A stretch of DNA of 38,813 nucleotides from Candidatus Woesearchaeota archaeon (GTDB lineage Archaea; Nanobdellota; Nanobdellia; UBA10117; ARS21). Every line of letters starts with the position of its first letter. The stretch's first letter is position 1. This document shows positions 1 through 38,813 of this stretch, in pieces. The position numbers were made by a program, and so were the translations under genes. The notes beneath the pieces were generated by a model. It did not search any database. It worked only from the letters and a program-made list of their open reading frames with translations, and was not told where the DNA came from. The stretch is taken from NCBI GenBank assembly GCA_018698915.1, contig JABIPN010000035.1:1-38813 (forward strand). Reading direction: 5' to 3'.

Positions 1-1268
1 AAGGAACACTTACTATGGCAAGTTCACATTTTGTTTCAAATGGAACCGGCACCCTTTCAATAACTGGAGCAAATTTCTATAACTTAACGGTTGAAACTGG
101 AACCACAACGTTGGGAACTGCAGTTACCATTGATAATGTATTTTTGGTTACCGGAACTTTAACTACAAGTAATAATGCCGTGACTGCACCGAACATAGAT
201 TTGGATGGAACGATTAATGCAGGCTCGTCAGTTATAACAATAAATGGTAATGCAAATATGACGGGCGGAACTTATACTTCTGGAACTTCAAAGTTGGTTT
301 TAGGTGGAACAAGTGTTTTCAATCCAGGAGATAATTCCTTCGATAGATTAAATGTTAGTAGTGGAAATAATGCTAGACAATTTGGGAATGCCACAGTTAA
401 TCAATTATTTTGTCCGATTGGAGTTTACAATGTTAGTGGAGGAGCTAAATTATTTTTGAATAGATCTGTACAATTATGCTCAACACAATCTTACTGGAAT
501 ATTTCACTTCATAACGGAAATATAATTAATGCATCTATTAACGGAACTAATATAACTCATGTTAATGGATCTAATGTTGTAATACATCCAATTTCTAGTT
601 TCATTGTAGACTCAGGAAATTTCAAAAATGTTTCATCTTATGCGAATATTACTGCATCTGCCGGAACGTCTTCAGTTGATATAAATATTTCTTATCGTGA
701 CGAAGATGTTAATGATGTTTCTGAAAGTACTATCAAGATTTTCAGATATACAGGAAGTGCTTGGAGCGAAGTTACAGGAGCAACAGTTAATATGGCAACT
801 AATATTATCTCAGCAACATTGAAAACTTTCTCATTATTTGGTGGAGGTGGTCTTGAGAAATCTATATCTATTGCTCTGTCTACGAATTTATCTAATAATT
901 TGGGTTGGACTGTTTCAAATACAACCGGATTAGAATGGAAAGCTCATAATAATAACGGAACGGGCATAACAGGCTATCATATTAATGTTAGTGCAAATCA
1001 TACTTCGGTAAATTTAACAATTAAAGCAGATTCTGCATTAACTAGTGGCGGAAATACAATTCCACTGGCTAATTTTAATTACAGTTATAATAATTCAGAT
1101 AGCACCGTTCCCGGTTTCAACAAATCAATTACTACAGCTGCGTCATTTATTGGTAATGAATTAGTAAATAAATCAGTAACTTGGTTGAAGTTTTTCCTAA
1201 CAGTTCCTACGCGTCAAGCAGCAGGAAACTATACAAATACCGTTACTATTGCTGCAACAGCTTCATAA
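1..1268 (+). CDS. Secreted/surface beta-strand-repeat protein, 5'-truncated by window edge
   Basis: Frame open to the window edge (GTLTMASSHF...). Repetitive Gly/Thr/Asn beta-strand motifs such as FYNLTVETGTTTLGTAVTIDNVFLVTGTLTT. Many N-x-S/T sequons. C-terminal domain ends WLKFFLTVPTRQAAGNYTNTVTIAATAS. Confidence 0.75.
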   Translation, partial: GTLTMASSHFVSNGTGTLSITGANFYNLTVETGTTTLGTAVTIDNVFLVTGTLTTSNNAVTAPNIDLDGTINAGSSVITINGNANMTGGTYTSGTSKLVLGGTSVFNPGDNSFDRLNVSSGNNARQFGNATVNQLFCPIGVYNVSGGAKLFLNRSVQLCSTQSYWNISLHNGNIINASINGTNITHVNGSNVVIHPISSFIVDSGNFKNVSSYANITASAGTSSVDINISYRDEDVNDVSESTIKIFRYTGSAWSEVTGATVNMATNIISATLKTFSLFGGGGLEKSISIALSTNLSNNLGWTVSNTTGLEWKAHNNNGTGITGYHINVSANHTSVNLTIKADSALTSGGNTIPLANFNYSYNNSDSTVPGFNKSITTAASFIGNELVNKSVTWLKFFLTVPTRQAAGNYTNTVTIAATAS

Positions 1269-1269
1269 A

Positions 1270-1416
1270 ATGAAAGAGAGAATTACAATAAGTATTGAAA
1301 GAAGATTGCTTAAGAAAATAGATTCCAGTATCAATGATTATCTTTTTGCAAATCGTAGTCATGGATTTGAATATTTAATTTCGGAGGAAAAGCGAAAAGC
1401 TAAAAGTAGAAAATGA
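1270..1416 (+). CDS. Small ribbon-helix-helix (CopG/MetJ-like) DNA-binding protein, 48 aa
   Basis: Manual translation MKERITISIERRLLKKIDSSINDYLFANRSHGFEYLISEEKRKAKSRK*. Basic beta strand then two helices fits RHH. ATGA overlap with the next gene. Absent from the supplied ORF track (<60 aa). Confidence 0.7.
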   Translation: MKERITISIERRLLKKIDSSINDYLFANRSHGFEYLISEEKRKAKSRK

Positions 1417-2159
1417 TAACTAAAAATATGAAGAAGTTTTTGGCATTGATGATTATTTTTACAGTTTTATTTAGTCCAGTTATTGCGCTGAAAGGTGTTG
1501 GGATTAAATATGGTATTGAATATACTAACGTTGGAGAAGGAAAGGAAACTTGTCTAAATTATGGTATTTATAATCCGTGGGATGAGTCTGTTGTTGCTGA
1601 ACTAACTGCAGATGGAGAGTTGGAGCAATTTATTAAAAAGGTCTACAGTAAAAAGATTCCTGGAGGAACAAGTAGCGGAGATGCAATTCAAGTTAAAGTT
1701 TGCTTTGATATCCCCAGAAAAACATTAGATAATTGCGAGGATACTAAAGTTTTTGAAGGAACTGTTATTGCCAGAGAAAAGAAAGAAAATTCACTTGGTG
1801 GTGTTGGTTCTGCAACATCAACAGTAGTTACTGCACCACTTACTCTTGAAGTTGTATGTAATGAAGGTATTACTGGTTCCGCTTCAGCATCAACAGGAAA
1901 TTCGTTTAAAAATATCAGTTTGGGTTTGATATTTATTTTCAGTTTAGCAGGAATCGTTTATTTCATGTTATTAAATAAGAAGAAACAGAAACGAGATCAT
2001 CCGATTGAATCGCATACTTTGAGAGAGATTTATATGAAAAAATATAGTGAATTGATGAAATTACATGTTAGAATCGCAGCAGGAGAACGCAATCCTGAAC
2101 TTCTGAGACAATATAATTCTTTACGTGAGTATTTAGAGCTTCTAAAAGAAGATATGTAA
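1413..2159 (+). CDS. Signal-peptide/single-TM extracytoplasmic protein with cytosolic coiled-coil tail
   Basis: N-terminal hydrophobic signal (MKKFLALMIIFTVLFSPVIA), beta-rich middle, C-terminal TM (ISLGLIFIFSLAGIVYFMLL) followed by KKKQKR and a helical tail. Confidence 0.75.
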   Translation: MITKNMKKFLALMIIFTVLFSPVIALKGVGIKYGIEYTNVGEGKETCLNYGIYNPWDESVVAELTADGELEQFIKKVYSKKIPGGTSSGDAIQVKVCFDIPRKTLDNCEDTKVFEGTVIAREKKENSLGGVGSATSTVVTAPLTLEVVCNEGITGSASASTGNSFKNISLGLIFIFSLAGIVYFMLLNKKKQKRDHPIESHTLREIYMKKYSELMKLHVRIAAGERNPELLRQYNSLREYLELLKEDM

Positions 2160-2173
2160 ACCTTTTTTATATG

Positions 2174-2230
2174 TGTTAACATTGTTAACAAAGATAAGTT
2201 ATATAAACCAAGATGTTAATATTGTTAACA
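2174..2230. promoter_or_regulatory. Operator-like paired palindromes flanking a TATA box
   Basis: TGTTAACA-T-TGTTAACA at 2174-2190 and TGTTAATA-T-TGTTAACA at 2214-2230, 40 bp apart, with ttatataaa (~2199-2207) between them, just upstream of the 2232 ORF. Confidence 0.6.
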
Positions 2231-2231
2231 G

Positions 2232-2726
2232 TTGGGTGGTAGATTGAATAAATCAATCAAGAATAGACAGATTTACGTATATTCTTCTAGTCACTTGACT
2301 CCTACTGAACGTGTAAAGTTTTTTTACGCTTTGAAGGGCCGGAACGGTAAGCCAGGAATTTTAGATACTACTCAATCGGTATTTTTTGCAAAATCCGTTC
2401 TAAGTGTTCTTCCTGCGCAGTTTGAAGAGATTGAACAGTTTCTGAAAGAATGGAACTGTAAATTTTATATTAAGAAGATCAAATCTTCTAACAAACCAAC
2501 ACATGCGTTAATTCGTTATTCTACCACCCATATGAATTCGACTGAGCGTGTAAAATTCGTCTATGCAGTACATGGGCGAGGCAGTTCTGAAGGCTTCTTG
2601 AGGGATAAAGAAATTTTGGCAAAAACAGCACTATTTGTATCCATAAAAAAGTTAGCAGAAATTAAAAAATTCTTTGGAAGTTGGAACTGCGAATTATTAA
2701 TTGAGGAGGTGGAAGCTAGTGAGTAA
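2232..2726 (+). CDS. Protein with two tandem copies of a ~70-aa domain (function unknown)
   Basis: Internal duplication: YSSSHLTPTERVKFFYALKGR...FLKEWNCKFYIKKI versus YSTTHMNSTERVKFVYAVHGR...FFGSWNCELLIEEV. TTG start. Confidence 0.7.
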   Translation: MGGRLNKSIKNRQIYVYSSSHLTPTERVKFFYALKGRNGKPGILDTTQSVFFAKSVLSVLPAQFEEIEQFLKEWNCKFYIKKIKSSNKPTHALIRYSTTHMNSTERVKFVYAVHGRGSSEGFLRDKEILAKTALFVSIKKLAEIKKFFGSWNCELLIEEVEASE

Positions 2727-3585
2727 TATTTATCGATTGAAGAAAGAATTGAATCATATTGCTAAGCTTAGATCTGAGCTTTACAATAGAAGAAAGAAGT
2801 TTGCAGAAAAAGTATATGTGCTGAATAAACAATATAAACAATCTGAGATAAATCACTTTGATTATTCGGAAAAATTTGAATCTTTGCTTGGAAATAGAAC
2901 AATTGATGGACTTGAGAAACAACACAGAAGAAAGATTGAGTCTTTGAATCATCGAGATCATGCAATAAGAAATGTAATAAGAAGGCAAGAGCTAAAGAAA
3001 TCAGCAATTGTTAAAACCGCAGTATTATCAGTAATGGTGATGTTAGCAATATCAATGCCATTCACAATTGATTCAGGAATAACTGGATTTGCTACATCAC
3101 AATCTGTTGGAACTACAGCAACTGCAAACATTATTTATTATTATGCGTTAGCAGAGTCTACAGACTTCAGTAGCGGAATTGATTTCGGTACGATTACACA
3201 TAATACTCAGAATAATAATGCTACAGTAAACTATGATAATTCCGGAACAGGATATGCCTTGAATCTATCTGCTGATTCCAATACAGATATCTCGATTTGT
3301 GTAAAGGCAAATACTGATCTGAAAATACATTCAAGTCCAAGCAATATAATTGGAATCGGAAATATGACATTTAATGCTTCAACTACCAATACCTCCAGCA
3401 CACCTAGCTTCAGCACAAGAACTGAAATGAATACTTCAGTATATCGGAATGCAACTCATAATTTGGGTGCTGGAAATGCAACGTTCTTCAGATTCTGGTT
3501 AACAGTACCCGATGCAACAGTTCCGGGAACATATAATAATACTGCTGAATTTAAAGCAGTAAGAGCAGGAACGGATTGCGCTTAG
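2719..3585 (+). CDS. Bitopic membrane protein: N-terminal cytosolic coiled coil, TM, extracellular beta domain
   Basis: GTG 2719 preceded by an SD-like GGAGGTGG. Coiled coil, TM (TAVLSVMVMLAISMPFTI), then a beta domain ending FFRFWLTVPDATVPGTYNNTAEFKAV, similar to the end of the 1-1268 ORF. Confidence 0.7.
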   Translation: MSNIYRLKKELNHIAKLRSELYNRRKKFAEKVYVLNKQYKQSEINHFDYSEKFESLLGNRTIDGLEKQHRRKIESLNHRDHAIRNVIRRQELKKSAIVKTAVLSVMVMLAISMPFTIDSGITGFATSQSVGTTATANIIYYYALAESTDFSSGIDFGTITHNTQNNNATVNYDNSGTGYALNLSADSNTDISICVKANTDLKIHSSPSNIIGIGNMTFNASTTNTSSTPSFSTRTEMNTSVYRNATHNLGAGNATFFRFWLTVPDATVPGTYNNTAEFKAVRAGTDCA

Positions 3586-3633
3586 TGTTTTGTTTTAAGA
3601 AATCTTTAAATAGAAAGTAAGTTCTAATCTATT

Positions 3634-3855
3634 ATGAATATCGACTCCTCAAATAGAAAAATAATGACAGCAGGTTTGGTGCTTTTAGTAGTTGCTGGAG
3701 GATTGGGAATATATATGGTTGCAGATAGTTTTAATTCAGAGTTACCGCTTCCATCTCAAAGCGGAACTGGTTCTTTTTCTATTGAAGTTGTTGAAGGCGA
3801 ATTAAGTAATGGTGAAGAAATCACGGAAACTGGCGCAGACGAAGCGCATCAATAA
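3634..3855 (+). CDS. Small N-terminally membrane-anchored protein
   Basis: TM (IMTAGLVLLVVAGGLGIYMVA) then GTGSFSIEVVEGELSNGEE. 73 aa. Overlaps the next ORF by 47 nt in another frame. Confidence 0.55.
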   Translation: MNIDSSNRKIMTAGLVLLVVAGGLGIYMVADSFNSELPLPSQSGTGSFSIEVVEGELSNGEEITETGADEAHQ

Positions 3856-4417
3856 TAATGAGTACGCAGTAATTGGCGCACTTGCTTTAGTAGTTGCAGC
3901 TATTTTTGTTCTTCAGCTATATGATTTTAGTTTTTTAGGAAAAGCCACAGGAACGTTTGATATAACCGTATCTGGCGGAGTTGGTTGTAATATTGATCAA
4001 AATGCAACCATTGGTTCTATTGCAGCAGGATCTACAACTACCACTGCAGATTATGCAGGATCGACAGGAACTGGACTTGTATTAAATAATACGGGAAATG
4101 TAGATCTAAGAGTTGATATAGTCAGCAACGCATCAAATACAACACTATTCCCTGGATCAGGACCACTATTTCTTTTCAATGTAAGTGCAGGAGTTGGGGC
4201 TGATGTCGAAACTGGAGTTGATATAATAACTAATAATGGAACCGACTATGGGAGTTGGACAAATGTTAGCACAGCTTCAATACTTATCGCAGATAATTTC
4301 ACATATTTTTCAACAAACGATACAATTAGAATTGACTTCAATGTAAGTATTCCTGCAGACGCAACAGCTGGAGTAAAGAAAGCAACAATAACTCTTAATT
4401 GTACTGAAAGACCATAA
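3809..4417 (+). CDS. N-terminally anchored extracellular beta-sandwich-like protein
   Basis: TM (YAVIGALALVVAAIFVLQLY) then GTFDITVSGGVGCNIDQNATIG...; terminal DFNVSIPADATAGVKKATITLNC. Sequon-rich. Confidence 0.7.
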   Translation: MVKKSRKLAQTKRINNNEYAVIGALALVVAAIFVLQLYDFSFLGKATGTFDITVSGGVGCNIDQNATIGSIAAGSTTTTADYAGSTGTGLVLNNTGNVDLRVDIVSNASNTTLFPGSGPLFLFNVSAGVGADVETGVDIITNNGTDYGSWTNVSTASILIADNFTYFSTNDTIRIDFNVSIPADATAGVKKATITLNCTERP

Positions 4418-4902
4418 TGAGATATTTATTGACGCTTTTGTTATTACCTGGAGTTTTAGCATTAGGTGTTTCCCCGGGCATCGTAGAATATGATTTTGTT
4501 TCTGGAGGAACTTATAAAGGATACGCGTGCATAAATGATGCTGAAGGCATGAATATCACTTTAAGCATATCGGATGATTATTTGATTACTGATTTTGAAT
4601 TCGATAAAAATCATTTTATTTCAACTAAATATTCTGAATGCGTTAATTACACTTTCAAAACAGTTTATTTTGTAGATCCAAGTAAAACCAGTTCCACTTA
4701 TATTTATGCAGAGGAATCACTTCCTGAAGCTAGGAATGGTGCATTTAGTGTTAGAGTTGGACAACAATTAGCAATTAATACAACTGATGCTCCAATTAAA
4801 GAAGATATACCCGAAATAGGAATCACCTTTACTTCAATTGCATTGGGATTGTTTATTATTGCGATTTTAATACTTTTCTTCATTAGGCGCAAGCGTAACT
4901 AA
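4417..4902 (+). CDS. Signal peptide + extracellular Ig-like domain + C-terminal TM (DUF916/COG1470-like architecture)
   Basis: MRYLLTLLLLPGVLALGVSPGIVEYDFVSGGTYKGYACINDAEG...; C-terminal TM and RRKRN tail. 1-nt overlap with the preceding gene. Confidence 0.65.
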   Translation: MRYLLTLLLLPGVLALGVSPGIVEYDFVSGGTYKGYACINDAEGMNITLSISDDYLITDFEFDKNHFISTKYSECVNYTFKTVYFVDPSKTSSTYIYAEESLPEARNGAFSVRVGQQLAINTTDAPIKEDIPEIGITFTSIALGLFIIAILILFFIRRKRN

Positions 4903-4932
4903 ATTTATTAATCATTGGAAACTTTGAATTAT

Positions 4933-6510
4933 ATGCGTAAATTACTTTTGATTTTAAGTTTGGTACTATTACCTAGTGTATTCGCCCTTAGTATTTTTGA
5001 TGCCTTTACAATAATCGATCCTTTTGCTTCAGGAACTTTTTCAATAAGTGTTGATGCTGGAAATACACCAATTTGGAATCAATCCATTTCTAATGTTACA
5101 GTAAATCAAGATGCGAGTGTGTCTACAGTAGATGCAAATATGACTCTTCTTGGAAATGGTCAATGTACTGATGCCGATGGAACCACTCCAACTTTTTCAG
5201 TAGCTAGTGAAAATACTTCTGCAGTTGATTGTTCAGTCTCAGGAGTTCAATTAAATATTACTCCTGCAAGTAGTTTTTATGGTAATTCTACGTGTATAAT
5301 TTCTTGTGCTGATGCCACGAATTCAACAAATAGTACTTTTACTATTACAGTAAATGAAGTTTCAGCTGGCGGAGCTGGTGGCGGTGCAGGAGGTGCTGGA
5401 GGTGGCGGTGCAGGAGGTGCAGGAGGTGCAGCAGCTGAATGTTCAGAAGATAGTGATTGTTCTAGCGGATATAGTTGTAATACTGGTACTGATCAATGTT
5501 ATGATTCATGTTCAAGTAATTCTCAATGTGCTAGTGGATATTTTTGTAGTTCTTCAAATACTTGTGATGAAATAGAATGTAATTATGATAGTGATTGTTC
5601 AGAGGGTTATGCTTGTGATACTAGTGATTATGCATGTTATGACTCTTGTTCATCAAATGATGAGTGTGCTAGCGGATATTATTGTGATGAGGATGCATCT
5701 TGCGAATCTGGTTCGGGAGGAGGTGCAGCTTTTTTCTTAGCACCAACATTTAAGATAGAACCCGAAATTATTAATATTAAATTAACTGAAGGTCAGACTG
5801 CTGTAAAAACTTTTACAATTTCAAATTTTAAAAGTATTCCTCGAAATTTCAGATTATCTTTAAGAGGTATAGCAAGTTTGGCCGTTATACCTACAAACGT
5901 ATTTATCGAAGCGAAGAGTAAAGAAGTAATTGGTATTGATTTTAAAGTTCCCGAAGATATACGTATTGGAGTCTATTCAGGCAGTATTGATGTTGAAGCT
6001 AAATTAATTAGTGTTATTGTAGAAGTTAGATCAGAATATTCAGACTTAGAAATTGGACTTACTTTACAAGGGAATAAATCTTCATTTGCACCATTTGCTG
6101 GACAATTTGATATGCGCGCAGTATATCCGGGACAAGATTTATCACCAAAAGTGGATTTATCTTCATTTTATGAACGAGGATTCTCACTTTTAGATGTTGA
6201 ATACTCACTTTTAGATTCAGAAAATCAAGTAGTTTATTCTGAAATTGTTGAAACTCAATTTAATAGTGAGCCGTTCACTAAATATATTACTTTACCAACA
6301 AATATAGCTCCGGGTAGATATGTTTTGTCAGTATTAATTGATCAAGGAGAAGTTTCAGGTTTAGCCTCTAAGACGTTTGATGTTCGTTCTAGATTCTCAC
6401 TTTTAGATGATTTTGTAATACAACTATCGATTATTATACTAATAATTTCAGCAATTTTCTTATTATATGTACATTATCGAGCTAAGAAACACAAGCCAAA
6501 ATCAAGATAG
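4933..6510 (+). CDS. Secreted multidomain protein: beta domain, Gly/Ala linker, Cys-rich repeats, Ig-like domains, C-terminal TM
   Basis: Signal peptide MRKLLLILSLVLLPSVFA, SGTFSISVDAGN, GAGGGAGGAGGGGAGGAGG linker, CSEDSDCSSGYSC repeats, C-terminal TM. The track starts at 4915; the start at 4933 fits the signal peptide better. Confidence 0.75.
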   Translation: MRKLLLILSLVLLPSVFALSIFDAFTIIDPFASGTFSISVDAGNTPIWNQSISNVTVNQDASVSTVDANMTLLGNGQCTDADGTTPTFSVASENTSAVDCSVSGVQLNITPASSFYGNSTCIISCADATNSTNSTFTITVNEVSAGGAGGGAGGAGGGGAGGAGGAAAECSEDSDCSSGYSCNTGTDQCYDSCSSNSQCASGYFCSSSNTCDEIECNYDSDCSEGYACDTSDYACYDSCSSNDECASGYYCDEDASCESGSGGGAAFFLAPTFKIEPEIINIKLTEGQTAVKTFTISNFKSIPRNFRLSLRGIASLAVIPTNVFIEAKSKEVIGIDFKVPEDIRIGVYSGSIDVEAKLISVIVEVRSEYSDLEIGLTLQGNKSSFAPFAGQFDMRAVYPGQDLSPKVDLSSFYERGFSLLDVEYSLLDSENQVVYSEIVETQFNSEPFTKYITLPTNIAPGRYVLSVLIDQGEVSGLASKTFDVRSRFSLLDDFVIQLSIIILIISAIFLLYVHYRAKKHKPKSR

Positions 6511-6540
6511 GTTTTTATAATTCAGATAGCTATTTTTCCT

Positions 6541-7533
6541 ATGCGTAAATTATTTATTTTGTTGTTATTAATACCCCTAGTTTCAGCCCATCATCCTGTT
6601 TTTGATGAAACTGGATTTGTTGAATCAGAATTACCAGTAGTATATTCTAATAAATTCTCACTTTCTGAAGTCGATATTACATTAGAGGATAATTCTTACT
6701 TTAATCTTGAAATTATCAATGAAGGTCCTGAATCATTGTTCTTAATTATTAATTATCCTGATTTTTTGAGTGGAGAGAAACAAGTTGAAATAAGAGACAC
6801 TTATAATTTAGAGGTTAAAGTTGATAATTCTAGAAATTCTTACGGACTTATTGAATTTCAAGCTCCAGAAGCCTCTCTTTTTTTACCTGTTACTCAGCTG
6901 TTAGCAGATAATGCAGCATTTGATAGCTTTGAAATAAGAATGAAGTCAGATGTGTATTTTGCAGGAAAAGATGCGTTAGTAAATGTTAAAATAACTGAAG
7001 ATAATTCGGAAATTACGAAACAAACTGAATTAATTTTTATACTATTTTCAAAAGACAATCAAAAAGTGTTTGAATCTACCAAAAATATCAAAGTAGACGC
7101 ATTATTTGATGAAGAAGTATCACTTTATTTACCTGAATACCTATCAAAAGGAGATTATATGCTCTTTGTTGAGGCCAGATATGCTGATCGTTCGGATTAT
7201 GATTCCTCACTTTTCTCTTTAGATGAGAAAAAATCGTTCAGTTATTGGATATATGTATTATTTATAGTAATTATTGGATTATTTATTTTTTTGATACATA
7301 ATAGTCATAAACATCTTAGTAATTTGAAGAAGATTCATACCAAACACTCACTTTCCATTAAGAAACACCATGCTTCGCGTGCAAAAGTGGAGCTTGTTGA
7401 GAAAAAGCTGTCTTCCATAAGATCTGCCTATTTAGCGGGGGCTATTTCTAAGAAAAACTATGATCTTGCAGTTAAAAAGTTAAAAGAAAAGATAAAACAA
7501 CTAAGAGATTCGGTAAAGCGAGGCCCGAAATGA
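6541..7533 (+). CDS. Signal-peptide/TM protein with cytosolic SHOCT-like helical tail
   Basis: MRKLFILLLLIPLVSA, beta-rich ectodomain, TM (YWIYVLFIVIIGLFIFLI), tail SAYLAGAISKKNYDLAVKKLKEKIKQL. Confidence 0.7.
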   Translation: MRKLFILLLLIPLVSAHHPVFDETGFVESELPVVYSNKFSLSEVDITLEDNSYFNLEIINEGPESLFLIINYPDFLSGEKQVEIRDTYNLEVKVDNSRNSYGLIEFQAPEASLFLPVTQLLADNAAFDSFEIRMKSDVYFAGKDALVNVKITEDNSEITKQTELIFILFSKDNQKVFESTKNIKVDALFDEEVSLYLPEYLSKGDYMLFVEARYADRSDYDSSLFSLDEKKSFSYWIYVLFIVIIGLFIFLIHNSHKHLSNLKKIHTKHSLSIKKHHASRAKVELVEKKLSSIRSAYLAGAISKKNYDLAVKKLKEKIKQLRDSVKRGPK

Positions 7534-7574
7534 GGAGTAACTGTTATAAACAACTGTATACTTTACTATCTATC

Positions 7575-8015
7575 ATGGCTGGAGATTCTACTGTTCAATC
7601 TGGTGCCGCTTGGCCACCTGAATCAACAAATTCTAGGACTTCAAAGCGAAAGACTTCTCGGCGAAGACCCACTTCGGCACGTAAAATTACTTCTAAACCT
7701 AAACTTACTAAAAGAAGAGTAACTAAGCGAAAGAACGAGAATTATTTGACTGCAGCAATATCTGATATTGGTAAAGAACTTAGAAGACTCACTTCTGGTA
7801 AAACTAAGTTACAAGGCCGTCTTAATAGGTCCAGAAAGGACTTACTTGGTCTAAAGGCAAAAGAAGACAATATTAGAGATAGATTAACTAAATTAATTGC
7901 AAAAGAAGGTCCAATTCATGAGCATCAACGGCTTTTGAAGCAGTCACTAACTAATATTAAAAATAAGATATTGAAAGTCAAGAAAATTCGAGAAGAAATT
8001 CGAGATCCAGAATAA
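7575..8015 (+). CDS. Basic, coiled-coil hypothetical protein
   Basis: Likely start MAGDSTVQS at 7575 (track starts at 7530). Lys/Arg/Ser/Thr-rich N-terminus, helical C-terminus. Confidence 0.6.
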   Translation: MAGDSTVQSGAAWPPESTNSRTSKRKTSRRRPTSARKITSKPKLTKRRVTKRKNENYLTAAISDIGKELRRLTSGKTKLQGRLNRSRKDLLGLKAKEDNIRDRLTKLIAKEGPIHEHQRLLKQSLTNIKNKILKVKKIREEIRDPE

Positions 8016-8061
8016 ATTTTTTTATTTTTTCAGATTTAGTAAGGTTTTTATTGTTCAGACG

Positions 8062-8134
8062 AGTTAAACTATTGTTAAACACATGTTAAACACATCCAAT
8101 CAGATGTTGAACAAGTCTAAACGTGTTTAAACAG
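8062..8134. repeat. Phased ~11-bp TGTTAAACACA direct-repeat array upstream of the wHTH gene
   Basis: Exact tandem TGTTAAACACA at 8073-8083 and 8084-8094. Degenerate units at 8062-8072, 8105-8115 and around 8115-8134, including GTTTAAAC. Confidence 0.6.
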
Positions 8135-8137
8135 AAG

Positions 8138-8635
8138 ATGGTCATTAGAAAAGCACTAAGAAAACTTTTGAGAAGGAAGAAAAGAACTAAAACTCTAGAA
8201 AAGGAAGAAGTAGATAAACACAAAGTCCTCAGAAGTTGGGAAGATATTTATGGAGAACTAAGTGAACATCCTTTAACTCAAGCAAAGATAATTAATGAAC
8301 AACTATTACATTCTACTAATGATGCTTTGAATGAGATAAACAATAAGTTAGATATTTTAGATGAAAGAGTTGGTTCTTTAGAACGTAAGAGACCTGTCGT
8401 TAGACGTAAGGATGATAAACTTCCTTTAGTTGTTATTCCTCGTGCAAATTTATCAAACCAAGAAGAACAGATTGTTCAACTAATTGAAGCTCAAAACGAA
8501 GTAGATGCAAAGACTGTTGCACAGAAGTTTAATATATCTAGATCAAACTCAAGTTTGAAATTGAATAAATTACATAATTGGGGTTTCTTAGCAAAACGAT
8601 TAGATGAGAAAAGCGTTTTCTTTAGAATAAAGTAG
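8138..8635 (+). CDS. Coiled-coil protein with C-terminal winged-helix DNA-binding domain
   Basis: C-terminus LSNQEEQIVQLIEAQNEVDAKTVAQKFNISRSNSSLKLNKLHNWGFLAKRLDEKSVFFRIK is wHTH-like. ATG at 8138 preferred over the upstream GTG at 8123. Confidence 0.65.
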   Translation: MVIRKALRKLLRRKKRTKTLEKEEVDKHKVLRSWEDIYGELSEHPLTQAKIINEQLLHSTNDALNEINNKLDILDERVGSLERKRPVVRRKDDKLPLVVIPRANLSNQEEQIVQLIEAQNEVDAKTVAQKFNISRSNSSLKLNKLHNWGFLAKRLDEKSVFFRIK

Positions 8636-8639
8636 TTGT

Positions 8640-8653
8640 TAAACACGTGTTTA
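8640..8653. promoter_or_regulatory. 14-bp perfect palindrome TAAACACGTGTTTA between convergent genes
   Basis: Read directly. Overlaps the stop codon of the recombinase gene and sits within a further TGTTAAACAC match. Confidence 0.6.
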
Positions 8654-9457
8654 GAGTTCATCCAAAGGTGAACGAACTTGTTTGAGTTCTTTATTTGAAA
8701 TATGTGTATATATTTGAGTGGTGTTTAGATTAGAATGTCCCAATAATACTTGAATCTTTCTAATATCTGTTCCGTTTTCTAGTAAATGTGTTGCAAAAGA
8801 ATGCCTTAGTGTATGTACATGCACGTTCTTGTTTATCTGTGCACCTTTTGCTATTTTTGTCACTATATTTTGTATTTGTCTTACCGATATTGGCCTGTCT
8901 TCATCCCTTCCCGGAAAGAGGTACTTGTTCTCATTTGTAATATACTTTTGAAGGTCCCTGCATAAGTCTTCAGACAGTATAATCATCCGATCCTTCTGTC
9001 CTTTACCTTTACGCACCCAACCGATATGCTGAGACAACTCTAAATCATTTACTTTGAGCTTTTGCAGTTCAGATAGGCGCAAACCAGATGAATAAAGCAG
9101 TTTAATCATTAGCTTATGTTTTGGATCTGTTGCAGATAGAATCATTCTCTTCACCTCCTCCTTTGTGAGTACCACAGGTAATGTTTTTGGTATCTTCGGC
9201 GCCTTAATTTTGATGTTTTTTCCTAGAACTTCGTTATGATAGAATATCAATGAGGCTCTAACTAATGCGATCGATGCCAGAGAGTATCTTTTTTGAGAAA
9301 TAAGAGTGCCCAAGTACTCCTTTATCTCTCTTTGAGTAACTTCTTTTGGGTGCTTTTTTAGAGTTTCATCAAATTTTCGGTTATGGAATAAGTAAGCTTT
9401 GATTGTATCTGCAGAAAAACCTCGAATTTTTAATTCAGATTCTAATCGATGGAGCAT
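8651..9457 (-). CDS. xerA: Xer-family tyrosine recombinase (XerA-like)
   Basis: Catalytic residues recognisable: SSGLRLSEL (Arg), KGKGQKDR (Lys), HTLRHSFATHLLENG (HxxR), LLGHSNLNTTQIYTHI (His, Tyr). Confidence 0.9.
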   Translation of the reverse strand: MLHRLESELKIRGFSADTIKAYLFHNRKFDETLKKHPKEVTQREIKEYLGTLISQKRYSLASIALVRASLIFYHNEVLGKNIKIKAPKIPKTLPVVLTKEEVKRMILSATDPKHKLMIKLLYSSGLRLSELQKLKVNDLELSQHIGWVRKGKGQKDRMIILSEDLCRDLQKYITNENKYLFPGRDEDRPISVRQIQNIVTKIAKGAQINKNVHVHTLRHSFATHLLENGTDIRKIQVLLGHSNLNTTQIYTHISNKELKQVRSPLDEL

Positions 9458-9500
9458 ATTATTAATTGCGTTTAATGTTAATAAATTAGCCCTTTTTCTA

Positions 9501-9545
9501 CCCTATATTTTGCTAATTTACCCTACCCTTGAGGCGAAAATAGGG
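9501..9545. repeat. Imperfect inverted repeat upstream of the recombinase gene
   Basis: CCCTATATTTTGC (9501-9513) versus GCGAAAATAGGG (9534-9545), with extra TACCCTACCC copies between. Confidence 0.45.
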
Positions 9546-9559
9546 GTCTCGTAAAGCGT

Positions 9560-9865
9560 TTAAGGCGGAGTAATTCTTGTAAAAAAATCCTTGGCAGCTT
9601 TCAAAGATTCTTTACCATGATGTTCAGTTTTTCTATCGAGAATATGTTCAGATTCAATTAACAACTTATTAATTTGTATATATTGGTCATGTTCTGATCC
9701 TGGAATTGCTCTGAGGTTTCTAAATACTTCTTTTTCTAACTGATGTACTCTATTCATATGAGTTCTTGCAAAATGTTTATTGTAGTTACTAACTCGCTTC
9801 AATCTAAATAACTCTATTTGCTTTATCCAGTCGGACAAGTAGTTGTATAGTTCTTGTTTGGACAT
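9560..9865 (-). CDS. Hypothetical helical protein
   Basis: 101-aa ORF with coherent helical composition; no family recognised. Confidence 0.5.
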   Translation of the reverse strand: MSKQELYNYLSDWIKQIELFRLKRVSNYNKHFARTHMNRVHQLEKEVFRNLRAIPGSEHDQYIQINKLLIESEHILDRKTEHHGKESLKAAKDFFTRITPP

Positions 9866-10034
9866 GTAGTAGTAGGGGATCAGAGATTAATAAGGATTAT
9901 CTCTGAATAAACTCTAGTTCGCATAACATACATTAAACGCACTCAGAATTTAGAAAGTGAGTTTTTGGAAAATAGGTGGGATATTTTTGCAAATTTTGGT
10001 ATTTTGAAAAATTTCTCAAATTTACTTTAATTAT

Positions 10035-10200
10035 TTTCAATATTGTAAATAATATATATAAATTTTAATAATTTCTTAAAAGTTTTAATAAGAATTTGAA
10101 GTATTTAGGATCTAAAAAATAAGTAAAAAATGCAAAAATTAACATATTTAATTTCAATATTGAAAGAAATTAATTAAGAATCTTATTTATTTTCAATATT
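10035..10200. repeat. Three TTTCAATATT copies in an AT-rich noncoding region
   Basis: Copies at 10035-10044, 10152-10161 (inside perfect palindrome TTTCAATATTGAAA, 10152-10165) and 10191-10200. Confidence 0.55.
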
Positions 10201-10220
10201 AACAATAAATAGGTAAAAAA

Positions 10221-11042
10221 TTATTTGTAAAATTCAATAGTTTTTTTCAAACCAACTTCTAAGTCAGTTTTTGGAGTCCAATTTAGCTCAGTTTTGGCTT
10301 TTGAAATGTCTGCACAGGAGTAAAATAGGTCTCCGTAACGTGTTTTTCTTAATATAATTTCAGAATCAGAGTCACACAATTTAATGATTAATTTAGCTAA
10401 ATCGATTAGTTTTATACTATTTCCTGATCCAATATTGAATATTTTATCTGATCCTGAATAGTTCATTGCAGCAATATTTGCATCCACAATATCATCTATA
10501 TATACAAAATCGCGCGATTGATTACCCTCACCATATATGATTAATGGTTCTCCTGCTAGCGCTTTTTTGATAAAAATGGAGATAACTCCTGCATATTCTG
10601 TGCTTTGCCCCGGACCATAAACATTGAAATATCTTAGAGAGATTCCTTTCCATTTACTAATTTTATTTTCTCCATCAATTTTGTTTTGAGCATAATTAGA
10701 TTCAGGATTTAAATTATCATCTTCAGCAACTTTTCGATCATATTCTCCATAAACTGCTGCACTACTTGAGAATATTATTTTTGTGTTTAGAGCCTTTAAC
10801 TGTGCAAGGTTATCAGTACCTACAACATTTACTTCATAATACTCGTCTGGTTTTTCTTGGCTTTCTGGAACACTAATCTTGGCTGCAGTGTGGAATACAA
10901 CAGCTATGCCGTTTAGAGCTTCGGAAAAATTAGCATAATGTAGAATGTCTTGACCTGATTTTTTATCATAAGATTCACAATTCAATCTTTGAACAATTTT
11001 ACTTCCAATAAATCCTTCGCCACCAGTAACTAAATATTTCAT
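10221..11042 (-). CDS. NAD-dependent epimerase/dehydratase (SDR; UDP-glucose 4-epimerase-like)
   Basis: N-terminal VTGGEGFIGSKIV Rossmann motif, SSSAAVYGE, YAQNKIDGE, RYFNVYGPGQ. Confidence 0.9.
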   Translation of the reverse strand: MKYLVTGGEGFIGSKIVQRLNCESYDKKSGQDILHYANFSEALNGIAVVFHTAAKISVPESQEKPDEYYEVNVVGTDNLAQLKALNTKIIFSSSAAVYGEYDRKVAEDDNLNPESNYAQNKIDGENKISKWKGISLRYFNVYGPGQSTEYAGVISIFIKKALAGEPLIIYGEGNQSRDFVYIDDIVDANIAAMNYSGSDKIFNIGSGNSIKLIDLAKLIIKLCDSDSEIILRKTRYGDLFYSCADISKAKTELNWTPKTDLEVGLKKTIEFYK

Positions 11043-11094
11043 GAGTTTGTCTCATCAAAGAAATTAATAAATACTTCCATGAGCTAGAATTATT

Positions 11095-11532
11095 ATGGTT
11101 AAGAAGAGTCTTCGAGATATTCCGTTGCAGGAGATAACTTTGCGTAAATATGAACAACCTTTTGGACTGGATGATAGAGAACTTTCTAGGAAATTTCTTT
11201 TGTCAATTGGATTATTACAACCCGGAGAAAGTAGAGATATTATTGTAGATATATTTGAATTGTTTGTCAAAGCTCGAAAGCTAAACAAACCTTTGGAAGT
11301 AGAGTTTATTGTCAACGAACTTGAAGGAAAGAACGGTGCTTCAGCTCCGAATGTGTCTAGACAACTTAAACGGCTCAGAGATATGAAATTGATTGAAAAA
11401 ATTCATGCAGGATATCGAATAACTGAGTTCGGAAAGATTGATAATATTGTTTCAAATTTTGTTATCCCTTTCGTGATAAATCAGAGTTCGGAAAGGCTAA
11501 GTGAGTATGCAAAAGAACTTGACAGAAGATAA
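11095..11532 (+). CDS. Predicted HTH transcriptional regulator
   Basis: NGASAPNVSRQLKRLRDMKLIEKIHAGYRITEFGKI resembles a wHTH. Confidence 0.6.
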   Translation: MVKKSLRDIPLQEITLRKYEQPFGLDDRELSRKFLLSIGLLQPGESRDIIVDIFELFVKARKLNKPLEVEFIVNELEGKNGASAPNVSRQLKRLRDMKLIEKIHAGYRITEFGKIDNIVSNFVIPFVINQSSERLSEYAKELDRR

Positions 11533-11548
11533 GGTTTATAAACCAAAT

Positions 11549-11857
11549 ATGGCGAAAAATAGTATGTTAAACAGATTACCAAAGGATGACTTGATTGGAA
11601 GAATTAGAAAAGGCATTGATGATGAAGGTAATAAGCGTGATCTTTTTTGGCCAAAAGTTTCTGAACTAAGAGTCTTAGGATTAAGACTGCCAATTTATGC
11701 TCAGTTACCAAAATTTACTAGGAATAAGGATAATCCAGAATCTACCGGAAAAGTAGCTCTAAATGATAGAATAAAAACATATTACGGTAATGTAAAAATT
11801 GTAGGAACTAAAGTTTACTTGTCAAGAACTATAGATTCTTTAGAAGAGTTAATGTAA
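11549..11857 (+). CDS. Hypothetical protein
   Basis: ATG 11549 (MAKNSMLNRL) follows a TATA-like ggtttataaacc, consistent with leaderless expression. The track starts at 11501. Confidence 0.5.
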   Translation: MAKNSMLNRLPKDDLIGRIRKGIDDEGNKRDLFWPKVSELRVLGLRLPIYAQLPKFTRNKDNPESTGKVALNDRIKTYYGNVKIVGTKVYLSRTIDSLEELM

Positions 11858-11869
11858 GAACCGAAATTC

Positions 11870-12157
11870 TTACATTAATAATTTGCCAAGATCTTCAAAC
11901 TTATTTGCAACCTTTTCACCCTTTCCAGTTAGTTGGACAATCTTAAGTCGACCTTTCTTTTCAAATCGAACTAGACCTTGTTGTTCCATCTTTTGAAGTA
12001 AGTGAACAGTGTGTGAGTATGTGCATCGTGCTTCCTTAGCTAACATAGAAGGATATTTATTTGTGTTTTGCCTAGTAAGACAAAGTAACAGTTCAACGGG
12101 CTTATCCCTCAAAAATATTTCAAAACTTTTTCCTTTTTTCCACCATAAAATTGCCAT
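11870..12157 (-). CDS. MarR/ArsR-like winged-helix regulator
   Basis: LLCLTRQNTNKYPSMLAKEARCTYSHTVHLLQKMEQQGLVRFEKKGRLKIVQLTGKGEKVA. Confidence 0.75.
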   Translation of the reverse strand: MAILWWKKGKSFEIFLRDKPVELLLCLTRQNTNKYPSMLAKEARCTYSHTVHLLQKMEQQGLVRFEKKGRLKIVQLTGKGEKVANKFEDLGKLLM

Positions 12158-12254
12158 AATTACTTGTATAGAGAAAGATATATAACAGTTTCTTCAAGTC
12201 TTTCGTAGTGTGGTTTTTATTACTAAAAAATGTAATCACTAAGCAGAAGTTGTT

Positions 12255-12659
12255 TTACTGCTTAGGATTTACTCGTGGTAATTGTAAGGGTACTGGAAGT
12301 CCAAGTGTTTTTGATAGTGGAATTGCAGTTATTAAACCAACTTCAAAGATTCGATTTAATAGGGAAGGGAATACATTATCATTAATTTTTTTGTCCTTTT
12401 TCCATTCCTTCTGAAGTCGTTTTAATTCTTCATCTTCACCAGTTATGAATAATGAACCTTCAAGATTAATATGTCCAGATTTTCCATAGGATATATTGAA
12501 AGTAAAATCAACTAATGCTCCTTCTTTCTTTTCACCTGCAGCAAAAATCTCTTCACTTGAAATTTTTGTGATTTCAGGTTTAGTTTCAATTTTAAGTCCT
12601 CGTTTAAGTTTTCCGCGTTTGGCGTCAACTTTTGTAATTTTGTCTCCAACAATCATCAT
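12255..12659 (-). CDS. Conserved-looking hypothetical protein
   Basis: 134-aa ORF, MMIVGDKITKVDAKRGK...; soluble, beta-rich N-terminus. Confidence 0.55.
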   Translation of the reverse strand: MMIVGDKITKVDAKRGKLKRGLKIETKPEITKISSEEIFAAGEKKEGALVDFTFNISYGKSGHINLEGSLFITGEDEELKRLQKEWKKDKKINDNVFPSLLNRIFEVGLITAIPLSKTLGLPVPLQLPRVNPKQ

Positions 12660-12700
12660 TGTGATATTATCGAGTTCTTTAAACTTTTAAAGATTGTTAT

Positions 12701-13855
12701 TCAGAATTTATTTTTTATTTTGAATATATAATAGAGATATGTTCCAATTAATGCTAATAATCCGGCAATAGCCATTGAAGTTAATAATTTTTTGCGTTGC
12801 TCTGAAATATCTGATTTCAATAAACAAGTATTGTCAGATTTACACGCACCTAACTGACATTGATAGTCTCCAATACATGAAGTACCACCTGCTTTTTGAG
12901 GTTTCCAAGTTTTACCATCACAAAAATATTTGTTTTCTATAGCTCCTTCATTTAAACAAGTACTAAGAGTTTTAGTTGTTTCTTTAATTTTAGATTCTTC
13001 AGTTTTTATATAACAGTCAGGATCATCAGGAAGAAAACAACCCGCTGGACAATAATTATCATTACTTTTACATTCAACAGTAAGTTCATTTAAACATGTT
13101 CGAACTATTGTACCATCGCCTGAACACAAATCAATTGTCGCATCATCATCGTCAACACAATCTAAATGAGTTAAACAAGTATTATCTATTGAACAATCAG
13201 CATCATGAATTGTTCCGTAAAGTTTTTGGTCATTTTTACAACCTAGTGGGCAAAAATTATCACCAGATTTACAATCAGTAATTGGTTCATATCTACAACT
13301 AGCTTGTTCATTATAGGATCCATCACAACTATCTGTAGTTCCGGGATTGTCATCATCACATTCTGAATCGCGTTCACATTTATCTTGCAATACACAATCA
13401 TAATCTGTTAGTTTACTGCAGAATTCGGGACAATAACCATCATTGTCAGTACAGGAAGCAATAGTTTCATATGAACATTTGTTTATGCTTTCCATACAAG
13501 AATCAATTGTAGATTTTAATTGATCATCACAATCTAAATCAGTATAACATTCAATTCTTTGAATTACATGAATCAAAAGAGTAGCATAATTTGTTTTTTG
13601 TTCTGAGATATATACTGTTGCATTAACCGTAATATTTACTTTATCTATTGATTTATTTTCGTAGAGATCTAAGATTTCCCCGTTGTTATCAACATCAACT
13701 CTAATCTGTGTTTCTGACAAAACATCTAATAAGGTAATATTTCTTCCTGCAAGTACTATAGATTCTCCTTCAGCTAAAGTTACTTGATCTGATGCGATAT
13801 AGCTTGCGCTTAGAACTGTAGGGATAAGTAATAACAATAACAGGAGTTTTTTCAT
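12701..13855 (-). CDS. Secreted Cys-rich repeat protein with C-terminal TM anchor
   Basis: Signal peptide MKKLLLLLLLIPTVLSA, repeats with D-N-x-C-P-x-x-C and C-x-x-D-x-D-C-D-D patterns, C-terminal TM LTSMAIAGLLALIGTYLYYIF. Confidence 0.7.
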   Translation of the reverse strand: MKKLLLLLLLIPTVLSASYIASDQVTLAEGESIVLAGRNITLLDVLSETQIRVDVDNNGEILDLYENKSIDKVNITVNATVYISEQKTNYATLLIHVIQRIECYTDLDCDDQLKSTIDSCMESINKCSYETIASCTDNDGYCPEFCSKLTDYDCVLQDKCERDSECDDDNPGTTDSCDGSYNEQASCRYEPITDCKSGDNFCPLGCKNDQKLYGTIHDADCSIDNTCLTHLDCVDDDDATIDLCSGDGTIVRTCLNELTVECKSNDNYCPAGCFLPDDPDCYIKTEESKIKETTKTLSTCLNEGAIENKYFCDGKTWKPQKAGGTSCIGDYQCQLGACKSDNTCLLKSDISEQRKKLLTSMAIAGLLALIGTYLYYIFKIKNKF

Positions 13856-13886
13856 GTATTTTGTAACTATTTGATTAATATAAATC

Positions 13887-13959
13887 TAGCCCCGCCCGGA
13901 TTTGAACCGGGGTCCTCTGGCCCAGAACCGGAGATGATTGACCGCTACACTACGGGGCT
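13887..13959 (-). tRNA. tRNA-Gln(CUG)
   Basis: Reverse complement folds as a cloverleaf: acceptor AGCCCCG/CGGGGCT, loop TTCTGGG (anticodon CTG), T arm CCCGG-TTCAAAT-CCGGG. One C29-A41 mismatch. Confidence 0.9.
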
Positions 13960-14031
13960 ATGAACCTGTTCAAAATTATCTATTTATAAATATCTCGGAA
14001 TCCTTATAAATTAATATCTCATAATAATTTT

Positions 14032-14499
14032 ATGAATGTATTTCTTGAAATTTTAATTCATCCAATATTGGTAGTTAGTTTAATTTCGGGAGCACTGTCT
14101 CAACTTATAAAAATGATTTTGGTTTCAATTAGATTTAGAAAACTTACGCTTGAGGTTTTTTGGAAAGGTTATGGAAACAAAGCAGGTATGCCTAGTTCAC
14201 ATACTGCGTTTATGGCTTCTGCTACCACTGCAATTTATATTTTGGATGGCGGAGTTACAAATTTGTTCATGCTAGCAGTAGTTACTACACTCATTGTAAT
14301 ACAGACAGTTGTTGATCTAAAATTTCATTTTGATAAGGCTTCGGAATATATTAATGAAATGTTTGATGTTGTTTTTGATTTTAAGGAAGATGCCTGGACA
14401 AAATTTGAACATGTTGTGGGACACACTTACAATCAAATAATTGTTGGTGCTTTTGTAGGAATTTATACCACTCTCAAAATTATGCCAATGTTATTATAA
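14032..14499 (+). CDS. Divergent PAP2 family protein (DUF212-like)
   Basis: GALSQLIKM...GMPSSHTAFMASATTAIY pattern, TM-rich. Confidence 0.8.
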   Translation: MNVFLEILIHPILVVSLISGALSQLIKMILVSIRFRKLTLEVFWKGYGNKAGMPSSHTAFMASATTAIYILDGGVTNLFMLAVVTTLIVIQTVVDLKFHFDKASEYINEMFDVVFDFKEDAWTKFEHVVGHTYNQIIVGAFVGIYTTLKIMPMLL

Positions 14500-14784
14500 T
14501 ACTGAGAATTGTGCATAAGCAATTCCATTAATTTTTATTACGTTATTTTTTGTAATGACTCTGTTTTTCAAAAGAAGATTAACAATATTATTTCCAATAA
14601 CATTTCCATCATTTGAATTATTTATTAATTCCATAATTTCTTCTCCGATTTGTTCATTACCATAAAAACGAGGATTAACGAATATTTCTAATTTTTTATT
14701 TTGTAAAGTTTTACCGCTCAATTCGTTATCACAAACTGCAATTAATGTTCCAAACTCTGTTTTGTGTATTTTGTAGTAAAACAT
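14494..14784 (-). CDS. DUF424-like archaeal protein
   Basis: MFYYKIHKTEFGTLIAVCDNELSGKTL...VNPRFYGNEQI matches the remembered DUF424 pattern. Confidence 0.75.
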   Translation of the reverse strand: MFYYKIHKTEFGTLIAVCDNELSGKTLQNKKLEIFVNPRFYGNEQIGEEIMELINNSNDGNVIGNNIVNLLLKNRVITKNNVIKINGIAYAQFSVL

Positions 14785-14785
14785 T

Positions 14786-15205
14786 TTATTTTAATGATCT
14801 TGTTGAACTTCTAGCTCCGCAAGCTTGACATTGTTTGAACGTTATACCTTTTTCTTTATGTATTTCAGTATCGGGTTTTTCACATTGATTGCATGTTACA
14901 AATTCTTTAACATATTTTGCAACTTTTTCATTTAACATTCTAGAGTTGAACTTACCTACAAAGTAGAAATTATTACCCTTCCATTCACCAGTTGTTGCTA
15001 AATCTTTCAATAAAAATTTCATTAAATGATTTATATCGCGTCCTAATTTTGAAGCAATTTGTTTAAGATTTGATACGTGAGTTCTATTTCCTTCAAATCC
15101 TCCAGAAATTGTTGGAACTTCAAATCTACTTGTTTCTTTTGAAGTTTTAGGAATAGATGAATATGCTTTCTTTAGCAATTGATCATAAGTATAGTTCCAA
15201 GCCAT
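14786..15205 (-). CDS. eif2b: Translation initiation factor 2 subunit beta
   Basis: GNRTHVSNLKQIASKLGRDINHLMKFLLKDLATTG...; C-terminal zinc ribbon CNQC...CQAC. Start MAWNYTYDQLL at 15205 preferred over the track start at 15328. Confidence 0.93.
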   Translation of the reverse strand: MAWNYTYDQLLKKAYSSIPKTSKETSRFEVPTISGGFEGNRTHVSNLKQIASKLGRDINHLMKFLLKDLATTGEWKGNNFYFVGKFNSRMLNEKVAKYVKEFVTCNQCEKPDTEIHKEKGITFKQCQACGARSSTRSLK

Positions 15206-15254
15206 GTTTTTGAGTTTCTTGAGGCATTTAAGAAGGTTTTGAATTAGAGCTGTA

Positions 15255-15821
15255 TTATTGAACTTCTTTATATCTAAAACAATCAACTTGATGATCATTA
15301 ACCATTCCAACAGCTTGCATGAATGCATAAATGATTGTAGAGCCTACAAAATTCATCCCGCGCTTTTTCAAATCTTTACTAATTTTATCAGATAGTTCAG
15401 TTTTGGAAGGAATTTCATCTACGGATTTAAATTTATTTATAATTTGTTTATAGTTAACAAAACCCCAAAGATAATTATCAAAACTTCCAAATTCTTCTCG
15501 AATTTTAATAAATGTTTGAGCATTTTTAATTGCAGATTTTATTTTTAATTTGTTTCTAACAATTCCCTCATTCTTTAACAATTCCAGTTCTTTGTTAGAA
15601 TCATATTTTGCAATTTTTTTATAATCCCAATTATCAAATGCCTTTCGATAATTATCTCGTTTTCTTAAAATAGTATACCAGGAAAGTCCTGCTTGTGCAC
15701 CATCTAAAATAAGTTTAGCAAAAAGTTTACGATCGTTGTGTTCTTGAACACCCCAATCTTTATCATGATATTTGATATACTCTTCTTTTGTTAAATCAAG
15801 CCATTTACATCGAGTTTTCAT
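15255..15821 (-). CDS. tag: DNA-3-methyladenine glycosylase I
   Basis: RCKWLDLTKEEYIKYHDKDWGV...FAKLILDGAQAGLSWYTILRKRDNYRKAF...RGMNFVGSTIIYAFMQAVGMVNDH. Confidence 0.93.
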   Translation of the reverse strand: MKTRCKWLDLTKEEYIKYHDKDWGVQEHNDRKLFAKLILDGAQAGLSWYTILRKRDNYRKAFDNWDYKKIAKYDSNKELELLKNEGIVRNKLKIKSAIKNAQTFIKIREEFGSFDNYLWGFVNYKQIINKFKSVDEIPSKTELSDKISKDLKKRGMNFVGSTIIYAFMQAVGMVNDHQVDCFRYKEVQ

Positions 15822-15825
15822 AATA

Positions 15826-16179
15826 TCAATCAGATAAATTATCGAGCGTTGAAGGAGGATTATTTAAAAGATTCAACATTCTCTTAACTTCGACATAAAT
15901 TTGTTTGTTTAATTTAACATTCAGCCGTTCTATAGAAGTAGTAGTTGTAGGTAGGAGTCCTTTTGTTCTATTATTCATTGTTTGTAAATAATCTAAATCT
16001 GTGTTAACAACAAAATTTCCAGTTATTGAATACTTTACGTTAAAATTTCGATTCTCAAAATCAAATTCAATCGGCTGTATTCTATATCCATCAACAGGTA
16101 ATTTACCTTCAAGCTCGTAGACTAAGCTTAATCTATTTTCTTCTTCAGAAGTTTTATCAAAATTTAATTTGAATGTCAT
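15826..16179 (-). CDS. Hypothetical protein
   Basis: 117-aa ORF packed between tag and the OB-fold gene. Confidence 0.5.
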   Translation of the reverse strand: MTFKLNFDKTSEEENRLSLVYELEGKLPVDGYRIQPIEFDFENRNFNVKYSITGNFVVNTDLDYLQTMNNRTKGLLPTTTTSIERLNVKLNKQIYVEVKRMLNLLNNPPSTLDNLSD

Positions 16180-16221
16180 TTTTTAGTAAATACTTTATTA
16201 GTTTTTAAATTTTTAGCTTAA

Positions 16222-16875
16222 TTACTCAAGCAATTTTAGAATTCCCTTTTTTGGTTCAAATATTTCTCCAGATTTCAGTAAGCTAACAATAATTGTTTTT
16301 GCTTCAATTTCATCTAGTTTTGAATTTTTAATAACATCAGCTACGGGGGTGCCCTCGCCAGAATCATAAGATTTTATTAATTTAATTATTTGCAGATTTG
16401 GATTATTACTATCTTTAATCTCTATAACTTCAAGTTTGTCTTTCTTTATATTTACTGAAATCGAATTATCTTCAATAAATTCTGGTTTTCCAAGTTCAAC
16501 TAAATCAATAAGTAACCAATTTGGATCTATATTTTCTTTAATTACTTCAGGAATTAAATAGATTTCATCATTATATTCTTTAACTTTTCCAATAAATCTA
16601 ACCAATGAACCGACTGTTGATTCTTTGATTTTTACAACATCTGCGCCAAAAGCCTTTGCTCGAATGGTTTCAGACCCATCATCTAGTGTTAATGCACAGT
16701 AATTTCCATCTTCAGTTAAATATTTACTAACTATTGTTGCAATAATATTAATACGAGATACTTGATTTTTGTTAATGATAATATAACTTGGGTTAAAACC
16801 TTCTTGTCTAAGAAATTCACCATTAATCAAGCTAGAAATTCTTACTCTATATGCTGTTGAACGTTTTATTGCCAT
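16222..16875 (-). CDS. RPA-like OB-fold protein with C-terminal winged helix
   Basis: OB-fold stretch RINIIATIVSKYLTEDGNYCALTLDDGSETIRAKAFG; C-terminus SGEIFEPKKGILKLLE. Confidence 0.75.
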   Translation of the reverse strand: MAIKRSTAYRVRISSLINGEFLRQEGFNPSYIIINKNQVSRINIIATIVSKYLTEDGNYCALTLDDGSETIRAKAFGADVVKIKESTVGSLVRFIGKVKEYNDEIYLIPEVIKENIDPNWLLIDLVELGKPEFIEDNSISVNIKKDKLEVIEIKDSNNPNLQIIKLIKSYDSGEGTPVADVIKNSKLDEIEAKTIIVSLLKSGEIFEPKKGILKLLE

Positions 16876-16922
16876 ATTTTTTAACTCCCGTTTTAGTTTA
16901 AATATTCTTGTTTAATTTAGTC

Positions 16923-18953
16923 TTATCCCTTCTGTAATACACCGTTTCGAGGTTCAAATATTTCACCATTTTTCTTAAGTCTGTCAAGTTCACTTTCTAT
17001 TCGTTCCTTTGTCATTCCTTTATCTTCAAGTGCTTTAATTAAATCTTCTTTTGGAATTTGTTTTCCGAATTGAGATTCTAACTCAGACATAGTTTGTTTA
17101 ATATTTGAAATTCTGCTTCGATCAGTTGCAGTTATTCCAGTAGTAATTCTATCAATATCAATTTTTCCAGTTTCAGGGTCTGTTCCAAGTTGTTTTAGAG
17201 TTTCTTCTACAAGACGGATTGCTCTTTCTGCATCAGCCTTCGTTACGTTTTTTGAAAGTCTTATTCTTGCTGATGCTTCTGCTAAACGAATTATTGCCTG
17301 AAGTTGACGTGCAGATATAGGAATACTTTTTATTCCATCATCTCCTGCGGCGGTACTTCTAATTTTAACATAATAATCTCTGATTATTTTTTGAGGTTCT
17401 TTTCCGAGTTTTGGAAAACAAGTTTGTTTTGCATAGGCAATATATTTTCTTAATAGGGCATGTTCAATTTCACTTTGTGCTGATTCAATATCTCCTTGTA
17501 ATTTAAGTACGTGTGTCGCGATTCGTCCATCATTTTCTATATTCGGTATATCTCGAATAACAAACATTAAATCAAATCGATTAATTAATGTTGGAGGTAA
17601 ATCAATTTGTGTTGGTGGTGGTTGATAAGGATCGAAACGTCCATATTTCGGATTTGCTGCTGCAAGAACTGAAGTTTGTGAGAGCAGAGTTGCTTGGATA
17701 TTTGCTTTAGATATTGAAACGGTTTGTTGTTCCATTGCTTCGTGCATTGCACTACGATCATCATGAGAAATTTTATCTAGCTCGTCAATACAAGCCATAC
17801 CTTTATTTGCTAGAACCAAAGTTCCTGCTTCAAGTGCCCAACCTCCAAGAAATTCATCCTTTACAACTGCAGCCGTAAGTCCTGCTCCGGAAGCTCCACG
17901 TCCTGCTACATATCTTGCTTTTGGTGCTAAATTTGCAATATATCTTAATAAAATAGATTTACCTGCACCAGGATCACCCATTAATAAAACATGTATGTCT
18001 CCTCGTAATTCAGTACCGTCATTTTTTACCTTTCTTACACCTCCAAAAAGTTGTAGTACAATACTTTCTTTTATTTCGTTATAACCATAAATCACTGGCG
18101 CAATTGATTGTATTAGTTTCTCATAAATATTTGGATCTTTTGCTAACGCTAGTATCTTTTTTTGTTCTTCATTACTTACATCAAGTTCTTCAAATTCTTC
18201 TTCCATCGATTCGACGGAATTTGCTTCTAAAATAATATCAAATTTTGTTGATTGTGCACCCGTTCTTGTAGTTATTGCCACTTCTTTAACTAAACCAACA
18301 ATTTTAATTTTGTTTCCAGGAAAACGATTTCGTTCTAGTTTAGGTTCCAGCAAATCATCATGAAGAATACATCTGATTCTTTTAGGTTGTGCACCACCTT
18401 CTAATGACTCTGGAGGTTCTTCTACAACTAATTGTTGAACATCACTAAGATTTTTTTCTACCATTTTGAATCTTCCTTTATGTCTACATTGTCCGCATAA
18501 ACCTGGCTCGGCCAACTTTGTTTCATGTTGTTCAATTTTACTTTGAGTACCACATTTTGGACATTCAAAAGTTGCAACAGTTATCATTGGACGGATATCC
18601 GATGCTTGTCTTATTAGAGCATTACAAGTAATTAACTGTCCTAAATTTCTACTTCTCAAATCACGAATTCTTAGTTTTTGAGAGGGAGGAAGATTAACAA
18701 TTCTGGCCTTAATTGAGTTTTTCAAATCCCCGAGTTCTTCTTCAGAAATTGCACCATTAATATATTCTAGACTTTCATTTGGAGATGTTAGAATATTTTC
18801 GGCTAGAGTAGGATCATATTTAGATATATTTTGCCAATCAATCTGTAGACTTTTTTCACCTTTTTGTGCAACATCTAAAAGTTCTTTCTTGTAATATTTC
18901 TCCAAAAATGTCCTGTATTTAGTCAAAGTTTTAGATTCCATGCTAGAATACAA
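16923..18953 (-). CDS. mcm: MCM replicative helicase
   Basis: CPKCGTQSKIEQHE zinc motif, Walker A GDPGAGKSILL, CIDELDK, arginine finger region LINRFDLMFV. The start may be 18941 (MESK). Confidence 0.98.
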   Translation of the reverse strand: MYSSMESKTLTKYRTFLEKYYKKELLDVAQKGEKSLQIDWQNISKYDPTLAENILTSPNESLEYINGAISEEELGDLKNSIKARIVNLPPSQKLRIRDLRSRNLGQLITCNALIRQASDIRPMITVATFECPKCGTQSKIEQHETKLAEPGLCGQCRHKGRFKMVEKNLSDVQQLVVEEPPESLEGGAQPKRIRCILHDDLLEPKLERNRFPGNKIKIVGLVKEVAITTRTGAQSTKFDIILEANSVESMEEEFEELDVSNEEQKKILALAKDPNIYEKLIQSIAPVIYGYNEIKESIVLQLFGGVRKVKNDGTELRGDIHVLLMGDPGAGKSILLRYIANLAPKARYVAGRGASGAGLTAAVVKDEFLGGWALEAGTLVLANKGMACIDELDKISHDDRSAMHEAMEQQTVSISKANIQATLLSQTSVLAAANPKYGRFDPYQPPPTQIDLPPTLINRFDLMFVIRDIPNIENDGRIATHVLKLQGDIESAQSEIEHALLRKYIAYAKQTCFPKLGKEPQKIIRDYYVKIRSTAAGDDGIKSIPISARQLQAIIRLAEASARIRLSKNVTKADAERAIRLVEETLKQLGTDPETGKIDIDRITTGITATDRSRISNIKQTMSELESQFGKQIPKEDLIKALEDKGMTKERIESELDRLKKNGEIFEPRNGVLQKG

Positions 18954-18992
18954 ACTCTACAATTTTAATTAAAAAGAATTTATCTAGTCGAG

Positions 18993-19586
18993 TTACTTTT
19001 CAAGTTCGCCAACATCAATAAGTTGCGCTCTTAAGAATTTTACTGAGTCCTTTATTTGTTTTTCAGATTTTGCTCCAGTAATAACAATTTTTCCAGTTCC
19101 AAATAACAAGAAGGTTATGTTTTGAAGAACTTCCTCACCTTTTAGTTTGTAAACAAGTCCTGGGAATTGTTCTGGTTCGTATTCAGTATTGTCAAATAGG
19201 AAAACAATTTCATTAAGATTAAGTCTTCCACCAACTGAGCCCGATGCCACCATATTTTGTACTTTGATTTCAGGTTTCTTTGTAATTTCGATTCCAACTT
19301 CTTTTAGATCTTCAATAACGTGATGTACTGCGGATCTTGCATGCTTTATCGATTTTGTTCCGGTACAAATTACTCTCCCTGAGCTGAATAATAAATAACT
19401 TGCTTTGTTGAAGGAGAATTTCTCATCTTCAACTTTGTAGATTAATCCTGGAAATGTTTCAGGAGTGTAATCTGAATTATCAAGTAAAACTGCAAGTTTT
19501 TCTAAAGGTAACTTTGCAAAAATATTGGCTGAAACTACAACATTCTGTGTTTTTGACCAAACTCTTTTATCGACTTTCGGTGTCAT
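18993..19586 (-). CDS. tbp: TATA-box-binding protein
   Basis: Two pseudosymmetric repeats: VQNMVASGSVGGRLNLNEI...FPGLVYKL...LLFGTGKIVITGAKS and the N-terminal equivalent. Confidence 0.97.
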   Translation of the reverse strand: MTPKVDKRVWSKTQNVVVSANIFAKLPLEKLAVLLDNSDYTPETFPGLIYKVEDEKFSFNKASYLLFSSGRVICTGTKSIKHARSAVHHVIEDLKEVGIEITKKPEIKVQNMVASGSVGGRLNLNEIVFLFDNTEYEPEQFPGLVYKLKGEEVLQNITFLLFGTGKIVITGAKSEKQIKDSVKFLRAQLIDVGELEK

Positions 19587-19630
19587 GTTTTTCTATCGTG
19601 GGAAAGATATATAAATGCTCCTTTATAAAG

Positions 19631-22600
19631 CTAATTCTTTCTTATTTTTACTAAGAAATTTATATTTTTAACTACCAAATTTGGATTTTTTGGATTTTTG
19701 ATAATCAAATTGATATTAGTTGCATTAGTTTTCTTTTTAATTTCTGCAGAAGTTATATCTAATTCTTTATTGGAATTAATTTGGACTTCAATTTTATCTG
19801 ACTTCCTTAATCTTGAATTTTTTCTTAAATCTTGAATTTTTCGAGTTAATTCTCGAGTGTAACCCATTGTTAACATTTCATTGTTTTCAGTAGCATCCAA
19901 ATATAATATATATCTTGATCTTGAAATTCCACGTAAGCCTTTAGGTAATTTTCTTTCAACAAATATGTCTTTATTAGTTAATCTTACTCGTTCACCTTTT
20001 ATTTTAACATTTAATGAGTTCTTCGAGAGTTCAGAGATTATTTTTTCAGGTGAAATTTTTGATAATGCTTTTGATATTTCATTTGTTTTCTTTCCATGTT
20101 TCTTTCCAACTTCCCTGAAATTCAACTTTACATTATAATTTACATTATTCATTGATCGTTTAGTTTTAAGATTTAAAGTGTTAACTTGAGTCTTAATTAA
20201 ATTATTATAATTTTTTATTACTGAAGAAACCTTTACTGAAGGACTAACTATAACTACTTCTTTTATTGGCCACCTTAAACTTCGCTTCATTTTATCTCTA
20301 AGTGCGAGAGTATCAGAAACAATACTTTGAACTAATTCAAATTCGTCTTCTAGTTGTAAATCTATTTCACGTTTTTGACTTGTAGGTAATTTTTCTAAGT
20401 GAATGGATCGTTCCTCCAAACCATATACATTCAGATTTTGATAAATCTTATCAGCAACAAATGGACTAATAGGTGCAAGTAATTTTAGAACATCAGTTAT
20501 ACATCTCAATAGAATATATCCAACTCTTGAATCCTTATCTTCAATTCTTGAACGCACTAGTTGTATATAATTTCGACTAAGATCTTTGACTATAAATTCA
20601 GAAAGGTTTCTTCCCATTTCTTGATATTCAAAGTTATCAAAGGAAGTGTGATAGTTTTTTATTAATGAGTTTAGTTTTGAAATTATCCATTTGTCTTCAG
20701 GTTCAGTTACGCGTTTAGATGTTATGAAGGGATACTCAGTTAACAAGTAGTTATGTAAATTCCATAAAGTGTTTATTACTCCAAAAGTTTCTTTCTTTAC
20801 TTCACCAATATTGAATTTTGCCATTTCATAAGGTGGAACATTGCTTGTGTAATAAAGTCTAATTAGATCTGCACCCAAATCTTCAATTCCTTTGTCTGCC
20901 CAAACTACATTTCCTACTGATTTAGACATTTTTTCACCCTTAGAATCAACTGCAAATGCAGGCATACTAATATATTTGAATGGGGCTTTTCCAAATACTG
21001 ATACTGAAGTAAATAATAATGAAGTAAACCATCCACTTATTTGATCAAGACCTTCAGATATTCTATCGACTGGAAAATGTTTTTTGAATTTTGCTTTGTT
21101 TTGTAGCGGAGCACCTAACCACGCATTATGGACTACACCAGAATCATACCACACATCAAAAATATCTGGAATTTTTTTGTAAGTTCCTTTCTTATTTTTT
21201 ATAATAAGTTCTACAACATTATGTAGATCATAATTTAAAGGTAATTTTTTCCCAAGTAGTTTTTCTAATTCCTTTTTTGATTCAACTGTAATCATATCTT
21301 TTGGATTATTTTCATTTATCCATATGGGAATTGGTATTCCCCAAAATCGTTGTCTAGAAAAATTCCAATCACCATAATTTACTAACCAAGAATTCATCCT
21401 TTCTCGACCAAATTCAGGTTTCCATTTTACTTTATTGTTTTCTGAGAGAAGTTTTTTTCTAATTTTATCAGTCTTGAAGAACCATTGATTTGAAAGTTTA
21501 AATATTAATCCTTGTTTACAACGCCAGCAAGTTGGATAATTATGTCTTACTTTTTCTTTGTGTAATAAACTGTTGGATTTTTCTAGATCTTTTATTATTT
21601 GATTGTCCGCATCCTTAACAAATAGACCTTCATATTTTCCTGCTTCATCAGTGAAATTACATGAATCATCTAAAGGAGATAATTCAGGCAGACCATAATA
21701 TTTTCCAACTTCGTTGTCTGTTTTACCATGTCCCGTAGCCATATGAACAAATCCCGTGCCCTCTTCAACACTTACAAATTGTTCAAATACATCCTTTGAT
21801 TTTATTCCTCGTTTTTCTGCAGTTTTTGGAGCTATTCTTTCTTTAAGAATTGGAATACTCATGTAAATTTTACGTGCCTTCTTATTTTTATTTAATGAAT
21901 TTTGAACTGGAATATCGAAGAGCGGATAATATTCTTCACCTGCAAGTTTGTTTCCCTTAAATTTTTGTAGTACTTTGTATTTTATTCCTAAAGATTCTAA
22001 TAATTCAAGTCTTGCTTCGGCAAGAATTAAATTTCCTGAAGTAGTATTGACTTTTACATAAGTTCCATTTTTAGTTGCAGCAATTGCTACATTTGAAGGA
22101 AGTGTCCATGGAGTTGTAGTAAATACTAATATTGATGCGTTATCATTTTTTAGTTTAAATTTTATATAAACTCCCGGATCAGTTTTTTCTGTTTGTTCTA
22201 TTTCTGCACCTGCAAGTGAAGTCTCACAATGTGGACACCAATGTATTGGTTTTTTTCCACGATAGACTTGATTTTTCTTAAACATTTGTTTGAACATCCA
22301 CCATGCAGATTCCAAATATTCATTCTTGTAAGTTAAGTAAGGTTCATCATCCCAACCCAGCCAAGTTCCATATTTATCATACATGTTCATCCAAACATCT
22401 ACGTTTTGATTTGCAAGTTTCTTACATTCTCGAGTAAAGTTACTAATACCATATTCTAAAATGTCTTGTTTTCTTTTGAATCCTAGTTGTTTTTCCACCA
22501 TATTTTCAATAGGTAGTCCGTGTGTATCAAATCCTGCGGTGAAAATAACTGAACGTCCAGTCATCCAAGCATATCTTGTGGATAAATCCTTATAGTAAAT

Positions 22601-22768
22601 GTTTCGTAGGTGACCTACGTGCGGAATATTATTTGCATAGGGAGGACCCTCTAGTAAGAAATAAGGCTTTCCTTGTTTATTTTTATGTTGAAGAAGTTTT
22701 AGAAGATTAATTTTTCTCCAGTATTTATTCATTTCTGGCTCTACTTTTTTAAAATTGTAGTTGCTCAT
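19631..22768 (-). CDS. ileS: Isoleucyl-tRNA synthetase
   Basis: Class I HIGH-like motif (PPYANNIPHVGHLRNI), KMSKSVGN, long editing domain. Confidence 0.97.
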   Translation of the reverse strand: MSNYNFKKVEPEMNKYWRKINLLKLLQHKNKQGKPYFLLEGPPYANNIPHVGHLRNIYYKDLSTRYAWMTGRSVIFTAGFDTHGLPIENMVEKQLGFKRKQDILEYGISNFTRECKKLANQNVDVWMNMYDKYGTWLGWDDEPYLTYKNEYLESAWWMFKQMFKKNQVYRGKKPIHWCPHCETSLAGAEIEQTEKTDPGVYIKFKLKNDNASILVFTTTPWTLPSNVAIAATKNGTYVKVNTTSGNLILAEARLELLESLGIKYKVLQKFKGNKLAGEEYYPLFDIPVQNSLNKNKKARKIYMSIPILKERIAPKTAEKRGIKSKDVFEQFVSVEEGTGFVHMATGHGKTDNEVGKYYGLPELSPLDDSCNFTDEAGKYEGLFVKDADNQIIKDLEKSNSLLHKEKVRHNYPTCWRCKQGLIFKLSNQWFFKTDKIRKKLLSENNKVKWKPEFGRERMNSWLVNYGDWNFSRQRFWGIPIPIWINENNPKDMITVESKKELEKLLGKKLPLNYDLHNVVELIIKNKKGTYKKIPDIFDVWYDSGVVHNAWLGAPLQNKAKFKKHFPVDRISEGLDQISGWFTSLLFTSVSVFGKAPFKYISMPAFAVDSKGEKMSKSVGNVVWADKGIEDLGADLIRLYYTSNVPPYEMAKFNIGEVKKETFGVINTLWNLHNYLLTEYPFITSKRVTEPEDKWIISKLNSLIKNYHTSFDNFEYQEMGRNLSEFIVKDLSRNYIQLVRSRIEDKDSRVGYILLRCITDVLKLLAPISPFVADKIYQNLNVYGLEERSIHLEKLPTSQKREIDLQLEDEFELVQSIVSDTLALRDKMKRSLRWPIKEVVIVSPSVKVSSVIKNYNNLIKTQVNTLNLKTKRSMNNVNYNVKLNFREVGKKHGKKTNEISKALSKISPEKIISELSKNSLNVKIKGERVRLTNKDIFVERKLPKGLRGISRSRYILYLDATENNEMLTMGYTRELTRKIQDLRKNSRLRKSDKIEVQINSNKELDITSAEIKKKTNATNINLIIKNPKNPNLVVKNINFLVKIRKN

Positions 22769-22936
22769 AAGAAATAAACCCCCTGAAAATTTAAATATAT
22801 GTCGCTAATGATATTGTTATTATAATTGACAAATGGGATAATCACTTTGCATGTTTTTAGTTATAGTTTGAACTTAAAAAGGTTTTGAGATTCCAGATTG
22901 TACAAATCTTTAAAAGTTCAGTTAGGACGATTCTTT

Positions 22937-23923
22937 ATGACTGACGTTAGTTTTGAAGTGTGGACTGAGAAATATAGGCCAAATAATTTATCCGAAGTTC
23001 GTGGACAAGATGATATCATTAATCGATTGAAAGCTTTTGTTTCAAGCAAAAGTATGCCTCATATGATTTTTGCAGGAATGCAAGGGACTGGAAAGACAAC
23101 CTCCTTTCTGGCTTTAGCTAGAGATTTATATGGCGATACTTGGAAAGATAATGTTCTTGAATTAAATGCGTCAGATGATCGAGGAATTAATATTGTAAGA
23201 ACTTCAATTAAAGATTTTGCAAGAACCAAAGCGGTTTCAGATAAAGTGCCTTTCAAATTAATATTTTTAGATGAGGCAGATGCATTAACCAAAGATGCCC
23301 AACATGCTTTGAGACGTACGATGGAAGATTATGCTTCAAATGTTAGATTTTGTTTGAGTTGTAACTATTCTTCTAAAATTATTCCTCCAATTCAAAGTAG
23401 ATGTGCAATGTTCAGATTTCGACCTTTAATGCGCGAAGTTATTGTAAATTTATTAAAGGAAATTGCAACTCGTGAAAATATAGTTATTCATGATGATGCT
23501 GCAAATTTTGTTTATGATGTTTCTGAAGGAGACTGCCGTAAAGCAGAAAATATGTTACAAGCATGTTCTGCAATTGCAACTGAAGTTACTGTTGAGGTTG
23601 TTCGAGAAGTTGTTGCATTTGCTGAACCAACCGAATTATATGAAATAATTAAGTTGAGTTTGGCAGGAGATTTTAATTCTGCTAAAAATAAAATGTCAGA
23701 CATTTTGATTAAATATGGCTTGTCTGGAATGGATGCAATAAGGCAAATTCAAAAGCAAGTTTGGAATTCTCCAGATTTTGATGATAAACTTAAAGTTCAA
23801 TTAATTAAATTTTGCGGAGAATATGAATATCGACTTACTGAAGGTGCAAATGAGTTTGTTCAACTTAATGCATTTTTAGCTGAAGTTGTTTTATTAGGGT
23901 CAAATGTATCTACTGAGAATTAG
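22937..23923 (+). CDS. rfcS: Replication factor C small subunit
   Basis: WTEKYRPNNLSEVRGQ, GMQGTGKTT, LDEADALTKDAQHALRRTMEDY. ATG 22937 preferred over 22898. Confidence 0.97.
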   Translation: MTDVSFEVWTEKYRPNNLSEVRGQDDIINRLKAFVSSKSMPHMIFAGMQGTGKTTSFLALARDLYGDTWKDNVLELNASDDRGINIVRTSIKDFARTKAVSDKVPFKLIFLDEADALTKDAQHALRRTMEDYASNVRFCLSCNYSSKIIPPIQSRCAMFRFRPLMREVIVNLLKEIATRENIVIHDDAANFVYDVSEGDCRKAENMLQACSAIATEVTVEVVREVVAFAEPTELYEIIKLSLAGDFNSAKNKMSDILIKYGLSGMDAIRQIQKQVWNSPDFDDKLKVQLIKFCGEYEYRLTEGANEFVQLNAFLAEVVLLGSNVSTEN

Positions 23924-23985
23924 CTTTTCCAAAATACATTTTATATCAACATAATGTTTTTAATGAAGTGACATTATTTCTGATT

Positions 23986-24426
23986 ATGCCGGCAAAAGTA
24001 AATGATGAAGTGAAATTACACTTTACGGGTTTCTTGGAAACGGGAGAGGTATTTGATACGTCTGAAGGTAAAGTACCTTTAAAATTAAAAGTTGGTTCTA
24101 AGGAAATTATTCCTGGATTTAATAAAGGAATTGTAGGTATGGAAGTTGGAGAAGAACGACAAATTAAAATTCCTCCAGGATTAGCATATGGAAAATATTT
24201 TGATGATCTAATAAGAGAAATGCCAAAAGATAATTTTGATGATAATCCTGAAAATAAATTAAGTGAAGGATTAATAGTTCAAGGTATGGTTGATGACCAA
24301 CAAGTTGTAGGTTCAATTATTGGAATCAATGATGAAAATATTACTGTTGATTTTAATCATCCATTGGCAGGACAAACGCTAACCTTTGAAGTTAAATTGT
24401 TAGAGATTCTCGGTGCCAGAGGTTAG
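23986..24426 (+). CDS. FKBP-type peptidyl-prolyl isomerase (SlyD-like)
   Basis: VKLHFTGFLETGEVFDTSEG...EIIPGFNKGIVGMEVGEERQIKIPPGLAYGKY...VDFNHPLAGQTLTFEVKLLEI. Confidence 0.93.
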   Translation: MPAKVNDEVKLHFTGFLETGEVFDTSEGKVPLKLKVGSKEIIPGFNKGIVGMEVGEERQIKIPPGLAYGKYFDDLIREMPKDNFDDNPENKLSEGLIVQGMVDDQQVVGSIIGINDENITVDFNHPLAGQTLTFEVKLLEILGARG

Positions 24427-24481
24427 TGGACATTGGACAACTCAGTACGTGACTTATAATTGATATTGTTTTTATTCTAAT

Positions 24482-24670
24482 ATGAAAATGATAAAATCTT
24501 TCGCAGAGAATTTACTAAATTCAGGACGAGGCTATGTTGAGCTTAGAGATGCAAAAACATTAAGTTTGCCAAAGAGAGCAAATAAATTGTATGATCTTGA
24601 ACCACATCAAATGAAAGTTCGAGAAGTTGAGCAAATTTTTGGAGAAGCCTTACGAGGTTTGAATTACTAA
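24482..24670 (+). CDS. Small hypothetical protein
   Basis: 62 aa, 1-nt overlap (TAATG) with the next small ORF. Confidence 0.5.
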   Translation: MKMIKSFAENLLNSGRGYVELRDAKTLSLPKRANKLYDLEPHQMKVREVEQIFGEALRGLNY

Positions 24671-24852
24671 TGGTAACAGTTAATCAAATTTTAGCTTTTG
24701 CCAGTCTAAATCGAGACGCATTTACCGAAGTTGTTAAACTTGCCGATGAAAAGGAAGATGATGTGTTGTTGGAACTTCTAGAAGAAAAAACTCAAGAAAT
24801 TATTACTTTACGAAAACAAATCATATTATTGATGAATAAAATTAATAGTTGA
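24670..24852 (+). CDS. Small helical hypothetical protein
   Basis: 60 aa, helical, probably coupled to the preceding ORF. Confidence 0.5.
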   Translation: MVTVNQILAFASLNRDAFTEVVKLADEKEDDVLLELLEEKTQEIITLRKQIILLMNKINS

Positions 24853-24897
24853 TTCCTCCAGCTATATTTATTTAAATCTCTATTTGAAGATTTACTT

Positions 24898-26058
24898 ATG
24901 CTTATTAAGAAATATGTTCCAAAAAAACTTTCTGAAATTATTGGACAATATGGTGGAATTGTTAAACTTTCCAGATTTGTAAAGGGTAGAAAGAAAAATG
25001 CTGTAATAATTTATGGACATACAGGAATTGGAAAGACTCTTGCTGCACGAGTTTTTGCTTCAGAACACGAGTTTGAATTGTTTGAAATACCTCCTTCGAG
25101 CTCAAGAGTAAAAAAAGAAATTATATCAAATCTAAGTGTTGCAACCCAACAACCGTCTTTATTTGGAAATAAAAAAATAATTTTAATTGATGAGATGGAA
25201 TCGTTCTTTATAGGGGATAGAAAAGGCGTACGAGATTTAATTGAAATAATAAAAAAATCAAAATATCCCATAATTTTTACATCTAATGATCCTTGGAATT
25301 CAAAATTTAGAACACTTAGAAAATATTGTGAGATGATTGAATTTGATAATATTGAGTGGAAACATATTGAAAAATATCTTAAGAAGATTTGTGAGTCTGA
25401 ATTAGTTGATGTTGAACCTGCAGTATTAAAGAAACTTGCGGCCAGGGCACAAGGAGATGTTCGTTCAGCAGTTATGGATTTAGATGTTCTTCTTAAAGAT
25501 AAGGATAAAATTACAAATGAAGATTTATTTGATTTATTTAGAGAACGAGAGGAAAATATATTTTATGCGGTTAAGATGGTTTTGAAATCATTTGATTCAA
25601 AAGTTGCACTAAATTCATTCAAGAGTGTTAAGATAGATGCTTCTGAGTTTTTGATGTGGCTTGATCAAAATATGTATCGAGAATATATGGATACATTTTC
25701 TTTAAAATATGGATATGATAATATTGTATTAAGTGATAAATTTAATCGCAGAATTTCAGCCACTCAAAATTGGGAATTAGCTTACTATTCCGGTTTTTTT
25801 ACTTCAGTAGGAGTTCAACAAGCAAAGACTCAAGTTACTCAGAACATTTCTAGATATACTCGTCCTGAAATGCTCATGAAAATATTTGCACTTGCTTCTA
25901 AAAGAAAAAAGGCAAGAGGAATATCTCAACAAGTTTCAGGAAAGTTACATGCATCATCTTCTGCGCTTATGAGAGATTTTTATCCATATTTTAATTTCAT
26001 TCTTGAGAAGAACCCTGAAATGGGTAAGGGGTTAACTGCTTATTTGGAATCAGAGTAG
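24898..26058 (+). CDS. rfcL: Replication factor C large subunit
   Basis: KYVPKKLSEIIGQ, GHTGIGKTLAARV, ILIDEMESF, TSNDPW. Confidence 0.93.
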   Translation: MLIKKYVPKKLSEIIGQYGGIVKLSRFVKGRKKNAVIIYGHTGIGKTLAARVFASEHEFELFEIPPSSSRVKKEIISNLSVATQQPSLFGNKKIILIDEMESFFIGDRKGVRDLIEIIKKSKYPIIFTSNDPWNSKFRTLRKYCEMIEFDNIEWKHIEKYLKKICESELVDVEPAVLKKLAARAQGDVRSAVMDLDVLLKDKDKITNEDLFDLFREREENIFYAVKMVLKSFDSKVALNSFKSVKIDASEFLMWLDQNMYREYMDTFSLKYGYDNIVLSDKFNRRISATQNWELAYYSGFFTSVGVQQAKTQVTQNISRYTRPEMLMKIFALASKRKKARGISQQVSGKLHASSSALMRDFYPYFNFILEKNPEMGKGLTAYLESE

Positions 26059-26508
26059 TTTTTTCATTGGTTGGAATTTTACAGGTAAATTTTTCCAACT
26101 TCGTATTCCTGTTGTTTTCTTGAATCCCAATCTTTTGTAAAATGGAATAGCAAATAATGAAGACTTTATGTGAATTGAAGTGTTATATTTTCTAGCATTC
26201 TTTTCGAAGGTCTTATACAATTTTGTTGCAACTCCTTTTCGTTGATGTTTTGGATCTACAAATAATGATCCAAGTTTATTTCCATGACCTCTTAATACTC
26301 AAATTATTTGCCCATTTTCTTCGGCTACAAGTTTAAATGTAGGTCTAATGAACATAGCGAGATTTCGTTTTTTAGTCAAATCAAATCTATCAACATACAT
26401 TTGTGTTGCTTTCTTTGTTCCTTCATGTTTGTTATTAATTAAATATACTTTCTTGCTAAGTTTTGCAGATTTTTCGTAGTCTTTTTGTTGCATTTTCCGA
26501 ATCTTCAT
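26050..26508 (-). pseudogene. GNAT-family N-acetyltransferase interrupted by one in-frame TGA (26299-26301)
   Basis: N-terminal ORF MKIRKMQQKDYEKSAKLSKKVY...LVAEENGQII, TGA, then the same frame reads VLRGHGNKLGSLFVDPKHQRKGVATKLYKTFEKNARKYNTSIHIKSSLFAIPFYKRLGFKKTTGIRSWKNLPVKFQPMKKLL*. Confidence 0.85.
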
Positions 26509-26560
26509 ATTGAATTATATTTTGAAACTATATAATCGTAATCCTTTTAAACCAAGATTT

Positions 26561-26832
26561 AGGGGCTTTATTGGGCTAGACAGGCCGGGTAAGCGCGGCT
26601 GTTATCTTGTATGCTAAGATGTCGAAGCTTGAAGGGCGGCATGGATGGTATGTTTTGTCCCTGACGTGTGACGTCGAAGCGTTGCCTCCTCTGGCGATTA
26701 AAGATGAGAACCTGGTCAGACGGGGAACCGAGCAGCCATAATTATGTTTATTTGTGCTTTGGAGTAGCGGCGCGGAGTTGTTCGTCAGTAAGACTTTGCA
26801 TTTTTGAAATGTCCACCTTCAAGTGTGCCCTT
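26561..26832 (+). ncRNA. ffs: Archaeal SRP RNA (7S RNA); ends approximate
   Basis: GGGCTAGACAGGCCGGG 5' region; helix-8-like CCTGGTCAGACGGGGAACCGAGCAGCC with GGAA tetraloop; GC-rich island in AT-rich DNA; terminal GGGC/GCCC pairing; TATA-like ctatataatc ~30 bp upstream. Confidence 0.9.
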
Positions 26833-26884
26833 TATATTCTCAAATCATATAAACATTTTAATACGTAAGGCTGTTTTCTAAATT

Positions 26885-27217
26885 ATGAGTTATAAAATTG
26901 GAAGCGATGGAATTTTTCCATATATTAAGCTAGGTGATTACACAGTTCATATTATGACAAATCTTGATTTGGAACTAGATAAGGAGATGGATATACATAT
27001 TGTTACAGGAAATGTTTGTCCATTTACGCGTCAAAATATTCCTCAAAAAGACTTGATAGATTTAATTAAGAATGGAGAAATTTATGGGCAATTATTTAAT
27101 GCTGAATTAGTGACTCTTATTGAACAAAATCAAAATAAACTTCTACATTTTATTGAAAATCATGATGATTATATGAGAGGTAAACCTTATCCAGACTATG
27201 AAAGTATCGAGGGATGA
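26885..27217 (+). CDS. Hypothetical protein
   Basis: 110-aa ORF immediately after the SRP RNA. Confidence 0.5.
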   Translation: MSYKIGSDGIFPYIKLGDYTVHIMTNLDLELDKEMDIHIVTGNVCPFTRQNIPQKDLIDLIKNGEIYGQLFNAELVTLIEQNQNKLLHFIENHDDYMRGKPYPDYESIEG

Positions 27218-27302
27218 TTTGATAAATTTTGGAAACTCAAAGTATTTGATTCATATTTCTATAATTATTGCAGTTATTTGGGTTTTATTTTTTAGAAGCT
27301 AA
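27198..27302 (+). CDS. Putative 34-aa single-TM microprotein
   Basis: Manual translation MKVSRDDLINFGNSKYLIHISIIIAVIWVLFFRS*, overlapping the end of the preceding ORF. Below the ORF-track cutoff. Confidence 0.35.
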   Translation: MKVSRDDLINFGNSKYLIHISIIIAVIWVLFFRS

Positions 27303-27848
27303 ATATAATTTAAAAGTTCACTCATTTTATTTATTTTTCTTTTAATTCTCTTTGTTGCCGGATGTTTCTCATATTTTGTTTCAATTAGAACGCCCGCTAT
27401 TCCAACATTTAGCGCAGATTTTATATCCCATTTATAACTATCACCCACCATTAGAGCTTTGTTCTTTGGAATTCCACGTTCTTGTAGAATTCTTAGCATG
27501 AACTCTCCTTTAGAACCATGATACTCTCTGGTTGCATGTACTTCGTCAAAAAGATCACCTAACTGAAAATGTTTAACTCGTCCCTTAATTGAGATATCTG
27601 CTTCTTTAGGAGGATAAGGGTTGGTTGATAGTACAACTAATATTATATTTAACTTTTTTAGTTTTTTCAAAGTGGAAAGCACCGTTGGTATCAACATTTG
27701 ATGTTTGACTGCCCTTCCCGCTTCAAATGATGTTATTGTTTTTTTTAGTTATAGGATCTCTGTATAACCAAACGGGGTGCTCCTTGTATTTAGTTTTCTT
27801 TGGATACCAAAGAGTTCCATCACCATCAAAGAAAATTATTTTTTTCAT
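27299..27848 (-). pseudogene. HAD-family hydrolase with an apparent frameshift at an A8 tract (27739-27746)
   Basis: MKKIIFFDGDGTLWYPKK...RDPITKK then a frame change. Removing one A gives ...ITKKTITSFEAGRAVKHQMLIPTVLSTLKKLKKLNIILVVLSTNPY...KALMVGDSYKWDIKSALNVGI. Confidence 0.85.
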
Positions 27849-27881
27849 AGTAGAATAATATTTCACTATATAAAATTGTAA

Positions 27882-27964
27882 CGCCAAGAGTGGGATTTGA
27901 ACCCACGACCCCCGAAGGGACAGGATTTCCAATCCTGCGCAATACCAGGCTATGCGACCTTGGC
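27882..27964 (-). tRNA. tRNA-Ser(GGA)
   Basis: Stem CAGGA-TTGGAAA-TCCTG (anticodon GGA), long variable arm TCCCTTCGGGGG, T arm GTGGG-TTCAAAT-CCCAC. Confidence 0.93.
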
Positions 27965-27975
27965 AAATATTGAAT

Positions 27976-28026
27976 GCCTTCTCTCCTCGGGGTTTGTGAG
28001 GGTTGCCGAAGCAACTGAGAGAAGGC
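27976..28026 (-). ncRNA. Unassigned structured RNA element between tRNA-Phe and tRNA-Ser
   Basis: Minus-strand RNA: GCCUUCUCUC-A-GUUGC(UUCG)GCAAC-CCUC-ACAAACCCC-GAG-GAGAGAAGGC. 10-bp closing stem, cUUCGg-capped hairpin, optional third short helix. Confidence 0.5.
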
Positions 28027-28029
28027 TAA

Positions 28030-28103
28030 TGGGATTGGCCGGATTTGAACCAGCGACCTTCCGATCTTCAGTCGGGCGCTCTCCCAGGCTGAGCTACAAT
28101 CCC
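28030..28103 (-). tRNA. tRNA-Phe(GAA)
   Basis: Acceptor GGGATTG/CAATCCC, loop CTGAAGA (anticodon GAA), T arm GCTGG-TTCAAAT-CCGGC. C27-A43 mismatch. Confidence 0.93.
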
Positions 28104-28182
28104 ATCTTGAATCTCCGTCTGAGAGATTTATAAGTGTTTTTGTTAAGGTAATTTATTTATATGTTGAATCTGTTGTAAGTTT

Positions 28183-30873
28183 ATGTCTAACAAGCCATGG
28201 CACACATTTTCAGATAGTAATATTTATACTGAGTTGAAAACATCTAAAGATGGAATAAATTCAGCTGAGGCCACTGAACGAATAAAGACATATGGTTTGA
28301 ATGAGCTTACAAAAAAGAAAGAAAATACTGCACTCAAAATTCTTATTGGACAATTCAAATCATTTTTAGTTGGATTATTAGTTATTGCAATGATTGTTTC
28401 CTATTTAATTGGTGAACATATTGATGCTTATGTTATTGGAATAATTGTGATTTTGAATGCTTTGTTAGGATTTATACAAGAGTATCGAGCAGATAAAGCT
28501 GTTGAGTCTTTGAAGAAACTTTCTGCACCAAAAGCACACGTAATGCGTGAAGGCAGAGTACAAGAAATTGATGCTACACAAGTTGTCCCAGGAGATATTT
28601 TAGTTCTTGCTGAAGGAGACAGAATTCCTGCTGATGCTCGATTAATTGAGGCTATGAGTCTTGAAGTTAATGAATCTGCACTTACTGGTGAATCTACTTC
28701 TTCAGTGAAACAAACCGAAATTTTGACTGATGCTAGTTTAACTATTGGTGATCGTAAGAATATGGTTTTTATGAATACCATAATTACTCGAGGGCGAGGT
28801 ACTGCAGTAGTTATTGGAACTGGAATGACTACCGAAATTGGATTAATTGCAAAGAGTATTTCAGAACAAAAAACACCAGAGACTCCATTACAGAAAAAAT
28901 TAGGAATTGTTGCTAAGAATCTTGGAATTGCCGCCTTAGCTATTTCTGCTGCAGTTTTTGGACTCGGAATTTTCAGAGGTGAAGAAATAATTGAAATGTT
29001 CACTGCGGCAGTTTCTTTAGCAGTTGCCGCAGTTCCAGAAGGTTTGCCGGCAGTAGTAACCATTACTTTGGCTTTAGGATTAAAACGAATGGCGAGTGCA
29101 AATGCACTAATTAGAAAATTACCTGTTGTTGAAACTCTCGGAAGTGCAACAGTTATTTGTTCTGACAAGACTGGGACTTTAACAAAGAATGAAATGACTG
29201 TTCAACAAATTTATACTTCAGAAAATTTAATTTCAATTTCAGGACTCGGATATGATCCTGAAGGAGAATTTACTTTAGATTCTAAGAAAATCAATTTATC
29301 AGATTCAAAGAGTTTAGATTTAACTTTAAGAGCCGGAACTATGTGTACTACTGCTAATTTGTATCACGACAATGATAAAGGTTGGTATATTAATGGTGAT
29401 CCAACTGAAGGTGCGTTAATTGTATCTGCTCAAAAGAGTGGAATGATTAAGGATGCAATGGTTAAACAACATAAACATATTTCAGAATTACCTTTCGATT
29501 CAAATCGAAAGATGATGTCAGTTATTTATGAATTAAGAGAAAAACGTATTGCCTATATTAAAGGTGCACCTGAAATATTTTTGGGAAAAGCCAGTCATTT
29601 CTATACTGATAATGGAGTTAAGAAATTAACTTCAGAAGATAAAGAAGAAATTCATAAAGTTTTAGAAGCTATGTCTAGCAAGGCATTAAGAGTTTTAGCA
29701 GTAGGTTACAAATATCTACCTGAGAAGGATAAATATACTGAAGAAGAAGTTGAGAATGATATTGTTTTTGTTGGACTTCAAGCAATGATTGATCCAGAAC
29801 GTACTGAAGCAAAGGCTGCAATCGAAACATGTACTCGTGCAGGAATCCGTACAATTATGATAACTGGAGATCACGGAAGTACTGCTTCAGCGATTGCTAA
29901 AAATCTTGGTATTTTAACTGAAGGAGGAAAAGTTATTACTGGAAAGGAATTGGATTTGATGTCTGATAAAGATTTAGAGCTTGCAGTAAAATCAACACGC
30001 GTATTTGCCAGAGTTTCTCCCGAACATAAATTAAAAATTGTTTATGCTCTTAAGAAGAATGGAAATATTGTTGCAATGACGGGTGACGGAGTGAATGATG
30101 CGCCAGCATTAAAGGCAGCAGATATTGGTGTGGCAATGGGCATTAATGGAACAGATGTTGCAAAGGATTCCGCAGATATGGTGTTGGCTGATGATAATTT
30201 TGCATCAATTGTAGCTGCGGTTGAAGAAGGTAGAGGAATATTTGATAATATTCGACATTTCATAAGATATTTACTTTCAAGTAATATTGGCGAAGTTATG
30301 GCAATATTTGTTGCAATGCTTATAGGATTACCTTTACCTTTGATTGCTGTCCAAATTCTTTTGATGAATCTACTAACTGATGGTTTACCTGCCTTGGCAC
30401 TCGGAGTTGATCCACCAGTTCCGAAGATTATGGAACGTCCTCCACGAGATCCAAGAGAAGGCGCAATTACAAAAGAGACTTGGATGTTTTCAATAGTTGT
30501 TGGTTTAACTATGATGATTGGGACAGTAGGTATTTTTTGGGCAAACTTAGATGCGGGTTTGAATTATGCGCGAACTTTGGCGTTTACAACAATTGTAATG
30601 TTTCAAATGTTTAATATATTCAATGCGCGAGCAGTCAAATCAATTCTCAAAGATACGCATGCAATATTGAATAACAAAGCATTACTTTTGGCAATATTTG
30701 GTTCAGTAGTGTTACAAGTTTTGATAGTACATACACCTCTTCTTCAAGGTTATTTTGAAACTGTATCTCTTTCATTAATGGATTGGGTTGCGGCAGTTGG
30801 TGTCGGATTTAGTGTAATTGTAGTTATTGAACTCAAAAAGCTTCTGACTGTTCAAAAGAGTTTTAAAGCTTAG
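28183..30873 (+). CDS. P-type cation-transporting ATPase (P2, Ca2+-ATPase-like)
   Basis: ALTGES, AAVPEGLPAVVTITLALG, CSDKTGTLTKNEMTV, MTGDGVNDAPALKAADIGVAMG. Confidence 0.95.
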   Translation: MSNKPWHTFSDSNIYTELKTSKDGINSAEATERIKTYGLNELTKKKENTALKILIGQFKSFLVGLLVIAMIVSYLIGEHIDAYVIGIIVILNALLGFIQEYRADKAVESLKKLSAPKAHVMREGRVQEIDATQVVPGDILVLAEGDRIPADARLIEAMSLEVNESALTGESTSSVKQTEILTDASLTIGDRKNMVFMNTIITRGRGTAVVIGTGMTTEIGLIAKSISEQKTPETPLQKKLGIVAKNLGIAALAISAAVFGLGIFRGEEIIEMFTAAVSLAVAAVPEGLPAVVTITLALGLKRMASANALIRKLPVVETLGSATVICSDKTGTLTKNEMTVQQIYTSENLISISGLGYDPEGEFTLDSKKINLSDSKSLDLTLRAGTMCTTANLYHDNDKGWYINGDPTEGALIVSAQKSGMIKDAMVKQHKHISELPFDSNRKMMSVIYELREKRIAYIKGAPEIFLGKASHFYTDNGVKKLTSEDKEEIHKVLEAMSSKALRVLAVGYKYLPEKDKYTEEEVENDIVFVGLQAMIDPERTEAKAAIETCTRAGIRTIMITGDHGSTASAIAKNLGILTEGGKVITGKELDLMSDKDLELAVKSTRVFARVSPEHKLKIVYALKKNGNIVAMTGDGVNDAPALKAADIGVAMGINGTDVAKDSADMVLADDNFASIVAAVEEGRGIFDNIRHFIRYLLSSNIGEVMAIFVAMLIGLPLPLIAVQILLMNLLTDGLPALALGVDPPVPKIMERPPRDPREGAITKETWMFSIVVGLTMMIGTVGIFWANLDAGLNYARTLAFTTIVMFQMFNIFNARAVKSILKDTHAILNNKALLLAIFGSVVLQVLIVHTPLLQGYFETVSLSLMDWVAAVGVGFSVIVVIELKKLLTVQKSFKA

Positions 30874-30888
30874 TTAGAAGTTTGGTCC

Positions 30889-31542
30889 ATGGTTAAAATC
30901 AAGAAAGGCGATTTAATTGAATTAGATTTTGTTGGGCGAATCAAAGAAACAGGTGAAGTATTTGATTTAACTATAGAATCAATTGCTAAGAAAGAAAATC
31001 TTAAAGGACCTAAAGATTTCAAATATGAACCTATGAAAGCTTTTGTTGGAACTGGGCAACTACTAAAAGGGATAGATAAGAATTTAATTGGATTGGAAGT
31101 TGGAAATGAAAAAGAGTTTGATTTGAAACCAGAAGAAGCTTTTGGAAAGAGAAATCCAAAATTAATACAACTTGTTTCAGCTAATAAGTTGAAGAAACAC
31201 AATCTTAATCCAATTGTTGGAATGCAACTAAATGTTGATGGTAGAGTAGCAGTTGTGCGATCAGTTACAAGTGGAAGAGTAATTCTAGACTTCAATCATC
31301 CATTTTCGGGAAAAGAAGTTCATTATTGGTTAAAACCTGTTAAAGTTATTAGTGATATAAAAGAGAAAGTTGGTAAAGCAATGGAGCTTATTGGGTTTAA
31401 TGCAGATAATCTAACTGTTAAAGAAGGCAAAGTTAATCTTAAATTAGCAAATAAGGATAAGTTGGGCGATAAATTTTTGGAGTTACTTAAGAAACAAATC
31501 AAATCCATGGTACCGGAAGTCAAATCTATTAGTATTTCTTAG
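30889..31542 (+). CDS. FKBP-type peptidyl-prolyl isomerase, longer form with C-terminal domain
   Basis: IELDFVGRIKETGEVFDLT...GTGQLLKGIDKNLIGLEVGNEKEFDLKPEEAFGKRN...LDFNHPFSGKEVHYWLK. Confidence 0.92.
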   Translation: MVKIKKGDLIELDFVGRIKETGEVFDLTIESIAKKENLKGPKDFKYEPMKAFVGTGQLLKGIDKNLIGLEVGNEKEFDLKPEEAFGKRNPKLIQLVSANKLKKHNLNPIVGMQLNVDGRVAVVRSVTSGRVILDFNHPFSGKEVHYWLKPVKVISDIKEKVGKAMELIGFNADNLTVKEGKVNLKLANKDKLGDKFLELLKKQIKSMVPEVKSISIS

Positions 31543-31601
31543 TGTTCTTTTAAGCGTAATAATGTTTATAAAAATCTGAATGATACCTTAATCAAGCTAG
31601 A

Positions 31602-32858
31602 ATGGATCCCTATGATGATTATTCGGACAACGTAGATTATAATACTGGTGCAGATAATTCTGATACCGGCGATACGAGCAAAGATAGTTATGATTCACTT
31701 AGTTCAGATACTGGAAGTACTGACAGTTTTTTAGCTGCAGAACCAACACCTGCCCAAAATACAAGTTTTGAAAGTACTAGCTTTGATTCTCAAGAAGCAG
31801 TTTCAAGTTTAAGTAAAGACGATGAGGAGCTTGAGAAGGTTCTTGCAAATAGAAAGGCTAGAATTAAAGTAATTGGATGCGGTGGTGCAGGGAATAATAC
31901 TATTTCACGAATATCTGAAATTGGAGTTACAGGTGCAGAGATAATTGCAGTAAATACTGATGCTCAAGATTTATTAAATGCTACAGCAGATAGAAAATTG
32001 TTAATTGGTAAGGATTTAACTCAAGGGCTTGGTGCAGGATCAGATCCTAGAATTGGAAAGGATGCAGCAAAAGAATCTCAGAAAGAAATTAGAGAATCGT
32101 TACAAGATGCACATATGATATTTATTACAGGAGGACTTGGTGGCGGAACTGGAACGGGTTGTATGCCTGAAATTGCAAGTATTGCAAAGAAGTTAGGAAT
32201 TTTGACAGTTGCAGTTGTGACATTACCTTTTGAAATGGAAGGAGTTCTGAGACATGAAAATGCAATGATTGGACTTGAAGAACTTGAAGGTTTAGTTGAC
32301 ACTTTAATATTAATTCCAAATGATAAATTAATTGAACTTGCACCAGATTTACCACTACATACTGCGTTCAAAGTTGCTGATGAGATTTTAACAAATGCAG
32401 TTAAGGGAATTGCGGAATTAATTACAAAACCAGGATTAATCAATTTAGATTTTGCTGATATTAAAGCAGTTATGAGTTCCGGAGGAATTGCAATGATTGG
32501 TCTTGGAGAAAGTGATACTGAAAATCGAGCAGTTGAATCTGTTGAAAAGGCTTTGAATAATCCTTTACTTGATGTTGAAGTTTCAGGTGCAACTGGAGCT
32601 TTAATTAATGTAATGGGTGGTCCAGATATGACTTTAGATGAAGCAAGAACTGTTGTTGAGAATGTAACTCAACGACTTGATGAAAATTCTAAAATTATTT
32701 GGGGAGCTCAATTAAGTCCAGAATTACAAAATTCTATTCGAACAATGCTTGTTGTAGTTGGAGTTAAATCTCCGCAAATTTTTGGTCCGAAGAGAACAAT
32801 GTCTAAGAAGAAACAAGAAGACCTGGAAGGCAACTTTGGAATTAAATTTATTGACTGA
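31602..32858 (+). CDS. ftsZ: Cell division protein FtsZ with acidic N-terminal extension
   Basis: IKVIGCGGAGNNTISR, NTDAQDL, GGLGGGTGTGCMPEIA. First ~75 aa are Asp/Ser/Thr-rich. Confidence 0.97.
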   Translation: MDPYDDYSDNVDYNTGADNSDTGDTSKDSYDSLSSDTGSTDSFLAAEPTPAQNTSFESTSFDSQEAVSSLSKDDEELEKVLANRKARIKVIGCGGAGNNTISRISEIGVTGAEIIAVNTDAQDLLNATADRKLLIGKDLTQGLGAGSDPRIGKDAAKESQKEIRESLQDAHMIFITGGLGGGTGTGCMPEIASIAKKLGILTVAVVTLPFEMEGVLRHENAMIGLEELEGLVDTLILIPNDKLIELAPDLPLHTAFKVADEILTNAVKGIAELITKPGLINLDFADIKAVMSSGGIAMIGLGESDTENRAVESVEKALNNPLLDVEVSGATGALINVMGGPDMTLDEARTVVENVTQRLDENSKIIWGAQLSPELQNSIRTMLVVVGVKSPQIFGPKRTMSKKKQEDLEGNFGIKFID

Positions 32859-33193
32859 TGGAATTTGATGAATATCAGAAAAAAACTAAAGAAACTGCAA
32901 TTTATCCACGAGATAATCCAATTGTAGCTTTGAGTTATGCAACACTTGGGCTTACTGGTGAAGCAGGAGAGATTGCAAACAAAGTTAAGAAAATTATTCG
33001 AGATAATAAAGGTGAAATTAGTCAGGAAATAAAAGATAAATTGAGTGAGGAGTTGGGCGATGTTTTGTGGTATCTTTCTGCTTTGGCAACAGAGTTAGAT
33101 ACAAATTTAAGTTCAGTTGCTGATAAAAATATTCAAAAATTATTTTCCCGAAAAGAAAGGGGAGTTTTGAAAGGAAGCGGAGATAATCGATAA
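32858..33193 (+). CDS. MazG-like nucleotide pyrophosphohydrolase
   Basis: GLTGEAGEIANKVKK...ELGDVLWYLSALATEL. TGATG overlap with ftsZ. Confidence 0.9.
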   Translation: MEFDEYQKKTKETAIYPRDNPIVALSYATLGLTGEAGEIANKVKKIIRDNKGEISQEIKDKLSEELGDVLWYLSALATELDTNLSSVADKNIQKLFSRKERGVLKGSGDNR

Positions 33194-33236
33194 GTTAACT
33201 GGAAAGCTTTATAAATGAAACTTCTTAGTTTTAGCT

Positions 33237-33476
33237 ATGGCTTCACCTATTCAAATTGATGCACCAGAAATACATATACCACACCCAAAAGAATGGCCAG
33301 GTTTAATGCGAAAAAAATTTCGTGAGTATAGACGAGTGTTATCAATTACAAAGAAACCAGCAATGGATGAATTCAAGGCAATAGTTAAAGTAACTGGCCT
33401 TGGAATGGCAGTTATCGGACTTGTCGGATTTACCATCTTTATGATTGTTGAATGGGTGAAAAAACTAGGAATATGA
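33237..33476 (+). CDS. secE: Preprotein translocase subunit SecE (Sec61 gamma)
   Basis: KKFREYRRVLSITKKPAMDEFKAIVKVTGLGMAVIGLVGFTIFMI; precedes spt5. Confidence 0.92.
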   Translation: MASPIQIDAPEIHIPHPKEWPGLMRKKFREYRRVLSITKKPAMDEFKAIVKVTGLGMAVIGLVGFTIFMIVEWVKKLGI

Positions 33477-33925
33477 CAATATTTACAGTAAGAACTGCAA
33501 TTGGAAGAGAAGAACAAGTAGTCGATTTTTTGGCAACTAATGCCGAAAAGGCTGATGGAGTCCATGCTATATTGAGTCCACACGGCGTTGTTGGTTATAT
33601 TTTTGTTGAAGCAGATTCAGTAACTGAAGTTCAACAAATTTCATATAGAGTTCCTTATGTTCGAGGCGTTCTTACAAAAGCAGTTACACTTGAAGCTATT
33701 GATCATTTAATCGAATTCAAAGCAGAAAATGTTGATATTCAACTAGGTGATACAGTTGAAATTATTGGTGGTCCTTTCAAAGGTGAAAGGGGTAAAGTTA
33801 CAAGAATTAAGACTGAGAAGTCTGAAGTTATTGTTGAATTACTTGAAGCTGCAGTACCAATTCCAATAACTTTAAATCTTGATTCAGTAAAAGTTGTTGG
33901 TAAAGAAAATAGGAATAAAGAATAA
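33473..33925 (+). CDS. spt5: Transcription elongation factor Spt5 (NusG-like)
   Basis: MTIFTVRTAIGREEQVVDFL...GYIFVEAD...GDTVEIIGGPFKGERGKVTRI (KOW). Confidence 0.95.
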   Translation: MTIFTVRTAIGREEQVVDFLATNAEKADGVHAILSPHGVVGYIFVEADSVTEVQQISYRVPYVRGVLTKAVTLEAIDHLIEFKAENVDIQLGDTVEIIGGPFKGERGKVTRIKTEKSEVIVELLEAAVPIPITLNLDSVKVVGKENRNKE

Positions 33926-34410
33926 TGGCAGAAGAAACAATAGAATTACAAGTTAAAGGCGGACAAGCATCCGGAGGTCCACCTTTAGGTCCAAAATTAG
34001 GACCAACAGGAATTAATATTCAAGAAGTAGTTGCAGCTATCAACGAGAAAACTTCACCAATGAAAGGTATGACGGTCCCAGTAAAAGTTCATGTTAATAC
34101 TGAAACTAAATCTTTTAATATTGAAATTGGAACACCCCCAACTTCTGGATTAATTTTATCAGAACTTGGAATTAAGAAAGGTTCAGGTGTACCAGGAACA
34201 GAATTTGTTGCAGATATGACTATTGAGCAAGCATTGAATGTTGCAGATGTTAAGATTTCGGGAATTTTAGCAAAATCTAGAAAAGCTGCTTTGAAAGAAG
34301 TAATTGGAGTTTGCAATTCAATGGGAATCAAAGTTAATGGTGAAGAACCTGACAAAGCTTCTAAACTAATTGGCGAAGGAAAGTGGGATAAATTAATTCC
34401 AGCTAATTAA
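33925..34410 (+). CDS. rpl11: Ribosomal protein uL11
   Basis: VKGGQASGGPPLGPKLGPTGINIQEVVAAINEKT. Confidence 0.97.
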   Translation: MAEETIELQVKGGQASGGPPLGPKLGPTGINIQEVVAAINEKTSPMKGMTVPVKVHVNTETKSFNIEIGTPPTSGLILSELGIKKGSGVPGTEFVADMTIEQALNVADVKISGILAKSRKAALKEVIGVCNSMGIKVNGEEPDKASKLIGEGKWDKLIPAN

Positions 34411-34639
34411 GTTTTCCATATTTTTGCAATTCGACAAGTTCATCATAACCACCAATAAATTTTCGTCCTAGTAATATTATTGGAACGGTATAATGATCAT
34501 ACTTATGTTGAACTTTTTTCAGCTCGTCTTGTTTATGATCCATTACATGTTCTTTGAATTCAATTTTATTTTTCTTTAGGATTTGTTTTGCTTTCTTACA
34601 ATAAGGGCAAGCTCTCCAAGTCCAAATTTCTGCTTTCAT
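34403..34639 (-). CDS. Glutaredoxin
   Basis: WRACPYCKKAKQILKKNKIEFKEHV...VPIILLGRKFIGGYDEL. Confidence 0.92.
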   Translation of the reverse strand: MKAEIWTWRACPYCKKAKQILKKNKIEFKEHVMDHKQDELKKVQHKYDHYTVPIILLGRKFIGGYDELVELQKYGKLN

Positions 34640-34640
34640 A

Positions 34641-37151
34641 TTAACTATTTCTTCTCCGTTTTTTTAATTCTTTTCGTAATCGTTTCCAAGTTGTAAATAA
34701 TTCAGTTACCGCTTCATCAACAGGTTGAGTTTTGAGTTTCGGAAGGATTTGCTTTAATTTACCACTCAGTTCATCCACTTCTTTAATAAATCTAGCTATT
34801 GTTTTAGGAAGGTGTTCTTTTTGAGACTTCAGAATTTTTGCAGCACGTTCAATTTCATCTAATGAAGCATGACCTGATTTAACTCCAAAAGCTAAAAGAA
34901 TTTCTGAACCCAATTTTTTTTCCTCTTTTTCAAGTTTTTTTGCAATCTTTCCAGCAACATATGAAATTCTAATTACTCCGTCTTGAATTCTTTTTGACCC
35001 TAGAATTTTTATTTGTTCCAAATCTTTAGTATTATCTAAGTGAGTTCCACCACATGCTTGAGCATCAAATCCTTTAACGTGAACAACTCTAACTTCATTA
35101 CCTGGAACAAATCCTCCTTGGTATAATGTAAATCCATATCTTTTTTCTGCTAAGTCTTTAGATAGAATTTCTTTTTCAACTTCAAGTTTATCCTTTATCG
35201 CTTTATTTGCAATAGTTTCGATTTCTTTAATTTGATTATAATTTAATGAATCATAATGTGTAATATCTAATCTACCTTTTTCTTCATTCACATCAGATCC
35301 TGCTTGCCAAATATGTTTCCCTAAAACTTTTCTTGCAGCACCACCAACAACATGAGTCGCAGTATGATGTTTCATTGTATCTGAACGACGTTTATCATTA
35401 ATTTTTCCAATAACTTTTGATCCTTCTTTAAAATCAATATTTCCAACTTCATGCATAATGTAAGGACCTTGATTGAAAGTATTAATGACTGGATTCATAT
35501 TTAATGTTCCAGTATCAAAATCTTGACCTCCTCCTCCTGCATAAAATAGTGTTTTATCAAGAATCACATATCGGTTATCAATTATTTTTAGAACGCTTGC
35601 ATCAAATTCTCTTGCACGCTCATCTGCCCAAAAAAGTTTTGTTGTTGGGAGTATACCGTACAAAGTTAGATCTTTTTCTTCTTTAAGTTTTGATTTATTT
35701 CGACGTTCATGTTTTTCAGCCACTTTCAAATAAAAGTTAGCAGGAACCTTTATTTTTCCACTTGAGGCTTCAGACAATTCTTCAGGAGTAACTCCGTGAG
35801 AATCATATAATTCCAATAGTCTATTTTCATCAACGGTTGTTTTAATTATCTTTGAAATTAATCTTTTACTTATTATTTTTGATTGATTATATTTTTGTTC
35901 TTCTGATTTTAATATTTCCTGTACCGATTTTATATTTTTTGAGAGTTCAGGATATTGAGGTTTCAATTCCTTAGCATGGAGTTCAACTAACTTTGAATAA
36001 TCAAGTTTTATATTATATTTATTTACAAAATTCATACTTCTCCGATAAATGCTTCGTAAATTATATCCTCCACCTGAATTTGAGGGTAGGGCCCCATCAG
36101 ATAATGCAAATAATAAAGTTCGAGAGTGATCTGCGATTGAATATAATGAAGATATTGGATATATTTCGTTTTTTAGTTCATCTTTAGAATATCCAATTTT
36201 TTTTGCAGTACTTGACCACATTTTCTCAATATCATCCACTTCATCAACGTTAAGCTTTCCCGATAATGGGACGAATTTATTCCATAAATCTAAATTTGGT
36301 TTTTGTCCAGATTGTTTGTATAAATATTTGACTGTTTGAGGCATAATTAATTCAAAATTTATCGGTTTTCCTGAAGTTAACCAAGGATAGCGTTCTTGAC
36401 CTGAACCCATATCTAGAACATTAATATCTAGGTCTTTGTAACCTGAAGGAGTTACTTTGTAAGTCATGTAAACTTGATTACCTAACTCAACACCGCGAGA
36501 GAAATATTCGAGAGATACTCCCAGATTTCCTCCGCCACCCCATTGATCTTCATGAAATTGGATTTCATTTAAAGGAAGTTTTATACCTTTAGTTAACCAA
36601 GTTATTATATCTGAAAGATATTTTTCCTTATTATATTTTTCAGGAGTTTGAAATGCATGCTGTCCTAAGTGAAAATGTGTTGAATAATGTCTTCCTGTAA
36701 TTCCCACATTATCAATATCATTAAATCTGAGCGATGGTTGAGACATCACTAAAGGATTTGCGGGAGGATTAACTGCACCACTCACAACAAAAGGTTGAAA
36801 TGCATATATTGATGCTTGAGTAAACCAAGTATCGTCTCTCCATCGAGCAATAGTTGGATATCGTTTTATTGGAGTATATCCTAATTTACTCATTGTTGAT
36901 GAAAATTTTTTCCACGTTTCTAGATAACCAATCTTTGATTTTGTAGGAGAATTGTTGATAAAGGAATAACCATTATTACATTCAGGTTCTCCGCAATTTT
37001 TTCTAGTTACTGTTGACCAATAAAATGTTCCACAGTTAGTACATTTTGATCTAGTAAATCCTTGTTCCTTTAGAATTTTAATTGGATAAAATTGTTCGGG
37101 AGCTTTACTCGATTTCCTTTTCAAATCCAATTTTAAATCTTTCAAGTTCAT
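34641..37151 (-). CDS. alaS: Alanyl-tRNA synthetase, archaeal type
   Basis: N-terminal Zn-binding segment CTNCGTFYWS; HHTATHVVGGAARKVLG editing motif; FDAQACGGTHLDNT. Confidence 0.96.
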   Translation of the reverse strand: MNLKDLKLDLKRKSSKAPEQFYPIKILKEQGFTRSKCTNCGTFYWSTVTRKNCGEPECNNGYSFINNSPTKSKIGYLETWKKFSSTMSKLGYTPIKRYPTIARWRDDTWFTQASIYAFQPFVVSGAVNPPANPLVMSQPSLRFNDIDNVGITGRHYSTHFHLGQHAFQTPEKYNKEKYLSDIITWLTKGIKLPLNEIQFHEDQWGGGGNLGVSLEYFSRGVELGNQVYMTYKVTPSGYKDLDINVLDMGSGQERYPWLTSGKPINFELIMPQTVKYLYKQSGQKPNLDLWNKFVPLSGKLNVDEVDDIEKMWSSTAKKIGYSKDELKNEIYPISSLYSIADHSRTLLFALSDGALPSNSGGGYNLRSIYRRSMNFVNKYNIKLDYSKLVELHAKELKPQYPELSKNIKSVQEILKSEEQKYNQSKIISKRLISKIIKTTVDENRLLELYDSHGVTPEELSEASSGKIKVPANFYLKVAEKHERRNKSKLKEEKDLTLYGILPTTKLFWADERAREFDASVLKIIDNRYVILDKTLFYAGGGGQDFDTGTLNMNPVINTFNQGPYIMHEVGNIDFKEGSKVIGKINDKRRSDTMKHHTATHVVGGAARKVLGKHIWQAGSDVNEEKGRLDITHYDSLNYNQIKEIETIANKAIKDKLEVEKEILSKDLAEKRYGFTLYQGGFVPGNEVRVVHVKGFDAQACGGTHLDNTKDLEQIKILGSKRIQDGVIRISYVAGKIAKKLEKEEKKLGSEILLAFGVKSGHASLDEIERAAKILKSQKEHLPKTIARFIKEVDELSGKLKQILPKLKTQPVDEAVTELFTTWKRLRKELKKRRRNS

Positions 37152-37188
37152 GAATAAGATTGGATGGAGAAATTATTAAGAGTTTGTA

Positions 37189-38025
37189 TTATTTTCTCAT
37201 CAGTTCTTTTTGAATTTTTAGAATATCATCTTTACTAAGTTTCTTTCCCTTCTTTAGAGCATCTTTAATATCAACTTTATTTTTAGTCCCGCCACGTTTA
37301 AACATATCTAATGCAGATTTTGTTGCAGATAATGGAAGTTTAGACATCTCTCTTAATACTCCTCCAAGTTTTGCATTAAGAATATTAATTTGATCTTTCA
37401 AACCATTTTGAACTAGTTTTGCGACATTTTTCTGTCTTTTAATTTTATTAATCTCGGCAGAAAGTACAGTTAAACGTTCAAAAATTTCACTAGATTCTTT
37501 TGCGAGTTTTTGAATATTTTCATGAATTTTATCTGCTTCGTTTTTAACTTCTCTAGTTTCTTTCTGAATTCTTTTGAATTCAACAGGAGGTGTATTTGAG
37601 ATTTCATGTTCCTTTATTATTTTTTTCAAGCTTTTTATTTTACTCATAATTTGTTTTTCTTTAGTTATACTTACTGCGCCAGTTTGAATTTGGTAGTCAA
37701 ATTGTTGTATTTCTGCGAGTATTTTTTCTATAGAAATTTTTGGTTGTTTTTTCTTGTTCTTTCTATAGTCTTCTTTAAATTTCTTTAATTTTTTAAGACC
37801 TTCACGAACTTGATTATTTCTTTCGTTTCGTTTCTTTTTAAATAAAGATAATTCTTTCTCAATTTCTCTTTTTCTTGTTTTTAAATCAATAGCTTCTTTT
37901 ATGAGCTTGTTAAGAACGTTACTTAGTTTTGTTTTTTCTTTGAATTTCTGTTCTTTCTTTGAACCTAAATCTCTAAGAGACCCAGTTAGTTCCTTTGCTT
38001 GATTTTTTAATGTATTTATATCCAT
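37189..38025 (-). CDS. Coiled-coil protein (archaeal COG1340-like)
   Basis: Long heptad-like Lys/Glu-rich helices throughout. Confidence 0.7.
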   Translation of the reverse strand: MDINTLKNQAKELTGSLRDLGSKKEQKFKEKTKLSNVLNKLIKEAIDLKTRKREIEKELSLFKKKRNERNNQVREGLKKLKKFKEDYRKNKKKQPKISIEKILAEIQQFDYQIQTGAVSITKEKQIMSKIKSLKKIIKEHEISNTPPVEFKRIQKETREVKNEADKIHENIQKLAKESSEIFERLTVLSAEINKIKRQKNVAKLVQNGLKDQINILNAKLGGVLREMSKLPLSATKSALDMFKRGGTKNKVDIKDALKKGKKLSKDDILKIQKELMRK

Positions 38026-38074
38026 TTATATCCTCCTTATACTGAGGGTTGTCAGTTTAGAGCATTATTCGAGT

Positions 38075-38386
38075 TTAACCGAACAATGCACCAAGACCTT
38101 CAGAGACATCTTCTTCAGAAGCTGCTTGTGTTTCTTCTTTTGCTTCTGCTGGACTTTCTTCAGCTGCACTTGCGCTAGCTGCTGGAGCTGCACTTGCACT
38201 TGCACTTGCTAGTTGAGTTTCTTCGATTACTTTGTTTATATCAACATCTACAAGAGCTGCGGCAGTTGCCTTTACTCTAGCTTCATCAACGCTTACGCCA
38301 GCTGCAGATAAAGTCTTTGTAAGTGCGTCAGCACTAACGTCTTTCCCTGCCTTGTTCAATAACATTGCTGCATATACGTATTCCAT
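38075..38386 (-). CDS. rpl12: Ribosomal protein P1/L12
   Basis: MEYVYAAMLLNKAGKDVSADALTKTLSAAGVSVDEARVKATAAALVDVDINKVIEE...; acidic tail EEDVSEGLGALFG. Confidence 0.96.
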   Translation of the reverse strand: MEYVYAAMLLNKAGKDVSADALTKTLSAAGVSVDEARVKATAAALVDVDINKVIEETQLASASASAAPAASASAAEESPAEAKEETQAASEEDVSEGLGALFG

Positions 38387-38389
38387 TTT

Positions 38390-38813
38390 TTATTCCTTAT
38401 CAGATTGATTATCTGAAGATGATTCCTCTTCTTGAGGAGTTTCTGATTCAGCAGTCTCACCTGCTTCTTTTGATTCGGTTTCTTCTACTTTATCTTCTTT
38501 TTGGTCTTCAGCTGGAACATTTCCAACCTTTTCTTTCAATGCTGAAGCTTCTGCGTCAGCTTTTGATAATACCAATTCTTTTACCTTATCAGCAAGAATT
38601 CCTTGCGAGTATGCAAGTTTCATTGCATTCATTTCTGCATTTCGAATCATGATTTCTGCAGTTTCTTTGTTAATTAATCCAGTTCCAACTGCAAGTTTCA
38701 ATGCGTCAATATGTAATGATTTAATTTGAGCGATTAATTCATCTGAATCTACATCTAATTCAGATCTCATAAAGATTGTACCATCTTCTAATGCTGCAAC
38801 TAAATTTAATCCA
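38390..38813 (-). CDS. rpl10: Ribosomal protein uL10 (P0), N-terminus beyond window
   Basis: Same frame continues upstream of the track start as ...GLNLVAALEDGTIFMRSELDVDSDEL to the window edge; acidic C-terminus. Confidence 0.9.
   Translation of the reverse strand, partial: GLNLVAALEDGTIFMRSELDVDSDELIAQIKSLHIDALKLAVGTGLINKETAEIMIRNAEMNAMKLAYSQGILADKVKELVLSKADAEASALKEKVGNVPAEDQKEDKVEETESKEAGETAESETPQEEESSSDNQSDKE

Follow-up and report, generated by a model that had tools for sequence, protein, structure and literature searches.

Most DPANN archaea have yet to be cultured, and for many of them a dependence on attachment to other cells is assumed, by means that are mostly unknown. Here we ask what is encoded by a run of same-strand genes for surface proteins at the start of a contig of Candidatus Woesearchaeota archaeon, and whether it could provide such a means. 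The window, i.e. the whole stretch of DNA that was analysed, is 38,813 nucleotides long and represents contig C29 (JABIPN010000035.1) from base 1, within a 523-kb genome (assembly GCA_018698915.1) that is 88% complete. An initial annotation had suggested an archaeal analogue of the Gram-positive WxL loci. In the WxL/Csc clusters of Firmicutes, cscA encodes a DUF916-DUF3324 protein (WxLIP), cscB a small WxL protein, cscC a large WxL protein and cscD an LPXTG mini-protein. Our best reading is that the archaeal genes specify a WxL/Csc-type complex newly recognised in archaea, which would serve in adhesion; the literature searched held no description of WxL proteins in DPANN.

The cluster comprises ten genes on the forward strand between bases 1 and 8015 (A1, B, C, D, E, F, G, H, I and J), followed by Kw (8123-8635), which encodes a winged-helix-like protein. 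The initial annotation had counted about nine; its strand, genes and coordinates held, and the 73-aa reading frame at 3634-3855 (E), which it had not listed separately, was added. None of the cluster proteins reached a Pfam or NCBIfam cut-off, and no relative was found when solved structures were searched by sequence. Two products are soluble: C (2253-2726), a two-repeat protein without a family match, and J (7530-8015), which is coiled-coil-like by inspection and has homologues in the loci L022, L047 and L032. Kw is a possible regulator (MarR_2, E 0.003, below the cut-off) and occupies the same place in L022 and L026. Beyond it, a tyrosine recombinase gene (PF00589, 8651-9457) adjoins the cluster, as it also does in two relatives. 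Further along the window lies an SRP RNA (26569-26834), for which the archaeal family is the best fit; an Rfam match to the bacterial small SRP RNA at 26681-26777 was rejected, being the core of this ordinary archaeal SRP RNA.

Three proteins, A1 (1-1268), D (2719-3585) and F (3809-4417), had been thought to share a similar C-terminal end. The first reading frame is open at the contig edge, where its 5' end is lost, and A1 is the C-terminal part of a large surface protein; its last ~150 aa form a beta-sandwich, here called bD. A same-genus homologue (L022:7459-10686) is 1075 aa long and has a hydrophobic segment at its N-terminus, and homologues in relatives range from 400 to 10,180 aa, the longest being an open frame in genome G008 that ends in bD. 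In 24/24 reading frames longer than 300 aa, a set that includes overlapping views of the same gene, the distance between the end of the domain and the C-terminus is 0-7 aa. D consists of a cytoplasmic N-terminal region (coiled-coil by inspection), a transmembrane (TM) helix, the motif TGFAT, a conserved strand and a bD sandwich, and F of an N-terminal TM helix, a TGTFDITV strand and a related sandwich, bF. By plain pairwise alignment A1 and D are clearly similar in their terminal domains (z=10.7, 0/300 shuffles), whereas the domain of F is not significantly similar to either (z=0.3 and 2.1). It was linked to bD by iterative profiles and by hhalign (probability 96.1, E 3.4e-9; in a second comparison, probability 97, E 8e-11), so that the claimed likeness holds pairwise for A1 and D and at profile level for F, and the outcome named beforehand as refuting, three unrelated terminal domains, did not occur. 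A pair of cysteines is present in 21/23 small bD proteins and in 0/12 large ones, for which reason the two were regarded as distinct subtypes. Within the window's genome bD is confined to A1 and D. A1, D and F are rich in N-glycosylation sequons, the excess over shuffles being only 2 sd for D.

The D domain was modelled with confidence by AF2, at a pLDDT of 88.5 and a pTM of 0.78. Residues 1-30 of the model, which include the conserved strand-like segment after TGFAT, are of low confidence and unpaired. Among the best 50 Foldseek matches, chaperone-usher pilins are the solved structures that come closest (probability up to 0.98, E 0.03-0.5, TM-score up to ~0.5), a likeness at the level of the fold only; neither the archaeal thread filament Saci_0406 nor the TasA/AbpA fibres are among the 50 matches listed for D. 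Pilins also appear in the list obtained for F, which was treated as a mere hint because the F model is of low confidence (pLDDT 58). No usher (PF00577) was found in the genome. The comparison with TasA/camelysin fibre proteins made in the initial annotation was abandoned, as there was no Pfam match, no PF12389 in the genome and an hhalign probability of 0.4-3% (against a shallow TasA profile, Neff 1.9).

The WxL family itself (PF13731) had no match in the window's own genome or in 95 genomes of relatives, and the pair of W-x-L motifs is absent from A1, D and F. Profile comparison of WxL with bD and bF gave hhalign probabilities of 2-47% and E-values of 2e-4 to 2e-2. These matches exceeded column shuffles and were in register over the C-terminal hairpin; a generic Ig hairpin, however, can reach E ~0.004, as the unrelated H family does against bD/bF at the same kind of hairpin. 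NEW3-type seeds drifted into bF, and the NEW3 control, being contaminated by bF members, is not a clean yardstick for generic Ig domains. Since the scores against WxL overlap those of generic Ig hairpins, the locus was not filed as a WxL cluster but is described as one that would work in the same way and that shares the partner protein.

That partner is found among the proteins with a signal peptide, an Ig-like ectodomain and a C-terminal TM helix. Two of these, G (4417-4902) and H (4933-6510), had been recognised before and were confirmed; there are four in all, together with B (1413-2159) and I (6541-7533). B carries a ~110-aa Ig-like domain and a cytoplasmic tail, and G one Ig-like domain. 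In H, the signal peptide is followed by a cadherin/Big-like domain, a Gly-rich linker, Cys-rich repeats and two Ig domains before the TM helix, and I combines a double Ig unit with a TM helix and a cytoplasmic tail. For comparison, 12 Firmicute DUF916-DUF3324 proteins were taken from plasmid-borne WxL clusters of species that live in food, in soil or as commensals, retrieved with a consensus-like bait sequence that was used for retrieval only. The H family aligned with WxLIP over 204 columns with both domains colinear (hhalign probability 98.7, E 2.3e-16; E 3.8e-16 with a shallower alignment), and the I family followed closely (98.4, E 4.8e-15). For H, the reversed profile gave E 0.028, 60 column shuffles scored at most 18 against the real 116, control families reached E-values of 0.014 or above and other Ig-like families 0.03 and 0.22. 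At profile level, these comparisons make H and I homologues of the Firmicute WxLIP. G would be a relative of its first domain (89.6, E 1.9e-6), and the match of the B family was not significant (E 0.014). PF11797 (WxLIP_HBD) was matched by 4/12 of the ~375-aa paralogues from sister clusters (best 1.5e-6), and in genome-wide searches the WxLIP Pfam cut-offs were reached in no archaeal genome searched. The window's genome holds H, I and one weak match as the only members of the H/I family.

The gene set is conserved in related genomes, so that the second outcome named beforehand as refuting, a lack of such conservation, did not occur either. The same-genus relative G001 has kept the order A1-B-C-D-E-F-G-H-I-J-Kw and carries a further, partial copy of the cluster. 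Relatives from the same taxonomic order are MAGs labelled Woesearchaeota or Pacearchaeota, and looser versions of the cluster occur across DPANN MAGs. When contigs were scanned with profiles, one genome being taken per species, 16 loci emerged, from MAGs labelled Pacearchaeota, Woesearchaeota, Nanoarchaeota and Aenigmatarchaeota. In 14/16 of them the bD genes are accompanied by B and a WxLIP-type protein, the remaining two ending at contig edges, and B is the most constant partner of bD genes. Clusters usually have one to three small bD/bF subunits, and C occurs in those where D carries a cytoplasmic N-terminus of ~95 aa. The distribution is patchy: at E <= 1e-5, bD was detected in 22 of 284 genomes from this phylum.

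E (73 aa) consists of a TM helix, a linker, a single strand (GTGSFSIEV) and an acidic tail, and is a candidate tethered donor strand and counterpart of CscD. It has no LPXTG motif, and a regular expression for alternating hydrophobic residues was uninformative on its strand. By hand count, 12/15 small bF genes have an E-like gene (64-95 aa) directly upstream. In the window the strand of E resembles the N-terminal strand of F (ATGTFDITV) with p=0.017; the match is stronger in L023 (p 0.001) and weak in most other pairs, 2/13 pairs being individually below 0.05 and all 13 together giving p=0.008 (Fisher). Something comparable is seen in WxL clusters of enterococci, where the first segment of the LPXTG mini-protein resembles the N-terminus of the small WxL protein encoded next to it, e.g. 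EVRSVETEGTIGFTG vs EVRNVTTDGTIEFTA. A formal test was significant in 3/6 such pairs; two of the three are related clusters, and in one of the three (L100) the best match lies in a Pro/Ser-rich linker, not in a strand. Both resemblances are thus suggestive, a lead towards a tethered donor strand rather than a result. The interactions of CscD were called unknown by Siezen et al. (PMC1534035).

Taken together, the cluster on balance probably specifies a complex for surface adhesion that operates in the manner of the Gram-positive WxL/Csc cluster and is held together by strand complementation. A1 would be exported as a large adhesin with a terminal bD sandwich at its C-terminus, D and F would be small subunits with the same kind of domain, and the WxLIP-homologous Ig-Ig-TM proteins H and I, and also G and B, would keep the complex attached to the membrane. 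The bD and bF domains would be pilin-like sandwiches completed by a strand of a neighbour. Candidate donors are the stretch that directly follows the TM helix in D or F, perhaps once processing after TGxA has taken place, the strand of E, or a strand of a WxLIP-type protein; the acceptor could be the terminal domain of A1 or another small subunit. If the A1 sandwich were completed by the strand of an anchored partner, we propose, the giant protein would be tethered without a covalent bond. C, which co-occurs with the long D variant, may bind the cytoplasmic region of D. In published AlphaFold work, a gap in the WxL sandwich is predicted to be filled by a strand of WxLIP (PMC10599100), and a mobile N-terminal strand was already suspected by WxL authors (PMC9772566); in the literature searched, WxL and donor strands were not joined beyond one general review. 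A bolder extension, which we regard as possible although doubtful, is that the DPANN and Firmicute clusters are one ancient or exchanged four-part donor-strand machine, in which a stand-alone tethered strand (E in archaea, CscD in bacteria) would complete a giant adhesin at its C-terminal domain. Were it true, it would also account for the bacterial CscD protein, for which the archaeal cluster suggests a role.

The same observations could be arranged differently. D and F might polymerise into a donor-strand pilus comparable to the Sulfolobus thread or to chaperone-usher pili, with the giant A1 at its tip and with the Ig-TM proteins as its base or assembly factors. Pilins as top Foldseek matches of D (and of the low-confidence F model), the unpaired N-terminal strand in the D model and the resemblance of a large protein with a C-terminal pilin-like domain to two-domain tip adhesins all agree with such a fibre, and archaeal donor-strand pili are known (PMC9715654). 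We nevertheless hold it to be rather unlikely: one to three small subunits are few for a pilus, the long cytoplasmic N-terminus of the window's D suits an anchored and not a polymerised subunit, the homology with WxLIP points to an anchored complex and the genome is without an usher.

Less probable still is that these are independent Ig-like envelope or S-layer-associated proteins, whose likeness to WxL systems reflects convergence among E-set domains. The drift of NEW3-type seeds into bF, the low-significance matches of several unrelated Ig families and the Asn/Thr-rich low-complexity sequence that inflates weak matches speak for this explanation; however, the match to WxLIP extends over two domains (E 2e-16) and its controls are clean, and both the gene order kept over large distances and the strict C-terminal position of the domain argue against unconnected genes. 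The recombinase beside the cluster, here and in two relatives, could also point to a mobile-element or provirus module, but the enzyme resembles the housekeeping XerA type, ordinary archaeal genes flank the cluster and no virion or plasmid genes were seen, which leaves this origin very improbable. The anchored, strand-complemented adhesion complex therefore remains our preferred reading. It turns the cluster into a set of named, testable candidates for DPANN attachment, with surface proteins of up to 10,180 aa that would be held by homologues of Gram-positive anchoring proteins, and, if confirmed, would represent a new mode of attachment for these uncultured archaea.

Among known systems, the chaperone-usher pili (CsuA/B, CfaB, FimA and the FimH/PapG pilin domain) provide the nearest solved folds of the D domain and share with it an N-terminal strand that is unpaired in the monomer, as well as a large protein with a C-terminal pilin-like domain; in contrast, the archaeon has neither an usher gene nor an outer membrane, and the likeness is confined to the fold. 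The donor-strand fibres of Saci_0406 and TasA/AbpA have the donor-strand principle and secreted beta-sandwich subunits in common with the proposed complex and likewise do without an usher, but lack a WxLIP partner and a giant adhesin. The WxL/Csc clusters differ in their WxL motifs and WxL family match, both missing from the archaeal cluster, which also falls below the WxLIP Pfam cut-offs. E has no LPXTG and is anchored by its N-terminal TM helix, whereas the LPXTG mini-protein is common, though not universal, in WxL/Csc; no peptidoglycan is expected in the archaeal envelope, and B, C, G, I and J are additional to the bacterial set. The membrane partner and the plan of small and large proteins support the WxL part of the initial proposal. 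Both clusters have a homologous WxLIP double-Ig-TM protein, for which H would be the CscA counterpart, and both bring together in one gene cluster small domain-only proteins (D as the small-WxL or CscB counterpart, with F as a second small subunit) and large ones (A1 as the CscC or large-WxL counterpart) whose common beta domain is strictly C-terminal. Suggestively, both also include a mini-protein with a short extracellular segment that resembles the N-terminus of the small subunit.

Protein C, a soluble protein composed of two repeats (window 2253-2726), was also found in five loci of related archaeal MAGs (L022, L023, L025, L026 and L027). It is present alongside D variants carrying a cytoplasmic N-terminal region of about 95 aa and absent beside the other small genes encoding bD, the C-terminal beta-sandwich domain of A1 and D, where the single weak match, in L060, was to a nucleotidyltransferase-like ORF.

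The cluster is directly adjoined by a tyrosine recombinase gene on the reverse strand (window 8651-9457; PF00589, E 4e-44), probably of the XerA type. Gene neighbourhoods showed a tyrosine recombinase likewise adjoining the cluster in L022 and, together with the winged-helix-like gene Kw, in L026. An archaeal SRP RNA was detected on the forward strand (window 26569-26834) at 85 bits, under the Rfam cut-off of 96.5, and its core also triggered the bacterial small SRP model of Rfam.

In the enterococcal WxL clusters used for comparison (L104, L128-L132), the starting segment of the LPXTG mini-proteins resembles the N-terminus of the small WxL protein encoded next to them, which points to a possible anchor mechanism for CscD.

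In a relative's genome (G008, contig C12, L024/L025), a bD domain forms the end of one 10,180-aa open frame, which lies upstream of the D gene at a distance of about 1.9 kb. The bD genes in L029, L056 and L060 adjoin large proteins with repeated VGIGTTSP-like segments, which are reminiscent of phage tail-fibre repeats.
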